This document shows positions 1-59,566 of a DNA stretch of 59,566 nt, piece by piece. Every line of letters starts with the position of its first letter. Position 1 is the first letter of the stretch. The notes below the pieces were generated by a model. The model ran no database searches. It was not told where the DNA came from and saw only the letters and a list, made by a program, of their open reading frames with translations. Origin of the DNA: an uncultured Lachnospiraceae bacterium (GTDB lineage Bacteria; Bacillota; Clostridia; Lachnospirales; Lachnospiraceae). The stretch covers positions 1 to 59,566 of the forward strand of contig CAMWJC010000010.1 in the NCBI GenBank assembly GCA_947174495.1, read 5' to 3'. Position numbers and translations under genes: made by a program.

Positions 1-861
1 CGTCCGGTGAAGGATATTTATCTGGTTGCTTCTTCTGCCATGGATGCGTTTAGTGAACTGGATGGGCTGGGAGCAATTTCGTTTTCGGGACAAAAGGAAG
101 ATGGATGGTATATTGAACCGGCAAGGGAGGCTATGGCAAAGGGAGACATCCTTTATGCAGGTAAATATAATAAGCCGGATTACGAGCTGATCGTTTCAGA
201 AAATTGTACGCTTGCCATAGAAAACATGATGATCTCCCATTCTCCTGAAGTGATAGAAAAGTTGGACGATTTTGGAATTCCGGTTATGATTGAGTATTCA
301 AGCTATGAGTCCCATCCTCTTGGCAGGGTAGAGTGGGTTAAGTTTTATGGGGCACTGATCGGAAAGGAAGAGGAAGCGGAAAAGATTTTTGCAGAGCAAA
401 TAGCGATTCTTGAGAGAGTAGGAACGGATGATAAAACAGATAAGACAGTAGCTTTCTTTTTTATTACCTCTAATGGACTGGTGCAGGTAAGGCAGTCATC
501 GGATTATGTTCCTAAGATGATAGTGCTTGCAGGCGGAAACTATGTTTTTGAAGACCTGGGTGACTCGGAAACAAGGCGCTCTACAATAAATATGCAGGTA
601 GAGGAGTTTTACGCCGGAGCAAAGGATGCTGATTTTTTAATTTATAACAGCTCCATAGACGGCGGTATCTCCAGCGTGGAAGAACTCCTTGATAAATGTG
701 AGGTATTGGCGGATTTTAAGGCGGTTAAGGAAGGAAATGTCTGGTGTACGACAAATGATATGTACCAGCAGTCTCTTTCTATTGGCTATCTGATAGAAGA
801 TATTCATGGAATGCTCCGGGGAGAAAAAGAGGATATGCATTATCTTTTTCATATAAATTGA
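1..861 (+). CDS. ABC transporter substrate-binding protein, 5' truncated by window edge
   Basis: The reading frame is open from base 1, so the gene starts upstream; a GTG at position 7 is unlikely to be the start because the fold is already under way there. The 286 visible residues fit the C-terminal two thirds of a Peripla_BP_2 (BtuF/FecB-type) binding protein: an IENMMISHSPEVIEKL-like stretch followed by a PVMIEYSSYESHPLGRVEWVKFYG segment, an insertion helix, then a second lobe ending in a GYLIEDIHGML helix. Such proteins capture corrinoids, haem or siderophores outside the membrane and pass them to the permease/ATPase encoded next. The gene lies 25 bp before a FecCD permease and heads a cobalamin operon, so a corrinoid ligand is the best inference, though iron chelates are possible. 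The signal peptide and lipobox would be upstream of the window. Confidence 0.85.
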   Translation, partial: RPVKDIYLVASSAMDAFSELDGLGAISFSGQKEDGWYIEPAREAMAKGDILYAGKYNKPDYELIVSENCTLAIENMMISHSPEVIEKLDDFGIPVMIEYSSYESHPLGRVEWVKFYGALIGKEEEAEKIFAEQIAILERVGTDDKTDKTVAFFFITSNGLVQVRQSSDYVPKMIVLAGGNYVFEDLGDSETRRSTINMQVEEFYAGAKDADFLIYNSSIDGGISSVEELLDKCEVLADFKAVKEGNVWCTTNDMYQQSLSIGYLIEDIHGMLRGEKEDMHYLFHIN

Positions 862-886
862 TCAAGGGAAAGGTACCGTGATTTAA

Positions 887-1891
887 ATGCAGGAAAACAA
901 AAAAAACAGGTATATGACAGTATTTCTTTTACTCGGAATATGTACTGCTGTCTTTGTTATTTTAAATATCTGTATTGGGAGTGTCCGGATTACGCTGCCT
1001 GATATGATAAAAATATTTACTGGAAGCGGGGATGATGAAACTCTTAAAAGGATTTTGCTGGACATCAGGTTTCCGAGGGCAGCGGCGGTTTTGATTCTGG
1101 GAGGAGCGCTGTCTCTTGCGGGATATCTTTTACAGACTTTTTTCAACAATCCAATTGCCGGCCCGTTTGTTCTGGGGATTTCTTCCGGCGCTAAAATGGT
1201 GGTGGCGCTTATCATGGTTTTTCTTCTGGGAAGAGCGATCAGGGTGACATCAGGAGCGATGATTCTTGGGGCATTTATCGGCGCAATGCTTTCCATGGGA
1301 TTTGTACTTTTACTTTCGAACAGGGTCAGCAGTATGTCAATGCTGGTGGTCAGTGGTGTTATGATCGGCTATATCTGTTCTGCAATAACGGAATTAGTCG
1401 TTACTTTTGCAGATGATGCAGATATTGTAAATCTGCATAACTGGTCAAGAGGAAGCTTTTCCGGAATGACCTGGGAGAATGTAAAGGTTATGGCAGTGGT
1501 GGTTTTTATGACATTCCTTGCGGTTTTTCTTATGTCAAAACCCCTCGATGCTTACCGGTTGGGAGACGCTTATGCCCGGAACGCAGGTGTAAACTTACGA
1601 CTGCTTCGGGTGTGTATCGTGATTTTCTCCAGTATTTTATCTGCGTGTATTGTAGCATTCGCAGGGCCGATCTCCTTTGTGGGAATCGCAGCGCCGCATC
1701 TGGTCAAAAGGCTTCTTCATACAGCGGAGCCTATCTGGATGATACCGTCCTGTTTTCTGGGAGGGAGTGTTTTCTGCCTGTTTTGCGATCTGCTCGCTAG
1801 GACGATGTTAGCGCCTACGGAACTTAGTATCAGTACGGTGACAGCAATCTTTGGAGCTCCTGTGGTGTTATGGGTGGTGGCTAAGAGATGA
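887..1891 (+). CDS. FecCD/BtuC-family ABC transporter permease
   Basis: This 334-residue, very hydrophobic protein has the length and features of the FecCD family. These include the early RFPRAAAVLILGGALSLAGYLLQ segment (read in pieces), the NPIAGPFVLGISSGA motif that contacts the ATPase region, and the late GPISFVGIAAPHLVKR motif, which is nearly diagnostic. About nine to ten membrane segments are expected. It forms the inner-membrane channel that moves the ligand handed over by the binding protein encoded just upstream. The start ATG at 887 follows a weak, distant AGGGAAAGG; no better in-frame start is seen. The stop overlaps the next gene by four bases (ATGA), typical of translational coupling. 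The association with cobalamin genes suggests corrinoid uptake; substrate is inferred. Confidence 0.92.
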   Translation: MQENKKNRYMTVFLLLGICTAVFVILNICIGSVRITLPDMIKIFTGSGDDETLKRILLDIRFPRAAAVLILGGALSLAGYLLQTFFNNPIAGPFVLGISSGAKMVVALIMVFLLGRAIRVTSGAMILGAFIGAMLSMGFVLLLSNRVSSMSMLVVSGVMIGYICSAITELVVTFADDADIVNLHNWSRGSFSGMTWENVKVMAVVVFMTFLAVFLMSKPLDAYRLGDAYARNAGVNLRLLRVCIVIFSSILSACIVAFAGPISFVGIAAPHLVKRLLHTAEPIWMIPSCFLGGSVFCLFCDLLARTMLAPTELSISTVTAIFGAPVVLWVVAKR

Positions 1892-2679
1892 AAAATTATT
1901 ATTTTTCCACAAAAAAAATGTGTGTAGGGTATGATGGGAAACCTCTGATAAAAGACATGGAGATTCAGCTGCCCAGAGGGGAAATCTTAACGCTGATCGG
2001 TCCAAATGGCGCAGGGAAATCCACGGTTTTAAAAAGCATTGCCGGACAACTGCGGCTGCTGGGCGGAAAGGTATATTTAGAGGGAAATAATCTGTCTGAA
2101 ATGAAAGCGGGAGAACTGGCAAAAAAAATGTCAGTGGTATTTACCGAGAAGTTAAGGGCAGAAATGAAAAGCTGCCGGGACGTGGTGGCAACGGGAAGAT
2201 ACCCATATACAGGCTGGTTTGGCGTACTGTCAAAGGAGGATGAGCGTATTGTTGATGAAGTGATGGAACTTACGCATATCACAGATCTTGGCGGTCAGGA
2301 ATTTGAAAGGATCAGCGATGGGCAAAGGCAAAGGGTAATGCTGGCCAGGGCAATCTGCCAGGAACCGGAAATCGTGGTATTGGACGAGCCTACCTCTTAT
2401 CTGGACATCAGATATAAGCTGGAATTTTTATCTATACTACAGGAAATGAGAGAAAAGAAGGGACTTACGGTTATTATGTCTTTGCATGAATTAGAACTTG
2501 CGAAGATTGTTTCTGATAAAATACTTTGTCTTAGGGGAGAGTATGCGGAAAGGTTTGGCACACCGGAGGAAATTTTTAAAGCTGACTTTATGGAACAGCT
2601 TTTTGGTATGAATGAAAGCAGTTTTCCGGGAAATCCAAAACTCCTTGCCTATATCAGGCAGATGATGGAATGGAGGTAA
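1888..2679 (+). CDS. ABC transporter ATP-binding protein (BtuD/FecE type)
   Basis: This 263-residue nucleotide-binding subunit has an intact Walker A (GPNGAGKST, about residues 38-46), a signature loop ([14 protein letters not shown]) and a Walker B ([12 protein letters not shown]), followed by the switch histidine in SLHELELA. It is the expected length for a FecE/BtuD-like ATPase and would power the importer formed with the two genes before it. Its ATG overlaps the stop of the permease gene. The signature is ISDGQ rather than LSGGQ, a variation common in this subfamily. The gene ends ten bases before cbiP-type cobyric acid synthase, so import and biosynthesis are probably one transcript. Confidence 0.93.
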
Positions 2680-2681
2680 AT

Positions 2682-4166
2682 ATGGCAAAGGTGATCATGG
2701 TTCAGGGAACAATGTCTGGCGCGGGAAAAAGTCTTCTGGTGGCGGGACTTTGCAGGATTATAAAGCGGGATGGATACAAGGTAGCCCCTTTTAAATCCCA
2801 AAATATGGCGCTTAATTCTTTTGTGACAGAGGAAGGGCTTGAAATGGGGAGAGCTCAGGTCATGCAGGCCGAAGCTGCAGGGATTAGCCCGCTGGTCTGT
2901 ATGAATCCGATTTTGTTAAAACCTACAAACCATACCGGTTCTCAGGTGATTGTAAATGGAAAAGTCCTTGGAAATATGAGTGCAAGGGAATATTTTTCTT
3001 ATAAACGAAAGCTGGTTCCGGATATTATAAAAGCATTCCGTAAGCTTAATGAGATAGCGGACATTATTGTCATCGAGGGAGCGGGAAGCCCGGCGGAGAT
3101 CAATCTGCGTGAAAATGATATCGTCAATATGGGACTGGCGGAGATTGTTGATGCGCCGGTGCTTCTGGTAGGAGACATTGACAGAGGCGGCGTATTTGCT
3201 CAGCTCCTTGGAACATTGCTCCTGCTTACTAAAGAAGAAAAAGAAAGGGTAAAAGGGCTTATTATCAATAAATTCAGGGGAGATGCATCGCTCCTTGATT
3301 CCGGGATTGAAATATTGGAAGAGAAGGGAGGCATTCCGGTAACCGGAATTGTCCCTTATATGGAAATAAATCTGGAAGATGAGGATTCTCTGACAGAACG
3401 ATTTGACAGAAAGGAAAAAGGGAAGGTTGACCTGGCGGTCATCCGGTATCCCAGAATCTCTAATTTTACGGATTTCAATGTATTTGAGCAGATACCGGAA
3501 GTGTCTGTCCGCTATGTCACATCTGTGGGGGAATTAGGAGAGCCGGATATGATATTTTTGCCCGGCAGTAAAAATACCATGGGTGATTTGGAATGGATGT
3601 ATCAAAACGGGCTGGCAGATGCGGTGAAAAGGCTGGCGGAAAAAATACCGGTCTGCGGTATCTGTGGGGGATATCAGATGCTGGGGGAAGAAATTTCCGA
3701 TCCGGAAGGGATGGAGATGGGAGGAACCATGAGAGGGATGGGGTTACTGCCTGTCACTACCCGGTTGCATTGTGAAAAGATACGCCGTCAGGTACATGGA
3801 ACCATAAACCAGATGGATGGGATTTTTTCTGCACTTGCAGGACTTGATTTTGAAGGGTATGAGATCCATATGGGTAGCAGCGGGAAAAAAGAAGCAGTAT
3901 TTGTGACCGGTGAAAATAAAAATGTGTACGGAACTTATGTCCATGGGATATTTGACAGGGGCGCAATTGCATCCGCCCTTGTAAATACACTGGCTGAGAA
4001 AAAGGGTATTACCCTCGGTGTTCCCCTTATCGGTATAGAGAATGGAAGCTGTATGGATTACAGGGATTATAAAGAAAAGCAGTATGATAAACTGGCGGAT
4101 GTCTTATCGGAATATCTGAATATGGAGGAAATCTATGGAATACTCAGGGAAGCGCATATCAGGTAA
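2682..4166 (+). CDS. cbiP: Cobyric acid synthase
   Basis: This enzyme amidates the b, d, e and g side chains of adenosyl-cobyrinic acid a,c-diamide using glutamine and ATP. The 494-residue protein has an N-terminal P-loop-like ATPase domain ([16 protein letters not shown]) of the dethiobiotin-synthetase type. A C-terminal class I glutamine amidotransferase domain follows, with the nucleophile Cys in [11 protein letters not shown] and a His in [10 protein letters not shown]. An in-frame ATG at 2670 exists, but the ATG at 2682 is preferred: GGAGG at 2672-2676 lies five bases upstream and the protein then begins [13 protein letters not shown], as in the family. It follows the ABC ATPase by two bases and its 3' end overlaps cobT by 32 bp. 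Confidence 0.95.
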
Positions 4167-5226
4167 CTGTACGGAAGAAGATTTGGATAAGCTTTTGATA
4201 GAGCAGCCGGATAAAGAAATCTATCAAAAAGTATTGGGGAATTGGGACCAGGTAGCGAAGCCCCTTGACGGGATGGGCAGATTCGAAACACTTATAGCAC
4301 AGATTGGCGCTATTTTGGGAACGGAGGAAATAGATATCTCAAAAAAAGCGGTCATTATCATGTGTGCGGATAATGGCATTGTGGAGGAAGGCGTTAGTCA
4401 GTCCGGTCAGGAGGTTACGGCAGCAGTTGCAAAGCAGATGGCAAAAGGCGCTTCTTCAGTGGGAAAAATGGCAGCAGCCATTGGGGCAGATACGATTCCG
4501 GTTGATATTGGAATCGGAACAAAGGAACAGATACCAGGGATACTTGATCGAAAAATCCGTTGCGGCACCCGGAATTTTAGGACCGTACCGGCTATGACCA
4601 ATAAGGAGGCAATCAGCGCAATTTTTACCGGGATAGAAATAGTAGAAGATTGTAAGCAGAAAGGCTATCACATTCTTGCCACGGGTGAGATGGGAATTGG
4701 AAATACCACTACAAGCAGCGCTGTGACAGCGTCGCTTTTAGGATGCAAAGCGGATGAAGTGACAGGAAGAGGCGCAGGGCTTTGTGATGAGAAGCTATGC
4801 CATAAAAGACAGATTATTACAGAAGCAATCGAAAAGTATAAGTTATATGAGGCAAAGCCTTTAAAGGTATTGGAAACAGTGGGCGGACTGGATATTGCCG
4901 GACTTGTGGGTGTCTGTATCGGCGGAGGGATTTTCCATATACCGGTAGTGTTGGACGGGGTAATTAGTATGACAGCGGCACTGCTTGCCGAAAGGCTTGT
5001 GCCGGGAACCATACAGTATCTGATCCCTTCCCACAAGGGGAAAGAGCCGGCAGTGGAAAGGCTGATGAGGGAGTTGCACATGGAGCCTGTGATAGATGCA
5101 GAACTGGCCTTGGGAGAAGGAACGGGTGCAGTTATGATGTTCTCGCTTCTTGATATGGCGCTTCGTGTTTATCAGAGAAGAACTTTGTTTTCGGATATTC
5201 AGGTAAAACCATATGAAAGGTATTGA
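4135..5226 (+). CDS. cobT: Nicotinate-nucleotide:dimethylbenzimidazole phosphoribosyltransferase
   Basis: CobT activates the lower-ligand base by transferring phosphoribose from nicotinate mononucleotide, giving alpha-ribazole phosphate for the nucleotide loop of cobalamin. The 363-residue protein is full length. It has the N-terminal [12 protein letters not shown] motif, the [14 protein letters not shown] region and the C-terminal LGEGTGA motif carrying the catalytic glutamate. The ATG at 4135 has GGAGG about eight bases upstream and overlaps the end of cbiP, suggesting coupled translation. No bluB or bza gene for making the base lies in the window, so the lower ligand may be imported or made elsewhere. 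Confidence 0.95.
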
Positions 5227-5231
5227 TAGCT

Positions 5232-5768
5232 ATGATGATTCTGGTCATTGGAGGGAGTGGAAGCGGGAAATCTTCTTATGCGGAGGAAGTTGTCTGTTCT
5301 ATTTTTGAGGAAGACATGAAAAAATATTATGTTGCAACCATGCAGATTTTTGATGAGGAAGGGCGAAAGAAGGTTGAGAGACATAGGAAACTCAGAAGTG
5401 GAAAAGGTTTTCTTACCATTGAGCAGCCTAGGTCAATAGGCAGATCCATTGAGAAAATGGATGCAGGAAGGAAGACAGTTTTGTTGGAGTGTATTTCAAA
5501 CCTGACTGCCAATGAGATGTTTGCAGGAGAGACCCCTAAATTGGAAATGCAGGTGGTACAAAGTGTTATAAGCGGTTTGGAACAACTAAGAAAGAATACC
5601 ACAAATCTGGTGGTAGTCAGCAACAACGTATTTGAGGACGGAATCATCTATGACCGGACAATTATGGACTATATTCATGCAATGGGAGAAATCAATCAAA
5701 GACTGGCAGCTATGGCAGATCAAGTAGTGGAAGTAGTGGTCGGGATCCCGGTAGTCATGAAACAGTAA
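5232..5768 (+). CDS. cobU: Adenosylcobinamide kinase / adenosylcobinamide-phosphate guanylyltransferase
   Basis: CobU phosphorylates adenosylcobinamide and then attaches GMP, preparing it for joining to alpha-ribazole. The protein of about 178 residues opens with a canonical P-loop (MILVIGGSGSGKSSY) and keeps the mid-protein EGIS-like segment as LLECISNLTANEMF, then VVVSNNVFEDGI, matching the family's ...VSNEVG region. The frame is open from a TTG at 5223, but ATG codons at 5232 and 5235 sit at a better distance from GAAAGG (5215-5220). A second, shorter CobU-like gene follows cobS, so this copy is likely the enzymatically complete one. Confidence 0.92.
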   Translation: MMILVIGGSGSGKSSYAEEVVCSIFEEDMKKYYVATMQIFDEEGRKKVERHRKLRSGKGFLTIEQPRSIGRSIEKMDAGRKTVLLECISNLTANEMFAGETPKLEMQVVQSVISGLEQLRKNTTNLVVVSNNVFEDGIIYDRTIMDYIHAMGEINQRLAAMADQVVEVVVGIPVVMKQ

Positions 5769-5778
5769 GGAGAGAGAA

Positions 5779-6549
5779 ATGCAGGTGATCAAATCCTTTT
5801 TCATAGCAATTTCTATGTATTCTAAAATTCCGGTTCCTCAGTTTGAGTGGAAGGAAGAGGATATGAAGTATATTTTCTGCTTCTTTCCATGGGTTGGGGC
5901 ACTGATTGGCGGATGTATTTATTTCTGGAATGAACTGTGTAACTACTGCCATATCGGTATTTTATGCCGAACTGCGGTAGATGCGGCAATCCCGCTTTTC
6001 ATTACAGGGGGATTTCATGTGGATGGCTTCATGGATACGATGGATGCCCTGCATTCCTACAGCCCCAAGGAAAGGAAACTGGAAATTTTAAAGGATTCCC
6101 ATATTGGGGCTTTTGCGGTTATTATGCTGGCGGTCTATGGACTGGTTTATCTGGGGGCGTTTTCAGAAGTAGAAAGTAATGCGATGTTAAAAATCATATG
6201 TAGCAGCTTCTTTCTCTCACGGTGTCTTTGCGGTATCAGCGCAGTTTCTTTTCCGCTGGCTAAAAAAGACGGAACGCTTTACCTCTTTGCAGACAGTTCC
6301 CAGAAAAGGATTGTGAAAGGCTCACTGTATTTACAGAGCGTAGTATGTATCGGATTAATGTTTTTCTGGTCGCCTTCGGCAGGTTTGGTCGTTGCGGCAG
6401 CAGCTATTTTAGCACTTATCTATTATTATTATCGTAGCAAAAAAGAATTTGGCGGAATCACAGGCGATACAGCAGGGTATTTTGTCCTGATCTGTGAGGT
6501 CTGTATGATTGTTGTGGCAGCGGTGTTAGAAGTATGGAGGTTAAGATGA
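5779..6549 (+). CDS. cobS: Adenosylcobinamide-GDP ribazoletransferase (cobalamin synthase)
   Basis: CobS is the integral membrane enzyme that joins adenosylcobinamide-GDP to alpha-ribazole (phosphate). This 256-residue protein starts with the family's ...SMYSKIPVPQFEW segment and carries the conserved metal-binding GGFHVDGFMDTMDALHS motif (acidic DGxxDxxD) near residue 78. Several hydrophobic helices follow and there is a late GGITGDTAGY motif. The length is usual. The start ATG at 5779 is preceded by AAGGAGAGAG. Its last four bases overlap the next gene's start at 6546. Confidence 0.94.
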   Translation: MQVIKSFFIAISMYSKIPVPQFEWKEEDMKYIFCFFPWVGALIGGCIYFWNELCNYCHIGILCRTAVDAAIPLFITGGFHVDGFMDTMDALHSYSPKERKLEILKDSHIGAFAVIMLAVYGLVYLGAFSEVESNAMLKIICSSFFLSRCLCGISAVSFPLAKKDGTLYLFADSSQKRIVKGSLYLQSVVCIGLMFFWSPSAGLVVAAAAILALIYYYYRSKKEFGGITGDTAGYFVLICEVCMIVVAAVLEVWRLR

Positions 6550-6929
6550 AACTGGTAATAGGCGGTTATGCACAGGGGAAACTTGCGTATGTACTGGAAA
6601 AATACAGGTTACAGGAAGACGTGGTGTGGGACGGGATTTTGCCGGATCAGACAGTTCCCGGACAAAAAACGATAGTTATTGATCATCTCCACCAGTGGGT
6701 TAAAAACCGTATTTTGGATGGCGGATATCCGGAGAGGGAAATAGAGGCATTTTTAAATGATTTTGAGGATTGTATCCTGATCAGCAATGAGATAGGAAAC
6801 GGGATTGTTCCGTTAGATGCCTTTGAGAGGGAATACAGGGAACGTATGGGGAGGATTCTCATTTGGCTTGCAAAGAGGGCGGAGGAGGTAGAGCGGGTAA
6901 TATGCGGGATTGGTCAGAAAATCAAATAA
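6546..6929 (+). CDS. Short, degenerate CobU-like protein
   Basis: This 127-residue protein resembles the N- and C-terminal ends of CobU but is much shorter than the usual 170-190 residues. It opens MKLVIGGYAQGKLAYVL: the P-loop keeps GxxxxGK, but the Ser/Thr that coordinates magnesium is replaced by Leu. Later it has FEDCILISNEIGNGIVPLD, close to CobU's conserved VSNEVGxGIVP motif, which the upstream cobU lacks in that exact form. The start at 6546 is chosen because GGAGG (6536-6540) precedes it, rather than the ATG at 6534. It lies between cobS and the phosphatase cobC. It may be a regulatory or partner subunit for CobU, or specialised for one of CobU's two reactions; the function is inferred only. 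Confidence 0.75.
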   Translation: MKLVIGGYAQGKLAYVLEKYRLQEDVVWDGILPDQTVPGQKTIVIDHLHQWVKNRILDGGYPEREIEAFLNDFEDCILISNEIGNGIVPLDAFEREYRERMGRILIWLAKRAEEVERVICGIGQKIK

Positions 6930-7549
6930 CACTTGTAATGATACGGCACGGGGAAACACAGGCAAATCAAGAGCAACGGTATTTGGGAAAAACAGACGAA
7001 TCCTTAAGTAAAAACGGAATGGAAGCGCTGTTGTCGTATCAGAAGCGTAAGTTCTATCCGGATGTGGATTATTTGTTTACCAGCCCCATGAAAAGATGTA
7101 TTGAAACTGCTGAAATTCTATATCCAAAGTTATCTCCGGCAATCATTCCGGAATGGGAGGAAATGGATTTCGGGCAATTTGAATACAGGAATTATGAGGA
7201 ACTGAGGGACGATGCACGGTATCAGGTATGGATAGACAGTGGCGGGACACTGGCTTTCCCAGAAGGGGAAAGCAGGGAAAAATTTATCTTACGGTGCAAA
7301 AAGGGACTGCTTAGAATGTGTGGTAAATTGCGCAGGGCGGCGGAGCAGGAGGCTTCCGCTCCCTTAAGGGTGGGGCTGGTGGTTCATGGCGGCACAGTTA
7401 TGGCATTGCTCAGTACCTATAGTAATAAATCATACTTTGATTATCAGGTATCTAATGGAAGAGGGTATTTATGTAGAATGAAAAACTGGTACAGTGAAAC
7501 GATATCAGATAAAAAACATTTACGTATAGAGGTAGTAAGAGAAATATGA
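6902..7549 (+). CDS. cobC: Histidine phosphatase, probable alpha-ribazole phosphatase
   Basis: This 215-residue protein of the phosphoglycerate-mutase-like histidine phosphatase superfamily has the catalytic RHGET motif near its N-terminus (IRHGETQANQEQRYLG), the acidic EWEEMDFGQFEYRNYEEL stretch and the second histidine in VVHGGTVMALL. In the cobalamin pathway CobC removes phosphate from alpha-ribazole phosphate or from cobalamin phosphate. The frame extends upstream to a TTG at 6863, but the ATG at 6902 is preferred because it puts RHGET at the usual position; GGAGGAGG lies at 6881-6888. The start lies inside the CobU-like gene. The sequence alone cannot exclude another phosphate ester as substrate, but the location argues for cobalamin. 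Confidence 0.85.
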   Translation: MRDWSENQITLVMIRHGETQANQEQRYLGKTDESLSKNGMEALLSYQKRKFYPDVDYLFTSPMKRCIETAEILYPKLSPAIIPEWEEMDFGQFEYRNYEELRDDARYQVWIDSGGTLAFPEGESREKFILRCKKGLLRMCGKLRRAAEQEASAPLRVGLVVHGGTVMALLSTYSNKSYFDYQVSNGRGYLCRMKNWYSETISDKKHLRIEVVREI

Positions 7550-8523
7550 AATACCATATGATTGCTTTTTTCATGGGCTTTCTGCTGGATCTGCTTTTGG
7601 GGGATCCCTACTTTCTTCCCCATCCAATCAGGCTGATCGGAAAGCTAATCTCCGGGACAGAGCGGAGGCTTCGAAGTAAAATAGCAAAAAATGAAACAGA
7701 TAAAAGCAGAAGTGAGCTTAGGCAGGGAGCAGCCCTGGTACTGATCGTACTTGCAAGTGTGGTTATGGTCTCAAGTTTTCTTTTGCTTGCTGCATACCGG
7801 ATTCATTCTTATGTGGGAGTGGCAATGGAGAGCCTTATGACTTACCAGATACTTGCAGTAAAATGTCTGAAGGTAGAGAGTATGAAAGTCTATCAATGTC
7901 TGAAAAATGGTAATCTGGAGCAGGCAAGAAAAGCTGTTTCCATGATCGTGGGCAGAGATACGGAAATGTTAGATGAAGAAGGGGTTGCAAAGGCAGCAGT
8001 GGAGACTGTAGCGGAAAACACTTCTGATGGCGTGATTGCTCCTATGCTTTATCTGGCGGCAGGAGGACCGATACTTGGCTTTTTCTATAAGGCGGTAAAT
8101 ACCATGGATTCCATGGTCGGGTATAAGAATGAGAAATATTTGTATTTTGGCAGGGCAGCGGCGAAGCTGGACGATTTTGTAAACTTTCTCCCGGCAAGGA
8201 TCAGTGCCCTTCTGATGATAGTGGCCTCTTATTTGTCTGGAAGTGATTTTTCGGGGAAAGGAGCATGGAATATTTACAGGAGAGACCGCAGAAAACATGC
8301 AAGTCCAAACTCTGCACAGACAGAATCCGTATGCGCAGGCGCGCTCTCCATCAGGCTTGCGGGAGATGCCAGTTATTTTGGTAAAACCGTCAAAAAACCA
8401 TATATCGGGGATGCTTTGCGCAAGGTAGAATATGAGGATATTAAACGGGCAAACCGTTTATTGTATGTCACTGCATGGATGTGTGAAATGCTGTGTCTGT
8501 CAGTTATGCTGATGTTACTATGA
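7546..8523 (+). CDS. cbiB: Adenosylcobinamide-phosphate synthase
   Basis: CbiB attaches (R)-1-aminopropan-2-ol phosphate, made by the threonine-phosphate decarboxylase encoded next, to adenosylcobyric acid. The 325-residue polytopic membrane protein has the diagnostic N-terminal DLLLGDPYFLPHPIRLIG motif, the RDTEMLDEEGVAKAAVETVAENTSDGVIAP core (read in parts) and a GALSIRLAGDASYFGK segment. The length is normal. Its ATG overlaps the cobC stop by four bases. A 97-bp gap with a good AAAGGAGGA site separates it from cobD. Confidence 0.95.
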   Translation: MKYHMIAFFMGFLLDLLLGDPYFLPHPIRLIGKLISGTERRLRSKIAKNETDKSRSELRQGAALVLIVLASVVMVSSFLLLAAYRIHSYVGVAMESLMTYQILAVKCLKVESMKVYQCLKNGNLEQARKAVSMIVGRDTEMLDEEGVAKAAVETVAENTSDGVIAPMLYLAAGGPILGFFYKAVNTMDSMVGYKNEKYLYFGRAAAKLDDFVNFLPARISALLMIVASYLSGSDFSGKGAWNIYRRDRRKHASPNSAQTESVCAGALSIRLAGDASYFGKTVKKPYIGDALRKVEYEDIKRANRLLYVTAWMCEMLCLSVMLMLL

Positions 8524-8620
8524 AAGTCCCGGACAGCGGCTATATGGATGGGCATGTTTGCATGCACAGATATATGGACATCGGGCGGGTAAGCCGACAT
8601 GAGCAAAGGAGGAAGCGTAA

Positions 8621-9655
8621 ATGGGAATTCATGGTGGAGATATTTACCGGAATGAAGTAAAGCTGGATTTTTCAGTTAATGTTAATCCTTTAGGTATGCC
8701 GGAAAGCGTGGCGGCAGCACTGCATGGTGCAGTGGAAAGGTGTGGCAGCTACCCGGATATAAAAGCAGAAAAATTAAAAAAGGCAGTCAGTGAATCAGTT
8801 GGAATACCGGAAGAATACCTGCTGTTCGGAAATGGGGTCTCAGAATTGTTTATGGCGGTGATGCATGGAATAAAGCCTGAGAAAACCGTGATACCGGTTC
8901 CATCTTTTTATGGATATGAATATGCGGCAAAGGCGGCAGGGGGAGAGATTATTTATTATGTGATGAAGCAGGAAAACAGCTTCTGCCCGGGAGCGGATAT
9001 AGATGCTGTCCTGACGAAAGATGTGCAGCTTCTTTTCCTTGCCAATCCCAATAATCCTGTAGGAAACCTTTTGGGAAGGAAAACGCTTTTATGCCTCTTG
9101 CAGCACTGTCAGGAAAAAGGGATTTATGTGGTGCTGGATGAAAGTTTTATTGAATTCTGTGGCGAGAGGTTTTCCATGCTTGCGGAAATAGAAGCTTTGG
9201 ACTGCCTGATACTAATCAGGACATTCACAAAGATCTTTTCAATTCCCGGAGTCCGGCTGGGATATCTGATATGCAGCAATCCGAAAATACGTAATAAAAT
9301 AGCCACGCAGCTTCCGGAATGGAATCTGTCAGGCTTTGCACAGGAAGCAGGATGTGTCTGTGCAGGGCAGCGGGAGTTCATCAGGGAAACGGAAAACTAC
9401 ATAAAAACAGAGAGGCAGTTATTGGAGGAAGGGCTGAAGAAAAAGGGGTTTCGGGTATTTCCGTCCTGTGCGAATTTTATCATGTTTTATAGTGATGAAG
9501 ATTTGTATGAAAAACTGCTGGAAAAAGGAATCCTGATCAGGGATTGTAGAAATTTCAGAGGATTGGGTCAGGGATTTTATCGGATAGCCGTTAAGACCAG
9601 AAAAGAAAATGAAATTTTGCTGGATGCAATCGGGCATACGCGTGGGGGATATTGA
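8621..9655 (+). CDS. cobD: Threonine-phosphate decarboxylase (PLP-dependent)
   Basis: This PLP enzyme of fold type I, close to histidinol-phosphate aminotransferase, decarboxylates L-threonine phosphate to aminopropanol phosphate for the cobinamide side chain. The 344 residues include the family opening HGGDIYRNEVKLDFSVNVNPL, a LFGNGVSELF phosphate-binding region, the LANPNNPVGNL motif and the Schiff-base lysine in RTFTKIFSIPGVRLGY. The start ATG at 8621 has a strong AAAGGAGGAAG site. The next gene starts within its TGA (TGATG overlap). An aminotransferase with histidinol phosphate is the alternative, but the operon makes cobD much likelier. Confidence 0.93.
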   Translation: MGIHGGDIYRNEVKLDFSVNVNPLGMPESVAAALHGAVERCGSYPDIKAEKLKKAVSESVGIPEEYLLFGNGVSELFMAVMHGIKPEKTVIPVPSFYGYEYAAKAAGGEIIYYVMKQENSFCPGADIDAVLTKDVQLLFLANPNNPVGNLLGRKTLLCLLQHCQEKGIYVVLDESFIEFCGERFSMLAEIEALDCLILIRTFTKIFSIPGVRLGYLICSNPKIRNKIATQLPEWNLSGFAQEAGCVCAGQREFIRETENYIKTERQLLEEGLKKKGFRVFPSCANFIMFYSDEDLYEKLLEKGILIRDCRNFRGLGQGFYRIAVKTRKENEILLDAIGHTRGGY

Positions 9656-10311
9656 TGGTAAATACAGAACAACATAAAATTGAATATTTATTACCGGAAG
9701 AGATTGAAAAGCGGAGTTTTGAGATCATCAGTGAGGAACTTGTGCAAAGGGGCATTCAGATTCCGGCAGAGCAGGAATTAATTACAAAACGTGTCATACA
9801 TACCAGTGCTGATTTTGATTATGCCGAAACACTCTGTTATTCAAAAGGAGCGGTAACAACCATAAAAGAACTGATCAGAAATGGCGCTGATATTGTAACG
9901 GATACCAATATGGCGCTTTCAGGGATCAATAAGCGGGCGCTTTCGAAATTTGGCGGCATGGCACACTGCTTTATGGCGGATGAAGAGGTTGCATTACTGG
10001 CAAAGCAAAGGAATATGACGCGGGCGGCTGTCAGTATGGAAAAAGCATCAGCCATTGAAAAGCCGGTGATTTTTGCAATCGGCAATGCGCCAACTGCGCT
10101 TATCAAACTGTATGAATTGTTCAGGGAAACGGGTTATACGCCTGCTTTTATTATTGGTGTACCGGTGGGATTTGTCAACGTTGAGGTGGCGAAAGAACTG
10201 ATACTGGGAACGGATATTCCATACATCATAAATCGGGGAAGAAAAGGCGGGAGCAACATTGCGGCGGCAATCTGCAATGCAGTCATTTATCAGGACGAAA
10301 AGAAAATCTAA
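9655..10311 (+). CDS. cbiC: Cobalt-precorrin-8 methylmutase
   Basis: CbiC moves the methyl group from C-11 to C-12, giving cobyrinic acid. The protein has 218 residues from the ATG at 9655, which overlaps the cobD stop; a TTG at 9652 is less likely. It has the catalytic histidine motif RVIHTSADFDYAETL, a GADIVTDTNMALSGI segment, and the FAIGNAPTALIKLYEL and IIGVPVGFVNVEVAKE motifs, all characteristic of CbiC/CobH. The length is normal. After the stop a small dyad (AGTTTGT/ACAAACT, about 10311-10332) lies before cbiD. Confidence 0.95.
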   Translation: MVNTEQHKIEYLLPEEIEKRSFEIISEELVQRGIQIPAEQELITKRVIHTSADFDYAETLCYSKGAVTTIKELIRNGADIVTDTNMALSGINKRALSKFGGMAHCFMADEEVALLAKQRNMTRAAVSMEKASAIEKPVIFAIGNAPTALIKLYELFRETGYTPAFIIGVPVGFVNVEVAKELILGTDIPYIINRGRKGGSNIAAAICNAVIYQDEKKI

Positions 10312-10394
10312 GTTTGTAAAGTACACAAACTAAGATTTTCTAAGTTTCGTCTGAAAGAATCGCTGTGCAATTCTTCCGAAGGAGAAAACATAAA

Positions 10395-11570
10395 ATGAGA
10401 TACGGTTTTACTACCGGGAGCTGTGCGGCGGCAGCAGCAAAAGCCGCAGCCTACATGCTTCTGACGGGACAAAGAAAGACGGAAATTGCGATAGAAACAC
10501 CGAAAGGAATTCCATATCATGCAAAGATTCTGGATATCCGGTGCGGAGAAAACGAAGTAAGCTGCGCTGTGGAAAAGGACGGAGGGGATGACCCGGACGT
10601 TACAACAGGCACATGGATCTATGCAAAGGTTTCCCGTCCGGAAAATGTATCCTGTGAGGAAAATATATCCTGTGAGAAAAATATATCTCATGGGATATAT
10701 AGAGAAAACCAGAGGCAGGAAATTGTCATTGATGGCGGAGCCGGTGTGGGAAGGGTGACAAGGCCGGGGCTTGACCAGCCTGTGGGAAGTGCAGCTATCA
10801 ACCATGTTCCAAGGGAAATGATAAAAAAGGAAGTATTGGAGGTTTGCAGATGTGTGGACTATCAGGGAAGCCTGCAGGTTGAAATTTCTGTGCCCCAAGG
10901 TGAAGAACTGTGCCAGCGTACCTTTAATCCAAGACTTGGAATTGTGGGAGGAATCTCTATATTAGGGACAAGTGGTATTGTGGAGCCTATGAGCAGTCAA
11001 GCACTTCTGGATACGATTAAGATCGAACTGCGTCAGAGGAGGGAATTAGGGTTTGATTATGTTGCGGTATCGCCGGGAAACTATGGTCTGGATTTTTTGA
11101 GGGAGACTTATGGATATGATCTGGACAGGAGCGTGAAATGCAGCAATTTTATAGGGGAAACCATTGATATGGCAGTGGAGCTTGGATTTTGCAAAATGCT
11201 CCTGACCGGTCATTTAGGAAAACTGATTAAGGTTGCCGGTGGGATTATGAATACACATTCTAAAGAAGCGGATTGCAGAATGGAGCTTCTGGCAGCATTT
11301 TCCATAAGGGAGCAGATGGAACCATCAAAAGTCAGGGAAATACTGGATTGTGTGACAACGCAGGGAGCAATCCCAATTATAGAGGAAAGCGGAAAATTGC
11401 GTCAGATCATGGACAGGATCGCAGAGCGTATTTGTTATTACATGGAAATGCGTGCGGGAGGAAAGCTGAAAACAGATTGTATTTTATACGCTAATGGGTT
11501 CGGAGAACTGGCAAAAAGTAAGGGGGTAGAAGAATGGTTTACTTTGTTGGGGCAGGAACAGGGGCGGTAG
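10395..11570 (+). CDS. cbiD: Cobalt-precorrin-5B C1-methyltransferase
   Basis: CbiD methylates C-1 of the corrin ring in the anaerobic pathway. The protein is 391 residues from the ATG at 10395, with GAAGGAGA 10-15 bases upstream; a GTG at 10365 would add a non-homologous tail. It opens with the signature MRYGFTTGSCAAAAAKAA and has the GVGRVTRPGLDQPVGSAAIN and EPMSSQALLDTI motifs. A surface loop near residues 84-100 is encoded by three imperfect 18-bp direct repeats (10646-10699), giving a locally repetitive ENVSCEENISCEKNISH-like insert. The family normally lacks this, so the protein is slightly long. The 3' end overlaps cbiF by 37 bp. Confidence 0.95.
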   Translation: MRYGFTTGSCAAAAAKAAAYMLLTGQRKTEIAIETPKGIPYHAKILDIRCGENEVSCAVEKDGGDDPDVTTGTWIYAKVSRPENVSCEENISCEKNISHGIYRENQRQEIVIDGGAGVGRVTRPGLDQPVGSAAINHVPREMIKKEVLEVCRCVDYQGSLQVEISVPQGEELCQRTFNPRLGIVGGISILGTSGIVEPMSSQALLDTIKIELRQRRELGFDYVAVSPGNYGLDFLRETYGYDLDRSVKCSNFIGETIDMAVELGFCKMLLTGHLGKLIKVAGGIMNTHSKEADCRMELLAAFSIREQMEPSKVREILDCVTTQGAIPIIEESGKLRQIMDRIAERICYYMEMRAGGKLKTDCILYANGFGELAKSKGVEEWFTLLGQEQGR

Positions 11571-12328
11571 ATTTGATCACGGTCAGAGGTATGCGCTTGT
11601 TGGAACAGGCGGATGTGATTATTTATGCCGGTTCTCTGGTAAATCCGGAATTGCTTGTGTATGCAAAGAAGGATTGCGAGACGTATAACAGCGCTAAACT
11701 GACACTAGAGGAAGTGATCCGAATTATGGAAGAAGCGGAGAAGGAAGGGAAGCTGATCGTTCGCCTTCATACAGGGGATCCGAGCATTTATGGGGCAGTC
11801 AGGGAGCAGATGGATGAACTGGACAGACTTGGAATTTCTTATGAGAGCTGCCCGGGGGTGAGCGCCTGCTTTGGGGCGGCGTCATCCTTAAATCTGGAAT
11901 ATACCCTGCCGGGAATTTCACAATCCTTAATTATCACAAGAATGGAAGGCAGGACGGGAGTGCCAGAGAAAGAAAGCATCGAAAGCATGGCAGCGCACCA
12001 GGCATCTATGGCAATCTATCTAAGTGCAGGAATGATTCAGGAACTATGCAGGCGATTGGTTTTGGGAGGATATAAAAAGACCACACCGGCAGCTCTTGTT
12101 TACAAAGCAACCTGGGATGAGGAAGAGGCATATATCGGTACAATTGATACCCTGTACGATATATCTGTGGAGCATGGAATTACGAAAACTGCGTTAATTT
12201 TGGTTGGAGATGCGATTGCCCACCAGAATTATCAAAAATCGCGACTGTATGCTGCTGACTTTTCAACAGGATTCCGCGAAAGAAGCAGTGATATTCTTGA
12301 AAAGTCGCTTTTAAAGGAGCAGTCATGA
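11534..12328 (+). CDS. cbiF: Cobalt-precorrin-4 C11-methyltransferase
   Basis: CbiF/CobM uses S-adenosylmethionine to methylate C-11. This 264-residue protein is full length for the tetrapyrrole methylase family. It has the N-terminal VGAGTGAVDLITVRG and ADVIIYAGSLV motifs, the GDPSIYGAVREQMDEL motif and the SCPGVSACFGAASSL segment that contact SAM. Its start lies inside cbiD and it ends four bases into cbiG (ATGA). The GAGxGxxxLxTxxG opening separates it from CbiH (GxGPGxxExxT) and CbiE in the same operon. Confidence 0.94.
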   Translation: MVYFVGAGTGAVDLITVRGMRLLEQADVIIYAGSLVNPELLVYAKKDCETYNSAKLTLEEVIRIMEEAEKEGKLIVRLHTGDPSIYGAVREQMDELDRLGISYESCPGVSACFGAASSLNLEYTLPGISQSLIITRMEGRTGVPEKESIESMAAHQASMAIYLSAGMIQELCRRLVLGGYKKTTPAALVYKATWDEEEAYIGTIDTLYDISVEHGITKTALILVGDAIAHQNYQKSRLYAADFSTGFRERSSDILEKSLLKEQS

Positions 12329-13425
12329 GATTAAGTATCATCAGTTTTACGGAGAACGGAAAAAGGCTTTCGGAACGTATTGCGGAGCTATTGAAAAAAG
12401 GAGACTCAAAGAGTCTTTCAAAAACAGAACCACTCTTATTTACGAAATGTGAAGCGTGCAAGAAAAATAGTGCCGGCTCTTCTGTTTTGTTTGTAGAAAA
12501 ATCGGTAGGAGATTGGGCAAAAGAACAGATGCAGGAGAAAAATGCACTGCTGTTTATCGGTGCCTGCGGAATTGCGGTCAGGGCAATCGCACTTTCCCTT
12601 ACGGATAAGCTGCATGATGTTCCTGTGCTGGTAATGGACGAGAGGAGCAGATATGTGATTCCGCTTCTGGCCGGCCATGTGGGCGGTGCAAATGAATTGG
12701 CGGATTATCTTGCCGGTAAAACAGGAGCAGAGTCGGTAATCACGACAGCAACAGATATCAATAATAAGTTTGCAGTGGATTTGTTTGCCAAAAGAAACAA
12801 TTTCTTTATTGAGAATAAGGAAGGAATTGTTAAAGTATCGTCAAAAGTGCTGGCGGGGGAAGTAATAACTATTTCCATAGAACCGGGGCACGGAGCTGAT
12901 GGGACAGGGAAAAGCTGCCTTCCCTCAGGCATCCGCCTTGCAGCTTATCCACCGGAAGGATTTGTTGATGTTTTGATCACTTCAAAAGAAGATAAATTTA
13001 ATGCAGCTCTTGTGCTCAGGCCTAGGGAGTATGTGATAGGGCTGGGCTGCAAAAAGAGAAAGGGTATAGAGGAAATTAATGCTTTTGTCACAAAGAAAAT
13101 GAAAGAATTGGGTATTACTGCCGCCCAGGTTTATGCAGCTGCTTCCATTTCATTAAAAAGTGAAGAACAGGGAATCGTCAGCTGGTGCAATAAGGAGGGG
13201 ATTCTCTTTTTGACTTATACCTCAGAAGAATTGCAAGAGGTAAAAGGAAGCTTTACAGGTTCTTCTTTTGTCAGGGAAAAGACAGGAGTCGATAATGTGT
13301 GTGAAAGAGCGGCGTTGAAAGCCTGTGGGGACAAAGGGAAGCTGCTTACTCCAAAGTATGCGGAAAATGGAATGACGATTGCGGTGGCAAAAAGAGAGTG
13401 GAAGGTGTGTTTTGATGAAAAATAG
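12325..13425 (+). CDS. cbiG: Cobalt-precorrin-5A hydrolase
   Basis: CbiG opens the delta-lactone ring and releases the two-carbon fragment as acetaldehyde. The 366-residue protein has the N-terminal domain (LFIGACGIAVRAIA, then PLLAGHVGGANELAD) and a C-terminal domain opening with the conserved GLGCKKRKGIEEINAF and ending near the SVCERAAL-like segment (VDNVCERAALKACG). Both domains of the usual CbiG are present. Start and stop overlap the neighbours on both sides (4 bp and 11 bp), in keeping with coupled translation. Confidence 0.94.
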   Translation: MRLSIISFTENGKRLSERIAELLKKGDSKSLSKTEPLLFTKCEACKKNSAGSSVLFVEKSVGDWAKEQMQEKNALLFIGACGIAVRAIALSLTDKLHDVPVLVMDERSRYVIPLLAGHVGGANELADYLAGKTGAESVITTATDINNKFAVDLFAKRNNFFIENKEGIVKVSSKVLAGEVITISIEPGHGADGTGKSCLPSGIRLAAYPPEGFVDVLITSKEDKFNAALVLRPREYVIGLGCKKRKGIEEINAFVTKKMKELGITAAQVYAAASISLKSEEQGIVSWCNKEGILFLTYTSEELQEVKGSFTGSSFVREKTGVDNVCERAALKACGDKGKLLTPKYAENGMTIAVAKREWKVCFDEK

Positions 13426-14176
13426 AATCTATATCATAGGAATGGGACCGGGCAGGGAAGAAATGATGACAGGGGAGGCAATCTACGCGCTTGAGCAGGC
13501 AGATGTCATTGTGGGCTATACTACCTATCTAAAGCTGCTAGGACAGCGTTTTCAAGGGAAGGAGCTGTTATCTACCCCTATGCGTCAGGAAGAGGAACGG
13601 TGCAGATTATGCTTTGAGGAAGCAAAAAAGGGGAAAAAGGTGGCGCTTGTGTGCAGCGGTGACGCAGGGATTTATGGACTGGCATCGTTGATGTATGAGA
13701 TTGGAAGAGAATATCCGGAAACAGAGCTTTTCGTTATTGCAGGGATTACAGCGGCAAGCAGCGGGGCAGCAGTCCTGGGGTCACCTCTTAATCATGATTT
13801 TTGTGTGGTCAGCCTGAGCGATCTGCTGACACCATGGGAGAAGATTGAAAAAAGGCTTGAAGCTGCCGCAGCAGGTGATTTTGTCATTGTGCTTTATAAC
13901 CCATCCAGTCATAAAAGAAAAGATTATCTGATGCGGGCCTGTAATATTCTGCTTCGAAGCATAGAGGAGGAACGTATCTGTGGTTATGTTGAAAATATTG
14001 GAAGAGAAGGGACAAAGGCAGATATCTGTACCTTAAAGCAGTTAAGGGAGATGGAAGTAAATATGTTTACCACGGTATTTATCGGAAGCTCCGGATCGGA
14101 GAACATAGGAGGGAAATTTGTCACAAGGAGAGGGTATAAGATTGAAAAAAATACTGATATTTGCGGGAACAACTGA
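13415..14176 (+). CDS. cbiH: Cobalt-factor III / precorrin-3B C17-methyltransferase
   Basis: CbiH methylates C-17 and contracts the ring. The protein is 253 residues from the ATG at 13415 (GAAGGTG a few bases upstream); the frame upstream of it belongs to the cbiG coding region. It opens with the diagnostic IIGMGPGREEMMTGEA, followed by ADVIVGYTTYLKLL, the VCSGDAGIYGLASLM loop and VIAGITAASSGAAVLG. The C-terminal ENIGREGTKADICTL segment is also typical. The length is normal. It overlaps the fused cbiJ-cbiE-cbiT gene by 35 bp. Confidence 0.94.
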   Translation: MKNRIYIIGMGPGREEMMTGEAIYALEQADVIVGYTTYLKLLGQRFQGKELLSTPMRQEEERCRLCFEEAKKGKKVALVCSGDAGIYGLASLMYEIGREYPETELFVIAGITAASSGAAVLGSPLNHDFCVVSLSDLLTPWEKIEKRLEAAAAGDFVIVLYNPSSHKRKDYLMRACNILLRSIEEERICGYVENIGREGTKADICTLKQLREMEVNMFTTVFIGSSGSENIGGKFVTRRGYKIEKNTDICGNN

Positions 14177-16226
14177 GGGAAGAAGATTATCGGAATGCCT
14201 TGCGGAGGCAGGGATAAGCCATACGCTCTGCGTGGCAACAGAATATGGGGAGATTGTATTGAAACCAAATCCCCTTGTAACAGTGCGTCAGGGGAGAATG
14301 GCACAGGAAGAAATCAGAGAATTGCTTTTCGAAGAGAATTATGAGGTGGTAATTGATGCAACACATCCTTATGCAGAGATTGTTACCCGGAATATCAAAG
14401 GAGCTGTAAAAGAGCTTAAGGATATGGGGAGAACAATATCTTATCTGCGGCTGAAAAGAGAGGAAGGAAAAAAGCCGGAGGGTGTTATACATAGTATGTA
14501 TGAAAATGAAGGACAGATTACCTTTTTTGAGACAGTCAGGGACTGCGCAATAGCACTGAAAGGTATAGAAGGAAATATTCTTCTCACTACAGGAAGCAAG
14601 GAACTGTCAGATTTCTGTACGTTTAAGGAAATAAAAAACAGGCTTTATGTCAGAGTTCTTCCCAGCATGGAGAGTCTTTCTGTGTGCATGGAGCAGGGAA
14701 TATGCGGAAAGCAGGTCATAGCCATGCAGGGGCCATTTTCAGCAGCGATGAATGAAGCAATGATACATCAGTATCATATTTCCCATCTGGTTACAAAAGA
14801 AAGCGGTGCATCTGGAGGATACGGGGAAAAGCTGGAAGCAGCCAGGAGGGCAGGAATACAGGTGTTTGTGATAGGACGTCCGGAGGGAGAAGAAGGGTAT
14901 TCTTTCTTTGAGACAGGGAAAGAACTGGAAAAGATCTGCGGACGAAGGATTCCTTTCAGAGGGCAGATGCGGATCATCCTTGCCGGTATAGGTATGGGCA
15001 GTGAAAGCGGGATGACAGGAGAAGTCTGTGAGGCAATAAAGGAAGCTGATATTCTATTAGGTGCGGAAAGAATGCTGTCACGCTATCAGCCAAAGATTGA
15101 AAAACACCCTTTTTATCAGGCAGAACAGATTATTCCATATTTAGAGGAATTACAGGAGAAAACAGTTCTCTCAGAAGATAGAAATGTTGTGATCCTTATG
15201 TCCGGCGACAGTGGTTTTTACAGTGGGTGCAGGCGGTTGTATGAGGCACTGGATATGGAAATCAGAGGCGGAAGGCTTAAGGCTTCCCTGCATGTTATGC
15301 CGGGGATTTCTTCGATATCTTATCTGGCTGCCTGCATTGGGGAAAGCTATCAGGATGCGTCCATTTACAGTATGCACGGAAAGGAACTGCGCAATCTGGC
15401 ACGGAAGATCAAAAACAGCCCGAAAATCTTTTTGCTGACTTCCGGAGTGAAAGATGTGAACCGGCTGGGAGAACTGCTTATGGAAGCAGATTTGACAGAA
15501 TGTGAAGTCATAACCGGATATCAGTTGTCTTATGAGGAGCAGCAGATTGAAAAGCATACACCATCTGAATGCAGCAGGCTGCGGGAGGAAGGGCTGTATA
15601 CCTGCTTTGTGAAAAATCCCCGTGCAGAAAAAAGGAGACTGACACATGGGATCAAGGATGAAGAGTTTATCAGAGATAATGTTCCTATGACAAAAGAGGA
15701 GGTAAGGGAAGCTGCTATCTGTAAACTGCGGCTTTGGGAAAATGCAGTGGTTTATGATATTGGCAGCGGCACCGGTTCGGTTGCGGTGGAGATCGCGGGG
15801 ATTTCTGATGAGATACAAATATATGCTCTGGAAAGAAATCGGGAAGCGGTTTCTCTGATCGAAAAAAACAAAGTGAAACACGGGCTGCAGAACATAACAG
15901 TAATCGAAGGGACAGCACCGGAAAGCCTTGTGGGACTTCCGGCGGCGACACATGCGTATATAGGAGGAAGCGGAGGAAGAATGAAAGAAATACTGCAATC
16001 ATTATATCGGCTTAATCCGTGGATGCGAATTGTGATAAGCGCAGTCAGTCTGGAAACAATCTGTGAAATACGGGAAGTGCTGAGAACCTTTCCGGTAAAG
16101 GGAGAAGAAATTGTGCAGTTACAGGTAAGCCGGGCAAGAGAGGTGGGAAAATATCATTTAATGCAGGCGGAAAATCCCATCTGGCTCTGTTCCTTTGGCT
16201 TTGGCGGAGGTGCATCATGCAATTAA
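14142..16226 (+). CDS. Trifunctional fusion: precorrin-6A reductase (CbiJ) - C5-methyltransferase (CbiE) - C15-methyltransferase/decarboxylase (CbiT)
   Basis: Three pathway steps are fused in one chain of 694 residues. Residues 1 to about 270 are CbiJ: KKILIFAGTTEGRRLSECLA at the start, then VVIDATHPYAEIVTRNI and KESGASGGYGEKLEAA. Residues about 276-495 are CbiE: RIILAGIGMGSESGMTGEV and LMSGDSGFYSGCRRL. From about 500 CbiT follows: DEEFIRDNVPMTKEEVREA and the SAM motif VYDIGSGTGSVAVEIA. The start is taken as TTG 14142, eight bases after AAGGAGAGGG; an earlier TTG at 14118 has no comparable site. CbiE-CbiT fusions are widespread; the added CbiJ domain is less usual. It would reduce precorrin-6A and methylate C-5 and C-15 in sequence. 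Confidence 0.9.
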   Translation: MKKILIFAGTTEGRRLSECLAEAGISHTLCVATEYGEIVLKPNPLVTVRQGRMAQEEIRELLFEENYEVVIDATHPYAEIVTRNIKGAVKELKDMGRTISYLRLKREEGKKPEGVIHSMYENEGQITFFETVRDCAIALKGIEGNILLTTGSKELSDFCTFKEIKNRLYVRVLPSMESLSVCMEQGICGKQVIAMQGPFSAAMNEAMIHQYHISHLVTKESGASGGYGEKLEAARRAGIQVFVIGRPEGEEGYSFFETGKELEKICGRRIPFRGQMRIILAGIGMGSESGMTGEVCEAIKEADILLGAERMLSRYQPKIEKHPFYQAEQIIPYLEELQEKTVLSEDRNVVILMSGDSGFYSGCRRLYEALDMEIRGGRLKASLHVMPGISSISYLAACIGESYQDASIYSMHGKELRNLARKIKNSPKIFLLTSGVKDVNRLGELLMEADLTECEVITGYQLSYEEQQIEKHTPSECSRLREEGLYTCFVKNPRAEKRRLTHGIKDEEFIRDNVPMTKEEVREAAICKLRLWENAVVYDIGSGTGSVAVEIAGISDEIQIYALERNREAVSLIEKNKVKHGLQNITVIEGTAPESLVGLPAATHAYIGGSGGRMKEILQSLYRLNPWMRIVISAVSLETICEIREVLRTFPVKGEEIVQLQVSRAREVGKYHLMQAENPIWLCSFGFGGGASCN

Positions 16227-17632
16227 GGAGAGTCATGATAGCCGCACCGAAGAGTGGAAGCGGAAAAACGATGATTACCTGTGCCCTGTTACAGGCCTTA
16301 AAGAACAGGGGAGAAAAAGTGCTTTCTTATAAATGCGGACCGGATTACATTGATCCCATGTTCCATGAAAAAGCGCTGGGTGTCCCTGCCGGAAATCTGG
16401 ATACATTTTTTACAGAGGAAGAAGAAACCAGAAGGATTTTGGCAGGCAGTGCAGAAGAAGAAAACATTGCAGTCTTGGAAGGAGTTATGGGGCTGTTTGA
16501 TGGATTGGGTGGAAGCCGGGAAGAGGGTTCTTCCTATCATCTGGCAAAAGTGACAAAAACACCGATTGTACTTGTGGCAGATGTAAAAGGAATGGGAGTC
16601 CGGTCTATGATTCCTCTGATTGCCGGATTTTTACTTTATGATAAGGAGCGGCTGATTAAAGGGGTACTATTGAACCGGATATCAGAAGGGTATTATAAGA
16701 CGGTGAAACCGCTGATAGAAGAAGAATTACAGATTCCTGTTTTAGGCTTTATTCCGGAAGCAAAGGATTTATGTATTGAGAGCCGGCATTTGGGGCTGGT
16801 CATGCCGCAGGAACTTAACGGAATAAAGGAAAAACTGCAAAAGATGGCTGAAAGGTTGGAAAATACAGTCTCTGTTTCCACAATCATGGAAATAGCGGAA
16901 AGCGCGGAAGAAATGGACATTGATAAAGAGCATATGGAAGATATTAATCTTCCGGAAGAAATGGCCCTTCCAAAAGATAAACCTGTAATTGCAGTGGCAA
17001 AAGATGAGGCGTTTTGTTTTTATTACAGAGAAAATCTCTTGCTGCTTGAGAAAAGCGGAGCAGAAATAAAATATTTTTCTCCCATTTGGGATCAGGAATT
17101 GCCGCCAGGCTGTCATGGGATTTTACTTGGAGGCGGTTATCCGGAACTGTATGCAGAAAAACTGAGTTTAAATCATAGTATGCATAAGGCAATCCGGCAG
17201 GCAGTGGAAAGCGGAATGCCCATAGTGGCAGAGTGTGGTGGTTTTATGTATCTGCATTCTTTCTTGACAGACCAAAATGGAATAGATCATGCCATGGCCG
17301 GAGTACTACCGGGAAGGTGCTTTTACACAGACAGGCTGGTGCGCTTTGGCTATATCGAAATGCAGGAAGAAAAGAATTTTTTTCTGTCAAAAGGAAAAAG
17401 AATCAAAGGCCACGAGTTTCATTATTTTGACAGTACAGACAATGGAAATGGGGCAGCGGCGTTAAAACCGGTAACGGGCAGGAGTTATTCCTGTATTATA
17501 GCAGGAGAAAATTATTGGATGGGTTTTCCGCATCTGTATTATCCTTCCAATCCGGAATTTGCCCGGTCATTTGTTGAAAAAGCATCACAGTATAAAAAGG
17601 AAAGAGAAAGCAGGATAAAAACTGGAAAATGA
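16217..17632 (+). CDS. cbiA: Cobyrinic acid a,c-diamide synthase
   Basis: CbiA amidates the a and c side chains of cobyrinic acid with glutamine and ATP. The 471-residue protein has an N-terminal P-loop ATPase domain (MIAAPKSGSGKTMITCALL, then SYKCGPDYIDPMFH). The C-terminal glutamine amidotransferase domain has the nucleophile Cys in VAECGGFMYLHSF and a C-terminal histidine region (KGHEFHYFD). It overlaps the preceding fusion gene by ten bases; GGCGGAGG lies just upstream of the ATG. It is the last gene of the cobalamin operon: the next gene is convergent, with its 3' end 31 bp away. Confidence 0.95.
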   Translation: MQLRRVMIAAPKSGSGKTMITCALLQALKNRGEKVLSYKCGPDYIDPMFHEKALGVPAGNLDTFFTEEEETRRILAGSAEEENIAVLEGVMGLFDGLGGSREEGSSYHLAKVTKTPIVLVADVKGMGVRSMIPLIAGFLLYDKERLIKGVLLNRISEGYYKTVKPLIEEELQIPVLGFIPEAKDLCIESRHLGLVMPQELNGIKEKLQKMAERLENTVSVSTIMEIAESAEEMDIDKEHMEDINLPEEMALPKDKPVIAVAKDEAFCFYYRENLLLLEKSGAEIKYFSPIWDQELPPGCHGILLGGGYPELYAEKLSLNHSMHKAIRQAVESGMPIVAECGGFMYLHSFLTDQNGIDHAMAGVLPGRCFYTDRLVRFGYIEMQEEKNFFLSKGKRIKGHEFHYFDSTDNGNGAAALKPVTGRSYSCIIAGENYWMGFPHLYYPSNPEFARSFVEKASQYKKERESRIKTGK

Positions 17633-17663
17633 ATTATCAGATGCAGGGAATATGGGACGGTAT

Positions 17664-18731
17664 TCAGGATATGGCTGAATATATTCGCTGCGCTTTCTGT
17701 TCAAATACCGCCATAACTGTGGCAATCTCATGGGGATTGATAGTTTCCTGGTCTTCGGCATATAGGGCGAGAAATAGCCGCAGCAGGTGCGTCTTTGCAA
17801 TACCGAAGAGCAGATGCTTTGAAAAGCTATAATCCTCATAGATTTCAAGAAAGTCGGTCAATAGATAATATTCGTAATAGCGATTTAAGATAATTTCTAA
17901 ATCTGGTATTTTCCCGTAAAGGTTTTCCAGCAGGACGGCAAGTTTTTGATTGGCAGTGCGGGGATTCCTTCTGCCTTGAGAACCAAATTTCCGGATATAT
18001 TTTCGACATAATTGATATAAAAGCGGTGATATGGTACGGAGTTTTGGATAATAAAAGCCGTTAAAAAGCCAAGTGTCTATTTTTTCACAGGTCATTTGGT
18101 AATGCTCCCGGGATTCGTAATCCTGTGGGCTTGGAAGGGGTGTTTGACCAAGGCAGGCATTTTGAGAATCCTGTCCGTAATGTAATATCGCCATGTTGTC
18201 AAAAGAGATGCCTCTTTCCAGCATCATAATCAGTTCATCCCTTGCTTTCAGCAGATAATCCAGAAATTCCCTGTCATCGTTTGTGGTGTTTACTTCATAG
18301 CTGACACTGCCTTCTGACACTGTAAATTCAAATGGTCTGTCTCCGGCGGCGGAGGCCAGAAAAAGTCGTGCAGCCTCAGGGCATGCCAGATACAGCGTTT
18401 CTTCGCAAAAAAACTTAAGGTTGTACAGCCGCCTGGGAAACTGGATACATACCGCAGGCATGTAAGAGGAGCCATGCCTTTTCTGTATGCTGCATAGATG
18501 ATCCATTCCCCAAAATGGACAGCCACGAGAGGTGTTCCGAAAAGTGATTACACCCCGTCTTTTCACGGTAAAACAGCGAAGCAGCAACCCCCAAATACCT
18601 TTTTCATTGCGGTATTTAGCGTACACATCAGAGTCAATGGGAATCTTCCAGATGTTGCGGCAGCAGCTTGTCGGACAGTCTTCTGCAATGCAATTGAATT
18701 CGTTGAAAATAGAAATCCGCTTTATCTCCAT
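17664..18731 (-). CDS. FliB-like flagellin lysine-N-methylase family protein
   Basis: This 355-residue protein opens with the cysteine cluster seen in FliB-like proteins: FNCIAEDCPTSCCRNIWKIPID, then GCPFWGMDHLCSIQKRHG and ACPEAARLFL, which could bind an Fe-S cluster or another metal. FliB family members methylate lysines of flagellin in Salmonella, and many Clostridia carry homologues. No flagellar gene is in the window, so the target here is unknown; the nearby pilin-type proteins would be only a speculation. The start ATG (18731 on the minus strand) has AAAGGAG eight bases upstream. It is convergent with cbiA. The length is slightly below the usual roughly 400 residues. Confidence 0.75.
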   Translation of the reverse strand: MEIKRISIFNEFNCIAEDCPTSCCRNIWKIPIDSDVYAKYRNEKGIWGLLLRCFTVKRRGVITFRNTSRGCPFWGMDHLCSIQKRHGSSYMPAVCIQFPRRLYNLKFFCEETLYLACPEAARLFLASAAGDRPFEFTVSEGSVSYEVNTTNDDREFLDYLLKARDELIMMLERGISFDNMAILHYGQDSQNACLGQTPLPSPQDYESREHYQMTCEKIDTWLFNGFYYPKLRTISPLLYQLCRKYIRKFGSQGRRNPRTANQKLAVLLENLYGKIPDLEIILNRYYEYYLLTDFLEIYEDYSFSKHLLFGIAKTHLLRLFLALYAEDQETINPHEIATVMAVFEQKAQRIYSAIS

Positions 18732-19079
18732 AGGGGTTGCTCCTTTGACGAACTATCCAAAACTTTTAAGAGATGTTTCAGTATCGTTCCGATTCCGGAT
18801 ATTTTATCATTTTTAGGGTTTGCCTACAACACTTTTAGATATTTTATTGAGTTTGCCCCGATGCGTACCAGAGACGATATCGACCAGAAATATAGGATGG
18901 TAATTTATAATTATCAGAAACTTGCTAACAGTTTGAATATCGAACATGCTTGTGATATGATAAAGCTATAAACAATTTTGTTCAGTATATATTTCATACA
19001 GAAAAAGCGAAAGGGAAGAGGTATTTATGCCACTTCCCTATGTCATTATTATACTATAAAAAGTGCTGAAATTCAAGAC
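18732..19079. other. Intergenic stretch without a convincing gene
   Basis: This region lies between the minus-strand FliB-like start and the promoter of the next plus-strand gene. A plus-strand frame is open from inside the FliB gene to 18971 and ends in a 36-codon ATG-initiated piece (18864-18971) with no ribosome site. I regard it as spurious or as a relic. The promoter of the FliB-like gene should lie here, but I could not place it with confidence. Confidence 0.4.
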
Positions 19080-19108
19080 TTGTATCGTTTACTGATTGAG
19101 GGTATACT
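19080..19108 (+). promoter_or_regulatory. Sigma-A-type promoter for the uncharacterised trio
   Basis: TTGTAT (19080-19085), a 17-bp spacer and TATACT (19103-19108) form a good vegetative promoter 25 bp before the start of the next gene. An AAAGGAGG site follows at 19119-19126. Confidence 0.6.
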
Positions 19109-19133
19109 ACATATTTCAAAAGGAGGTATGTGT

Positions 19134-19670
19134 ATGGGTGAACAAAATTGGTTGGAGCTATTGAACAGTCAAACGTGGCTTAAACAAGTGCAAGCGACAA
19201 ATCAGTATACAGAAAAATTTGGATTGGCATTATCAGAAGAGGATACTGAACTTTTACTTGTGGAAAAGAATAATACACTTAAAGTCGAACGGAGGGTTGA
19301 ATTTGGACAAAGTATTTTGCCACAAATCATTTATGCATTTTGTGATTCTTCCTTTATAACACAGAATAATTATGTTGAAACATTGATACGGTTGCAGGAA
19401 ATATTTTATCTTTACAAAAATGAAATGCAGGACGAAATTACAGATGACGAACTTATTCATTTTATGAAAGAACAATTTGAAGAGGTGTGCTATGGAGATT
19501 TAGACTATCTTGAAGGGACTTGCTTAGATGTTTTTGCGCAGGCTATCAGAGCAGGTTATAGAGGATATCAAAAGACACAAGGTTATGGAGAATTTGAAAA
19601 ATTTGATATTGTCCAAAGATGGGATAAGGAACTGTATTTAGAAACGCTAAGAGAACTCTGCTGGAGGTAG
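19134..19670 (+). CDS. Uncharacterised protein, probable DUF6323 family
   Basis: This 178-residue soluble protein begins at ATG 19134, seven bases after AGGAGG; the longer frame upstream carries the promoter and is untranslated. It has no signal peptide or membrane segment. Visible features are a LALSEEDTELLLVEKNNTL start, an RVEFGQSILPQIIYAFCDSSFI helix pair (read in parts) and a C-terminal segment ending in DKELYLETLRELCWR. From memory it resembles proteins labelled DUF6323, which in Clostridia sit next to a DUF6179 protein, as here; this name is tentative. It is followed five bases later by that neighbour, so the two are probably a functional pair of unknown role. Confidence 0.6.
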   Translation: MGEQNWLELLNSQTWLKQVQATNQYTEKFGLALSEEDTELLLVEKNNTLKVERRVEFGQSILPQIIYAFCDSSFITQNNYVETLIRLQEIFYLYKNEMQDEITDDELIHFMKEQFEEVCYGDLDYLEGTCLDVFAQAIRAGYRGYQKTQGYGEFEKFDIVQRWDKELYLETLRELCWR

Positions 19671-19675
19671 ATATT

Positions 19676-20512
19676 ATGGATTATCAAATGGAAGAACTGC
19701 TTCCTATCGTTTCTGAACTGGCACAAAAATATGCTGGTTACGAAAGTACATCTATCACTTATGAGAAAGCGCAGTCACTTATGGAAGCTGTTTTATTTTG
19801 CTTAAGTGAATATAACAATTCATATACAAACAGTCTTGTACATAGGGATATTTCTGTAAAAGAGCAATATAATATAGGCGCAAAACTTTTATTTGAAAAA
19901 GTGGAGGACATCAGAAAGATTTTTAATGAGATTTCCTTTCAATTTGAGGACTTTGGGGTTAAGTGCCTATACGATACAGTGCAAAAGGGTATTCCACAAT
20001 TTTTGGAATGGTATGATATAAAATTTTGCCCACAAAATGCGATTATGACTTTGGATTATCCATTACTTATTGATTGCAGTTCCTTGAAAGGAGGAGACGC
20101 AGTTTATAAGTATATCCGGGCTATACAGATAGAACAACAATTTTTAGGTGCGTTTGACAGGAATTATGTCGTGTCAGTTTTAGAAAAATATAATTCTGAA
20201 TACCGGGATATGATAGAAAACATATGCAGTATTGTATTGACAAATATAATCGGTCATATTGCAATTAAAAAATCGTTTAATAAGACTGAATTTCTGTATG
20301 AAGAATATCTTCAATTATCAAAAGTATTTGGAGGGAAATCAATTTCAGATATAGAGAAAGTTGTAAAAGAGCTTATTAAGAAAATGGTGAGTCAGTTTTA
20401 TGAAAATGATATGAATATATTTGAATATCTATGTTATGAAACGAATAATATAGCGGTACGTATTTTTACAGCAAATCAACATGGACAATTAAGCAAGGTT
20501 TTTGTGTTATAA
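19676..20512 (+). CDS. Uncharacterised protein, probable DUF6179 family
   Basis: This 278-residue, mainly helical soluble protein lies five bases downstream of the previous gene; the GGAGG at the end of that gene serves as its ribosome site. Distinctive parts are a FSEYNNSYTNSLVHRD-like N-terminal helix (LSEYNNSYTNSLVHRDISVK) and a central AIMTLDYPLLIDCSSLKGGDA segment that looks like a conserved core. No catalytic motif is evident. Adjacent DUF6323/DUF6179 pairs are recalled from other Clostridia, which supports a joint function, but none is known to me. The last codons overlap the open frame of an acetyltransferase relic. Confidence 0.6.
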   Translation: MDYQMEELLPIVSELAQKYAGYESTSITYEKAQSLMEAVLFCLSEYNNSYTNSLVHRDISVKEQYNIGAKLLFEKVEDIRKIFNEISFQFEDFGVKCLYDTVQKGIPQFLEWYDIKFCPQNAIMTLDYPLLIDCSSLKGGDAVYKYIRAIQIEQQFLGAFDRNYVVSVLEKYNSEYRDMIENICSIVLTNIIGHIAIKKSFNKTEFLYEEYLQLSKVFGGKSISDIEKVVKELIKKMVSQFYENDMNIFEYLCYETNNIAVRIFTANQHGQLSKVFVL

Positions 20513-20514
20513 TT

Positions 20515-20610
20515 GTTACCACCGCAGGTGAAGGCATGCTTCCGAAGTTTTATGAGAGATATGGTTTCAAAAAAGAAAGTGGAGTCATTCTGATGGGGCT
20601 TGAAATTTAA
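20515..20610 (+). pseudogene. C-terminal relic of a GNAT-family acetyltransferase
   Basis: A frame different from the preceding gene reads VTTAGEGMLPKFYERYGFKK then a short tail to TAA at 20608. The FYERYGFKKE segment is the typical last strand-helix of GNAT acetyltransferases. No N-terminal acetyl-CoA-binding part is present upstream, where the DUF6179-like gene sits, so only about 32 codons survive. This suggests a deletion or recombination junction at about 20512. Confidence 0.55.
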
Positions 20611-20640
20611 TCACTAAATCAGGATGTGGAGGAAGATTAT

Positions 20641-21438
20641 ATGACATTGTTAGAAAAGTATCAAAATTTTCTCGTGAATAATACAAGACCAGAATTTCAG
20701 CCCAAATCGTTAAGCCTTTCGGCAGAGGGTTGGAAGTTGCTGATAAGAGAAAATCTTACACCGCTTATTGAAGAAAAACTACAGATGCGCCAAATTGGTG
20801 ACTATATATGGGCATCAGAATATGAAGACGGCAGGAGAAAAGTGCTTTCACTTTTTAAAATAAACGATGCGTATGCAACCTTGCAATGGGGCTGGAATTT
20901 TGACTTTGTACCAAGAATTACTTCCGGGAAGAAAATTGTCTGGGCAAGAACGGACAAATCTGTCTATATGCATATTTATGAGGTTTCGGATGAATTTTCA
21001 GGATGTGCTTTGGAAAACAAAAAGCAAAATGCAGGGAAACTTCGACAGAGCAGTTTTTTCAAAATGCTCTGTGGTGTGAAGAATAAGAAGCAGAATGCAA
21101 GAGAAATGACAATCCTGTCACGATGCGAGATCGATATAAATAACATTGAAAAGGGGTTGGAAGAAAAAATAAAACAACACAAGTCCGTATTTCTTTATCT
21201 GCTGCCGCTTATCGTGGAATACTATAAGAACACAGCTACTTACGAAAAAATACTGACAAGGATTGAACAAAATATGCAAACCAGTTACTATCGCTTCATA
21301 AACAGAGATAGTATGATCGTATATCCTTTTATTGAGAAGCGCATAGGAATGAGGGAAAAGGCATTCCGTGATTTTGAGTCGATTACGTTTGACGATGAAA
21401 ATTTAAAATCCAAACTTTTGGATATTTTAACCAACTAG
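20641..21438 (+). CDS. Hypothetical protein
   Basis: I do not recognise this 265-residue protein. The start ATG at 20641 follows GGAGGAAG; a GTG at 20626 overlaps that site and is rejected. It has no signal peptide or membrane segment. The N-terminal half is rich in aromatic residues (LQWGWNFDFVPRI, then KIVWARTDKSVYMHIYEVSD). The middle has two near-copies of a basic NKKQNA motif, about 27 residues apart (ENKKQNAGK and KNKKQNARE), encoded by similar DNA. The C-terminal half is helical. It ends before a 300-bp non-coding stretch. It may belong with the two genes before it. Confidence 0.6.
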   Translation: MTLLEKYQNFLVNNTRPEFQPKSLSLSAEGWKLLIRENLTPLIEEKLQMRQIGDYIWASEYEDGRRKVLSLFKINDAYATLQWGWNFDFVPRITSGKKIVWARTDKSVYMHIYEVSDEFSGCALENKKQNAGKLRQSSFFKMLCGVKNKKQNAREMTILSRCEIDINNIEKGLEEKIKQHKSVFLYLLPLIVEYYKNTATYEKILTRIEQNMQTSYYRFINRDSMIVYPFIEKRIGMREKAFRDFESITFDDENLKSKLLDILTN

Positions 21439-21551
21439 GAGAGAATTATGAAAAAGCGCTTTTGATACTTTAGGCGTCGTACACAAGAAATCTGTTTGCT
21501 AAGTTTATGCCTGCTTTATGTTGAGTGAAAACACAATAGGATAAGCACAGA

Positions 21552-21573
21552 GGGGTTGTCGGAAGACAACCCC
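21552..21573 (+). terminator. Perfect 9-bp hairpin with GGAA loop, possible terminator
   Basis: GGGGTTGTC (21552-21560), loop GGAA, GACAACCCC (21565-21573). No clean T-run follows, so termination is uncertain. The rest of 21439-21676 holds no convincing gene. On the minus strand, AGGAG precedes a 13-codon ORF beginning MGNTRMRPRINLS (about 21641 down to 21600), too short to support. Confidence 0.4.
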
Positions 21574-21676
21574 ATTATGTTGAAGTCTTATTGGATCTTA
21601 ATTAACTCAAATTTATCCGTGGGCGCATTCTTGTGTTTCCCATGATATTCACTCCTTATTTTTTTGAAAAAAGAAC

Positions 21677-21707
21677 TTGACTGTAAACCTTGTTGATACC
21701 TTATATT
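21677..21707 (+). promoter_or_regulatory. Promoter with 19-bp spacer, likely MerR-regulated
   Basis: TTGACT (21677-21682) and TATATT (21702-21707) are separated by 19 bp instead of 17. Over-long spacers are the hallmark of promoters that MerR-family activators untwist, and a MerR-family regulator is encoded in the same cluster (23051). The spacer is not a clear palindrome apart from GTA...TAC ends (21683-21685 region), so the operator is inferred. Confidence 0.5.
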
Positions 21708-21738
21708 TCAAGAAAAAATTTTGTAAGGAGGACGTGAC

Positions 21739-22452
21739 ATGAATGCTTTGGTGCAAACCAATAATCTCACGAAACAGTATGGAAAACATAAGGTTGTAAA
21801 CAGTGTGAATTTATCAGTCAAAAAAGGAGAAATTTATGGTCTGATCGGAAGAAACGGTGCAGGAAAAACTACTGTTTTAAGGTTAATCAGTGGATTGGCA
21901 AAACCCACAGAGGGGGATATATGTTTATTTGGACAAAATAGACATAATACGGTTTATGTGCAGAATCGTGTGGGGATATTGATTGAAAATTCGGGAATTT
22001 ACCCGAATATGAGCGCAAAAGATAATATAAGGCTGAAATGTTTAGCAATGGGCATTTCAAGCAAAAGTTATATTGCAGAACTTTTGGAAGGTGTGGGGCT
22101 GTCGGCTGCCAGTAAGAAAAAGGTCAAGCATTTTTCTGTTGGAATGAAACAGCGGTTAGGCATTGCATTGGCTTTAGTTGGAAATCCTGAATTGGTTATT
22201 TTAGACGAGCCTGTCAATGGTCTTGATCCACAAGGTATGGCTGAAATCAGGGAGATAATTGTCCGGCTAAATGCTGAGCAAAATATTACATTTATTATAT
22301 CAAGCCATATTTTGGGGGAACTTTCAAAAATTGCTACCAGTTATGGGATCATTGAAAAAGGCGAATTGAAAAAGCAAGTTTTAAAAACAGAATTAACAGA
22401 AGATTTAGAGGAATATTTTTTTAGCTTAACGGGAGGTGTATCATATGACTAA
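21739..22452 (+). CDS. ABC transporter ATP-binding protein (lantibiotic/bacitracin-export type)
   Basis: This 237-residue ATPase has Walker A GRNGAGKTT, a signature region HFSVGMKQRLGIALAL and Walker B LVILDEPVNGLDPQGM. The sequence pattern, including GLIGRNGAGKTT and SGLAKPTEGDICLFG, is that of exporters for peptide antibiotics and self-protection (BcrA/LanF type). A strong AAGGAGG precedes ATG 21739. The matching permease gene that overlaps its 3' end is disrupted, so the transporter is probably no longer functional unless another permease supplies the channel. Confidence 0.88.
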   Translation: MNALVQTNNLTKQYGKHKVVNSVNLSVKKGEIYGLIGRNGAGKTTVLRLISGLAKPTEGDICLFGQNRHNTVYVQNRVGILIENSGIYPNMSAKDNIRLKCLAMGISSKSYIAELLEGVGLSAASKKKVKHFSVGMKQRLGIALALVGNPELVILDEPVNGLDPQGMAEIREIIVRLNAEQNITFIISSHILGELSKIATSYGIIEKGELKKQVLKTELTEDLEEYFFSLTGGVSYD

Positions 22453-23024
22453 GATGATAAAAATGGATTTATATCGTTTCTTTCGTTCTGTTTCCACATG
22501 GACAATTTTATTTGCTGATATAATGCTTGCATTTTTAAGTGTTATGTTGGTTTCTGCTAATACATCAATACAGATTTATTCTAACGCCGGAGAACTGCTG
22601 GCAGCACAAATAAATGGCGGCATGCTTATGGCAGTATGTTCAATGGCAGTTATTATATTTGTGAGCGCCAAGTATAAGAACGGTTTCATAAAAAATATTG
22701 CAAATCAGCTGCCCCGGCGTGAAATGTTGGTTTTTCCGGAAATCATAGTAACTGCTGCTTGTCTATATGCTGACCGGCAGCACAACTTTTACTATAGCAG
22801 CCGGACTTTTAATGGCATTTAAGATTTTGAATATTTTTTATGTACTTGCCCAGCGGTTTACCCGTTTCAATATAAATCAATACATGTTGGATTATAATAT
22901 CTTTCAGATAGGAATGGAAACTACAAAACCTATCTATACAAGGGCTGCTATTGTAGGACTGGTGTTTCTTTTGGCAGAAACTGTTTTATTATGCATGGCT
23001 ATGCACAAAAAGGATATTAAGTAG
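22445..23024 (+). pseudogene. ABC-2 type permease, frameshifted and internally shortened
   Basis: The first frame (22445-22822) reads a normal start (MTKMIKMDLYRFFRSVSTWT, a first membrane segment, a second segment and NQLPRREMLVFPEIIVTAA), then turns to nonsense. The homologous sequence continues in another frame from about 22767 (MLTGSTTFTIAAGLLMAF) and then jumps directly to a C-terminal part (QYMLDYNIFQIGMETT... AMHKKDIK) ending at 23024. So there is a one-base-type frameshift near 22755-22766 and a missing central portion; only about 190 of the usual roughly 240 residues remain. The GGAGGTG site before ATG 22445 is intact. It pairs with the ATPase upstream. Confidence 0.8.
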
Positions 23025-23050
23025 GTTTTCGGGATAAGGAGGTAAGCGTG

Positions 23051-23887
23051 ATGACGATAAAAGAAGTTGAGGAGCAGACAGGATTAACACGTTCCAACAT
23101 ACGTTTTTATGAAAAAGAAAAGCTTATTGAACCGTCACGAAATGATAAAAACGGATACAGAGATTATTCTGAAAGAGACGTTGAAAACATTAAAAAAATT
23201 GCTTATTTGCGTACATTGGAAATTTCCATAGAAGATATTCGCAGTATCATATCCGATAAAGTGTCTTTGACAGAAATTATTGAAAAGCAAACTCAAACGA
23301 TTCAAGCACAAATTGAGGGTTTGAATATCGCAAAAATCATGTGCGAAAGAATGCTTGAGGCTGGAAATGTCAGTTTTGATGAATTACAGGTTGAAAGATA
23401 TGTAACAGATTTGGAGACCTATTGGAGCGATAATAAGCCTGTTTTCAAACTGGATTCAGTCAGCTTCTTGTATATATGGGGCAGCCTCATTACATGGGCA
23501 ATTATTACATCGCTATGTTTGATCATCGGGATATTATCATATTCGAAATTGCCGTCTGAAATCCCTGTTCAGTGGGACAATGGAATACCAACTTCGGTGG
23601 TAGATAAAAAATTTATTTTTGTATATCCGTTAGCCTGTATTGGTATCCGTTTTTTGTTAAGACCAGTTATTTATGTGAGATTGTTAATGAACCATCTTTA
23701 CGGAGAGCTTATAACGGAATATCTGTCAAACTATTTATGCTTTATTGCACTGTCAGTAGAGTTATTTTCCATATTGTTTGTATACAGATTGGTGAAAAGT
23801 GTAGTAGTTGTTTTATTAGCAGATACAGTCGTGCTTATTGGAATATTGCTTGCAAAAATCCATTGTCCTTTGCATGATATCCTTTAA
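23051..23887 (+). CDS. MerR-family regulator with membrane DUF1648-like C-terminal domain
   Basis: The N-terminal winged helix is clearly MerR type (TIKEVEEQTGLTRSNIRFYEKEKLIEPSRND, read in parts), followed by a coiled dimerisation helix. After residue 135 there are several hydrophobic segments around LPSEIPVQWDNGIPTSVVDKKF, which matches the DUF1648 motif of membrane proteins. A membrane-attached MerR regulator of this kind often senses cell-envelope stress or peptides and controls an adjacent ABC exporter; here that is the upstream operon with a 19-bp-spacer promoter. AAGGAGG precedes ATG 23051. The last residues overlap the convergent hydrolase gene by 72 bp, so the natural C-terminus may have been replaced. 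Confidence 0.8.
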   Translation: MTIKEVEEQTGLTRSNIRFYEKEKLIEPSRNDKNGYRDYSERDVENIKKIAYLRTLEISIEDIRSIISDKVSLTEIIEKQTQTIQAQIEGLNIAKIMCERMLEAGNVSFDELQVERYVTDLETYWSDNKPVFKLDSVSFLYIWGSLITWAIITSLCLIIGILSYSKLPSEIPVQWDNGIPTSVVDKKFIFVYPLACIGIRFLLRPVIYVRLLMNHLYGELITEYLSNYLCFIALSVELFSILFVYRLVKSVVVVLLADTVVLIGILLAKIHCPLHDIL

Positions 23888-24400
23888 ATTCTCGATATTT
23901 TTCAATATATCATTGCATTCGAGGGAATGATTGCATCCATCATATACAGTTAGCGGAATATGATTTGCATTTGAGAGCTGGATAATCTCATCTGTATTGC
24001 TACATGGATCAGATGTCCCGATAAAACCAATTGCATGATTTGGTGCAAAAAGGTAAGTTTGTGCTAAAGGCGTATACAGAACATGCCGTGCATGTTTTAA
24101 TCCATATTTCTCCGCAAACGATGTTGCAATGATTGTACCAATACTTTTTGAAATAAAGAGAATATCATCATAATCAGACCAGACAATATCAGCGAGTTCG
24201 GCTTCGGTCTGTGAAAACAGTACTTCATATGTTTCTTTCATTTTTTCGTCGTTACCGCGGATATTACCGCTGTTATATGTGTAGTTAATATTTCTATAAT
24301 TCTTATATCCCAGTTCACAGGCGATGCTCCTGCTATAATATAAAAGGGGTTTATCACAGTGGTATCCTGTACCTGGAAAGTAAACAGCTATCTTCGACAT
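23816..24400 (-). CDS. Alpha/beta hydrolase fold protein
   Basis: This 194-residue protein is read from the ATG at 24400, which AAAGGA precedes by seven bases; the frame extends further upstream without a ribosome site. It begins MSKIAVYFPGTGYHCDKPLL, with a first strand leading to an oxyanion-type loop. The nucleophile elbow is probably DDILFISKSIGTIIA (Ser in SKSIG, where the usual first Gly is Ser), the acid lies in FIGTSDPC and the histidine in DGCNHSLEC. These give a plausible Ser-Asp-His triad. The substrate is unknown. It is divergent from the tocopherol-cyclase-like gene, with a 138-bp shared control region containing two dyads. Confidence 0.7.
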   Translation of the reverse strand: MSKIAVYFPGTGYHCDKPLLYYSRSIACELGYKNYRNINYTYNSGNIRGNDEKMKETYEVLFSQTEAELADIVWSDYDDILFISKSIGTIIATSFAEKYGLKHARHVLYTPLAQTYLFAPNHAIGFIGTSDPCSNTDEIIQLSNANHIPLTVYDGCNHSLECNDILKNIENLKDIMQRTMDFCKQYSNKHDCIC

Positions 24401-24479
24401 AATATTTCCTTTCAGCTCTTTATATTTCTTCACAAAATAATACCATAGTCTGTTAGAAAAGGGAAGTAGTAATGGCAAA

Positions 24480-24502
24480 ATGAATAAGTCAGACTCATTC
24501 AT
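24480..24502. promoter_or_regulatory. 23-bp dyad, TetR-type operator candidate
   Basis: ATGAATAAGTC (24480-24490), a central A, and GACTCATTCAT (24492-24502) match as an inverted repeat at 10 of 11 positions. The ATGA(A/G)T...ACTCATTCAT pattern is typical of operators for small TetR/AcrR repressors. No TetR gene is in the window. It sits between two divergent genes and could control both. Confidence 0.5.
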
Positions 24503-24503
24503 G

Positions 24504-24524
24504 GAAAAATAAGCATTATTTTTC
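24504..24524. promoter_or_regulatory. Perfect 9-bp inverted repeat before the RBS
   Basis: GAAAAATAA (24504-24512), GCA, TTATTTTTC (24516-24524) immediately precede the GGAGG (24527-24531) of the next gene. It may be a second repressor site or a 5'-leader hairpin. Confidence 0.4.
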
Positions 24525-24538
24525 ATGGAGGCAGGCAT

Positions 24539-25384
24539 ATGTATGATTCCTTTTATGGCTGGTATTTGAAATGTCAGTCTGACACACAGACTTTAGCGGT
24601 AATACCTGCCATTCATAGCGCAGGGAGGAAGCGCACCTGTTCTATTCAGATTATTACGGATAATGACGCTTGGACAGTAACGTTTACTATAGATGTATTT
24701 CGACGGACAAAGGGGAATATTTTCATCGGAAAGAACCAATTCGGTAAAGAAGGTATTCGTTTAGCGATACACACATCGCAGCTGACTATTAAGGGAAAAT
24801 TGGATTTTGGGCCGCTTTGTCCCTTAAAATATGATATTATGGGACCGTTTGCATTAGTGCCATTTATGGAATGCCGCCATAGCGTGTGGAGTATGCGGCA
24901 TTCGGTTCGGGGAAATATGTGTATCAATGGACAAAAGTATTCTTTTCACAATGCCAGGGGATATTGGGAAGGAGACCAAGGCCGATCATTTCCAAAGGAG
25001 TATATCTGGACGCAATGCTTTTTTCCCGGCGGGTCTTTAATGCTGTCAGTGGCGGATATCCCCATGGCGGGTATTCATTTTACTGGTGTTATAGGTGCTA
25101 TATTATGGAAGGAGAAAGAGTACAGAATAGCTACTTATCTGGGAGCCAGGGTTGTTCAAATTCAAAACAATATGGTACGGGTCATACAGGGCAGCTTGGA
25201 ATTGGACGCTCAACTGCTGAAAACATCTGAATGTCCTCTTAGGGCTCCGGCAAAGGGAGATATGGTAAGGACAATTCATGAAAGTGCATCCTGCCGGGCT
25301 TTCTATCGATTTTGCAAAAAGGGATGTACTCTTTTTGCCTTTGAGACAGACAGGGCTTCTTTTGAATTTGAATTTATGATATGA
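24539..25384 (+). CDS. Tocopherol-cyclase-like / CrtC-type lipocalin-fold protein
   Basis: This 281-residue protein carries the motif GYWEGDQGRSFPKEYIWTQ, close to the E.D.GRSFP..Y.W.Q signature of proteins annotated as tocopherol cyclase family in Firmicutes. Around it are beta-rich segments (FALVPFMECRHSVWSM, GIHFTGVIGAILW). Plant tocopherol cyclases make chromanol rings; bacterial homologues of this short type have no established reaction, and their fold suggests binding or modifying a hydrophobic molecule. GGAGG lies seven bases before ATG 24539. It is followed 72 bp later by an MFS transporter in the same direction and is divergent from a hydrolase, suggesting a small module handling a lipid-like compound. 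Confidence 0.7.
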   Translation: MYDSFYGWYLKCQSDTQTLAVIPAIHSAGRKRTCSIQIITDNDAWTVTFTIDVFRRTKGNIFIGKNQFGKEGIRLAIHTSQLTIKGKLDFGPLCPLKYDIMGPFALVPFMECRHSVWSMRHSVRGNMCINGQKYSFHNARGYWEGDQGRSFPKEYIWTQCFFPGGSLMLSVADIPMAGIHFTGVIGAILWKEKEYRIATYLGARVVQIQNNMVRVIQGSLELDAQLLKTSECPLRAPAKGDMVRTIHESASCRAFYRFCKKGCTLFAFETDRASFEFEFMI

Positions 25385-25456
25385 TATGGGATACAGCAGG
25401 AGTGATACTTCGCGGGAAATCGAGCCCTGTGTTGGCATTAAGAGTGGGGAAATTCA

Positions 25457-26707
25457 ATGAAGGAAACGCTGAAAAATCGATTATATATAAAAATTTTAGT
25501 GGCGGATTTAATCTCAAATTTCGGAGATATACTTTATTATTTGGCGCTGCTGAATTACGTTCTTCAAATTGAGCAAAGTAATTTTGCCATTGCAATCATC
25601 AATGCATCTGAGATCATACCAATCCTATTTTCGTTTCTGCTTGGATATTTCGCGGATCAAAATCAAAAGCGTGTGGCGACTATAATAAAAACATTGGTCG
25701 TCAGAATAATTGCATATCTGTTCGTCGCTATCATAATGGGATTTAACCCGAGCCTTTTGATTGTAGCGGTGGTCAGCCTTGCTAATTTTATTTCTGATTT
25801 AGCCGGGCAATATGAGAATAGTCTATATTATCCGATCAGCAATCAAATCGTTAGGAATGAAGTGCGGGAAGAGGTTATGGCTTTCCGTCAGTCTCTTATG
25901 ATGAGCCTGAACGTTCTTTTTCAGGCGGTTGGGGGCGTACTAATCTGTTATGTATCATTCCGCCGTCTGGCAATGATCAATGCCTTTACCTTTGTGGTAA
26001 GCATGATGATTGTGGTTTGCTCAAAGACGGAAATGCAGAAGTATTGTCAAAACGAGGGGAGGCAGGCACCAAAGGAAAAGCAATCGATGAACCAACTTTT
26101 CCGTCAACTAAAGAAAGAATTAGCAGATGCAGTCAGACTCCTCTGGAAGATACCTAGAATCAAGGAAACTTTGGCGGTTATTCCCGTATTAAATGCGGGT
26201 CTTGCGGTGGTAACATCGATTGTGGTATTACATATGGCTGAGAATCCAGCTTTTTGCGTAATTAGTGCTGAAATCACCATTGCTCTTGTGACTATATTTG
26301 AAACGGCTGGGAGGATAGCAGGGAGCACGTTAACGATCTTTGCATTTAAAAAGATGAAACTGACTGATGCAATCAAAATTATACTGGTATTTATCATCAT
26401 TCTGTTTTTAGGAATTATTGTGCAAAATATCTATATTGTTTTGGCAGCCTTATTTATAGCAAGCTTATGGACTGGATGTGTTGATCCCAAAATGGGAGCG
26501 TTGATTTTTAATAATCTTGACAAAACAAAGCTGGCGACGGCGTTTGGTGGCATGACAACCTATTTCCAGTTGGGGGACATTGTATCCAAAATGCTTTTTT
26601 CTATCTTGGTAATGTGTTTCACCACAAAGACGACTGCAGGAGTTTACATATTGATCACGGTTCTTTCATTGGGATATATCATATTTCAGGACAAGGTTAA
26701 AAAGTAA
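25457..26707 (+). CDS. MFS transporter
   Basis: This 416-residue protein has about twelve hydrophobic segments and a typical MFS layout. The first helix is ILVADLISNFGDILYYLALL; the loop between helices 2 and 3 is LLGYFADQNQKRVATI (an A/G-x-x-x-D-[KR]-like motif in the form GYFADxxxKR). A longer central basic loop (residues about 190-230) follows, then a second six-helix half. Such proteins are usually proton-driven exporters of drugs or metabolites. GGGGAA precedes ATG 25457. It probably shares a transcript with the tocopherol-cyclase-like gene. Confidence 0.85.
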   Translation: MKETLKNRLYIKILVADLISNFGDILYYLALLNYVLQIEQSNFAIAIINASEIIPILFSFLLGYFADQNQKRVATIIKTLVVRIIAYLFVAIIMGFNPSLLIVAVVSLANFISDLAGQYENSLYYPISNQIVRNEVREEVMAFRQSLMMSLNVLFQAVGGVLICYVSFRRLAMINAFTFVVSMMIVVCSKTEMQKYCQNEGRQAPKEKQSMNQLFRQLKKELADAVRLLWKIPRIKETLAVIPVLNAGLAVVTSIVVLHMAENPAFCVISAEITIALVTIFETAGRIAGSTLTIFAFKKMKLTDAIKIILVFIIILFLGIIVQNIYIVLAALFIASLWTGCVDPKMGALIFNNLDKTKLATAFGGMTTYFQLGDIVSKMLFSILVMCFTTKTTAGVYILITVLSLGYIIFQDKVKK

Positions 26708-26724
26708 ATAGAGTAAATTTATTA

Positions 26725-26778
26725 TTGACATTAGGGACCACTCATTGTAGTCTGTATATAAGACCACAATGAGTGGTC
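26725..26778 (+). promoter_or_regulatory. Promoter overlapped by an 18-bp-arm dyad, probable BlaI operator
   Basis: TTGACA (26725-26730) is followed 17 bp later by a weak -10 TAGTCT (26748-26753). A strong inverted repeat covers the spacer and -10: left arm GACCACTCATTGTAGTCT (26736-26753), seven-base loop, right arm 26761-26778, matching at 17 of 18 positions. The inner half-sites TGTAGT / ACCACA recall BlaI/MecI/CopY operators (TGTAGT-type). The gene that follows is a BlaI-family repressor, so autoregulation is likely. The same dyad would also form a strong RNA hairpin and could terminate the MFS transcript. Confidence 0.55.
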
Positions 26779-26795
26779 TTTAGGATGAAGGGAAC

Positions 26796-26848
26796 AGAGT
26801 GAAAGATAAATCTTTCACTCTGTTGTGGTCAAATGGAGGCTATAGATG
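26796..26848 (+). repeat. 53-bp hairpin/RBS/start cassette, copy A
   Basis: This copy begins AGAGTGAAAGAT, AA, ATCTTTCACTCT (26-base perfect palindrome, 26796-26821) and continues through a TCAAATGGAGGCTATA ribosome-site segment to the ATG at 26846. A second copy at 42055-42107 differs at only two of 53 positions, yet precedes an unrelated gene. Confidence 0.85.
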
Positions 26849-27208
26849 GCAGAAATACAATTAGGTGTTATTGAGGCGCGATACGCAGATATGATTTGGG
26901 AGCATGAGCCGGTTACTTCGTCTGAACTGGTAAAGATGACAGCAGTGGAATTTAACTGGAAGAGAACTACGGCACATAATGTACTGCGAAGATTAATTGA
27001 CAAGGGATTGTTCCGGAATGAAAACGGAGTGGTAACTGCTGTGATTTCCAGAGATGAGTTTTATTCCAGGCAGAGTAAACAATATGTGGAAGATACCTTT
27101 GCAGGTTCCCTTCCGGCGTTTATTGCAGCATTTATGAAGGACTCTAAGATTACGGCAGATGAGGCAGAAACAATCCGCAGGATGATTGACAGGGCAGAGG
27201 AGCAATGA
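26846..27208 (+). CDS. BlaI/MecI/CopY-family transcriptional repressor
   Basis: This 120-residue winged-helix protein has the family pattern: MIWEHEPVTSSELVKM (helix-turn-helix entry), NWKRTTAHNVLRRLIDKGLF (recognition helix; canonical W..TTV.T.L.RL..KG) and a C-terminal dimerisation part (PAFIAAFMKDSKITADEAETIRRMI). It is the repressor half of a BlaI/BlaR1 signalling pair, and the next gene, overlapping by four bases, is the BlaR1-like membrane protease. The promoter dyad upstream is the probable binding site. Its RBS and start codon lie within the 53-bp repeated cassette. Confidence 0.92.
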   Translation: MAEIQLGVIEARYADMIWEHEPVTSSELVKMTAVEFNWKRTTAHNVLRRLIDKGLFRNENGVVTAVISRDEFYSRQSKQYVEDTFAGSLPAFIAAFMKDSKITADEAETIRRMIDRAEEQ

Positions 27209-28527
27209 GTATGGAAGAAATTTTTTTGAAACTATTAAACATGAGCATTACTGCCGGATGGTTGATATTGGCAGTGTTGTGTATCAGGCTGATATTTAGA
27301 AAAATTCCCAAATGGATGATTTGCTTATTGTGGGGAGCGGTGGCGTTTAGGTTGATCTGCCCATTCTCTATGGAAAGCCGATTCAGCATACTGCCAAGTA
27401 CAGAGCTTGTCAAATCCAGTACGGTTGTGGGAGGAGAAGTACAAAATTATATACCTTCTATAGACAGTCATCTGACAATTGTGGAAAATACCATAAACCC
27501 AATGTTGGCGGAGTCCTATGCGTATAACCCGGCAGCAAGCGTGGCACCCTGGCAGATAACGATCTATCTTGTCAGTCTGGCATGGGCCGGCGGCATGATT
27601 CTGTTGATAATCTGTGCGATGGGCAGCATGATCAGGCTGCAAATGTTGGTAAGAGAAGCGGTATGTGTCAAGAATAATATTTTTATTTGCGATGCTGTAA
27701 AATCACCGTTTATTTTGGGAATTGTCAGACCAAGGATTTATCTTTCTTCTGCCCTGAATGAGAAGGAGATGAATTATATTATTACACATGAATCTGCACA
27801 TCTCAGAAGAAAAGATCATTGGTGGAAACCGTTAGGGTATTTATTGTTGTGTATCCATTGGTTTAATCCGCTCTGCTGGGCGGCGTATGCTATGCTCTGC
27901 AAAGACATTGAACTGGCGTGTGATGAGAAAGCAGCCAGAGATATGACATTCCATGAGAAAAAAGAATATTCGAAAATACTGTTATCCTGTGCAGGGCAGA
28001 GGAGCTTGGTTATGGTGTGTCCGTTGGCTTTTGGGGAAGTGGGGATAAAGGAAAGAGTGAAATCTGTATTGAATTACAAAAAACCGACGTTATGGATTAT
28101 GATAGTGGCGACAGTAATATTAGTGACATTAGCAATCTGCTTTTTGACGAATCCCACAAAGGAGTATCAGATAAAAATTACAATCCCTGCGGGCAGTACG
28201 GACCCTTTTTGTTACTCAGATGAAGAAATCAGCTCCAAGGGTAATACGCTTACGCTTTATGCAGGCGATGGGGTTGGGGATACGGAAATCAAATTGCTGC
28301 CGGTAGAAGTCCGGGAAGAAAATGCTTATGAATCCATCTATATGACACCGGGGATGCCTGTGAAAATAGATGTCGAAAAAGGTGCATGGTTTAAAATAGG
28401 TGTAAACATGCAGAATCCGACAGATGAAAGAAGGGATGTTTATATATCTGTAGATAATGTGGTGGTGAGAATTGCTTCTTCAGCAGGAGATAATGAGAGT
28501 GATCAGGCGTTAGAGCAGGTGCCCTAA
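27205..28527 (+). CDS. BlaR1/MecR1-like M56 membrane metalloprotease
   Basis: This 440-residue protein has four or so membrane helices and an M56 peptidase domain. The zinc motif HESAH lies at about residues 195-199 (IITHESAHLRRKDHWWK), with the family's SPFILGIVRPRIYLSS before it and the downstream glutamate in ELACDEKAAR. After a last membrane helix (about residue 292-312) the outside part is short, with a FLTNPTKEYQI start and beta-rich sequence, and not a penicillin-binding sensor domain as in true BlaR1. It should sense an envelope signal and inactivate the BlaI-type repressor encoded just before it; the signal is unknown. No beta-lactamase gene is adjacent. Confidence 0.88.
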   Translation: MSMEEIFLKLLNMSITAGWLILAVLCIRLIFRKIPKWMICLLWGAVAFRLICPFSMESRFSILPSTELVKSSTVVGGEVQNYIPSIDSHLTIVENTINPMLAESYAYNPAASVAPWQITIYLVSLAWAGGMILLIICAMGSMIRLQMLVREAVCVKNNIFICDAVKSPFILGIVRPRIYLSSALNEKEMNYIITHESAHLRRKDHWWKPLGYLLLCIHWFNPLCWAAYAMLCKDIELACDEKAARDMTFHEKKEYSKILLSCAGQRSLVMVCPLAFGEVGIKERVKSVLNYKKPTLWIMIVATVILVTLAICFLTNPTKEYQIKITIPAGSTDPFCYSDEEISSKGNTLTLYAGDGVGDTEIKLLPVEVREENAYESIYMTPGMPVKIDVEKGAWFKIGVNMQNPTDERRDVYISVDNVVVRIASSAGDNESDQALEQVP

Positions 28528-28627
28528 TTTCAGTATAGATAGTGTTGCCTATGATTATCGCCCGGTGGCAGACTGGAATAATAGCGAGTTTTATAAATGT
28601 TTTGATGAAATACCGTGGGAATATTAG
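28514..28627 (+). pseudogene. Possible relic of a protein C-terminus
   Basis: Just after the M56 gene a different frame reads DSVAYDYRPVADWNNSEFYK and ends IPWEY before TAG (28625). The composition is protein-like but no start or ribosome site is present, so it may be the tail of a lost gene. The rest, up to 28748, holds only a GGGAG ribosome site for the next gene. Confidence 0.25.
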
Positions 28628-28748
28628 TATAGATTGCATAGTTGTAGAAAGGAATGATAAAAAAATTGTAAATAGGGCTAGCCGTTAAGCCGGCAACTTG
28701 GTACAATAGTGAATAGGAAAAAGTATTTATCAAAAGGGAGTAGAAATT

Positions 28749-31700
28749 ATGCGTGTCCCCAAAAAAATAAATATAAAAAAATATGTGACAGTATTATTGT
28801 GCCTGTTTCTGAGCCTATCTGATGTTGTAATTGCAAATGCTTCCGATGTTAGCGCGTCGGAGCAGCCGGCCGGGGAGCGGGTAAAAGCGGGAATCTTTTA
28901 TTTTGATGGCTATCATATGAAGGATGAGGAGGGAAAGCTGACCGGATACGGCATTGAGCTTTTGCAGACGATTTCAAAATACTCTCATCTGAATTTTGAT
29001 TATGTCGGATATGACGCATCATGGAATGATATGCTTGACATGTTGGAAAACGGTGAGATTGACGTGGTAACATCTGCCAGAAAATATCCCGAGCGCGAAG
29101 ATAAATTTGCGTTTTCCTATCCGGTTGGGCGCAACAGTACGGTTATTTCCGTTCTAGCGGACAACATGGAATATCGCAGCGGAGATTACCAAAGTTATGA
29201 TGGCATGTGCATCGGTCTGATTGCGGGAAGCGGCCAGAATGACAAACTGGAAGAGTTTGCCAAAGAAAAGCAATTTTCCTATCAAACGAAGGAATATGAA
29301 GATTCGCAGGAGCTTGTGGAGGCCTTGAAGGATGGCAGTATTGATGCAATCCTTTCCAGCAATCTGAGAAAAACGGAGGACGAAAGAACGCTGGACACGC
29401 TGGTGACGGAGAATTTCTATGCCATTGTGCGAAAAGAAGATACAGAACTGCTGGAAGAGATTAATTATGCCATTGAGCAGATGGATATCCATGAAGGAGA
29501 TTGGGAAAACTCGTTGTTTTTCAAATATTACGGACCGATTCATTCTCCCGGGCTTACATTTAGTGAGCGCGAGAAGGCATACATACAGGATGTCCTCGAT
29601 GGTAAGAAAAAAATAACAGTGACGGCGATTGGAGACAGGGAGCCATATTCCTATGTTGAAGATGGGGAATTAAAAGGGATTATGCCGGATTATTTTGCAA
29701 AAGTTATGGAATCATGCGGCTTACCATATGAAATTGTAGTGCCCGAAGACCGGGTAGATTACTACGGACTTGCTGATACAAACGGCGTGGATGTTGTTAT
29801 TGACAGCAGAGTCTCTGATTTGACGACAGAGGACGATTTATACCGTGGCTTTAATACCGATCCTTTTATGTCAGTTGGCATGGCAAAGGTGACCAAAAAG
29901 AATTTTACGGGCAAAATTGAAACAATTGCAGTGGCGGACGTTCAGGGAGAGGAACCTCTGGAAAAGGATATTGCCGGTGATGCCCGGATACTGTACTATA
30001 ACACGAGGGAAGAGGCTTTGAATGCTGTCCTTAAAGGGGAAGCGGATGCTGCTTATGTATACACCTACACGGCCCAACTGTTTGTCAATAATGATTTTAC
30101 GGGTTCTCTGCAATACAGTGTTGTGAACGACGTAAGCTTTTCATTTCAGATGTACGTGAGAGAGAGTTGTGATCACGAGCTTGCGACGATACTTAACAAA
30201 TGTCTGGATCAGATGCCGGAGGATGTGCTTAATCAGCTGATTACACAGTATACCTCGTATATGCCGCACGATTTGACTTTTACGCAGTATATGCAGGCGA
30301 ATCCAGGGAAAATGGCTGTAGCGGCCGTGGTCATTATTTTGGTTGCGGTTCTGATCCTTGCGCTTTTGTATAGGATAAGGTGGAAAGGGAAAATACTGGA
30401 GGCATCTGAGGAGTCAAATAAGGTGCTGGAGGAACAGCTTGCCATTGTGGAGGCACTGAGTCGTGATTATCTCAATGTTTATGCGGTTAATACAAAGGAA
30501 AATACAGCTAAAGTAATAAAGCTGGAGGGGTACATTACCCTAGGGCTGGAAAAGAATTATGAGAAGATATTTTCATATACACCGCTTGTGCAGCAGTATG
30601 TCAATGATCGTGTTTATCCGGAGGATCGGCAGGGACTTTTAGAGGCACTGTCTATTGATAAGGTAACCGAAAAGCTTGCTTCCGATATTGAATACGTGGG
30701 GAGCTATCGGATACTGGCTGATGAGGAAATACATAATTATCAATTTTCCTTTATTAAGCTGGAGGGAAAGAAATCACAGGAGGGATTTACTGTTCTCGCC
30801 GGATTTCGGAATATTGATGAGATTGTGCGTGAGGAACAGGAGCAGAAACAGGCATTATCGGAGGCGCTTGCACAGGCTCAGTATGCCAGCCGTGCAAAGA
30901 CCACTTTTTTGAACAATATGTCCCACGATATCCGAACACCGATGAATGCGATTATCGGATTTACTTCGCTGGCTGCAACGCACATTGATAATAAAGAGAT
31001 CATGCAGAATTATCTGGATAAAATTATGACAGCCAGCAAGCATCTGCTGAGTTTGATTAATGATGTGCTGGATATGAGCCGGATTGAAAGCGGGAAGGTC
31101 AGGATTAATGAGGAGGAGGTAAGTCTTCCTGAGATCCTGCATGACCTGAAAACTATTGTACAGTCTGATGTCAAAGCAAAGCAGTTTGAATTTTATATTG
31201 ATACGCTGGATGTGATCAATGAGACAATTATCAGTGATAAACTCCGTCTGAATCAAGTGCTTTTAAATATTTTGAGTAATTCGATGAAATATACAAAGCC
31301 AGGAGGGGTAGTCAGCGTTCGCATTATCCAGACAGACAGCGAGCCGGATGGATATGCTTCCTACCAGTTCCGAATCAAGGATAGTGGTATTGGCATGAGC
31401 GAAGAATTTTTAAAGCACTTATTTGAGCCGTTTGAACGGGAGCAGACTGCCACCATGAGCGGTATTCAGGGAACAGGTCTTGGTCTTGCGATTACCAAGA
31501 ATATTATAGATATGATGAACGGAACCGTTGAGGTGGAGAGTGAGGTAGGAAAGGGAACAGAGTTTATCGTATCTTTCCGGTTCCGGACTGTGGATCAGCC
31601 CCAAGAGACAGAGCATCTTGAAAAACTGGAGAATCTGCATGCGCTGATTGTGGATGATGACATGAATACCTGCATGAGCGTCAGTAAGATGCTTACCTCT

Positions 31701-32432
31701 ATCGGCATGAATTCTGATTGGACAACGCAGGGAAAGGAAGCAGTTGCCCGTGCAGAGTTCGCGATTGAAGAGAATAAACCTTACAGCGTATATATTATCG
31801 ATTGGCTTATGCCGGATATGAATGGAATTGAGGTTGTCCGCAGAATCCGTAAGGTCATCGGAGATACGGCGACAATTATCATTCTTACCGCATATGATTG
31901 GACGGATATTGAAGCTGAGGCAAAAGAGGCCGGCGTTACAGCATTCTGTTCCAAACCAATTTTCCTTTCTGAGCTTCGTCAGATTTTGACAGCTCCATAT
32001 AGGGAGGCGGAGGAAGAGCCGGAGATAGAAGAAATGAAGGAGTTTTTTACCGACAAGAAGATACTGTTGGTGGAGGACAATGAAATCAATCAGGAAATCG
32101 CGCAGGAAATATTGAGGAATGCGGGATTGACAGTTGATACCGTAGGCGATGGGTCAGAAGCTGTGGATACGATTAAAAATGTGGAAGCGGGTACCTATGA
32201 TCTGATTCTGATGGATATTCAGATGCCGATTATGGATGGCTATGAAGCAACACGGCAGATTCGGGCTTTGGAGGACTCCGCGAGGGCATCTGTTCCGATT
32301 GTTGCGATGACGGCAAATGCTTTCGACGAGGACAAACGGAGGGCATTGGAAGCCGGAATGAACGGTCATGTTGCAAAACCGATTGATATATCAGAATTAA
32401 TGGATACATTGAAAGAGGTGTTACGGGATTGA
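28749..32432 (+). CDS. Hybrid sensor histidine kinase with two solute-binding domains and two receiver domains
   Basis: This 1227-residue protein has a signal/anchor segment (residues about 12-30), then two tandem SBP_bac_3-type (amino-acid-binding-like) domains outside the cell at about 40-260 and 280-505. A membrane helix follows at about 515-540, then a PAS-like region and a HisKA domain with phospho-His 726 (NNMSHDIRTPMNAI). The HATPase domain has GTGLGLAITKNI, and there are two receiver domains with phospho-acceptors at about D1018 (IIDWLMPDMNG) and D1156 (LMDIQMPIMDG). BvgS/EvgS-like architecture senses small ligands through Venus-flytrap domains. It ends on the second receiver with no HPt or DNA-binding domain, so the output partner is elsewhere. 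GGGAG precedes ATG 28749; a strong terminator follows. Confidence 0.92.
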   Translation: MRVPKKINIKKYVTVLLCLFLSLSDVVIANASDVSASEQPAGERVKAGIFYFDGYHMKDEEGKLTGYGIELLQTISKYSHLNFDYVGYDASWNDMLDMLENGEIDVVTSARKYPEREDKFAFSYPVGRNSTVISVLADNMEYRSGDYQSYDGMCIGLIAGSGQNDKLEEFAKEKQFSYQTKEYEDSQELVEALKDGSIDAILSSNLRKTEDERTLDTLVTENFYAIVRKEDTELLEEINYAIEQMDIHEGDWENSLFFKYYGPIHSPGLTFSEREKAYIQDVLDGKKKITVTAIGDREPYSYVEDGELKGIMPDYFAKVMESCGLPYEIVVPEDRVDYYGLADTNGVDVVIDSRVSDLTTEDDLYRGFNTDPFMSVGMAKVTKKNFTGKIETIAVADVQGEEPLEKDIAGDARILYYNTREEALNAVLKGEADAAYVYTYTAQLFVNNDFTGSLQYSVVNDVSFSFQMYVRESCDHELATILNKCLDQMPEDVLNQLITQYTSYMPHDLTFTQYMQANPGKMAVAAVVIILVAVLILALLYRIRWKGKILEASEESNKVLEEQLAIVEALSRDYLNVYAVNTKENTAKVIKLEGYITLGLEKNYEKIFSYTPLVQQYVNDRVYPEDRQGLLEALSIDKVTEKLASDIEYVGSYRILADEEIHNYQFSFIKLEGKKSQEGFTVLAGFRNIDEIVREEQEQKQALSEALAQAQYASRAKTTFLNNMSHDIRTPMNAIIGFTSLAATHIDNKEIMQNYLDKIMTASKHLLSLINDVLDMSRIESGKVRINEEEVSLPEILHDLKTIVQSDVKAKQFEFYIDTLDVINETIISDKLRLNQVLLNILSNSMKYTKPGGVVSVRIIQTDSEPDGYASYQFRIKDSGIGMSEEFLKHLFEPFEREQTATMSGIQGTGLGLAITKNIIDMMNGTVEVESEVGKGTEFIVSFRFRTVDQPQETEHLEKLENLHALIVDDDMNTCMSVSKMLTSIGMNSDWTTQGKEAVARAEFAIEENKPYSVYIIDWLMPDMNGIEVVRRIRKVIGDTATIIILTAYDWTDIEAEAKEAGVTAFCSKPIFLSELRQILTAPYREAEEEPEIEEMKEFFTDKKILLVEDNEINQEIAQEILRNAGLTVDTVGDGSEAVDTIKNVEAGTYDLILMDIQMPIMDGYEATRQIRALEDSARASVPIVAMTANAFDEDKRRALEAGMNGHVAKPIDISELMDTLKEVLRD

Positions 32433-32487
32433 TACTGATTTTCCGGATTGGTGTAATGTGAGATTCCCGTTTGAAAGAGAAATAGCA

Positions 32488-32530
32488 AAAGCCCCCGGAA
32501 CTGCATCATTGCAGCCTCGGGGGCTTTATT
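32488..32530 (+). terminator. Rho-independent terminator after the hybrid kinase
   Basis: AAAGCCCCCG (32488-32497) pairs with CGGGGGCTTT (32518-32527), enclosing an inner CTGCA/TGCAG stem. A short T-containing tail follows. It ends the kinase transcript. Confidence 0.85.
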
Positions 32531-32615
32531 AGGGGGATAAGTATGCTGGTCAGAAGTATCAGAGTGGATGAAGCAGGTAGGATTTTCAAACAACAGAAAA
32601 GGTGGGAATAGTAAA

Positions 32616-32948
32616 ATGAACTTAGATGTGAAAGAAGTAAAACTGGAAATTTATGTTCCGGAAGAATATATTGAAATCATTAGAGATTCCTTAGCATCCA
32701 TCGGTGCGTGCAGGATTGGTGAGTACAGTCATGTCGTTTCGTGGCAGAATACAAAAGGTTTTTGGAAACCGCTGGAGAACAGTCATCCATTTAATGGAGA
32801 AAGGGGTGAAATCTGTTCCGGATGTGAAGCCAAAATGGAAGTAAGATGTCCCATAGAAAAGGCGCAAGATGCGCTTCAGATCATTAAAGAAAAACACCCT
32901 TATGAAGAGCCGGTGATCAATGTAATCCCTTTACTGGACATATTTTAA
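32616..32948 (+). CDS. Stand-alone NIF3/CutA-like (YqfO insertion-type) domain protein
   Basis: This 110-residue protein is read from ATG 32616, with AAGGTGGGA about ten bases upstream; the longer frame from 32568 includes the ribosome site. It matches the insertion domain found in the middle of YqfO/NIF3 proteins and resembles CutA: KLEIYVPEEYIEIIRDSLA at the start, IGEYSHVVSW, and the typical ending KEKHPYEEPVINVIPLLD. Stand-alone versions are widespread in Firmicutes. CutA-like folds form trimers and may bind metals, but the function here is unknown. The gene stands between the kinase terminator and a lipoprotein gene. Confidence 0.75.
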   Translation: MNLDVKEVKLEIYVPEEYIEIIRDSLASIGACRIGEYSHVVSWQNTKGFWKPLENSHPFNGERGEICSGCEAKMEVRCPIEKAQDALQIIKEKHPYEEPVINVIPLLDIF

Positions 32949-32977
32949 GAAATATTGTATTAGGAGAAAAGATAAGA

Positions 32978-34450
32978 ATGAGAAATGTGGTATTTCTTAT
33001 AATGGCGCTAGTCGTTTTAAGTGGATGTGGCGCAAAGGAAGCGGATATTAGTGAAGAGACGCATACAGAAAATGCGGAGCAAGCAGTGGTGGTTGCTGAT
33101 GATAGTCAGGAAAATGAAGAGGATGAATACGGCGAGGAAGAAACTGTAGAGAGCGAGGACGGGGAACAGCAGGGAGGTTTTCTTCCAGATCATTGGAATT
33201 ACTTTGGCTATGAGGATGAGTGGAATGGTGAGAGTGTGCAAGATTTCACGAATCAGGATTATGATAATGATGGAATCACCGACAGAGTTTATCGGGAACA
33301 GGGAGTGGATATGGGATTTTGTCATTATCGGATCGAAATGGGAAATGGCATTGTGATCGATATGGACAAGGATGTATACGGTACAGGCTTTCCACATGTG
33401 AAAGGCGCGGATATTAATGGAGATGGGGAAAATGAGATTATCTTTTCTCTTACCTATGATACCAGCACGGATATGCGGAGCTTCGGAGATATGGAGATAT
33501 ACGAGAAGCATGGCAATAGTTATGAAAAGGCAAAGCTACCTTTTGAAGAGTCGGAAGAGGGATGTGAGCAGACAATTCCGGTACGCTATGAGGCGGTTCA
33601 CGAAATGAATGAAAATCTGATCAAAGTATCTGTTGACGGATATGAGACGCTGGTGCCGATTAATACTTATCAGTGGGATAATCTATCATATAGTGGTTAT
33701 GATTGTGAAATGAACTGTACAGTTTGGGATAATTACATCTTTGATCACAATGGTGAAGAAAAACTGGTGTGCAAAATCCGCCTTTTTGACAAATGGTCAT
33801 GGTATGGGCTGTTTGCTGTGCTTGGTTATGAGAACGGTGAGTATAAAGTAGACGAATGGTGGCGGGTCAACGATGAGTTTGGTGATATCACCGGGGACAG
33901 CCCGTGGGAACTGTATTCATACCGTCTTTGTCGGAAAGAGTTGGAGACGGAAAACGGAATCTATATTGTGGAGCTTTGGCTTGATAAGGGAATCTATGGA
34001 AACATAGAAGAGTTTGGAGCGGGCGGCGGTATCTATGAGGAAAATTATATAGGGCAGTATTATCTGGCTGTGACGAATGAGAATGGAGAGGTTTTGTCAA
34101 AGAGAGAATTAGAACAGGATTTTGAAGATGGAGGAAAAATGAATTTTCCGGGATCTTTTGAAATTGTGGTTGCGGATTATAATCAGGACGGCTGTCCTGA
34201 TTTCACGATAGGCAGTTATTTGTCTTCCACAGCCAATCTGTATGCGTTATACACGGTCTGGGATGATGGGAAGATTGGTTTGTTGGGAAAGGATATTCCA
34301 AATAGCAGTCCCAGCGATTTTTCCATAGCTTTTGAGACGAGAGCGGACAAGTCTTTTTGTGGAAGTATATATGATAATACTGTCGGAGAGGACAGGACAG
34401 TCGTTTATGTGTGGGAGGATACGCAGAAGAAATATGTGGAAAGCGAATAA
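32978..34450 (+). CDS. Secreted lipoprotein with EF-hand/FG-GAP-like acidic repeats
   Basis: This 490-residue protein has a signal peptide and lipobox (MALVVLSGCGAK, acylated Cys about residue 17), then a long acidic linker. Three short calcium-loop-like motifs stand out: DYDNDGITDR, DINGDGENEI and DYNQDGCPDF. They resemble the repeats of FG-GAP/VCBS integrin-like domains (DxDxDGxxD). The protein would be anchored on the outer face of the membrane. No enzyme motif is visible. The ATG at 32978 has AGGAGAAAAG upstream. It is one of five lipoproteins in this window. Confidence 0.75.
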   Translation: MRNVVFLIMALVVLSGCGAKEADISEETHTENAEQAVVVADDSQENEEDEYGEEETVESEDGEQQGGFLPDHWNYFGYEDEWNGESVQDFTNQDYDNDGITDRVYREQGVDMGFCHYRIEMGNGIVIDMDKDVYGTGFPHVKGADINGDGENEIIFSLTYDTSTDMRSFGDMEIYEKHGNSYEKAKLPFEESEEGCEQTIPVRYEAVHEMNENLIKVSVDGYETLVPINTYQWDNLSYSGYDCEMNCTVWDNYIFDHNGEEKLVCKIRLFDKWSWYGLFAVLGYENGEYKVDEWWRVNDEFGDITGDSPWELYSYRLCRKELETENGIYIVELWLDKGIYGNIEEFGAGGGIYEENYIGQYYLAVTNENGEVLSKRELEQDFEDGGKMNFPGSFEIVVADYNQDGCPDFTIGSYLSSTANLYALYTVWDDGKIGLLGKDIPNSSPSDFSIAFETRADKSFCGSIYDNTVGEDRTVVYVWEDTQKKYVESE

Positions 34451-35170
34451 CCCGAACTGTGCCCATGCAGCATCGGGCTATTCCTTTTAGGGTAGGATAC
34501 GTATACGGGAAAAAGATTATAATAACAAATGGATTTATTAAGAAAACTCAGGAAACGCCAAAGCGGGAAATAGAGTTGGCAAAGTCATATCGTAAAGATT
34601 ACTTAGAAAGGGTGAATAGAATATAAAAGCGATCAAAATAGTAGAAATGGTATGTGTAAAGATGAGATATTAATAAATTAGGATGCCGATGATAAAAGAA
34701 GGTTGTGGATAAATGAAAAAGTGGATATAATAATGGTGAGGTAGATTCAGAGTTTTTTTATATTTGGATGGAGGTAAATCGCATAGAAGTTGCAGTTAAG
34801 AAAATTTATGCGGAAACCTTGGAACAGCAGCAGATAGAAGTAAGGCAGAGCATGGTTATATCGGACATTTGGAATGGAAGATTAAGATGCGACGTTTATT
34901 GATAGAATTTGATAGATAAATTCAGGGCATGGAGGATAGCCATGTCTTTATTATTTTACAAATTCTAAAGTTATTATCTGGTGATGTAAAGACTGATGCT
35001 TGTATTCTATGTTGCCAAATGGGGCAGTTTCGACAGAGGAAAATGATATTACACCATCTTCGTCGTATCAGAATGGAACAAACGAACTGAATAATTTATT
35101 GGAAAATGAAGATGAATTAAGCTGAACAGAACGAAAGCTGTTCAAGTTTATTTGGAGAGGAGAATATTTT
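34451..35170. other. 720-bp non-coding stretch with decayed coding fragments
   Basis: No intact gene is supported. Two pieces look like worn coding sequence. At 34717-34902 an open frame reads KSGYNNGEVDSEFFYIWMEV and later KKIYAETLEQQQIEVRQSM, but lacks a proper start. At 35009-35125 a 38-codon frame reads SSSYQNGTNELNNLLENEDE near its end. Both lack ribosome sites. The base composition is more AT-rich than the neighbours. This is most likely a gene graveyard between two lipoprotein genes. Confidence 0.45.
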
Positions 35171-36622
35171 ATGAATCGGAAGAGAAAATGCTTTAAAACA
35201 GTGGCGGCTGCCTTAGTTACGATATCTGTGCTTTTGGGGTGCTCGGCAGAGGAGATGACACAGATGCCTGAGGAGGCATCCAGTACGGAAAATACCATTA
35301 TACCAGCAGACAGCACAGAGGAAGGATTTGCAACACCGGAGGAAGCAGTCATAGCCTATTTGACGGGACTTAAGAATAATAATTTCGGATGTATGGCAGA
35401 TACCTTTGGAGAAGGAAATGGTGCAGAAGATATTTCCCGCCAGTATGCATATCTTTGCGGTATCGATTTGATACCGGAAATGGCTGATAGTAGTGTCGTA
35501 ATGATAAGCGGAAGCGAGGAGGCGGAAAAGCTTTTGAATCAGATAGTGCAGCAGATGGAAGCGGTAGATTTTAGCAGCATGGAATTTTTGGGTTTTGTTT
35601 ATCCAGATGACCTTACTGATACCTACAGCACTGATACATATCAGGAAAATCTTTCAGTCATTGCACAGAATTACGGCGGCAGTGATTTTGCAAACAGGGT
35701 GGCTGCCATTCAGATAGATGGAAGACAGTATATGCTTTTCTTTGATATTATTAAAAGGGATGACAGATGGTATAATTTCCAGTTGGGCGGTTTTTTAGCA
35801 AATATGGTGGGATTAGAGAGAGAGTCGGCAGGAACTGTACGGCTGGACACGGATGATGAAAAGATACTTAAAACACTCTTAAGCGGTGCGCCCGAAAAGC
35901 TTCCGGAAGCTGGAAAAGATGTGCAGGCTGTACAGCCCCGGGTGGAAGCAGAGGGATTTGACAGCCCACAGCAGGCAGCCGCAGGCTATCTTGAAGGATT
36001 GAAAGAGCAGGATATGGAACAGATGCTCAGCACCTTTGCGGTGGAGAGTTATGCAGAGAATTATAATCTGCAGGCATATCTGGAATATATGCAGTCCTAT
36101 TTCTTTATGCAGCAGGATGTCAATCTTCCACCGGTCAATGCGTTTGTAAAAGCCATGATAAGCTATGAAAGGATGGAGCATCTGAAAAAAGATATCCATG
36201 AACAGGGAAGGGCGCTTTATGTGTGCACCAGTTATTTTGACAATTCCCAGATTACGCAGGAGGATGTCTCCTTTGAATGGGAAGAATTGCCGGAAAAGAT
36301 CAATCTGGATTCTATTGAAATTCTTGGTTTTATTTCGCCGGAAACACTTTCTGAGTATTATGGAACTGAGCAGATGCTCAAGATTCAGAACCGTCACGCA
36401 CAAATTTGCGGGGCTGATCAAATTAAGGACTGCGTAGTTGTTTTTTCCTGTGATGAAGGGACGTATTGTCTTTTTATGGAATCGGTAGAATATAACGGTA
36501 AATGGTATAACAGTCAGTTCGGAAATACCACGTCATTGTTGCTCAATATATATTCAGAATATAAGGGAACTATGCCGATTGATGCGATAGCTGATCTGGA
36601 GGATTATGAGATAGAGTATTAA
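35171..36622 (+). CDS. Lipoprotein with an internally duplicated domain
   Basis: This 483-residue protein has a signal peptide with lipobox SVLLGCSAEE (Cys about residue 18). Two related halves follow: GFATPEEAVIAYLTGLKNN (about residue 56) and GFDSPQQAAAGYLEGLKEQ (about residue 262). Each continues with a similar order of motifs, ending in EFLGFVYPDDLTDTYSTDTY in the first and EILGFISPETLSEYYGTEQM in the second, then a DRWYNFQLGG / GKWYNSQFGN segment. The second half therefore arose by duplication. The repeat recalls NTF2-like/DUF4878-type domains found in surface lipoproteins. Function unknown. GGAGAGGAG precedes ATG 35171. Confidence 0.75.
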   Translation: MNRKRKCFKTVAAALVTISVLLGCSAEEMTQMPEEASSTENTIIPADSTEEGFATPEEAVIAYLTGLKNNNFGCMADTFGEGNGAEDISRQYAYLCGIDLIPEMADSSVVMISGSEEAEKLLNQIVQQMEAVDFSSMEFLGFVYPDDLTDTYSTDTYQENLSVIAQNYGGSDFANRVAAIQIDGRQYMLFFDIIKRDDRWYNFQLGGFLANMVGLERESAGTVRLDTDDEKILKTLLSGAPEKLPEAGKDVQAVQPRVEAEGFDSPQQAAAGYLEGLKEQDMEQMLSTFAVESYAENYNLQAYLEYMQSYFFMQQDVNLPPVNAFVKAMISYERMEHLKKDIHEQGRALYVCTSYFDNSQITQEDVSFEWEELPEKINLDSIEILGFISPETLSEYYGTEQMLKIQNRHAQICGADQIKDCVVVFSCDEGTYCLFMESVEYNGKWYNSQFGNTTSLLLNIYSEYKGTMPIDAIADLEDYEIEY

Positions 36623-36739
36623 TTTCTTAGTACTATTCAATACCTTACAGTCAAGCTCTATGGCTTGCTGGAATAAATGTACAACCTTGAACACCTATTA
36701 TAAGTGAAAGAACGATTACGAAGACAATCTGGCTATACA

Positions 36740-36915
36740 GAATGAAATCTTCAAAATATATGATTTCGATTTCTGCGAGCAACGAGCCGAAGTCATGATG
36801 GCATGACCAACACCAAAGGAATTTGGTGTGGCGACTGTCGCAAGACTATTGTCATGCATAGCGGAAGCCCCTAAAAATGCGGCTTCCGCACTCCTAGAGG
36901 CTTCCTTAGGGGAGG
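36740..36915 (+). ncRNA. Candidate structured RNA with multi-stem fold and possible pseudoknot
   Basis: Within about 175 bases the plus strand can form six helices. GAAATC (36744) pairs with GATTTC (36762). An outer stem TGCGA/TCGCA (36774-36778 with 36838-36842) plus GCC/GGC (36786-36788 with 36830-36832) encloses two hairpins: GTCATG-ATGG-CATGAC (36792-36807) and ACACCAAA-GGAA-TTTGGTGT (36810-36829). A perfect 9-bp stem GCGGAAGCC/GGCTTCCGC (36861-36889) follows, whose loop CCTAA can pair with TTAGG (36906-36910), a pseudoknot-like arrangement. No coding frame explains this. The style recalls omega RNAs of IS200/IS605-type elements (TnpB/IscB, HEARO), but no nuclease gene is present; it could also be an orphan ncRNA. 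Confidence 0.55.
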
Positions 36916-37013
36916 ATAAGTATTCATTTATCTTCAGGTATTTGTGGTCCTGCAAAACGGCCTGCTGAGCATGCCGTACCAGGATTACCACACAATCAAA
37001 GGAGGGGGTTCCA

Positions 37014-37064
37014 ATGATTATTAGTATTATTGACCGGTTCTGGAATCTTATTCATCTTGAATAA
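37014..37064 (+). CDS. 16-residue micro-ORF with a very strong ribosome site
   Basis: AAAGGAGGGGG (36999-37009) lies five bases before ATG 37014, which opens a frame encoding MIISIIDRFWNLIHLE and a TAA stop. The peptide is amphipathic and hydrophobic, in the size range of leader peptides, small toxins or phenol-soluble-modulin-like peptides. It follows the structured RNA candidate directly. Whether it is translated is unproven. Confidence 0.35.
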   Translation: MIISIIDRFWNLIHLE

Positions 37065-37069
37065 AAAAT

Positions 37070-37098
37070 TTTACTTTTTCCCTAAAGTAATATATAAT
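37070..37098 (+). promoter_or_regulatory. Promoter for the SEC-C gene
   Basis: TTTACT (37070-37075), a 17-bp spacer and a perfect TATAAT (37093-37098) lie 67 bp before the SEC-C gene's ATG. Confidence 0.6.
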
Positions 37099-37165
37099 GA
37101 CAAAAGGTGCATGTCACCGCAGAACACAGTATATCTGTTTACAACAGGTAAGGAGGAATCGTTTT

Positions 37166-37672
37166 ATGGCATTGCTTGATACATGGCGCGATATGGCGTA
37201 CTCAGAAACAGCAAATAAAGGGGATTTGCAGAGACTCTGGACAGATTATTTCCAGAAGGAAAAGGATATATACGCAGAACTTTTAAAAAATCCTGATGAA
37301 GTAGTATCCGGTACTGTTGCAGAACTTGCTGAGAAATACGGAATTGACATTATGACTATGACCGGATTTTTGGATGGAATTAATGACAGTCTGAAAGAGG
37401 CAAATCCGATTGAAGAGATGGAAGAGGACACAGAGGTCAGTCTTGCATTTGATAAAGAACTTCTCTACAAAAATATGGTAGCGGCAGGAGCCGATTGGTT
37501 ATATGAACTTCCTGAATGGGAAGAGATTTTTGATGAGGACAAGAGGAAAGAGCTTTACAGGGAGCAGAAATTATCTATGACGGTTGTTAAGCCGGACAAG
37601 GTATATCCCAATGATCCCTGCCCTTGCGGAAGCGGCAAGAAATATAAGAAGTGTTGCGGAAAGAAAGGCTGA
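37166..37672 (+). CDS. SEC-C motif protein
   Basis: This 168-residue soluble acidic protein ends in a classic SEC-C zinc-binding motif, [18 protein letters not shown] (C-x-C-x8-C-C), like the one at the C-terminus of SecA. The N-terminal part is helical ([19 protein letters not shown], then [19 protein letters not shown]). It is related to uncharacterised Firmicutes proteins that carry SEC-C as an add-on, presumably for contact with nucleic acid or ribosome/SecB-like partners. ATG 37166 has AAGGAGG nine bases upstream; the longer frame from 37097 overlaps the promoter. The next gene starts on its stop codon (TGATG). Confidence 0.85.
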
Positions 37673-39417
37673 TGGAGAACCAAAACGGATTAATTTTCAG
37701 AAGAATACTGACCTTTTTATTGGCAGTTATGGCACTGTCTGTTACATCATGTGCTGACGCAGGAACAGAGGCAGAAGCAGAAGAATTGTATAGTGTGAAG
37801 ATAGAATCGCAGCCGACTACAGAACCGGTTAAAACGCCGGATTTGCAGCCGGCTGTGACGCCTATACAGACACCGGATAACCCATCTGGTAGAAATCAGA
37901 AGGCTGAAACATACCAGATGAAGGACTGGGAAAAGGCATATTCGGAGTATTTGGAATCATTTGAAGATAAGGATAGTTGTACTTACTGTTTCATTTATGT
38001 GGATGATGATAGTATTCCTGAATTGGAGATATGGAGAGGGGCGCTTGATTCCTTGCTTTTGACATATCATGATGGAATATTGGATGAGGTAGATATTTAC
38101 CGTTCCGGATTATACTATATTGAAAGAGGTAATCTGGTATGTAATGAATCAGGAAATATGGGTGCTTATTATGATTATGTCTATACGATCCAGGACGGAC
38201 GCTGGAAGCAGATTGGATGTGGTGAGTTTCGGGAGGATTACGAAAACCGCACGGAAGATTATATCGGTTTCCTATATGAATGGGATGGCAAATCCGTAAC
38301 TGAAGAAGAATATGAGCAAAGACTTCAGGATATTTATCCAGAAGAATTATCTATGGAGCCGGAGGGGCATTATTATATTTACAAGGATATTTCTTCCCTG
38401 CTAAAAACCGGCGCAGTTGCTTCGGCTGACCATTACTATGAACTCATAGAAGCCGACATGACGTGGACAGAAGCGGAGGCGGCTTGCAGAAAATGGGGAG
38501 GATATCTGGCAACCATTACTTCGTGGGAAGAGTTTGAACAGATCCAAGAACAGATTATTCAAGAGGAAAAAACAGATATTGCCTTTTGGATTGGCGCTAT
38601 GCACAGCCGAGAGAAGGGAAGCTATGGATTTAATTGTTTAGAGCCGGGAATGGATTTGGGATATGATATGCATAAGCTTTCAAATGCTTTGTGGCATGGG
38701 TTCTGGTGGGAAAAACCGCCGGATGGCGAGCCAAGCTACAAGGGGCTTACTGAAGCTGGAGAAAAAGTAGAAGAAGGCTTTGTAATGATGCGTTACAGCA
38801 ACGACGACGACAGGTATTATTATTGGGACATGCCGGATGATATTCTGGCTGCCAGACCGTCCTTTACCGGTAAAATCGGATATATCCTTGAGTATGACGG
38901 ATGGCGGGAATTGCCGGGAATGGACTATGTGAAAGAGTGGGGAAAGGCGTATCTGGAATATCTGGATTCCTATGATGACAGGGATAGAGCTGAGTATGCA
39001 TTTATTTACGTAGATGATGATGATATCCCTGAATTAGCCGTAGATTCAGGCTGGGCGAGCAATAGCAGGGTATTGACTTTTCATGATAATAAGGTAAATG
39101 CTTTAGAAACCTATCGATTTACGATTCGTTATGTGGAAAAGGAAGGTTTGCTGGTTAACTCAGGTTCTCACTTGTGGGAAGGTTTTGAAGATTTCTATGC
39201 TCTTCGTGACGGACAGTGGGAACAAATCGGTAGTGGAATGTTTCATGAATTAGATGAATTAGGAAATGAAGGGCTTTTCTTTGAATGGGAAGAGGAAAAA
39301 GTTACAGAGGAGGAATATGACCAAAGGGTGAATAGCATTTTCCCGGTAGAAAAGGAAAAATTACCTGCATATCTTTACACATTTGATGAGTTATATTCCA
39401 TCTTAAGCGGGAAATAA
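37672..39417 (+). CDS. Lipoprotein with a C-type-lectin-like domain between two repeated domains
   Basis: This 581-residue protein has an N-terminal signal peptide with a probable lipobox (ALSVTSCADAG) and a Thr/Pro-rich linker. A roughly 150-residue domain follows, starting KAYSEYLESFEDKDSCTYCF and containing FIYVDDDSIPELEI. Residues about 255-415 look like a C-type lectin fold (YYELIEADMTWTEAEAACRK, GGYLATITSWEEFEQIQE, AFWIGA, RYYYWDMPDD). A second copy of the first domain then begins KAYLEYLDSYDDRDRAEYAF with FIYVDDDDIPELAV. The lectin-like middle suggests binding of glycans or protein ligands at the cell surface. ATG 37672 is used; an in-frame GTG at 37651 lies within the SEC-C gene. Confidence 0.75.
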   Translation: MENQNGLIFRRILTFLLAVMALSVTSCADAGTEAEAEELYSVKIESQPTTEPVKTPDLQPAVTPIQTPDNPSGRNQKAETYQMKDWEKAYSEYLESFEDKDSCTYCFIYVDDDSIPELEIWRGALDSLLLTYHDGILDEVDIYRSGLYYIERGNLVCNESGNMGAYYDYVYTIQDGRWKQIGCGEFREDYENRTEDYIGFLYEWDGKSVTEEEYEQRLQDIYPEELSMEPEGHYYIYKDISSLLKTGAVASADHYYELIEADMTWTEAEAACRKWGGYLATITSWEEFEQIQEQIIQEEKTDIAFWIGAMHSREKGSYGFNCLEPGMDLGYDMHKLSNALWHGFWWEKPPDGEPSYKGLTEAGEKVEEGFVMMRYSNDDDRYYYWDMPDDILAARPSFTGKIGYILEYDGWRELPGMDYVKEWGKAYLEYLDSYDDRDRAEYAFIYVDDDDIPELAVDSGWASNSRVLTFHDNKVNALETYRFTIRYVEKEGLLVNSGSHLWEGFEDFYALRDGQWEQIGSGMFHELDELGNEGLFFEWEEEKVTEEEYDQRVNSIFPVEKEKLPAYLYTFDELYSILSGK

Positions 39418-39434
39418 GAATATGAAATTCCCCC

Positions 39435-39463
39435 TTTACAGATTTTCAAAAGTATCATATGAT
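39435..39463 (+). promoter_or_regulatory. Promoter of the thrS T-box operon
   Basis: TTTACA (39435-39440), a 17-bp spacer and TATGAT (39458-39463) lie just before the T-box leader. Confidence 0.55.
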
Positions 39464-39474
39464 AAGGGATAGAA

Positions 39475-39729
39475 ATAAGTAAAACGATGATGAGACGAGT
39501 AATCTGTGGAAAGCAGCAGAGAGAGACATCGGTGAGAAATGCACCGTGCTGAAAATGTCTTTGTGGAAAGCAGACGAAAACTAACTCGGAGTGGCCCCAA
39601 TCCGGCTCGTAAAACCTGCGTTAAAGGTAATGAGCGGTCTTGTTTAAGCAGAAAGCTTTACAGGGCAAGCAGGGTGGAACCGCGTACTTTACGTCCCATG
39701 CATTACATGTGTAGTGCATGGGCTTTCTT
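39475..39729 (+). promoter_or_regulatory. T-box riboswitch (threonine) with terminator
   Basis: The leader carries the highly conserved T-box sequence AGGGTGGAACCGCG at 39671-39684, preceded by a long stem I region (39490-39620) and followed by an intrinsic terminator. In the terminator, CCCATGCATTAC (39695-39706) pairs with GTAGTGCATGGG (39711-39722), then CTTTCTT. A possible specifier in the stem I loop is ACT at 39580-39582 (Thr codon), though I cannot fix the loop by eye. Uncharged tRNA-Thr would stabilise the antiterminator and let transcription proceed into the small membrane protein gene and thrS. Confidence 0.9.
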
Positions 39730-39791
39730 ATGCACGAAGCAATCAGCTTTCATGAATTAAGTGTATATTAATTGAGAAAGGAAGGAAACGG

Positions 39792-40067
39792 ATGAAAGAA
39801 AAATGGGAATTATTCAAGGAATCACTGGCAGAAACTACCTCCATAAGCAAAAGAGAATTTCTGCTCACCATAGCGGTTTGCATTTTGGGTGGAATTGTGT
39901 TTGGACTTATGTTTTCTCCCAGAAAGAATACCATGATTGGCAGCAATAATGGAAATAATAACGGAAACAATAACGGAAATGATAATGAAAATGGCACCAG
40001 AAACAGCGAAAATCAAGAAGATGAAGGAGAACAGATTGCTGATTGGAGCGAAGCGAAGCAGCAGTAG
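39792..40067 (+). CDS. Small single-pass membrane protein with Asn/Gly-rich tail
   Basis: This 91-residue protein has a basic/amphipathic N-terminal helix (MKEKWELFKESLAETTSI), one membrane helix (EFLLTIAVCILGGIVFGLMF) and a tail of short NNGN repeats, then an acidic end. The DNA for the tail is a simple repeat (GGAAATAATAAC-like, 39940-39985), so length variation between strains is likely. It lies directly behind the T-box terminator and 15 bp before thrS with an AAAGGAAGG site between, so it is expressed only when charged tRNA-Thr is low. No function is known to me. Confidence 0.7.
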   Translation: MKEKWELFKESLAETTSISKREFLLTIAVCILGGIVFGLMFSPRKNTMIGSNNGNNNGNNNGNDNENGTRNSENQEDEGEQIADWSEAKQQ

Positions 40068-40082
40068 AAAGGAAGGAAAGAA

Positions 40083-42047
40083 ATGAAGATTACATTAAAA
40101 GACGGTTCCGTAAAGGAATATGACAGCGCGCTTAGCGTGTATGAGGTCGCAAAAGATTTAAGTGAAGGTCTTGCCAGAGTAGCATGTGCCGGAGAGATGG
40201 ATGGGGAAGTGGTGGATCTGCGGACCATCATTGATAAGGATTGTACATTAAATATTTTGACGGCAAATGATGCGGAAGGACTGCGTGTAGTAAGACATAC
40301 CTGCTCTCATGTGATGGCGGAGGCAGTGAAGCGTCTTTTCCCTGAGGCAAAGCTTGCCATTGGTCCCAGTATCGACACAGGATATTATTATGATTTTGAG
40401 CATGAGCCTTTTTCCAGAGAGGATTTGGATAAGATTGAGGCGGAGATGAAGAAGATCATCAAGGAGGGACATGGGCTGAAGCGCTTTACCCTTCCGCGAG
40501 CCGAAGCAATTAAATTTATGGAAGAAAAGGGTGAGTCTTACAAGGTAGAATTGATTCAGGATCTGCCGGAGGATGCAGAGATTTCTTTTTATGATCAGGG
40601 AGAATTTGTGGATCTGTGTGCAGGCCCCCACTTAATGAGCACCAAGGGAATCAAGGCATTTAAGTTGACGTCTTCCTCAGGTGCATACTGGAGAGGAGAT
40701 TCCAACCGGACTATGCTTCAGCGAATTTATGGTACTGCTTTCAATAAAAAGGAAGAGCTTGCAGAGTACTTGGAATATTTAGAAAATATCAAGCTTCGCG
40801 ACCATAATAAGTTAGGACGCGAGATGGAACTGTTTACCACAGTGGATGTGATCGGACAGGGACTTCCGCTCTTGATGCCCAAGGGGGCAAAGATGATCCA
40901 GACCATGCAGCGCTGGATTGAAGATCTGGAGGACAATGAATGGGGATACATCAGAACCAAGACACCCCTTATGGCAAAGAGTGACCTGTACAAGCTTTCC
41001 GGTCACTGGGATCATTATAAAGAGGGAATGTTTGTATTGGGAGATGAGGAAGTGGATAAAGAGGTATTTGCCCTCCGTCCTATGACCTGCCCGTTCCAGT
41101 ACTATGTATATAAGGCAACCCAGCATTCCTACCGGGATTTGCCTCTTCGTTACGGTGAGACCTCTACCCTTTTCAGGAATGAGGATTCCGGCGAAATGCA
41201 CGGACTGACCAGAGTACGTCAGTTTACCATTTCCGAAGGTCATCTGATCGTCAGACCGGATCAGATGGTTGAAGAATTTAAGAAGTGTATCGCTCTTGCA
41301 CAGTACTGTCTGAAGACTTTGGGTGTGGAAGAAGATGTGACCTATCATCTTTCCAAATGGGACCCGGAGAACCGTGAAAAGTACATTGGCGAGCCTGAGG
41401 TTTGGGAAGAGACTCAGGATCATATGCGTAATATTATGAATGAGCTGCAGATTCCCTTTGTTGAGGATGTAGGGGAAGCAGCATTCTACGGACCAAAGAT
41501 CGATATCAACACCAAGAATGTGTACGGCAAGGAAGACACCATGATCACCATTCAGTGGGATGCGCTTCTGGCAGCACAGTTTGATATGTACTACATTGAC
41601 CAGAACGGCGATAAGGTACGTCCATATATTATTCACAGGACTTCCATGGGCTGCTATGAGAGAACGCTGGCATGGCTGATCGAAAAGTATGAAGGTAAAT
41701 TCCCTACATGGCTTTGCCCGGTGCAGGTAAGAGTTCTGCCCATCTCCGACAAATATGAGGAATATGCGCAGAAGGTCCGCAGTGAACTGAAGGCTAACTG
41801 TGTGCTGGCGGAGGTTGACAGCCGTTCCGAAAAGATTGGATTTAAGATCAGAGAGGCAAGAATGGCAAGACTTCCTTACATGCTTGTAGTGGGACAGCAG
41901 GAGGAAGCGGACGGAACGGTATCCGTAAGAAGCCGTTTCGCAGGAGATGAGGGTGTGAAGCCTCTCGGCGAGTTTATCGATCAGATCTGTAAGGAAATCC
42001 GTACAAAAGAGATTCGGAAAGAAGAAACAAAAGAAGAATCCAAATAA
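40083..42047 (+). CDS. thrS: Threonyl-tRNA synthetase
   Basis: This class II aminoacyl-tRNA synthetase charges tRNA-Thr. The 654-residue protein is full length. It has an N-terminal TGS domain (MKITLKDGSVKEYDSALSVY) and the editing domain with HTCSHVMAEAVKRLFP (HxxxH zinc-type motif). The catalytic core has motif 1-3 landmarks (RPMTCPFQYYVYK, RYGETSTLFRNEDSGEMHGLTRVR, TSMGCYERTLAWLIE), and the anticodon-binding C-terminal domain is LCPVQVRVLPISDKYEEYA. GGAAGGAAAG precedes ATG 40083. It is controlled by the upstream T-box. A long antisense open frame is a shadow. Copy B of the 53-bp hairpin cassette begins eight bases after its stop. Confidence 0.97.
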   Translation: MKITLKDGSVKEYDSALSVYEVAKDLSEGLARVACAGEMDGEVVDLRTIIDKDCTLNILTANDAEGLRVVRHTCSHVMAEAVKRLFPEAKLAIGPSIDTGYYYDFEHEPFSREDLDKIEAEMKKIIKEGHGLKRFTLPRAEAIKFMEEKGESYKVELIQDLPEDAEISFYDQGEFVDLCAGPHLMSTKGIKAFKLTSSSGAYWRGDSNRTMLQRIYGTAFNKKEELAEYLEYLENIKLRDHNKLGREMELFTTVDVIGQGLPLLMPKGAKMIQTMQRWIEDLEDNEWGYIRTKTPLMAKSDLYKLSGHWDHYKEGMFVLGDEEVDKEVFALRPMTCPFQYYVYKATQHSYRDLPLRYGETSTLFRNEDSGEMHGLTRVRQFTISEGHLIVRPDQMVEEFKKCIALAQYCLKTLGVEEDVTYHLSKWDPENREKYIGEPEVWEETQDHMRNIMNELQIPFVEDVGEAAFYGPKIDINTKNVYGKEDTMITIQWDALLAAQFDMYYIDQNGDKVRPYIIHRTSMGCYERTLAWLIEKYEGKFPTWLCPVQVRVLPISDKYEEYAQKVRSELKANCVLAEVDSRSEKIGFKIREARMARLPYMLVVGQQEEADGTVSVRSRFAGDEGVKPLGEFIDQICKEIRTKEIRKEETKEESK

Positions 42048-42054
42048 GGAGCAA

Positions 42055-42107
42055 AGAGTGAAAGATAAATCTTTCACTCTGTTGTGATCAAATGGAGGCT
42101 ATATATG
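42055..42107 (+). repeat. 53-bp hairpin/RBS/start cassette, copy B
   Basis: This copy has the same 26-base palindrome AGAGTGAAAGAT-AA-ATCTTTCACTCT (42055-42080), GTTGTG, and TCAAATGGAGGCTATA up to the ATG at 42105. Compared with copy A at 26796-26848 only two of 53 bases differ (G to A at 42087, G to T at 42104). Confidence 0.85.
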
Positions 42108-43673
42108 AAAACGAAGGCATCATGGAAGGATATAATTGGAGCAGCCCTGCTTTTGGCAGGCATTGTGATGCTGGGTGTTTCGGTGTTTTTGTGCTTTAGC
42201 GGCGATATTTGGTATGATGAATTGTTCACTATGGGGTTGGCCGCTCAACCCCTTGGTGAACTGACTGCCATCACGGCAGCAGATGTACATCCGCCGCTTT
42301 ATTATATGATCGTGAAGGTGTTCCTCGGGACTTTTGGAGCAGGGAGAAACGGTATAGAACGGGTTATGCTTGCCAAGCTTATATCCGTACTGCCTTTTTT
42401 TCTGTGCATGATTTATGCAGTGACGAAAATAAGAAAATATTTTGGCTTGTTCAGCGCAGGGCTGTACTTCTTTTTACTTTTATCCATGCCGCAGATGGCG
42501 GATTATACGGTGGAAATAAGGATGTACGGTTATGCGCTTTTCTTTATTACAGCAGGGATGCTTCATGCCTATGAACTTACGGAGCTTACCGCAGATAAAA
42601 GAAAAAGGGTGTTTGACTGGGGAATGCTGACAGTTTATTCCCTTGCTGCCTGCTATACTCATTATTTCGCATGTGTGGCTGCCTGCATGATCTATGTTTA
42701 TTTACTTGGGGAAGCTTGTATTAATCATCGAATGAAACAGAGAATCAGACCGCTTTTGTTAAGTGGTGCGCTGTGTGCAGCGGGTTATATGCCATGGCTG
42801 ATTACAGCGGTAGTCTCACAGGTGAGAAATGTAAAAGAAAATTATTGGATACAGCCTCTTTCCATAAGAACGCTGGGCGGCTGCGTAAAATTTTTGTTTC
42901 GTCCGATAATGGGATATGAAATGCTTGGTAATGTGGCAGCAGTAATGCTGTGCATTCTTTATGGCATGGGTTTTATAATATGGATATATCGAAGTGTAAA
43001 AAGAAAGAATGATCATCAGGAGCAAAGAAAGCTGTTTTTTTGTGTAGGCTGTGTGGGCATACTCATAGGAATTATTGCATTCGGATTTTTGGCATCGGCG
43101 CTGGTTCGTCCGATTTTTGTCTACCGCTATATGCTTCCGGCAGCAGGTGTGTTCTGGCTGGCATTTTCTGTTATGATTTCAGAACTGAGACCTGGTAAAG
43201 CAGCAGGGACAATCATACTTTTATTTTTGTTTGTGATAGGGATCAGAAATTATCGCTCCTTTTACGGCGAAGAGATGTGGAAAAGGGTTCAGATGAGGGA
43301 AACTAAGGAAGCTCTAGCTCAAATCGGCAGCGAAGATATATTAATTTTTAATTTTGACCAAGTACAGGCGGTTGCATCGTATTACCTTGATAATGATTCT
43401 TGGCTTTGGTACGGAAATCCGGAAACTCTGATTTGCAGAATGTATCCTCAAAATCACAGTCTTGTAGAGGGAGAGTTTGAAGATCAAGAGGGGATAAAGA
43501 AGATTAGAGAACTGCTTGGAACAGGAAAAAATATTTGGTTTTTGGGAAGCGGAGCAGCAAGAGATGAGATCATACAGAAATGGGAAGCAGAAGGTATAGG
43601 CGCGTATGAACACTCAAGTGTGCTGCTGGAACGGTATTGGTTTAACATCTATTCTGTAAAGAATCTTCTATAA
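42105..43673 (+). CDS. Polytopic glycosyltransferase-like membrane protein (GT39/ArnT type)
   Basis: This 522-residue protein has about ten membrane helices. The first outside loop carries a catalytic-looking acidic motif, FSGDIWYDELFTMGLAAQ, then DVHPPLYYMIVKVFLG. This matches the DE plus HPPLYY pattern of PMT/ArnT-like (GT39/GT83) glycosyltransferases that use lipid-linked sugars. The C-terminal 130 residues form a soluble domain. Substrate and acceptor are unknown; surface polymers or the neighbouring pilins are only possibilities. The start ATG 42105 uses the GGAGG of the repeated cassette; an in-frame ATG at 42084 lies inside it. A promoter for the pilus operon follows. Confidence 0.8.
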   Translation: MKTKASWKDIIGAALLLAGIVMLGVSVFLCFSGDIWYDELFTMGLAAQPLGELTAITAADVHPPLYYMIVKVFLGTFGAGRNGIERVMLAKLISVLPFFLCMIYAVTKIRKYFGLFSAGLYFFLLLSMPQMADYTVEIRMYGYALFFITAGMLHAYELTELTADKRKRVFDWGMLTVYSLAACYTHYFACVAACMIYVYLLGEACINHRMKQRIRPLLLSGALCAAGYMPWLITAVVSQVRNVKENYWIQPLSIRTLGGCVKFLFRPIMGYEMLGNVAAVMLCILYGMGFIIWIYRSVKRKNDHQEQRKLFFCVGCVGILIGIIAFGFLASALVRPIFVYRYMLPAAGVFWLAFSVMISELRPGKAAGTIILLFLFVIGIRNYRSFYGEEMWKRVQMRETKEALAQIGSEDILIFNFDQVQAVASYYLDNDSWLWYGNPETLICRMYPQNHSLVEGEFEDQEGIKKIRELLGTGKNIWFLGSGAARDEIIQKWEAEGIGAYEHSSVLLERYWFNIYSVKNLL

Positions 43674-43687
43674 AGAATTTTATAACA

Positions 43688-43716
43688 TTGACGGGAGAAG
43701 CAAAAAACGATAAAAT
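43688..43716 (+). promoter_or_regulatory. Promoter of the pilus operon
   Basis: TTGACG (43688-43693), a 17-bp spacer and TAAAAT (43711-43716) lie 43 bp before the pilin ATG; GGGGG (43750-43754) serves as its ribosome site. Confidence 0.65.
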
Positions 43717-43758
43717 AGGTAATATAGTAGATTCTGACAGAAAAAGACGGGGGAAAAT

Positions 43759-44223
43759 ATGGAGAAGCGGATTATACATAAAAAAGACAATCATGTGATA
43801 GGGCAAAATCAGGGTTTTACTCTTGTGGAGATGATCGTGGTCATGGTCATTCTGACGGTGCTTGCGGCCATATTGATACCGGGTCTTATGGGATGGATTG
43901 ACGAAGCGAAGGGGAAACAGTATGTGCTTAGCGCAAGAAGCGTCTACATGGCAGCCCAGGCAATCGAATCGGAGAAGTATGCGGCCTGGGATGGAACGGT
44001 GGCTCATGCCAACCATGATTTGTCCGAGAATGACAAAGAAAGAATTTTGCGGATGGCAGATGCGGACGGGGCAGAGATAGAAAGCGTTGAATTTGAGAGT
44101 GAAACGCTGGGAGGAAGCGGAGTATCATCAAATCACGGATATTTTACAGTTGTAGGCATTACCGTTAAGTATGAAGGCGCTACGGTGACATTGGCAGATG
44201 GTATATGGACAGTAATTCAGTAG
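43759..44223 (+). CDS. Type IV pilin-like major prepilin
   Basis: This 154-residue protein has a class III signal: a basic leader of about 18 residues ending NQG, then FTLVEMIVVMVILTVLAAIL with the invariant Glu at +5 of the mature chain. A small globular part with GMG-type loops follows. A prepilin peptidase would cut after the Gly and the helix would pack in the pilus core. As the first gene of the cluster, and separated from pilC by a strong hairpin, it is the best candidate for the major pilin. It has no cysteine pair. The peptidase is not in the window. Confidence 0.88.
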   Translation: MEKRIIHKKDNHVIGQNQGFTLVEMIVVMVILTVLAAILIPGLMGWIDEAKGKQYVLSARSVYMAAQAIESEKYAAWDGTVAHANHDLSENDKERILRMADADGAEIESVEFESETLGGSGVSSNHGYFTVVGITVKYEGATVTLADGIWTVIQ

Positions 44224-44242
44224 CAGAAGAATTCAAGGGTGA

Positions 44243-44272
44243 GATTAGCGGTGTTTTCAGACACCGCTAATC
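44243..44272 (+). promoter_or_regulatory. Perfect 12-bp hairpin between pilin and pilC
   Basis: GATTAGCGGTGT (44243-44254), loop TTTCAG, ACACCGCTAATC (44261-44272), not followed by a T-run. Such intercistronic hairpins often protect an upstream mRNA segment from 3' decay or limit read-through, which would raise pilin levels above the assembly proteins. Confidence 0.6.
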
Positions 44273-44316
44273 TGGCATATAAACCAAAGTAATAGAAAAG
44301 AAAGGCATGGTTAAAA

Positions 44317-45522
44317 ATGGCGAAATTTAGATATCTGGCCAGAGATAAACAAGGGGATACGATCAGCGGAATCATGCACGCTATCGATGAGGATGACTTA
44401 TATCGCAAGTTAAAAGAGCAGGACAAATTTCTGATCGATACGGAGAGCGGGATGGAAGATTCTGCAACCAGGCAGCTTCCTCTGCTTATGCTTTCTGAGT
44501 TTAACAGGGAATTGGGGGATATGCTGGGAGCTGGAGTAACGCTGGTTCGTGCGTTTACGATCTTGTCTCAGGAGGAGACCAGGAAGCCGAAAGAGAGAGC
44601 TGTGCTGACGTCGGTGCTTAAGCTCATCAGGCAGGGAGAAGCCGTTTCCGATGCTATGGAACAGCAAAACGGGGCATTTCCGTTATTGATGGTGAATATG
44701 TACAGGGCAGCGGAGACCAGCGGAAAGCTTGCCGATACAGCCAAAAGGCTGGCAGTCCACTATGAGAAGGAACATCAACTGAATATTAAGATTCGTGGTG
44801 CAACCATATATCCTAAGATATTAACGGGATTGGTGGTTGTGGTGCTTATATTTATCATGAGTTTTATTTTGCCTCAGCTTACAGATATGTTTGACAGTCT
44901 GGAGACGCTGCCGGCGGCCACCAGAATTTTATTTGGTATCAGCGGTTTTGTGGGGCGGAACTGGAAAGGGCTTATACCGGCTGCGGTTGTGGCAGTGGTT
45001 ATTCTGATCATGCTGGGGAGAATGCCGGCGGTGCGGTTGTGGCGTGACCGGATGAAACTGAAATTTCCAGTGATAGGACGACTTTTAATGGTTATTTATA
45101 CAGCGAGATTTGCCAGAAACCTAAGTTCACTGTACAGTTCGGGAATTCCTATTATCACAGCCATGCAGATATCCAGGAAGACAATAGGAAACAGTTACAT
45201 AGAGAGACAATTTGACGCGGCGATCGGATGTCTTCGCGCAGGAGGATCTTTAAGTGAAGCACTGGAAAAAATAAAAGGGTTCCGCAAAAAGCTTCCTTCT
45301 GTTGTCAGAGTCGGGGAGGAGAGCGGTGATCTGGTTCAAATGTTGGATGCGATGGCGGATTCCTTCGACTATGAATCGGAGATGGCCGTAAATCGGCTGA
45401 TCAGTTATCTGGAACCGGTATTGATCACATTAATGGCAGTATTGATCGGTTTTATCATGATAGCGGTTATGATGCCGATTTATGAGTCTTATTCAACGAT
45501 TGGTTCCTCTGCATACTATTAA
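44317..45522 (+). CDS. pilC: PilC/GspF-family inner-membrane platform protein
   Basis: This 401-residue protein has the T2SSF architecture: two homologous domains, the first with ELGDMLGAGVTLVRAFTIL and the second with ARNLSSLYSSGIPIITAMQI, each followed by membrane helices. There are three to four membrane segments in all and a final LEPVLITLMAVLIGFIMIAVMMPIYE. It is the membrane platform that the PilB ATPase turns or moves to extrude pilin subunits. GAAAGG precedes ATG 44317. The gene order pilin-pilC-pilMN-pilO-pilB is characteristic of clostridial type IV pilus clusters. Confidence 0.9.
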   Translation: MAKFRYLARDKQGDTISGIMHAIDEDDLYRKLKEQDKFLIDTESGMEDSATRQLPLLMLSEFNRELGDMLGAGVTLVRAFTILSQEETRKPKERAVLTSVLKLIRQGEAVSDAMEQQNGAFPLLMVNMYRAAETSGKLADTAKRLAVHYEKEHQLNIKIRGATIYPKILTGLVVVVLIFIMSFILPQLTDMFDSLETLPAATRILFGISGFVGRNWKGLIPAAVVAVVILIMLGRMPAVRLWRDRMKLKFPVIGRLLMVIYTARFARNLSSLYSSGIPIITAMQISRKTIGNSYIERQFDAAIGCLRAGGSLSEALEKIKGFRKKLPSVVRVGEESGDLVQMLDAMADSFDYESEMAVNRLISYLEPVLITLMAVLIGFIMIAVMMPIYESYSTIGSSAYY

Positions 45523-45537
45523 AGGGAGAAAAAGTCT

Positions 45538-46995
45538 ATGATATTATATTTATCAAATCGTCTGGTTCAGGCGGTGGAAATAAGAGATAAAAATACGGTT
45601 CTTGTTTGTCAGGATATGGCTCCGGAGGGGAGTATTATTAACGGGATTGTGACAGATGAGGAGATGTTCCTTTCATGGATCAGGCAGTTCGTGACGGATA
45701 ACCGGCTGCCTCACAAGGAATGCAGACTTGTCATAAACAGCACGCAGCTGAACAGCCGGGTTCTTGAGCTTCCCAAGATCGGTAATAAAGAGTTGAAAAA
45801 GATGATCGCCAGAGAATTTGCGGACAGTAGAACCGAAAATACGGTGTTTTCTTATCAGGTTCTGGAAACGTTACCTGGTGGAAAAATGCAACGCATTTTT
45901 GCCGTTGCTGCGGAAAGAGAATTTCTGGAAGGCTATATTCGGCTATTTGCTCAGGCCGGTGTGGAGATTATTTCCATAGAAGCAGCAATTGCCAACTTTG
46001 TAAGGCGTTTTATGGAAGCTCCTGAAATTCGCAAAAATAACTGCATTGTCCAAATTTTGGATGGACAGGAGATTGTCAGTATTCTATTTGTCAAGGGCGT
46101 ATATCTCTATTCCCAGAGAAACCGGATTTTTTCCGAGGATGATCAGAAGGCCCTTGCCGCGGAGGCGGGAGCGGTAGTAGAAAGACTTCTTCAGTTTGCA
46201 ACTTCACAGCATGTGGAGGATCCTGTTAGCGTACTGTATTTGTGCGGACAGAACCAGACTGAACTTAAGAATGTGATCGAGGAGAACAGAGAATTTACGC
46301 AGCAAATCGCTCCTCGTATTTATCGGGATGAAAGACGCAAAATAAAGAAACGAACGGGGAATGAAGGAACCGTAGAGTTTGTTTATCCTATGGGAAGTTC
46401 CCAGAAAGTAGATAAATCTGCGGATTTTGTCAGACAGCTGAAACAGGAAAGTGCGAAAAATGTTAAGCGAAGAGAAATTATGGAGATTATTCTTCCGGTG
46501 ATATTATCGCTTTCCGCCTGTCTTATTATAACTGCGGTAATGGGCGGTATGTATCTGAGTCGTGATTCCAGACTTCGAAAAATGGAGAGAGGTATGCAGG
46601 ATTCCTCCGTTGCGGATGATCGTGCTTCTTATGAACTTGCACAGGCAAGTATCTCCAATATGGAAAAGAAAATGGAGGAGGCCGGAAAACTCTGGGAGCA
46701 GGTGATGAGTTACCCCACGTTCCATTCATCTCTTGACAATGTTCTTCAGTCCTGTGCTGGAAGTGAAGTGACAGTGGAGATCAGGAGCTTTAACAGAGAC
46801 AGTGGTATCCTTACCGTCAACGCTTCGGCAGGAAATGTGCAAGAGGTCAGTGATTTTGTGGAAAGGCTTCAGCAGCAGGAAATATTTGAATCGGTGGAAT
46901 ATAGTGGATATACGCTTGTGAGCGGGCAGGATACTTATAATATTCATGTGGTGTGTGCCCTTTCAGCGGGAGCAGGCAGAGGGGAGGCAGAATAA
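45538..46995 (+). CDS. PilM-PilN fusion, pilus assembly protein
   Basis: Residues 1 to about 300 form an actin-like PilM domain (MILYLSNRLVQAVEIRDKNT at the start; phosphate-loop-like VQILDGQEIVSILFVKG further on). A basic stretch follows, then a single membrane helix at about 320-345 (LPVILSLSACLIITAVMGG), a coiled coil, and a PilN-like periplasmic-type domain of ferredoxin fold (VTVEIRSFNRDSGILTVNAS). In most bacteria PilM (cytoplasmic) and PilN (membrane) are separate and bind through PilN's N-terminal tail; here they are one chain. It links the ATPase/platform to PilO. A 15-bp gap follows pilC. Its TAA overlaps the next ATG. Confidence 0.8.
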   Translation: MILYLSNRLVQAVEIRDKNTVLVCQDMAPEGSIINGIVTDEEMFLSWIRQFVTDNRLPHKECRLVINSTQLNSRVLELPKIGNKELKKMIAREFADSRTENTVFSYQVLETLPGGKMQRIFAVAAEREFLEGYIRLFAQAGVEIISIEAAIANFVRRFMEAPEIRKNNCIVQILDGQEIVSILFVKGVYLYSQRNRIFSEDDQKALAAEAGAVVERLLQFATSQHVEDPVSVLYLCGQNQTELKNVIEENREFTQQIAPRIYRDERRKIKKRTGNEGTVEFVYPMGSSQKVDKSADFVRQLKQESAKNVKRREIMEIILPVILSLSACLIITAVMGGMYLSRDSRLRKMERGMQDSSVADDRASYELAQASISNMEKKMEEAGKLWEQVMSYPTFHSSLDNVLQSCAGSEVTVEIRSFNRDSGILTVNASAGNVQEVSDFVERLQQQEIFESVEYSGYTLVSGQDTYNIHVVCALSAGAGRGEAE

Positions 46996-47801
46996 TGAAT
47001 ATGGTCATTACAGAGAGAGATAAAAAGCTTCTCGGCATTCTGGCAGCATTTTTAATAGTCCTTATGTTTTTTTTACTGGTGTTCAAGCCGTTGGCAGCCA
47101 AAAACAAACAGATTAAAAGTGAACTGAGAGCGGCAACGGAGCAGGAGATTGAGGTTGATAATAAGGCATCCGGCGCTCAGGATATGGCAGCAAAGGAGGA
47201 ACAGACTAAGGAGCAGCTTGGAAATGTGCTTGCGCGTTATTATCCGATGCAGCAGAGTCAGGGAGCGGAAAGAATGATAACAACCCTGATGCTGAACCAT
47301 AATATGTCCATTCAGAGCCTTTCCGTTACGATGCCGGAAACAGCAAGTGTAATCAAATGGTATCAATATACTGAAGAAGGCAGGGAAGAAGCGATAACCC
47401 CGCCTAAGAGCGCGGATGAAACAGGAAATGTTCTTTCTCTTTATACGGCGAGAGTCACTTGTGTGATTGAGGGTTCTGATCAGGATCTCTGGCAGCTGGT
47501 AGATGATATTTCCGATCATTATCCGTCAATCAGTATTTCTAATGCAGAGTGGGTGACTATAGAACAGCCGGTGGCAGAACCACCCCGTCCTGTGCCGACT
47601 CCAACTCCGGAACCGGTGGATGAGAGTGACAATGAGGGTATCGTAGATGATGAGTTTGATCTTACCGGAGATGAAGAATTTGATCTTGAAGAGGAAGAGG
47701 AATTTGTGGAACCGGAACCGCAAGTGATAATGCCGGTAACGCAGACGGTTAAGTCAGACAGGCTGACAATCAGTTTTGAAATATATATGTGTAATCAGTG
47801 A
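46995..47801 (+). CDS. PilO-like pilus assembly protein
   Basis: This 268-residue protein has a short cytoplasmic start (MNMVITERDKKLL), one membrane helix (LGILAAFLIVLMFFLLVFKP), a coiled coil (AKNKQIKSELRAATEQEIEV) and an outside ferredoxin-like domain. It is then interrupted by an unusual Pro-rich and very acidic segment (PPRPVPTPTPEPVDESD, then DEEFDLEEEEEFVEPEP) before a last beta strand. PilO pairs with PilN; the context supports that role. The start at 46995 overlaps the stop of the PilMN gene and has GGGGAGG upstream, so the longer frame from 46953 is rejected. Confidence 0.78.
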   Translation: MNMVITERDKKLLGILAAFLIVLMFFLLVFKPLAAKNKQIKSELRAATEQEIEVDNKASGAQDMAAKEEQTKEQLGNVLARYYPMQQSQGAERMITTLMLNHNMSIQSLSVTMPETASVIKWYQYTEEGREEAITPPKSADETGNVLSLYTARVTCVIEGSDQDLWQLVDDISDHYPSISISNAEWVTIEQPVAEPPRPVPTPTPEPVDESDNEGIVDDEFDLTGDEEFDLEEEEEFVEPEPQVIMPVTQTVKSDRLTISFEIYMCNQ

Positions 47802-47815
47802 TGGAGGTTCAGAGT

Positions 47816-49519
47816 ATGGAAGCGATGACCGGCAAAAATTTAAAAATCGGTGATATGTTAAAGGAGCAGGGATACCTGTCCGATGAAGATCTGCAGAAAG
47901 CTCTGGAAGTTCAGAAAAAGGAAAAGGGCAAACGTCTGGGAGAGGTTCTGATCGAACAGGGATATATTACGGAAAGTCAGATGCTGGAGGCCATGGCAGT
48001 TAAAATGGACTGCCAGGTGATTAATGTCAGCAGTCTTACCGTTGAAATCGAGGCAGTGGAAAAGATCCCGAGACAGGTAGCGGAAAAGTACTGTGTGCTG
48101 CCGGTGGGAATGCTGGGGAACAGCCTTCAAGTAATCGTCAATGATCCTTTGAATTTTTATGGTCTTGAAGATGTCCGACAGATTACAGGTATGGAGCTGA
48201 CTATCTTTCTCAGTGAAAAGGCACCGCTCCTTAAAGCTATCCATTTTTATTATGCTGAAGTTTCCGCAAAGGAAGCTGCAAATAAAGCAAACGAGGCAAC
48301 GGAAGCGCAAAACGTGGAAGAGATGGAGGTGGAGGAAGGCGATGATGATACTCCGATCATCAATTTGCTGAATTCCCTTATCCAGCGTGCTTACAGCACG
48401 AATGCCAGCGACATTCATATTGAACCTTTTGAGGATAAGACCAGTGTTCGTATGAGGATAGACGGAACGATCGTGGATTATGTTACGTTGAAGACCAATG
48501 TACATAATTCACTGATTGCCAGAATAAAGATTCTGGCGGAATTGGACATTGCGGAGAGAAGATCGCCTCAGGATGGACATTTTAAAGTGCGTCAACCGGA
48601 AGGGTATTTGAATATTCGTGTTTCCGTTATTCCTACCGTGTTCGGAGAGAAGGCGGTTTTACGTCTTCTTGCAGGAAATGCAAGAATTGACAACAGTAAT
48701 CAGTTTGGAATGCTGGATGAGGATTATCAGAAGCTTTTGCGCATGCTGCGATCTCCGAATGGAATTATTTATCTCACGGGGCCTACTGGTTCCGGTAAGA
48801 CTACAACGCTTTATATGATTTTGGAAGAGCTGGCTAAACGAAATGTAAATATATCAACGATAGAGGACCCGGTGGAAAAGAATCTACCAAGGGTAAATCA
48901 GATGCAGGTCAATCCGCTGGCGGGGCTAACGTTTGATACCGGCCTTCGGGCACTGCTGCGGCAGGACCCCGATATTATCATGGTGGGTGAGACCAGAGAT
49001 TCGGAAACCGCATCGATTTCCGTTCGTTCGGCTCTTACGGGACACCTTGTTTTTTCAACCCTTCATACAAATGATGCCGCATCCTCTGCAATCCGTCTGA
49101 AGGATATGGGGCTGGAGCCGTATTTGATTGCTAATTCACTTGTGGGCGTAGTGGCACAGAGACTGATGCGCAAGGTGTGTCAGGAATGCTGCGAAGAAAG
49201 AGAGCTGACCGAAGAAGATGCAAATCTGATTGGTGCAAGTCTGGCAGATGAAACACTTCCGCGTATGGTCAAAAAGGCATGTGGATGCCCAGTCTGCAAT
49301 AACACCGGTTACCGGGGGCGTATTGCGGTCCATGAGATCATGACGATTGACAAAGAAGTGCGCCGTATGATCACAGAAAGTGTTCAAGTGGAAGAGCTTA
49401 AGGATTATCTACTTAAAAAGCAGGAAATGAAGACTTTGAAGCAGAGTGCATTATACTATTTGAGAAATGGTGTTACAACAGTAGAAGAAGTTGTGAAGGT
49501 GGCATATTATGAGGAATAG
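47816..49519 (+). CDS. pilB: PilB/GspE-family pilus extension ATPase
   Basis: This 567-residue secretion ATPase has an N-terminal MshEN/T2SSE_N domain with tandem helical repeats (KIGDMLKEQGYLSDEDLQKA, then RLGEVLIEQGYITESQMLEA). The catalytic domain has Walker A GPTGSGKTTT, the Asp box STIEDPVE, Walker B DIIMVGETRDSETA and the His box FSTLHTNDAA. A tetracysteine zinc motif (CQECC ... CGCPVCNNTGYRGR) is also present. It powers pilus extension. ATG 47816 is preferred to 47798/47801 because GGAGG (47803-47807) lies just before it. No PilT retraction ATPase is in the window. Confidence 0.94.
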   Translation: MEAMTGKNLKIGDMLKEQGYLSDEDLQKALEVQKKEKGKRLGEVLIEQGYITESQMLEAMAVKMDCQVINVSSLTVEIEAVEKIPRQVAEKYCVLPVGMLGNSLQVIVNDPLNFYGLEDVRQITGMELTIFLSEKAPLLKAIHFYYAEVSAKEAANKANEATEAQNVEEMEVEEGDDDTPIINLLNSLIQRAYSTNASDIHIEPFEDKTSVRMRIDGTIVDYVTLKTNVHNSLIARIKILAELDIAERRSPQDGHFKVRQPEGYLNIRVSVIPTVFGEKAVLRLLAGNARIDNSNQFGMLDEDYQKLLRMLRSPNGIIYLTGPTGSGKTTTLYMILEELAKRNVNISTIEDPVEKNLPRVNQMQVNPLAGLTFDTGLRALLRQDPDIIMVGETRDSETASISVRSALTGHLVFSTLHTNDAASSAIRLKDMGLEPYLIANSLVGVVAQRLMRKVCQECCEERELTEEDANLIGASLADETLPRMVKKACGCPVCNNTGYRGRIAVHEIMTIDKEVRRMITESVQVEELKDYLLKKQEMKTLKQSALYYLRNGVTTVEEVVKVAYYEE

Positions 49520-50156
49520 GAAGCGGCAGGCTTCAGACGGGGGATTTACTCTCGTGGAATTGGTAGTCAGCTTTGTGATTATGCTGATACTGGTGACCCT
49601 TAGTGTGGCAGGTGTGCTTGCTTATCAGGATTATGCCGATTATAAAAGGCAAAACAGTTATGCCCAGACGCTCTTTTCGGCAGCTCAGACGAAGCTTATT
49701 GATTATAGCGTCAGAGGGCAGATGAAGCAATTGGAGGAGTCGGCGTCCAATACCGTAGATTTATCTCTGATTGTTACGCCGGACGGAATACCGGCCTCTG
49801 AAAGTGAGCGGGCGGAAGCGGTCAAAAACGGAAATATTTATTGTCTGGTAGGTGACCGGGACAGTTACGAGAAATATCGTGCCGGGGAATATGAAGGAAG
49901 GAACGACCGGGAGAGCAGAGCCTACCGGGCTTTGTACGGGATTTTTGATGAGTTTTTGTTCGACAAAAGTATTTTGGATGCCTGTATTGCCATAGAGTTT
50001 AATCCGGACTGCGGTCAGGTATATAGTGTATTGTACAGTGATAAGTGCAGTAAATTTACCTATATGGAATCAAACCGGAACGGAAGAGTGAACATAAATG
50101 ACAGGCAGGAAGATTATCGGAATGAATATATGATAGGCTATTACGGTCTTGATTAG
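49509..50156 (+). CDS. Minor prepilin-like protein
   Basis: This 215-residue protein starts with a basic leader and GG|FTLVELVVSFVIMLILVTLS, a prepilin cleavage site with Glu at +5, then a hydrophobic helix. The remaining soluble part is rich in Tyr and Asp and includes two cysteines (DACIAIEFNPDCG and SDKCSKF). Its size suggests a minor pilin or pseudopilin that initiates assembly or displays a binding surface. It overlaps pilB by 11 bp. Confidence 0.85.
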   Translation: MRNRKRQASDGGFTLVELVVSFVIMLILVTLSVAGVLAYQDYADYKRQNSYAQTLFSAAQTKLIDYSVRGQMKQLEESASNTVDLSLIVTPDGIPASESERAEAVKNGNIYCLVGDRDSYEKYRAGEYEGRNDRESRAYRALYGIFDEFLFDKSILDACIAIEFNPDCGQVYSVLYSDKCSKFTYMESNRNGRVNINDRQEDYRNEYMIGYYGLD

Positions 50157-50169
50157 AAAGGAGCCCTCT

Positions 50170-50769
50170 GTGAAAAAGGAGTGTAATATCGGCCGGAACA
50201 ATACCGGAGCAACAACCATTGTAGTGATTTGTGTAATGGCTGTTATTATGGCGCTTTCACTGGGGCTGTTTCTCACGGCTTCTGTGCTTTTAAGTACATC
50301 GGGAAGAACGCTGGCTTCTGAACAAAGCAGGATTTTGGCGGTTTCTTTCAGTGAAGAGGTTGAAGAAATGCTGACTTCGGATCGGTATGCCTTTGGCAGT
50401 TTATCTGCGGAGGAGGCAGGGCGTGCGGAAAATACTACGGGGAGTTCCATCTGGTATTATGTAAAACAAAGCATCACTGACGGATCGTGGCCTTATTATG
50501 ATGAGGATGATACAGTGGTACACAGCCGTGAAAATGCGGTCCGCACTTTTCAGATCAGTCGGGATGGAACAGTGGGGGAAGTAGTGGACATTCGTCTTTC
50601 CATGTATTGGACAAGAGAGGGAAAAGGTAACAGACCGGGGAGACTCGTAGTGGAGACAACAGCAGTGAGCAAGGAACAAAGCTGTAGTATTACCGATGTA
50701 TATGAATTGGATATGACGATGCTTGGAGATTATGAGAGATGGAGCTGGAAGCATGTTGAAAAGAAGTAA
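50170..50769 (+). CDS. Pilus-associated membrane protein (PilX-like)
   Basis: This 199-residue protein starts at GTG 50170, six bases after AAAGGAG; the upstream TTG at 50149 is rejected. A basic start (KKECNIGRNNTGATTIVVI) leads into one long hydrophobic helix. The NTGATTIVVI boundary is prepilin-like but lacks the Glu5 of true prepilins, as in PilX/GspK-like accessory subunits. The rest is soluble and acidic. Position between two prepilins supports a role in the pilus tip or priming complex. Confidence 0.65.
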   Translation: MKKECNIGRNNTGATTIVVICVMAVIMALSLGLFLTASVLLSTSGRTLASEQSRILAVSFSEEVEEMLTSDRYAFGSLSAEEAGRAENTTGSSIWYYVKQSITDGSWPYYDEDDTVVHSRENAVRTFQISRDGTVGEVVDIRLSMYWTREGKGNRPGRLVVETTAVSKEQSCSITDVYELDMTMLGDYERWSWKHVEKK

Positions 50770-51094
50770 AAAAGAGAAAAATCAGGGAACGACAATGATT
50801 ACGGTGGTGATTTCTTTTGCACTGCTTCTTTTGTTTGTGACAAGTTATTTTCGGATACAGAAGCTTTCTACGGAAATGATGATGGATTCGAAGGATATGA
50901 TTTTGAATAATAGCCATTTAGTCGAAGCATTTTATATGGGAGAGACAGACAACCAGATAGTTGCGGATCAGACCAATATCATTTTTTCCGGAGAATGGGG
51001 TTCCTTTTATGTGACGGGAACACTGAAAAGAGCAGATAAAGAAGAATTAAGTGGAACCATTTATTATTTTGATACCATCCAAATCAATCAGTAG
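50753..51094 (+). CDS. Small pilus-associated single-helix protein
   Basis: This 113-residue protein begins at ATG 50753 inside the end of the preceding gene, after GGAGCTGG. The start LKRSKKEKNQGTTMITVVIS resembles a prepilin leader (basic, NQG, hydrophobic helix) but again lacks Glu at +5. A short soluble domain with FSGEWGSFYVTGTLKRA follows. Probably a minor pilin-like subunit; I cannot assign it to a named family. Confidence 0.6.
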   Translation: MLKRSKKEKNQGTTMITVVISFALLLLFVTSYFRIQKLSTEMMMDSKDMILNNSHLVEAFYMGETDNQIVADQTNIIFSGEWGSFYVTGTLKRADKEELSGTIYYFDTIQINQ

Positions 51095-51111
51095 CAGCCA
51101 AAGGGATAAAA

Positions 51112-51711
51112 ATGGACAAGAAATTTTTTATAAAAAGTAAAAAGTTTTCGGAAGATAATCGAGGCCTCACTTTGACGGAAATGGTCGTAACGTTTGCCTT
51201 GATCGGTATATTCATGGCATCGGCTGTTTCGGTTATTTCTTCCGCCGTGATCACCCATAGTGAGTTGACGGCATCCATGTACGCGCAAAGTGTAGGAGAG
51301 ATGCTTTTAGATAAAGTCACTGGTGAGTTGGCAGCGGCAAGAGCCGATGAAGGGAGAACCATTGCACTTGGTATGGTTCTGGAGGAATCGGCAGAAGATG
51401 TATATAGCGACGGTGTGGCTTTTTTTGACAGGGAAGGAAATCCGGTGGTCTGTACGGTAGAGGATGGATTGCTTTATTTCCGCTACGATGATTTTGACTG
51501 GGCACTTGATCCTAAGGCTTACATGGGATTTCGGATTACGCAGATGGAGATAAAGAAAAGGAATGACAAAAACGTTCTGGAAGTGAGCTTTAAAATCAAA
51601 AATTTAAAGACAGGATTTGAATATTCTACTTCCCGCTGCACCATGTGCTATAATTTTAAGACAGACGAGGAATGGCGGCGAATCACAGAAGGAAATGAAA
51701 TATCCGCATAA
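51112..51711 (+). CDS. Minor prepilin-like protein (PulJ/PilW-like)
   Basis: This 199-residue protein has a leader of about 18 residues, then NRG|LTLTEMVVTFALIGIFMA, which keeps Gly at -1 and Glu at +5. The soluble part (MLLDKVTGELAAARADEGRT, then VEDGLLYFRYDDFDWALD) fits the J/W class of minor pseudopilins. It is the last gene of the pilus operon; the next gene is unrelated and 71 bp away. Cysteines (CTMCYNF) occur near the end. Confidence 0.8.
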   Translation: MDKKFFIKSKKFSEDNRGLTLTEMVVTFALIGIFMASAVSVISSAVITHSELTASMYAQSVGEMLLDKVTGELAAARADEGRTIALGMVLEESAEDVYSDGVAFFDREGNPVVCTVEDGLLYFRYDDFDWALDPKAYMGFRITQMEIKKRNDKNVLEVSFKIKNLKTGFEYSTSRCTMCYNFKTDEEWRRITEGNEISA

Positions 51712-51782
51712 ATGAGAAAAATGTATATGGAAACACAGAAATGGCCATACTATTACTGTCATTGGTAAAAGGAGGTAAGAAA

Positions 51783-52097
51783 ATGGCCGAATTAAGATGT
51801 TCCGTAGACAATTGTGTTCATAACAAAAGCGAATACTGCTGTAAAGGTGATATTCTTGTGGGTGGCAAGCATGCCTGTTGTGATGACGATACCTGCTGCG
51901 AGAGTTTCTCGGAGGCAAAAAACGATCGTTTTACCAGCTCCATTGGTCATCCAAGTTCTGTGATTAGTATTGACTGTGAGGCGGTTAAGTGCATTTATAA
52001 CAGTAATTATAAGTGTACATCAGATCACGTCGATATCAAAGGATGCGGAGCCTGTAGCTGTGGAGAGACAGCCTGCTCCACTTTTCAGGAAAAGTAG
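51783..52097 (+). CDS. DUF1540 cysteine-rich protein (two domains)
   Basis: This 104-residue protein has two DUF1540 units. The first is LRCSVDNCVHNKSEYCCKGD and CCDDDTCCESF; the second is IDCEAVKCIYNSNYKCTSDH and CGACSCGETACSTF. Each has the C-x4-C-x7-C pattern, suggesting metal binding. Such proteins are common in Clostridia and spore formers; the function is unknown. AAAGGAGG precedes ATG 51783; the longer frame from 51741 includes this site. The giant palindrome begins on its stop codon. Confidence 0.9.
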   Translation: MAELRCSVDNCVHNKSEYCCKGDILVGGKHACCDDDTCCESFSEAKNDRFTSSIGHPSSVISIDCEAVKCIYNSNYKCTSDHVDIKGCGACSCGETACSTFQEK

Positions 52098-52572
52098 TAA
52101 TTCAGTCTCACTATTTAACCTGAACATGCTATGTGGGCGTTAGTTCCGGTTTGGTCTGTCTTTTGACAGTCTTTCGATGGATTTTGAAGAAATGGCTGTC
52201 AAAATAATATTGCTGCCCGGAACAGTTGTCTGAAATGCCCTGATCAAAACATCTGTTTGAGCGATAGAATTTTAAGGCAGAATCTAAGAATCCGCTCGAA
52301 GAAATGATAGTAACACCCCGTTTTCAAACTCACGTTGTTCGGACAAAGAAAACGGGGTGTACATTTACTTCGAGACGGATTCTTGATTCTGCACTAAAAA
52401 TTCTATAAGCTCTTCACATTTGTTTCGAATCAGGGCATTGAGTTTCTGTGCAGGGCAGCTCATAGATATTTTTGACAGCCATTTCCCAAAATCCCGAAAG
52501 CTGTCATAGCAGCCAAACCGGAACTAACGCCCACACAGCATGTTCAGATTAAGTTGTAAGACTGAATTATTA
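52095..52572. repeat. 478-bp giant imperfect palindrome (MITE-like or hairpin-RNA element)
   Basis: The whole interval folds on itself. The outer 60 bp of each side pair almost perfectly in a fixed register (position i with 104667-i); for example, GGGCGTTAGTTCCGGTTTGG at 52135-52154 is mirrored at 52513-52532. Inner sections (GAAATGGCTGTCAAAA at 52189-52204 against 52470-52485) match with small gaps. The centre is a perfect 13-bp stem ACACCCCGTTTTC/GAAAACGGGGTGT (52313-52325, 52348-52360) around a 22-base loop. The right arm read on the minus strand contains an open frame (52365-52523). A miniature inverted-repeat transposable element is the simplest explanation; a long hairpin transcript is an alternative. 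Confidence 0.85.
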
Positions 52573-52602
52573 TGACAGGTATTTTTATCCAGAGAGACAG
52601 GC

Positions 52603-52631
52603 TTGAATATTTTTGTTATTTATGATTAAAT
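52603..52631 (+). promoter_or_regulatory. Promoter of the small lipoprotein gene
   Basis: TTGAAT (52603-52608), 17-bp AT-rich spacer, TTAAAT (52626-52631), lying between the palindrome and the lipoprotein ATG. Confidence 0.4.
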
Positions 52632-52677
52632 ATTTAATAGCGGTGTCTGATGTACATAGATTTAAGGATTGAGGAAT

Positions 52678-53307
52678 ATGAAAAAGAAAATAATACTTGG
52701 AGCATTGCTTATGCTCATGCTTACAGGCTGTGAACAAAAGGTAATCACGGTTGCAGATATTCAAAGTGAAGACGGTCAGGAGACCGAGTACATAGAAATG
52801 AAGGAGTTTGAATTAAAGAGTGTCAAAGCTGAAGATGCAGAGGATTCGGTGCAATATTGTGCATTGCTGATACCTACTGGTTATAAGCCGTCGGAGGAGA
52901 TAGAAGGGATGTATGTCCATGAGAGAAGTCCGCTTGATTCCTCCAATATTTATTATACGGTTTCTCCGGGGGATAAGGACGGAAAGATATCAGAGAGGCT
53001 GACCAGGGAAGTTTACGAGGAAACCATTGAAAAGGCATTTTCGGAAGAAGGATGGGAAATAGATCTGCAAATTGAATCTTTTGAAGAGATTGATATGGAA
53101 GGGGTGCCAGGATATAAGATCAGGAGTACTTATGCAGTAGAAGATGGTCAGATTGAGCAATTGACCTATCTGATCATGGCTCATGATACCTATACCATTA
53201 CCTACAGCCAAATGGCGGATGATCAGCTTATGGCAGATTTTGATATATCTGGCGATGAGATCCGGCTGATTCGGAATGAAGAAAGCAGTCTGGCAAAGTT
53301 AAAATAA
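52678..53307 (+). CDS. Small lipoprotein of unknown function
   Basis: This 209-residue protein has a basic start, hydrophobic stretch and lipobox (MLMLTGCEQK; Cys about residue 18). The mature part is acidic with segments such as VQYCALLIPTGYKPSEEIEG and VPGYKIRSTYAVEDGQIEQL, the latter followed by LTYLIMAHDTYTITYSQM. This order resembles small PsbP/DUF-type lipoproteins, in which the YTITYSQ strand closes the fold. ATG 52678 is preferred; TTG 52669 would overlap the GAGGAA site. No partner is apparent. Confidence 0.75.
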   Translation: MKKKIILGALLMLMLTGCEQKVITVADIQSEDGQETEYIEMKEFELKSVKAEDAEDSVQYCALLIPTGYKPSEEIEGMYVHERSPLDSSNIYYTVSPGDKDGKISERLTREVYEETIEKAFSEEGWEIDLQIESFEEIDMEGVPGYKIRSTYAVEDGQIEQLTYLIMAHDTYTITYSQMADDQLMADFDISGDEIRLIRNEESSLAKLK

Positions 53308-53320
53308 ATGCAGTCAGGTA

Positions 53321-53349
53321 TTGACTTTTGGAAAATCAGATGCTATAGT
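53321..53349 (+). promoter_or_regulatory. Promoter of infC-rpmI-rplT
   Basis: TTGACT (53321-53326), 17-bp spacer, TATAGT (53344-53349): a strong vegetative promoter about 215 bp before the infC coding region. Confidence 0.75.
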
Positions 53350-53563
53350 AATTAAGCATGCGGTTGACGCATTAAAAACCAAGCAGAGTATCCACTCTCA
53401 CCCTGTGGTAATTGGGCTAACAGGTGTTTATACTTTAAAAGAATCTTTTTGTTTTGAAGATTTTGAGTTTCAGAAGTCTCATCACGCAAAGTTGGAGCGG
53501 TCTGGAAGAGTATGTAAGTGGATAGCTGTGCTGTCCATTTTTTTATGCAGGGAGGATACAGTC
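53350..53563 (+). promoter_or_regulatory. infC leader with attenuator (L20-leader type)
   Basis: The untranslated leader ends in an intrinsic terminator: TGGATAGC (53519-53526) pairs with GCTGTCCA (53530-53537) and is followed by seven T (53538-53544), only six bases before GGAGG. An upstream part (ATCCACTCTCACCCTG, 53389-53404) could form an alternative pairing. In Bacillus and other Firmicutes ribosomal protein L20 binds the leader of this operon and causes termination; position and layout here fit that known system. Confidence 0.75.
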
Positions 53564-54070
53564 ATTAGCGAATTATTCATTAACGAACAGATCAGAGACA
53601 AAGAAGTACGAGTGATTGGAGAAGACGGAGAACAGTTGGGGATTATGTCTTCAAGAGAAGCGTTACAAATGGCAGAAGATGCGGGTGTTGATCTGGTTAA
53701 AATCGCACCGACAGCAAAACCGCCGGTATGTAAGTTGGTAGATTATGGAAAGTATAAATACGAGCTTACCCGAAAGGAAAAGGAAGCCCGTAAAAAACAG
53801 CGGGTCATTGAAATTAAGGAAATCCGCTTATCTCCCAATATAGACACAAATGATCTGAATACCAAGGTGAATGCTGCAAGAAAGTTTCTGTCAAAAGGGG
53901 ATCGTGTGAAAGTTACGCTCAGGTTCCGTGGACGTGAGATGGCGCATATGGCAAACAGTAAGCATATTCTGGATGACTTTGCGCAGGCACTTTCTGATGT
54001 CAGTGTGGTGGAGAAAGCACCCAAGGTAGAAGGAAGAAGTATGACAATGTTTTTAACTGAAAAGCGTTAG
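53564..54070 (+). CDS. infC: Translation initiation factor IF-3
   Basis: IF-3 binds the 30S subunit and rejects wrong start codons and initiator mismatches. The 168-residue protein reads [19 protein letters not shown] at the start and has the IF-3 core ([38 protein letters not shown]) and C-terminal domain ([28 protein letters not shown]). There is no ATG/GTG/TTG at the homologous start: the codon is ATT at 53564, eight bases after GGAGG (53551-53555). AUU starts are known for infC in E. coli, where IF-3 thereby represses itself. The open frame reaching back to 53321 covers the leader and promoter and is not translated. Confidence 0.93.
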
Positions 54071-54143
54071 CCTGCCAGTTAAAATAGATGACAGGGACAT
54101 GCCTGTCGGCAGAAATTATTATAGTATACAGGAGGAAATAGTT

Positions 54144-54341
54144 ATGCCCAAAATGAAAACAAGCAAATCTGCTGCAAAGCGTTTCAAAGCTACAGGAACA
54201 GGTAAATTAAAGAGAAGCAAAGCTTATAAGAGCCATATCTTAACCAAGAAGTCTACCAAGAGAAAGAGAAATCTCAGGCAGCCTGCGATTACAGATAAAA
54301 CAAATGTTAAGAATATGAAAAAGATTTTACCGTATTTATAA
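54144..54341 (+). CDS. rpmI: 50S ribosomal protein L35
   Basis: This 65-residue basic protein begins [20 protein letters not shown] and ends [12 protein letters not shown], typical of L35. ATG 54144 has AGGAGG nine bases upstream. It lies between infC and rplT as in most Firmicutes, within the leader-controlled operon. Confidence 0.97.
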
Positions 54342-54365
54342 TAGGTCGTAAGGAGGATATAAGAC

Positions 54366-54722
54366 ATGGCAAGAATTAAAGGCGGCATGAATGCCAAAAA
54401 GAAACATAACCGGGTATTAAAGCTTGCAAAAGGCTACAGAGGAGCCAGAAGCAAACAGTATAGAGTAGCAAAGCAGTCAGTTATGAGAGCGCTTGCTTCT
54501 TCTTATGCAGGACGTAAGCAGAAGAAACGTCAGTTCAGACAGCTTTGGATCGCACGTATCAATGCGGCAGCAAGAATGAACGGACTGTCTTACAGCAAAT
54601 TTATGTATGGGCTTAAGCTTGCAGAGGTAGATATCAACAGAAAGATGCTGGCAGATATGGCAGTAAACGATGCAGAGGGATTTAAGACACTGACAGAGCT
54701 TGCAAAGACCAAACTTGCTTAA
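54366..54722 (+). CDS. rplT: 50S ribosomal protein L20
   Basis: This 118-residue, strongly basic protein starts [20 protein letters not shown] and has the conserved [20 protein letters not shown] and [17 protein letters not shown] segments. L20 is needed for early 50S assembly and, in Firmicutes, feeds back on the infC leader. AAGGAGG precedes ATG 54366. A terminator follows. Confidence 0.98.
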
Positions 54723-54770
54723 TATTAAATTGAGCAGATATTGCGGCTTACAGATTAAGATAAGAGACCA

Positions 54771-54824
54771 AAGACCTTATGATTGGGCGATTTTTAACGT
54801 TCAAAATAATAAGGTCTTTTTTCT
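54771..54824 (+). terminator. Rho-independent terminator after rplT
   Basis: AAGACCTTAT (54771-54780) pairs with ATAAGGTCTT (54809-54818) and is followed by further T residues. The loop is 28 bases long. Confidence 0.75.
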
Positions 54825-54889
54825 ATTTCAGACATATGGTATGATGCAAAGTAAGCAGGAAAAGATATAGCAGAATAAAGAGGTGGAAA

Positions 54890-56389
54890 ATGAGAGCATT
54901 AGAAAATCTGGAACCGAAAGAAGTTTTTTACTTTTTTGAAGAGATATGCAAAATACCCCACGGATCTGGAAATACAGATCAGATAAGCAGGTATCTTGAA
55001 GAGTTTGCGAGGGAGAGAAATCTGGAGCATTACCGGGATGAACTTGGAAATATTATTATTATTAAGGAAGCATCTTCGGGATATGAGAGTCATGAGCCGG
55101 TCATGCTGCAGGGACATATGGATATGGTGGCGGTAAAAGAGCCTGACTGTCTTTTGGATATGACCAAATACGGACTTCGGCTTTTTGTGGACGGAGACAG
55201 ACTTTCTGCCGTGGATACCAGTTTAGGAGGCGATGATGGGATAGCGCTTGCCTATGGACTGGCTCTTCTTGACGGGCAGACTTACAGGCATCCCAGAATT
55301 GAAGTTGTGTTTACCGTGGATGAGGAAGTAGGAATGGACGGGGCAAGGGCGCTTGATGTGAGCCCTCTGAAGGCGAGACGTCTGATCAACCTGGATTCAG
55401 AGGAAGAGGGGATCTTTCTGGCGGGGTGTGCAGGTGGTGCGAGAGTCAATCTTTCACTTAACGGCAGTCTCGAAAAGAGGATGGGAATTCCCTGTGAGAT
55501 TAAGATTGACGGATTAAAGGGCGGACATTCAGGAGAAGAGATAAACAAGCAACGGGGAAATGCAATCTGCCTTTTGGGAAGAGCATTGAAAAAGCTTTCG
55601 GAAAAAGTTGATTTTGTAATCGAGGACTTAACCGGGGGTGTTGCAGATAATGCGATTCCGACATGGGCAAAGGCTCAGATTTTAATTATTGGATATGAAA
55701 ATGGGAGTGGAAAGCAGAAGGTGATGCAGGATGGATTTGCAGAACAGGAATATCTTGCTCGTCTTAAAGTTTCTTGTGAGAGATTGCAGAAAGAGTTTTC
55801 GGAAGAGCTTATCGATCGTGATGAAAATGTAAGAATTGAGAGTACTTACGAAAAGATTGGAGAGTTTACTGCTTTATCGGAGGAGCAAAGTAGAAAGGCG
55901 ATTAATTTACTGAATGCGCTGCCATGGGGTGTTCAGACAATGAGCAGCGCCATGGAGGGACTTGTGGAAACCTCTTTAAATCCAGGGCTGCTTTCCATGG
56001 AAGAGGCAAAGGTTCGAATCGGCATTTCTGTGCGAAGTTCGATGGAAAGCGCAAAAGAAGCATTGATCGACAGACTAATCAGTATTGCGGATCTGGCAGG
56101 AGCGGATACGGAAGTGACGGGTGAATATCCGGGTTGGAATTATCGTAAAGATTCGCCTCTCCGTGAAAAAATGGTAAATGTTTATGAACAAATGTATCGA
56201 AAGCAGCCGCAGATCCTGGCGATTCATGCAGGGGTGGAATGCGGGCTTTTAGCATCCAAGATTCCGGGGCTTGACTGTGTATCCATTGGCCCGGATATGA
56301 AAGATATTCATACCACCGGGGAGGAACTCAGTATCGCTTCTGCGGGCAGAGTATGGGATTATCTGGTGAGGTTGTTGGAGAGTATGTAA
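54890..56389 (+). CDS. pepD: Aminoacyl-histidine dipeptidase (M20 family)
   Basis: PepD hydrolyses Xaa-His dipeptides such as carnosine in the cytoplasm. The 499-residue M20 metallopeptidase has the opening LEPKEVFYFFEEICKIPHGS, the metal-binding MLQGHMDMV (His), SLGGDDGIALAYGLAL (bridging Asp), VFTVDEEVGMDGA (Glu-Glu pair: catalytic base and ligand) and the late ligand region FAIHAGVECGLL-like (LAIHAGVECGLL) and GPDMKDIHTTGE. The length is usual. AGAGGTGG precedes ATG 54890. It appears monocistronic or co-transcribed with the lipoprotein 22 bp downstream. Confidence 0.95.
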   Translation: MRALENLEPKEVFYFFEEICKIPHGSGNTDQISRYLEEFARERNLEHYRDELGNIIIIKEASSGYESHEPVMLQGHMDMVAVKEPDCLLDMTKYGLRLFVDGDRLSAVDTSLGGDDGIALAYGLALLDGQTYRHPRIEVVFTVDEEVGMDGARALDVSPLKARRLINLDSEEEGIFLAGCAGGARVNLSLNGSLEKRMGIPCEIKIDGLKGGHSGEEINKQRGNAICLLGRALKKLSEKVDFVIEDLTGGVADNAIPTWAKAQILIIGYENGSGKQKVMQDGFAEQEYLARLKVSCERLQKEFSEELIDRDENVRIESTYEKIGEFTALSEEQSRKAINLLNALPWGVQTMSSAMEGLVETSLNPGLLSMEEAKVRIGISVRSSMESAKEALIDRLISIADLAGADTEVTGEYPGWNYRKDSPLREKMVNVYEQMYRKQPQILAIHAGVECGLLASKIPGLDCVSIGPDMKDIHTTGEELSIASAGRVWDYLVRLLESM

Positions 56390-56411
56390 GCATTCAGGGA
56401 GAAAAGATGAA

Positions 56412-57581
56412 ATGAAATCGGAAAACGGAAAGAGAGCCTTTACATGGATAGGTAATAATAAAAAATGGTTGTATCACAGTATTGAAATAGTAATGGTTTC
56501 ACTGCTTTTTGTTACGTTTACCGGCTGTATGGGAAGTACGGCTGATGCGTCAAAGGATGTGAATAATGTAGAAGTAAGCAGTAATGCTGATGAAAATATA
56601 TCTGAAAATACCAGTTTAGATGATTTCGATGAAGTAAGCAGCAAAGAAGAAGCAGTTGTATCTGAGGAATCATTGCAGAAGGAAGAAGAGGCAGAAAAGA
56701 ATCAGTCAGCAGAAAGCAAATTGGTTATTGAGGTGGATGGGGAGAGGATATATCCAACAGACAGTGAGCTGGAGGATATGCTGGAAACCGGAGACTGGGA
56801 CATTCCTCGATATGTCCCTTTGTATCCATCAAGTATGAAAGATGAGCGAAAAGTCGGAGAATGGGTTTATTTTCGATATGAACTGAAAGAAACTTATAAT
56901 AATTATGAATCTATATATCCGGTTTTGTTTCGGTATCGAGAAGAGGAGTCTGTTGCTGAGCGTGTGAATGATATGGCTTGCTACACTTTTGATGTGGTGG
57001 GAGATTATGTATATTATATGGATTCATCAACAGGTTTTCAGGATCACGGGGTATTGTATGTAATGAAATCGGATGGGCAAGAAAAAAGAAAGTTGGTTGA
57101 TGAGCTGTTTGATTTTCAGATTGTAGATGATCAGTACATTTATTTTACATACAGACATGATACCTTGGGAGTGGGATTGGAAGGTCATGCATTACATCGC
57201 ATGAATTTAGACGGTTCCGATATCATGATAGCGGCTTATGAAGTGTCAGGGGCGGATTTTGGAATCAGTCATTTTGATTATAAAGTGGTAGATGGCTGGG
57301 TTGACTGCGGAACATTTAAGATGGAACTGGGAGAACCTGCAGATGGATACGAAAAATTAGTCTTTAATGATATTGGAGATAATGACTGGGTTTATTACGT
57401 GACCAACAGGTTAATGAAGGCAAGAAAAGATGGTTCGGAAAGAACAGAGTTAGATGGTGAGGATGATTACCATTATACAGTAGAAAAAATAGAAGATGAC
57501 TGGATTTATTATATCAAAGGCGGAGAAAAGTATAAGATTCGTACAGATGGCTCCGGAAAAGAGGCAATAAAGCCGGAATAG
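56412..57581 (+). CDS. Lipoprotein with DUF5050/beta-propeller-like repeats
   Basis: This 389-residue protein has a signal peptide after a long N-tail and a lipobox (FVTFTGCMGS; Cys about residue 39). A Ser/Glu-rich linker of about 60 residues follows. The C-terminal half has repeating strands of the type GEWVYFRYE, GDYVYYMDSS, DQYIYFTYR, DNDWVYYVTN and DDWIYYIKGG, followed by short basic turns such as KSDGQEKRKL and ARKDGSERTEL. That W/Y-V/I-YY plus L-x-K-x-D-G pattern matches DUF5050 proteins, thought to be propeller-like surface proteins. Function unknown. GGGAGAAAAG precedes ATG 56412. Confidence 0.8.
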   Translation: MKSENGKRAFTWIGNNKKWLYHSIEIVMVSLLFVTFTGCMGSTADASKDVNNVEVSSNADENISENTSLDDFDEVSSKEEAVVSEESLQKEEEAEKNQSAESKLVIEVDGERIYPTDSELEDMLETGDWDIPRYVPLYPSSMKDERKVGEWVYFRYELKETYNNYESIYPVLFRYREEESVAERVNDMACYTFDVVGDYVYYMDSSTGFQDHGVLYVMKSDGQEKRKLVDELFDFQIVDDQYIYFTYRHDTLGVGLEGHALHRMNLDGSDIMIAAYEVSGADFGISHFDYKVVDGWVDCGTFKMELGEPADGYEKLVFNDIGDNDWVYYVTNRLMKARKDGSERTELDGEDDYHYTVEKIEDDWIYYIKGGEKYKIRTDGSGKEAIKPE

Positions 57582-57623
57582 AATGTTATGGATGTAAGAT
57601 GTGCAGCAAGAGGGAGTGATGAC

Positions 57624-58160
57624 ATGAGTAATGGTAGTAGTGAAGATTTTTTAAGTTTTCTTTTAACGAGATTTAAGATTGAAAGAGAAAAATTTGACCG
57701 CTCCGGTGTATATGCCTATACACAGCGTTTGCTTGCTTATAATTCAAATAAGATTGAAGGTAGCACACTTACAGAGGAACAAACAGCATCATTGTTTGAT
57801 AATGGAACTTTGCCAAAATCAGATGATTATTATAGAGCAAAAGATGTTGAGGAAATGAATGGGCATTTTCTTATGTTTAATAAAATGCTGGATACCTTAG
57901 ATGAGCCTTTGACACAAGAATTGATAAAGCAGTTTCATTACGAACTGAAGTCTGGCGTATTTGAGGATCGAGCAAATGGATATGCCATTGGAGATTATAA
58001 AAAGCGTCCTAATATGATTGGTATGTATCAGACAGTAAGACCGGAAAATGTCACTCAGGAAATGGCTTTATTAATGGATTGGTATTGTGATCAGAAGGGA
58101 GATATTTCTGTATTGGCTGAGTTTCATGCAAGATAAGAGAGTATTCATCCGTTTCAAGAT
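57624..58160 (+). pseudogene. Fic-family AMP-transferase gene, broken at the catalytic motif
   Basis: From ATG 57624 (AGGGAG upstream) 170 residues of a Fic protein are readable: an N-terminal helix with NSNKIEGSTLT, where SNKIEG fits the inhibitory (S/T)xxxE(G/N) motif, then RAKDVEEMNGHFLMF and the lead-up LAEFHAR. A TAA at 58134-58136 replaces the expected Tyr/His codon. Beyond it the same frame still gives IHPFQD (58143-58160), but instead of GNGR the sequence turns to TDVIIGTR and unrelated DNA. So the catalytic HPFxDGNGR loop is cut in half and the C-terminal third is missing. The protein should be inactive. Confidence 0.85.
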
Positions 58161-58173
58161 ACTGATGTTATAA

Positions 58174-58236
58174 TTGGGACAAGGTTGGAAAACCCAGTAA
58201 AATCAACGGGTTTGCACTCCTTAGTCCCAATTTTTT
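58174..58236 (+). terminator. Long bipartite hairpin with T-run, at the fic breakpoint
   Basis: TTGGGAC (58174-58180) pairs with GTCCCAA (58224-58230), with AAGG/CCTT continuing the outer stem and AAACCC/GGGTTT (58190-58195, 58208-58213) as an inner stem. Six T residues follow. It starts 13 bp after the last fic-like codon, so it may belong to the end of an inserted element. Confidence 0.6.
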
Positions 58237-58514
58237 ATACCCGAAAAGGGGAGAACGGAATCACCGCATTTCAGGTCTCCATCTTGGAGCCCTACATATA
58301 TTGCTGGCCAGCGGTATGAAAGTCCAATAGTGATTAAAGCAGTCATACCACCCTCTGGAGATGGGGGTAAAGGTTCAATACTCTGTTGTAATAGATTTAT
58401 AGCTAATATATTTAATAGCGGAACAGGCGGCTATTCAAAATTGATGCCATAGGAATTTGGAGCGATTTGGCGAAAGTATAAGAAAATGGCTTGAAATCAA
58501 AGTGTTTCAGGCTT
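58237..58514. other. Non-coding stretch
   Basis: No gene is supported. It holds short dyads and one sequence (TTTGGCGAAAGTATAAG, 58465-58481) related to the iteron-like repeats further on. On the minus strand the text resembles common element-end DNA, which I cannot assign. Confidence 0.3.
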
Positions 58515-58553
58515 GGAGGGGTTCACCGGGATGGCTGGTGAGCCTCTCTTTTT
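58515..58553 (+). terminator. Strong Rho-independent terminator without an obvious gene before it
   Basis: GAGGGGTTCACC (58516-58527) pairs with GGTGAGCCTCTC (58537-58548) over 12 bp including two G-T pairs, loop of nine bases, followed by TTTTT (58549-58553). Confidence 0.7.
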
Positions 58554-58720
58554 GGCGTTTTTGGATACCGCTGATAACGTGGCGATTGGGGATGGTAGTA
58601 CACAATTTGGCAAACCCTTGACTTTTGCCAGATTGTTTAAGGTTTTGCTGAATTGTCTGCAAATGCTGTTGAAATCAGACGATATATGTAGTATATGTGA
58701 ATACATTATAAAGCCTGTAG

Positions 58721-58782
58721 TTTCGCCAAATTGTATAGGGTTTTGCCGAAAAGTATAGGGGTTTTGCCAAATAGTGTATAAG
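58721..58782. repeat. Three iteron-like direct repeats of 20-21 bp
   Basis: TTTCGCCAAATTGTATAGGG (58721-58740), TTTTGCCGAAAAGTATAGGG (58741-58760) and TTTTGCCAAATAGTGTATAA (58762-58781) lie head to tail with no spacers. A more distant relative is at 58465-58481. The spacing of two helical turns puts them on one DNA face, as in replication-initiator or regulator binding arrays. Confidence 0.6.
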
Positions 58783-58808
58783 TATAGCGGTAAAAAGAAT
58801 ATGGGAAA

Positions 58809-58964
58809 ATGATAAGGAGCTGTAGGCTGACAGGGGAAAGAGAAATTGTGCCTGTTACAAACCGGAATGCCCTGCCAGTGGAGCGTCATATGGAATTGCA
58901 AAACTTGAATGATGAGGAGTATATTTATCTGGAGTGTATAGAGGATAATGTTGAAAATCTATAA
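58809..58964 (+). CDS. Possible 51-residue protein
   Basis: An open frame beginning MIRSCRLTGEREIVPVTNRN starts 27 bp after the repeats and ends with an acidic helix (NLNDEEYIYLECIEDNVENL) before TAA. Later starts, for example the GTG or ATG before ERHMELQ or at HMELQN, are possible. The acidic amphipathic ending looks real, but there is no strong ribosome site. It could be a small regulatory protein of a mobile element. Confidence 0.35.
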   Translation: MIRSCRLTGEREIVPVTNRNALPVERHMELQNLNDEEYIYLECIEDNVENL

Positions 58965-59077
58965 CCGGGATATATTGAGTCCGTTTTTTGGAACATATAT
59001 TTTGGTATTCTTATCCTAATGGGAGAATTTTGTGATAAGATAGATTTGATAACAGATGATTGGTTATGGAGGTAGAG

Positions 59078-59257
59078 ATGCAAGAACAGGATAAACGAGC
59101 CGTAGAATCCATGTGTAGATGCGGACTTGATTTTGAAGGAGTTATAAATGTTTTCCCAAGCCTTCCGAGAGAGGAAATTGCGGAAATCTATAAATCTGTG
59201 AGAGACAGGGATACAGATTCAAATGAGGAATCCAATATAAGCATTAACTGTTCTTGA
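59078..59257 (+). CDS. Small conserved-looking protein (59 residues)
   Basis: ATG 59078 follows GGAGG (59068-59072) by five bases; the longer frame from 59060 includes that site. The protein reads MQEQDKRAVESMCRCGLDFE then GVINVFPSLPREEIAEIYKS, which looks like a small helical domain with a CRC pair, and ends in a polar tail. The pattern of an acidic helix after a short proline loop resembles resolvase/helix-turn-helix-like small proteins of mobile elements, but I cannot assign it. Confidence 0.55.
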   Translation: MQEQDKRAVESMCRCGLDFEGVINVFPSLPREEIAEIYKSVRDRDTDSNEESNISINCS

Positions 59258-59266
59258 TATGCCTTA

Positions 59267-59295
59267 TTGCGAGTCTGATTGTTCTGCTGTATAAT
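59267..59295 (+). promoter_or_regulatory. Promoter of the last gene
   Basis: TTGCGA (59267-59272), exact 17-bp spacer, perfect TATAAT (59290-59295), about 50 bp before the next ATG. Confidence 0.65.
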
Positions 59296-59344
59296 TTTTG
59301 TATGGTTTATTGGATGGGCGGTTTGCTTCTGAGGAGTGAGGTTA

Positions 59345-59566
59345 ATGGCAGAATTATTTGCGTACAACGAAAGAGTTGAGACGATTTTTGATCTTATAGG
59401 CGATAAGGAAAATGACATAACCAAAAGCATAGCATGGGTCTTTGTGAAATGCCCGCGTCTGCTGGAGAGTGTAATTGAGAGGTTGCTCCACGTTAATGCG
59501 TCTGCGGATGATGTCGTGATCCGGTATCAGGAGTTTGAGAAGGACAAGGGGATCACGGACCTGGAG
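59345..59566 (+). CDS. 5' part of a gene, possibly a PD-(D/E)XK-like nuclease
   Basis: The frame opens at ATG 59345, with GAGGAG (59331-59336) upstream, and runs off the window after 74 codons. It begins MAELFAYNERVETIFDLIGD and continues with DKENDITKSIAWVFVKCPRL, then DVVIRYQEFEKDKGITDLE. The EN-D-T--IAW-----P-LL pattern near the start, followed by a basic stretch and an I-T-D-L-E strand, recalls PD-(D/E)XK-type nuclease proteins found in defence islands (E...D..E arrangement). With only the first 74 residues visible this is inference. Confidence 0.5.
   Translation, partial: MAELFAYNERVETIFDLIGDKENDITKSIAWVFVKCPRLLESVIERLLHVNASADDVVIRYQEFEKDKGITDLE

Follow-up and report, generated by a model that had tools for sequence, protein, structure and literature searches.

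The window, the whole 59,566-nucleotide stretch of DNA analysed here from an uncultured Lachnospiraceae bacterium, carries a 478-bp palindrome between a DUF1540 gene and a lipoprotein gene, which raises the question of how such a structure came to stand directly at the end of a gene and how its two halves stay complementary. We compared the locus with the rest of its own genome (G000; 2.89 Mb in 112 contigs, 78.3% complete, so that absences from it are soft) and with the genomes of relatives, among them G032 and G028.

A long imperfect hairpin begins on a stop codon

An inverted-repeat search and folding confirmed that the palindrome at 52095-52572 is real, recovering its arms, inner blocks and 13-bp stem with a 22-base loop as the earlier note had described them from the letters. 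The outer arms (52095-52154 and 52513-52572, 60 nt each) show 90% complementarity, and inside them lie arms of 16 nt (52189-52204/52470-52485, 100%) and 13 nt (52264-52276/52394-52406, 92%), followed by a central stem of 13 nt (52313-52325/52348-52360, 100%) closing a 22-nt loop. No longer inverted repeat was found in the window in a search with arms at most 700 bp apart. Folded end to end as a single strand, the palindrome reaches -270.7 kcal/mol, compared to -118.5 ± 5.9 kcal/mol in shuffles (z -25.6), with 0 of 100 shuffles folding as low. The locus is made up of the following features.

51741..52097, plus strand: DUF1540 gene (open reading frame; Pfam E 2.2e-18)
52095..52572, no strand: whole hairpin element, type I copy C10 (repeat search, folding, genome copies; absent in G032 and G028)
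52098..52154, plus strand: left outer arm, its inner part fast-evolving
52165..52507, plus strand: core, 343 bp; the five G000 copies are mutually 86-95% identical
52313..52360, plus strand: apical stem (13 bp, perfect) with 22-nt loop; the stem covaries between copies
52513..52569, plus strand: right outer arm, the reverse complement of the left arm
52574..52586, plus strand: apparent remainder of the terminator that preceded the insertion, comprising the 3′ arm GACAGGTA and a T run; by inspection it continues the terminator-like hairpin seen in G032 and G028
52669..53307, plus strand: downstream lipoprotein gene (open reading frame and family search)

The stop codon of the DUF1540 gene (TAG, 52095-52097) is the first triplet of the element, as previously noted; an alternative start of this gene is possible at the ATG at 51783, behind AGGAGG. 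Elements of this kind, which we call type I, are built of three parts, namely an outer end bearing a TTCAG-like motif, an arm of ~30-45 nt and a core of ~343 nt. The outer part of the left arm, TTCAGnCTCAnnATTTAA, is recognisable in four of the five G000 copies, the exception being C5. What had been taken for a worn middle is made up of bulges and internal loops, and by eye many of these have counterparts at matching positions in other copies. The suggestion that preserved ends and a worn middle mark ends under selection is reversed when copies are compared, since the core is conserved and the arms vary.

The element is dispersed within one genus

The earlier proposal to look for further copies yielded four more near-full copies in G000 and others in congeners. 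With 30 matches in G000 at E <= 1, the full or nearly full copies are that of the window (C10), C31 (93%), C13 (88%), C5 (90%) and C1 (86%), each of which folds into one long hairpin. Among 60 genomes searched, ten had a match, G000 included, all belonging to the same genus, with no match in the 24 genomes of other families; a second query gave 6 to 37 matches in each of four positive relatives, where matches are not equal to copies, because palindromes match on both strands. Apart from G000 itself, a shallow search of 299 genomes spread over the family picked up nothing beyond 34 matching bp in one other genus, which is weak evidence of restriction, as two candidates were scored per genome. 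Arm complementarity is present in all 15 type I copies, and the TTCAG-like outer motif is clear by eye in about ten of them (unclear in C5, L048, L051, L075 and L079).

The whole element had no match in plasmids or phages, exact patterns of three arms had none in viral contigs, and the core pattern found nothing in the genome contigs or viral contigs searched. In G000 itself, nothing matched the arm region of the window copy except other copies (C13). Rfam gave no match within the elements searched, the only hits being 6S and a sub-threshold rli40, both outside them, and nothing listed in searches of open-licence PMC papers was recognised as this element family.

Relatives carry empty sites, mostly at gene ends

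A search with 2.6 kb around the element against 37 genomes of the genus, own included, identified G032 (flanks 94-95% identical) and G028 (80%) as matching both window flanks while skipping the element. Inspection of the sequence in these two genomes showed a hairpin resembling a terminator, GATACCTGT...ACAGGTATTTTT, after the DUF1540 stop. The 5′ arm and loop of that hairpin (~36 bp of target) are missing from the window, where GACAGGTATTTTT remains immediately after the element, so that G032 and G028 read as carrying an intact terminator where the window has the element.

For each of the five G000 loci, one or both of the two relatives compared have an empty site. Where G000 has the element, G032 has 5 bp at the C31 site and nothing at the C5 site, and G028 has other sequence at both. 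The C1 site is likewise empty in G032, with the left flank only partly comparable in G028, and the C13 site is empty in G028 and matched on the right side only in G032. At C31, the two strands of a flanking 10-bp stem (CAGCCTCCGC/GCGGAGGCTG) close into a hairpin in G032, and in G000 the element stands between them; insertion into a hairpin loop and deletion from G032 are indistinguishable there, because G028 is without that stem. At C1, it is the T run of a terminator-like hairpin that holds the element. None of the empty sites compared gave evidence of a target-site duplication, which counts against a mobile element.

By naive open reading frame calls, 13 of the 15 type I copies have a gene 3′ end facing them on at least one side, ten of them within 20 nt, counts that include some reading frames of ~72 aa and approximate element ends for ten copies, and that have no chance baseline; the other two sit between divergent genes, again a point against the mobile-element reading. 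A hairpin of -10 kcal/mol or lower was found within 45 nt at all five G000 type I sites, compared to 18% of 400 random intergenic points, although at C10 and C31 this hairpin lies in the gene end and not in the terminator. At C31 (L030:2979-3462), the last codons and stop of a reading frame, ABC transporter-like by eye, lie inside the outer stem of the palindrome, and the element thus borders two convergent gene ends. Beside C1, a 6S RNA gene (L033:2686-2893; Rfam E 4e-8) directly adjoins the copy, and to its right (L033 ~3478-3572) lies a separate repeat of ~95-100 bp, absent from that G032 site and present at about ten other G032 places (81-100% identity).

Given the further copies and the empty sites in relatives, the element is best read as MITE-like, recently inserted and dispersed, with gene 3′ ends as its most frequent sites.

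Arms change faster than the core and change together

Within each of the 15 copies, left and right arms match with scores of 33-74, compared to a highest shuffle score of 18-26. Between different copies, the arms have a median score of 11, against 10.5 in shuffles, with p <= 0.005 in five of the 105 comparisons. Among pairs whose cores are at least 0.93 identical, of which there were five, p for arm similarity ranged from 0.005 to 0.8. The idea that arms are newly captured sequence, either spacer-like or target-derived, first arose because arm similarity stood at or barely above chance in copies whose cores are 93-96% identical. We rejected this, because arm identity falls with core identity and the arms are thus inherited: across 88 ends, its median drops from 0.86 at core identities of 97% or more to 0.61-0.81 at 94-97%, and comes close to chance below 90%, in a set that includes partial copies, type II elements (described below), some copies twice, since a palindrome matches both anchors, and a few unrelated places (e.g. 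L027, L144 and L152), and whose top class is mostly type II, the type I pairs there being L047-L063 (0.86) and L048-L049 (0.76). By eye, the inner arms do not occur in the empty targets, and the outermost 20 nt of C5 resemble the G032 site. A model of self-primed fold-back synthesis, in which the arms would be perfect and the core boundary sharp, is likewise not supported: left/right identity peaks at 0.97 at 16-25 nt outside the core and falls gradually outwards. As judged from these alignments, the arms descend with the core and change several times faster.

Paired positions were followed in two sequence-based alignments, A1 of the five G000 copies and A2 of six copies of G012 and G018, with the structure taken from one member, which favours the figure for cells paired and, to a lesser degree, that for two-sided changes. 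In A1, 95.2% of cells were paired and 43 of 190 pairs carried two-sided changes, and in A2 the figures were 91.3% and 48 of 187; 0 of 500 shuffles, which do not preserve relatedness, came as high in either, and slid controls gave at most 7 and 13, respectively. The two outermost helices of A2, paired in only 58% and 51% of cells, were counted against this. Two-sided changes fell on 28 of 54 arm pairs and 15 of 136 core pairs in A1, and on 25 of 45 and 23 of 142 in A2. The apical stem also covaries between copies, reading CACCCCG/CGGGGTG versus CGCCCTG/CAGGGCG. Individual comparisons gave 11-31 two-sided and 7-17 broken pairs in the ten of A1, and 11-26 and 12-34 in the fifteen of A2, where broken pairs can exceed two-sided ones at higher divergence (up to 34), a further point counted against.

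Taken together, what these sequence comparisons establish is the dispersal of the element, its empty sites in relatives, its position and its covariation.

A sister family of hairpins is not kept matched

A second kind of element, type II (e.g. C20 and C28), consists of two hairpins with core-homologous stretches between ends reading TTAACGTTTAGC or close to it. This end occurs at 83 places in G000 within one mismatch, compared to 21 for a reversed control, and by a manual count of matches forms 21 convergent pairs; strong hairpins were obtained on folding at the twenty places examined. Our reading is that the TTAACGTTTAGC and GTTCAGC ends are linked.

Eight type II hairpins, in 28 comparisons, showed 0-3 two-sided changes and 3-26 broken pairs. 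For the twelve of these comparisons at a divergence of 0.13-0.17, two-sided changes numbered 0-3 and broken pairs 12-19; the six type I comparisons in that range had 11-21 and 9-14, respectively, and an orthologous type II pair (G000 C41 and G032 C26) had 2 two-sided and 12 broken. Since type II hairpins are not kept matched, palindromy alone does not keep arms matched in these cells. The type I pattern may reflect either selection during spread or arm-to-arm copying by the spread itself, and the type II contrast could stem from mutation of those copies after insertion. A flanking hairpin at -10 kcal/mol was seen at 2 of 19 TTAACG/type II sites, no enrichment over the 18% of random intergenic points, which we counted as a point against the mobile-element reading.

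The TTAACGTTTAGC-ended family in G000 (e.g. L095-L114) consists mostly of hairpins of 370-440 bp with several alternative complementary stem sequences; several of its elements lie at contig ends, and in several copies the end abuts a TAA, by eye a possible stop codon. At one site, a 430-bp TTAACG element of G000 (L095, C4:52007-52436) has the same end positions as a different, type II element of ~645 bp in G032 (L147:2123-2768, C29), which would reflect either an exchange of the interior between shared ends or repeated insertion at one spot.

Alternative explanations for the matched arms

A structured non-coding or 3′-UTR RNA, be it a long double-stranded RNA, an RNase III substrate or a terminator, would fit the strong covariation, the recurring internal loops and the position directly after stop codons, with the fold selected at each locus. 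If one RNA strand were selected, however, G.U would be expected to exceed A.C in the element's own orientation, as a one-strand RNA should tolerate G.U, yet G.T and A.C were about equally common, at 14 versus 10 positions in A1 (reference C10) and 14 versus 19 in A2 (reference G018_C22), with p 0.49-1.0 over 11 choices of reference; type II hairpins were A.C-leaning in four of eight rows taken as reference, one at p 0.04. This argues against a one-strand RNA, including the transcribed long double-stranded RNA considered earlier, and for pairing kept at the DNA level. Relative to the gene 3′ end that they face, C10 and C5 run in the same orientation and C13 and C1 in the opposite one, with C31 placed between two convergent ends. 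The elements searched have no Rfam match, the window site is without the element in the two relatives examined, and the single orthologous type II comparison had 12 broken pairs against 2 compensated, all of which make an RNA function appear quite improbable.

Host replication errors, in which template switching between the arms rewrites one from the other, would need no selection, and would fit both the scarcity of wobble intermediates beside two-sided changes (15 one-sided cells to 63 two-sided in A1) and the lack of strand bias. Against it, arms do not stay matched in the type II hairpins of this genome and of a closely related one, and asymmetric core bulges, by eye, persist between species instead of being erased, so we consider this explanation unlikely. 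That the palindrome is an assembly artefact or a single chance inverted duplication, for which the draft state of the 112-contig assembly might speak, is refuted by homologous hairpins in several other genomes and by coherent empty sites, and has practically no probability left; the one-off head-to-head duplication once suggested is likewise excluded by the conserved family.

Neither Y1 transposase nor group II maturase tracks the element

A Y1 transposase (Y1_Tnp, PF01797; RAYT) was absent from five of seven element-bearing genomes tested (G000, G018, G012, G015 and G025), as well as from G003, and present in G032, G028, G027 and G023. A group II maturase (GIIM) was found in three of ten genomes (G012, G018 and G032) and was absent from four of the seven element-bearing genomes tested (G000, G015, G025 and G028); from these absences, no enzyme tested tracks the element. 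All 21 convergent TTAACGTTTAGC pairs are 110-628 bp apart, and no transposase bracketed by terminal inverted repeats was found among them. Nor did open reading frame listings of 20 stretches beside single TTAACG-type ends in G000 (78% complete) reveal a reading frame bracketed as in a longer autonomous copy.

A probable mobile hairpin that may be selected for its pairing

The evidence favours a non-autonomous mobile DNA element of ~450-480 bp that forms one long imperfect hairpin and is probably moved in trans via its folded DNA. Insertion is mostly at gene 3′ ends and, in G000, within or beside intrinsic terminators; in the window, the element appears to have taken the place of the 5′ half of the DUF1540 terminator. 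A trans-acting enzyme would move the element and require folded DNA, as a one-strand hairpin or a cruciform, so that only copies with intact pairing would propagate. Pairing would thus be selected during spread, much as in REPINs, and decay after a copy is fixed. We propose that only pairing counts in the arms, leaving them free to change sequence, and that the core is read for sequence as well as pairing. A bolder possibility, which we hold only tentatively, is a new class of mobile DNA with a hairpin intermediate, replacing terminators without a Y1 or group II enzyme, in which one arm would be rewritten from the other each cycle, such that arm sequence turns over fast with pairing intact.

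Bacterial MITEs, such as the pneumococcal repeats and the Coxiella MITEs, share with the element a short, non-coding, multicopy nature and empty sites, and probably inverted repeat ends. The MITE reading put forward in the earlier note is borne out by copies in genome and genus and by the empty sites; no target duplication was evident, and no mobilising transposase or parent IS was found. The element also differs in that the palindrome spans all of it and its arms co-evolve. Terminator hairpins serve as targets for group IIC introns too, which insert downstream of them, but the elements searched had no Rfam intron match and the maturase is missing from the four genomes named above. In a study of Pseudomonas REPINs and RAYTs (PMC3116915), REP units measure ~20-60 bp, and REPINs are, like the element, non-autonomous, dispersed, extragenic hairpins. 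Compensatory changes in the hairpin, a REPIN feature, are found in the type I element in both A1 and A2. Compared to REPINs as presented there, the element is a single hairpin of ~470 bp with its conserved part in the core, and five of the seven element-bearing genomes tested have no Y1/RAYT protein. By analogy, it may work like a very long REPIN.

At the window locus, then, a recent, MITE-like giant hairpin, evidently mobile, appears to have taken over the site of a terminator. The family offers a natural case of palindrome arms co-evolving, apparently at the DNA level, with empty sites for comparison, a decaying sister family (type II) as a control and no known enzyme attached to the element. 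How small palindromic elements move and stay palindromic thereby becomes a testable question, and the element points to a route by which mobile DNA may take over a gene's terminator.
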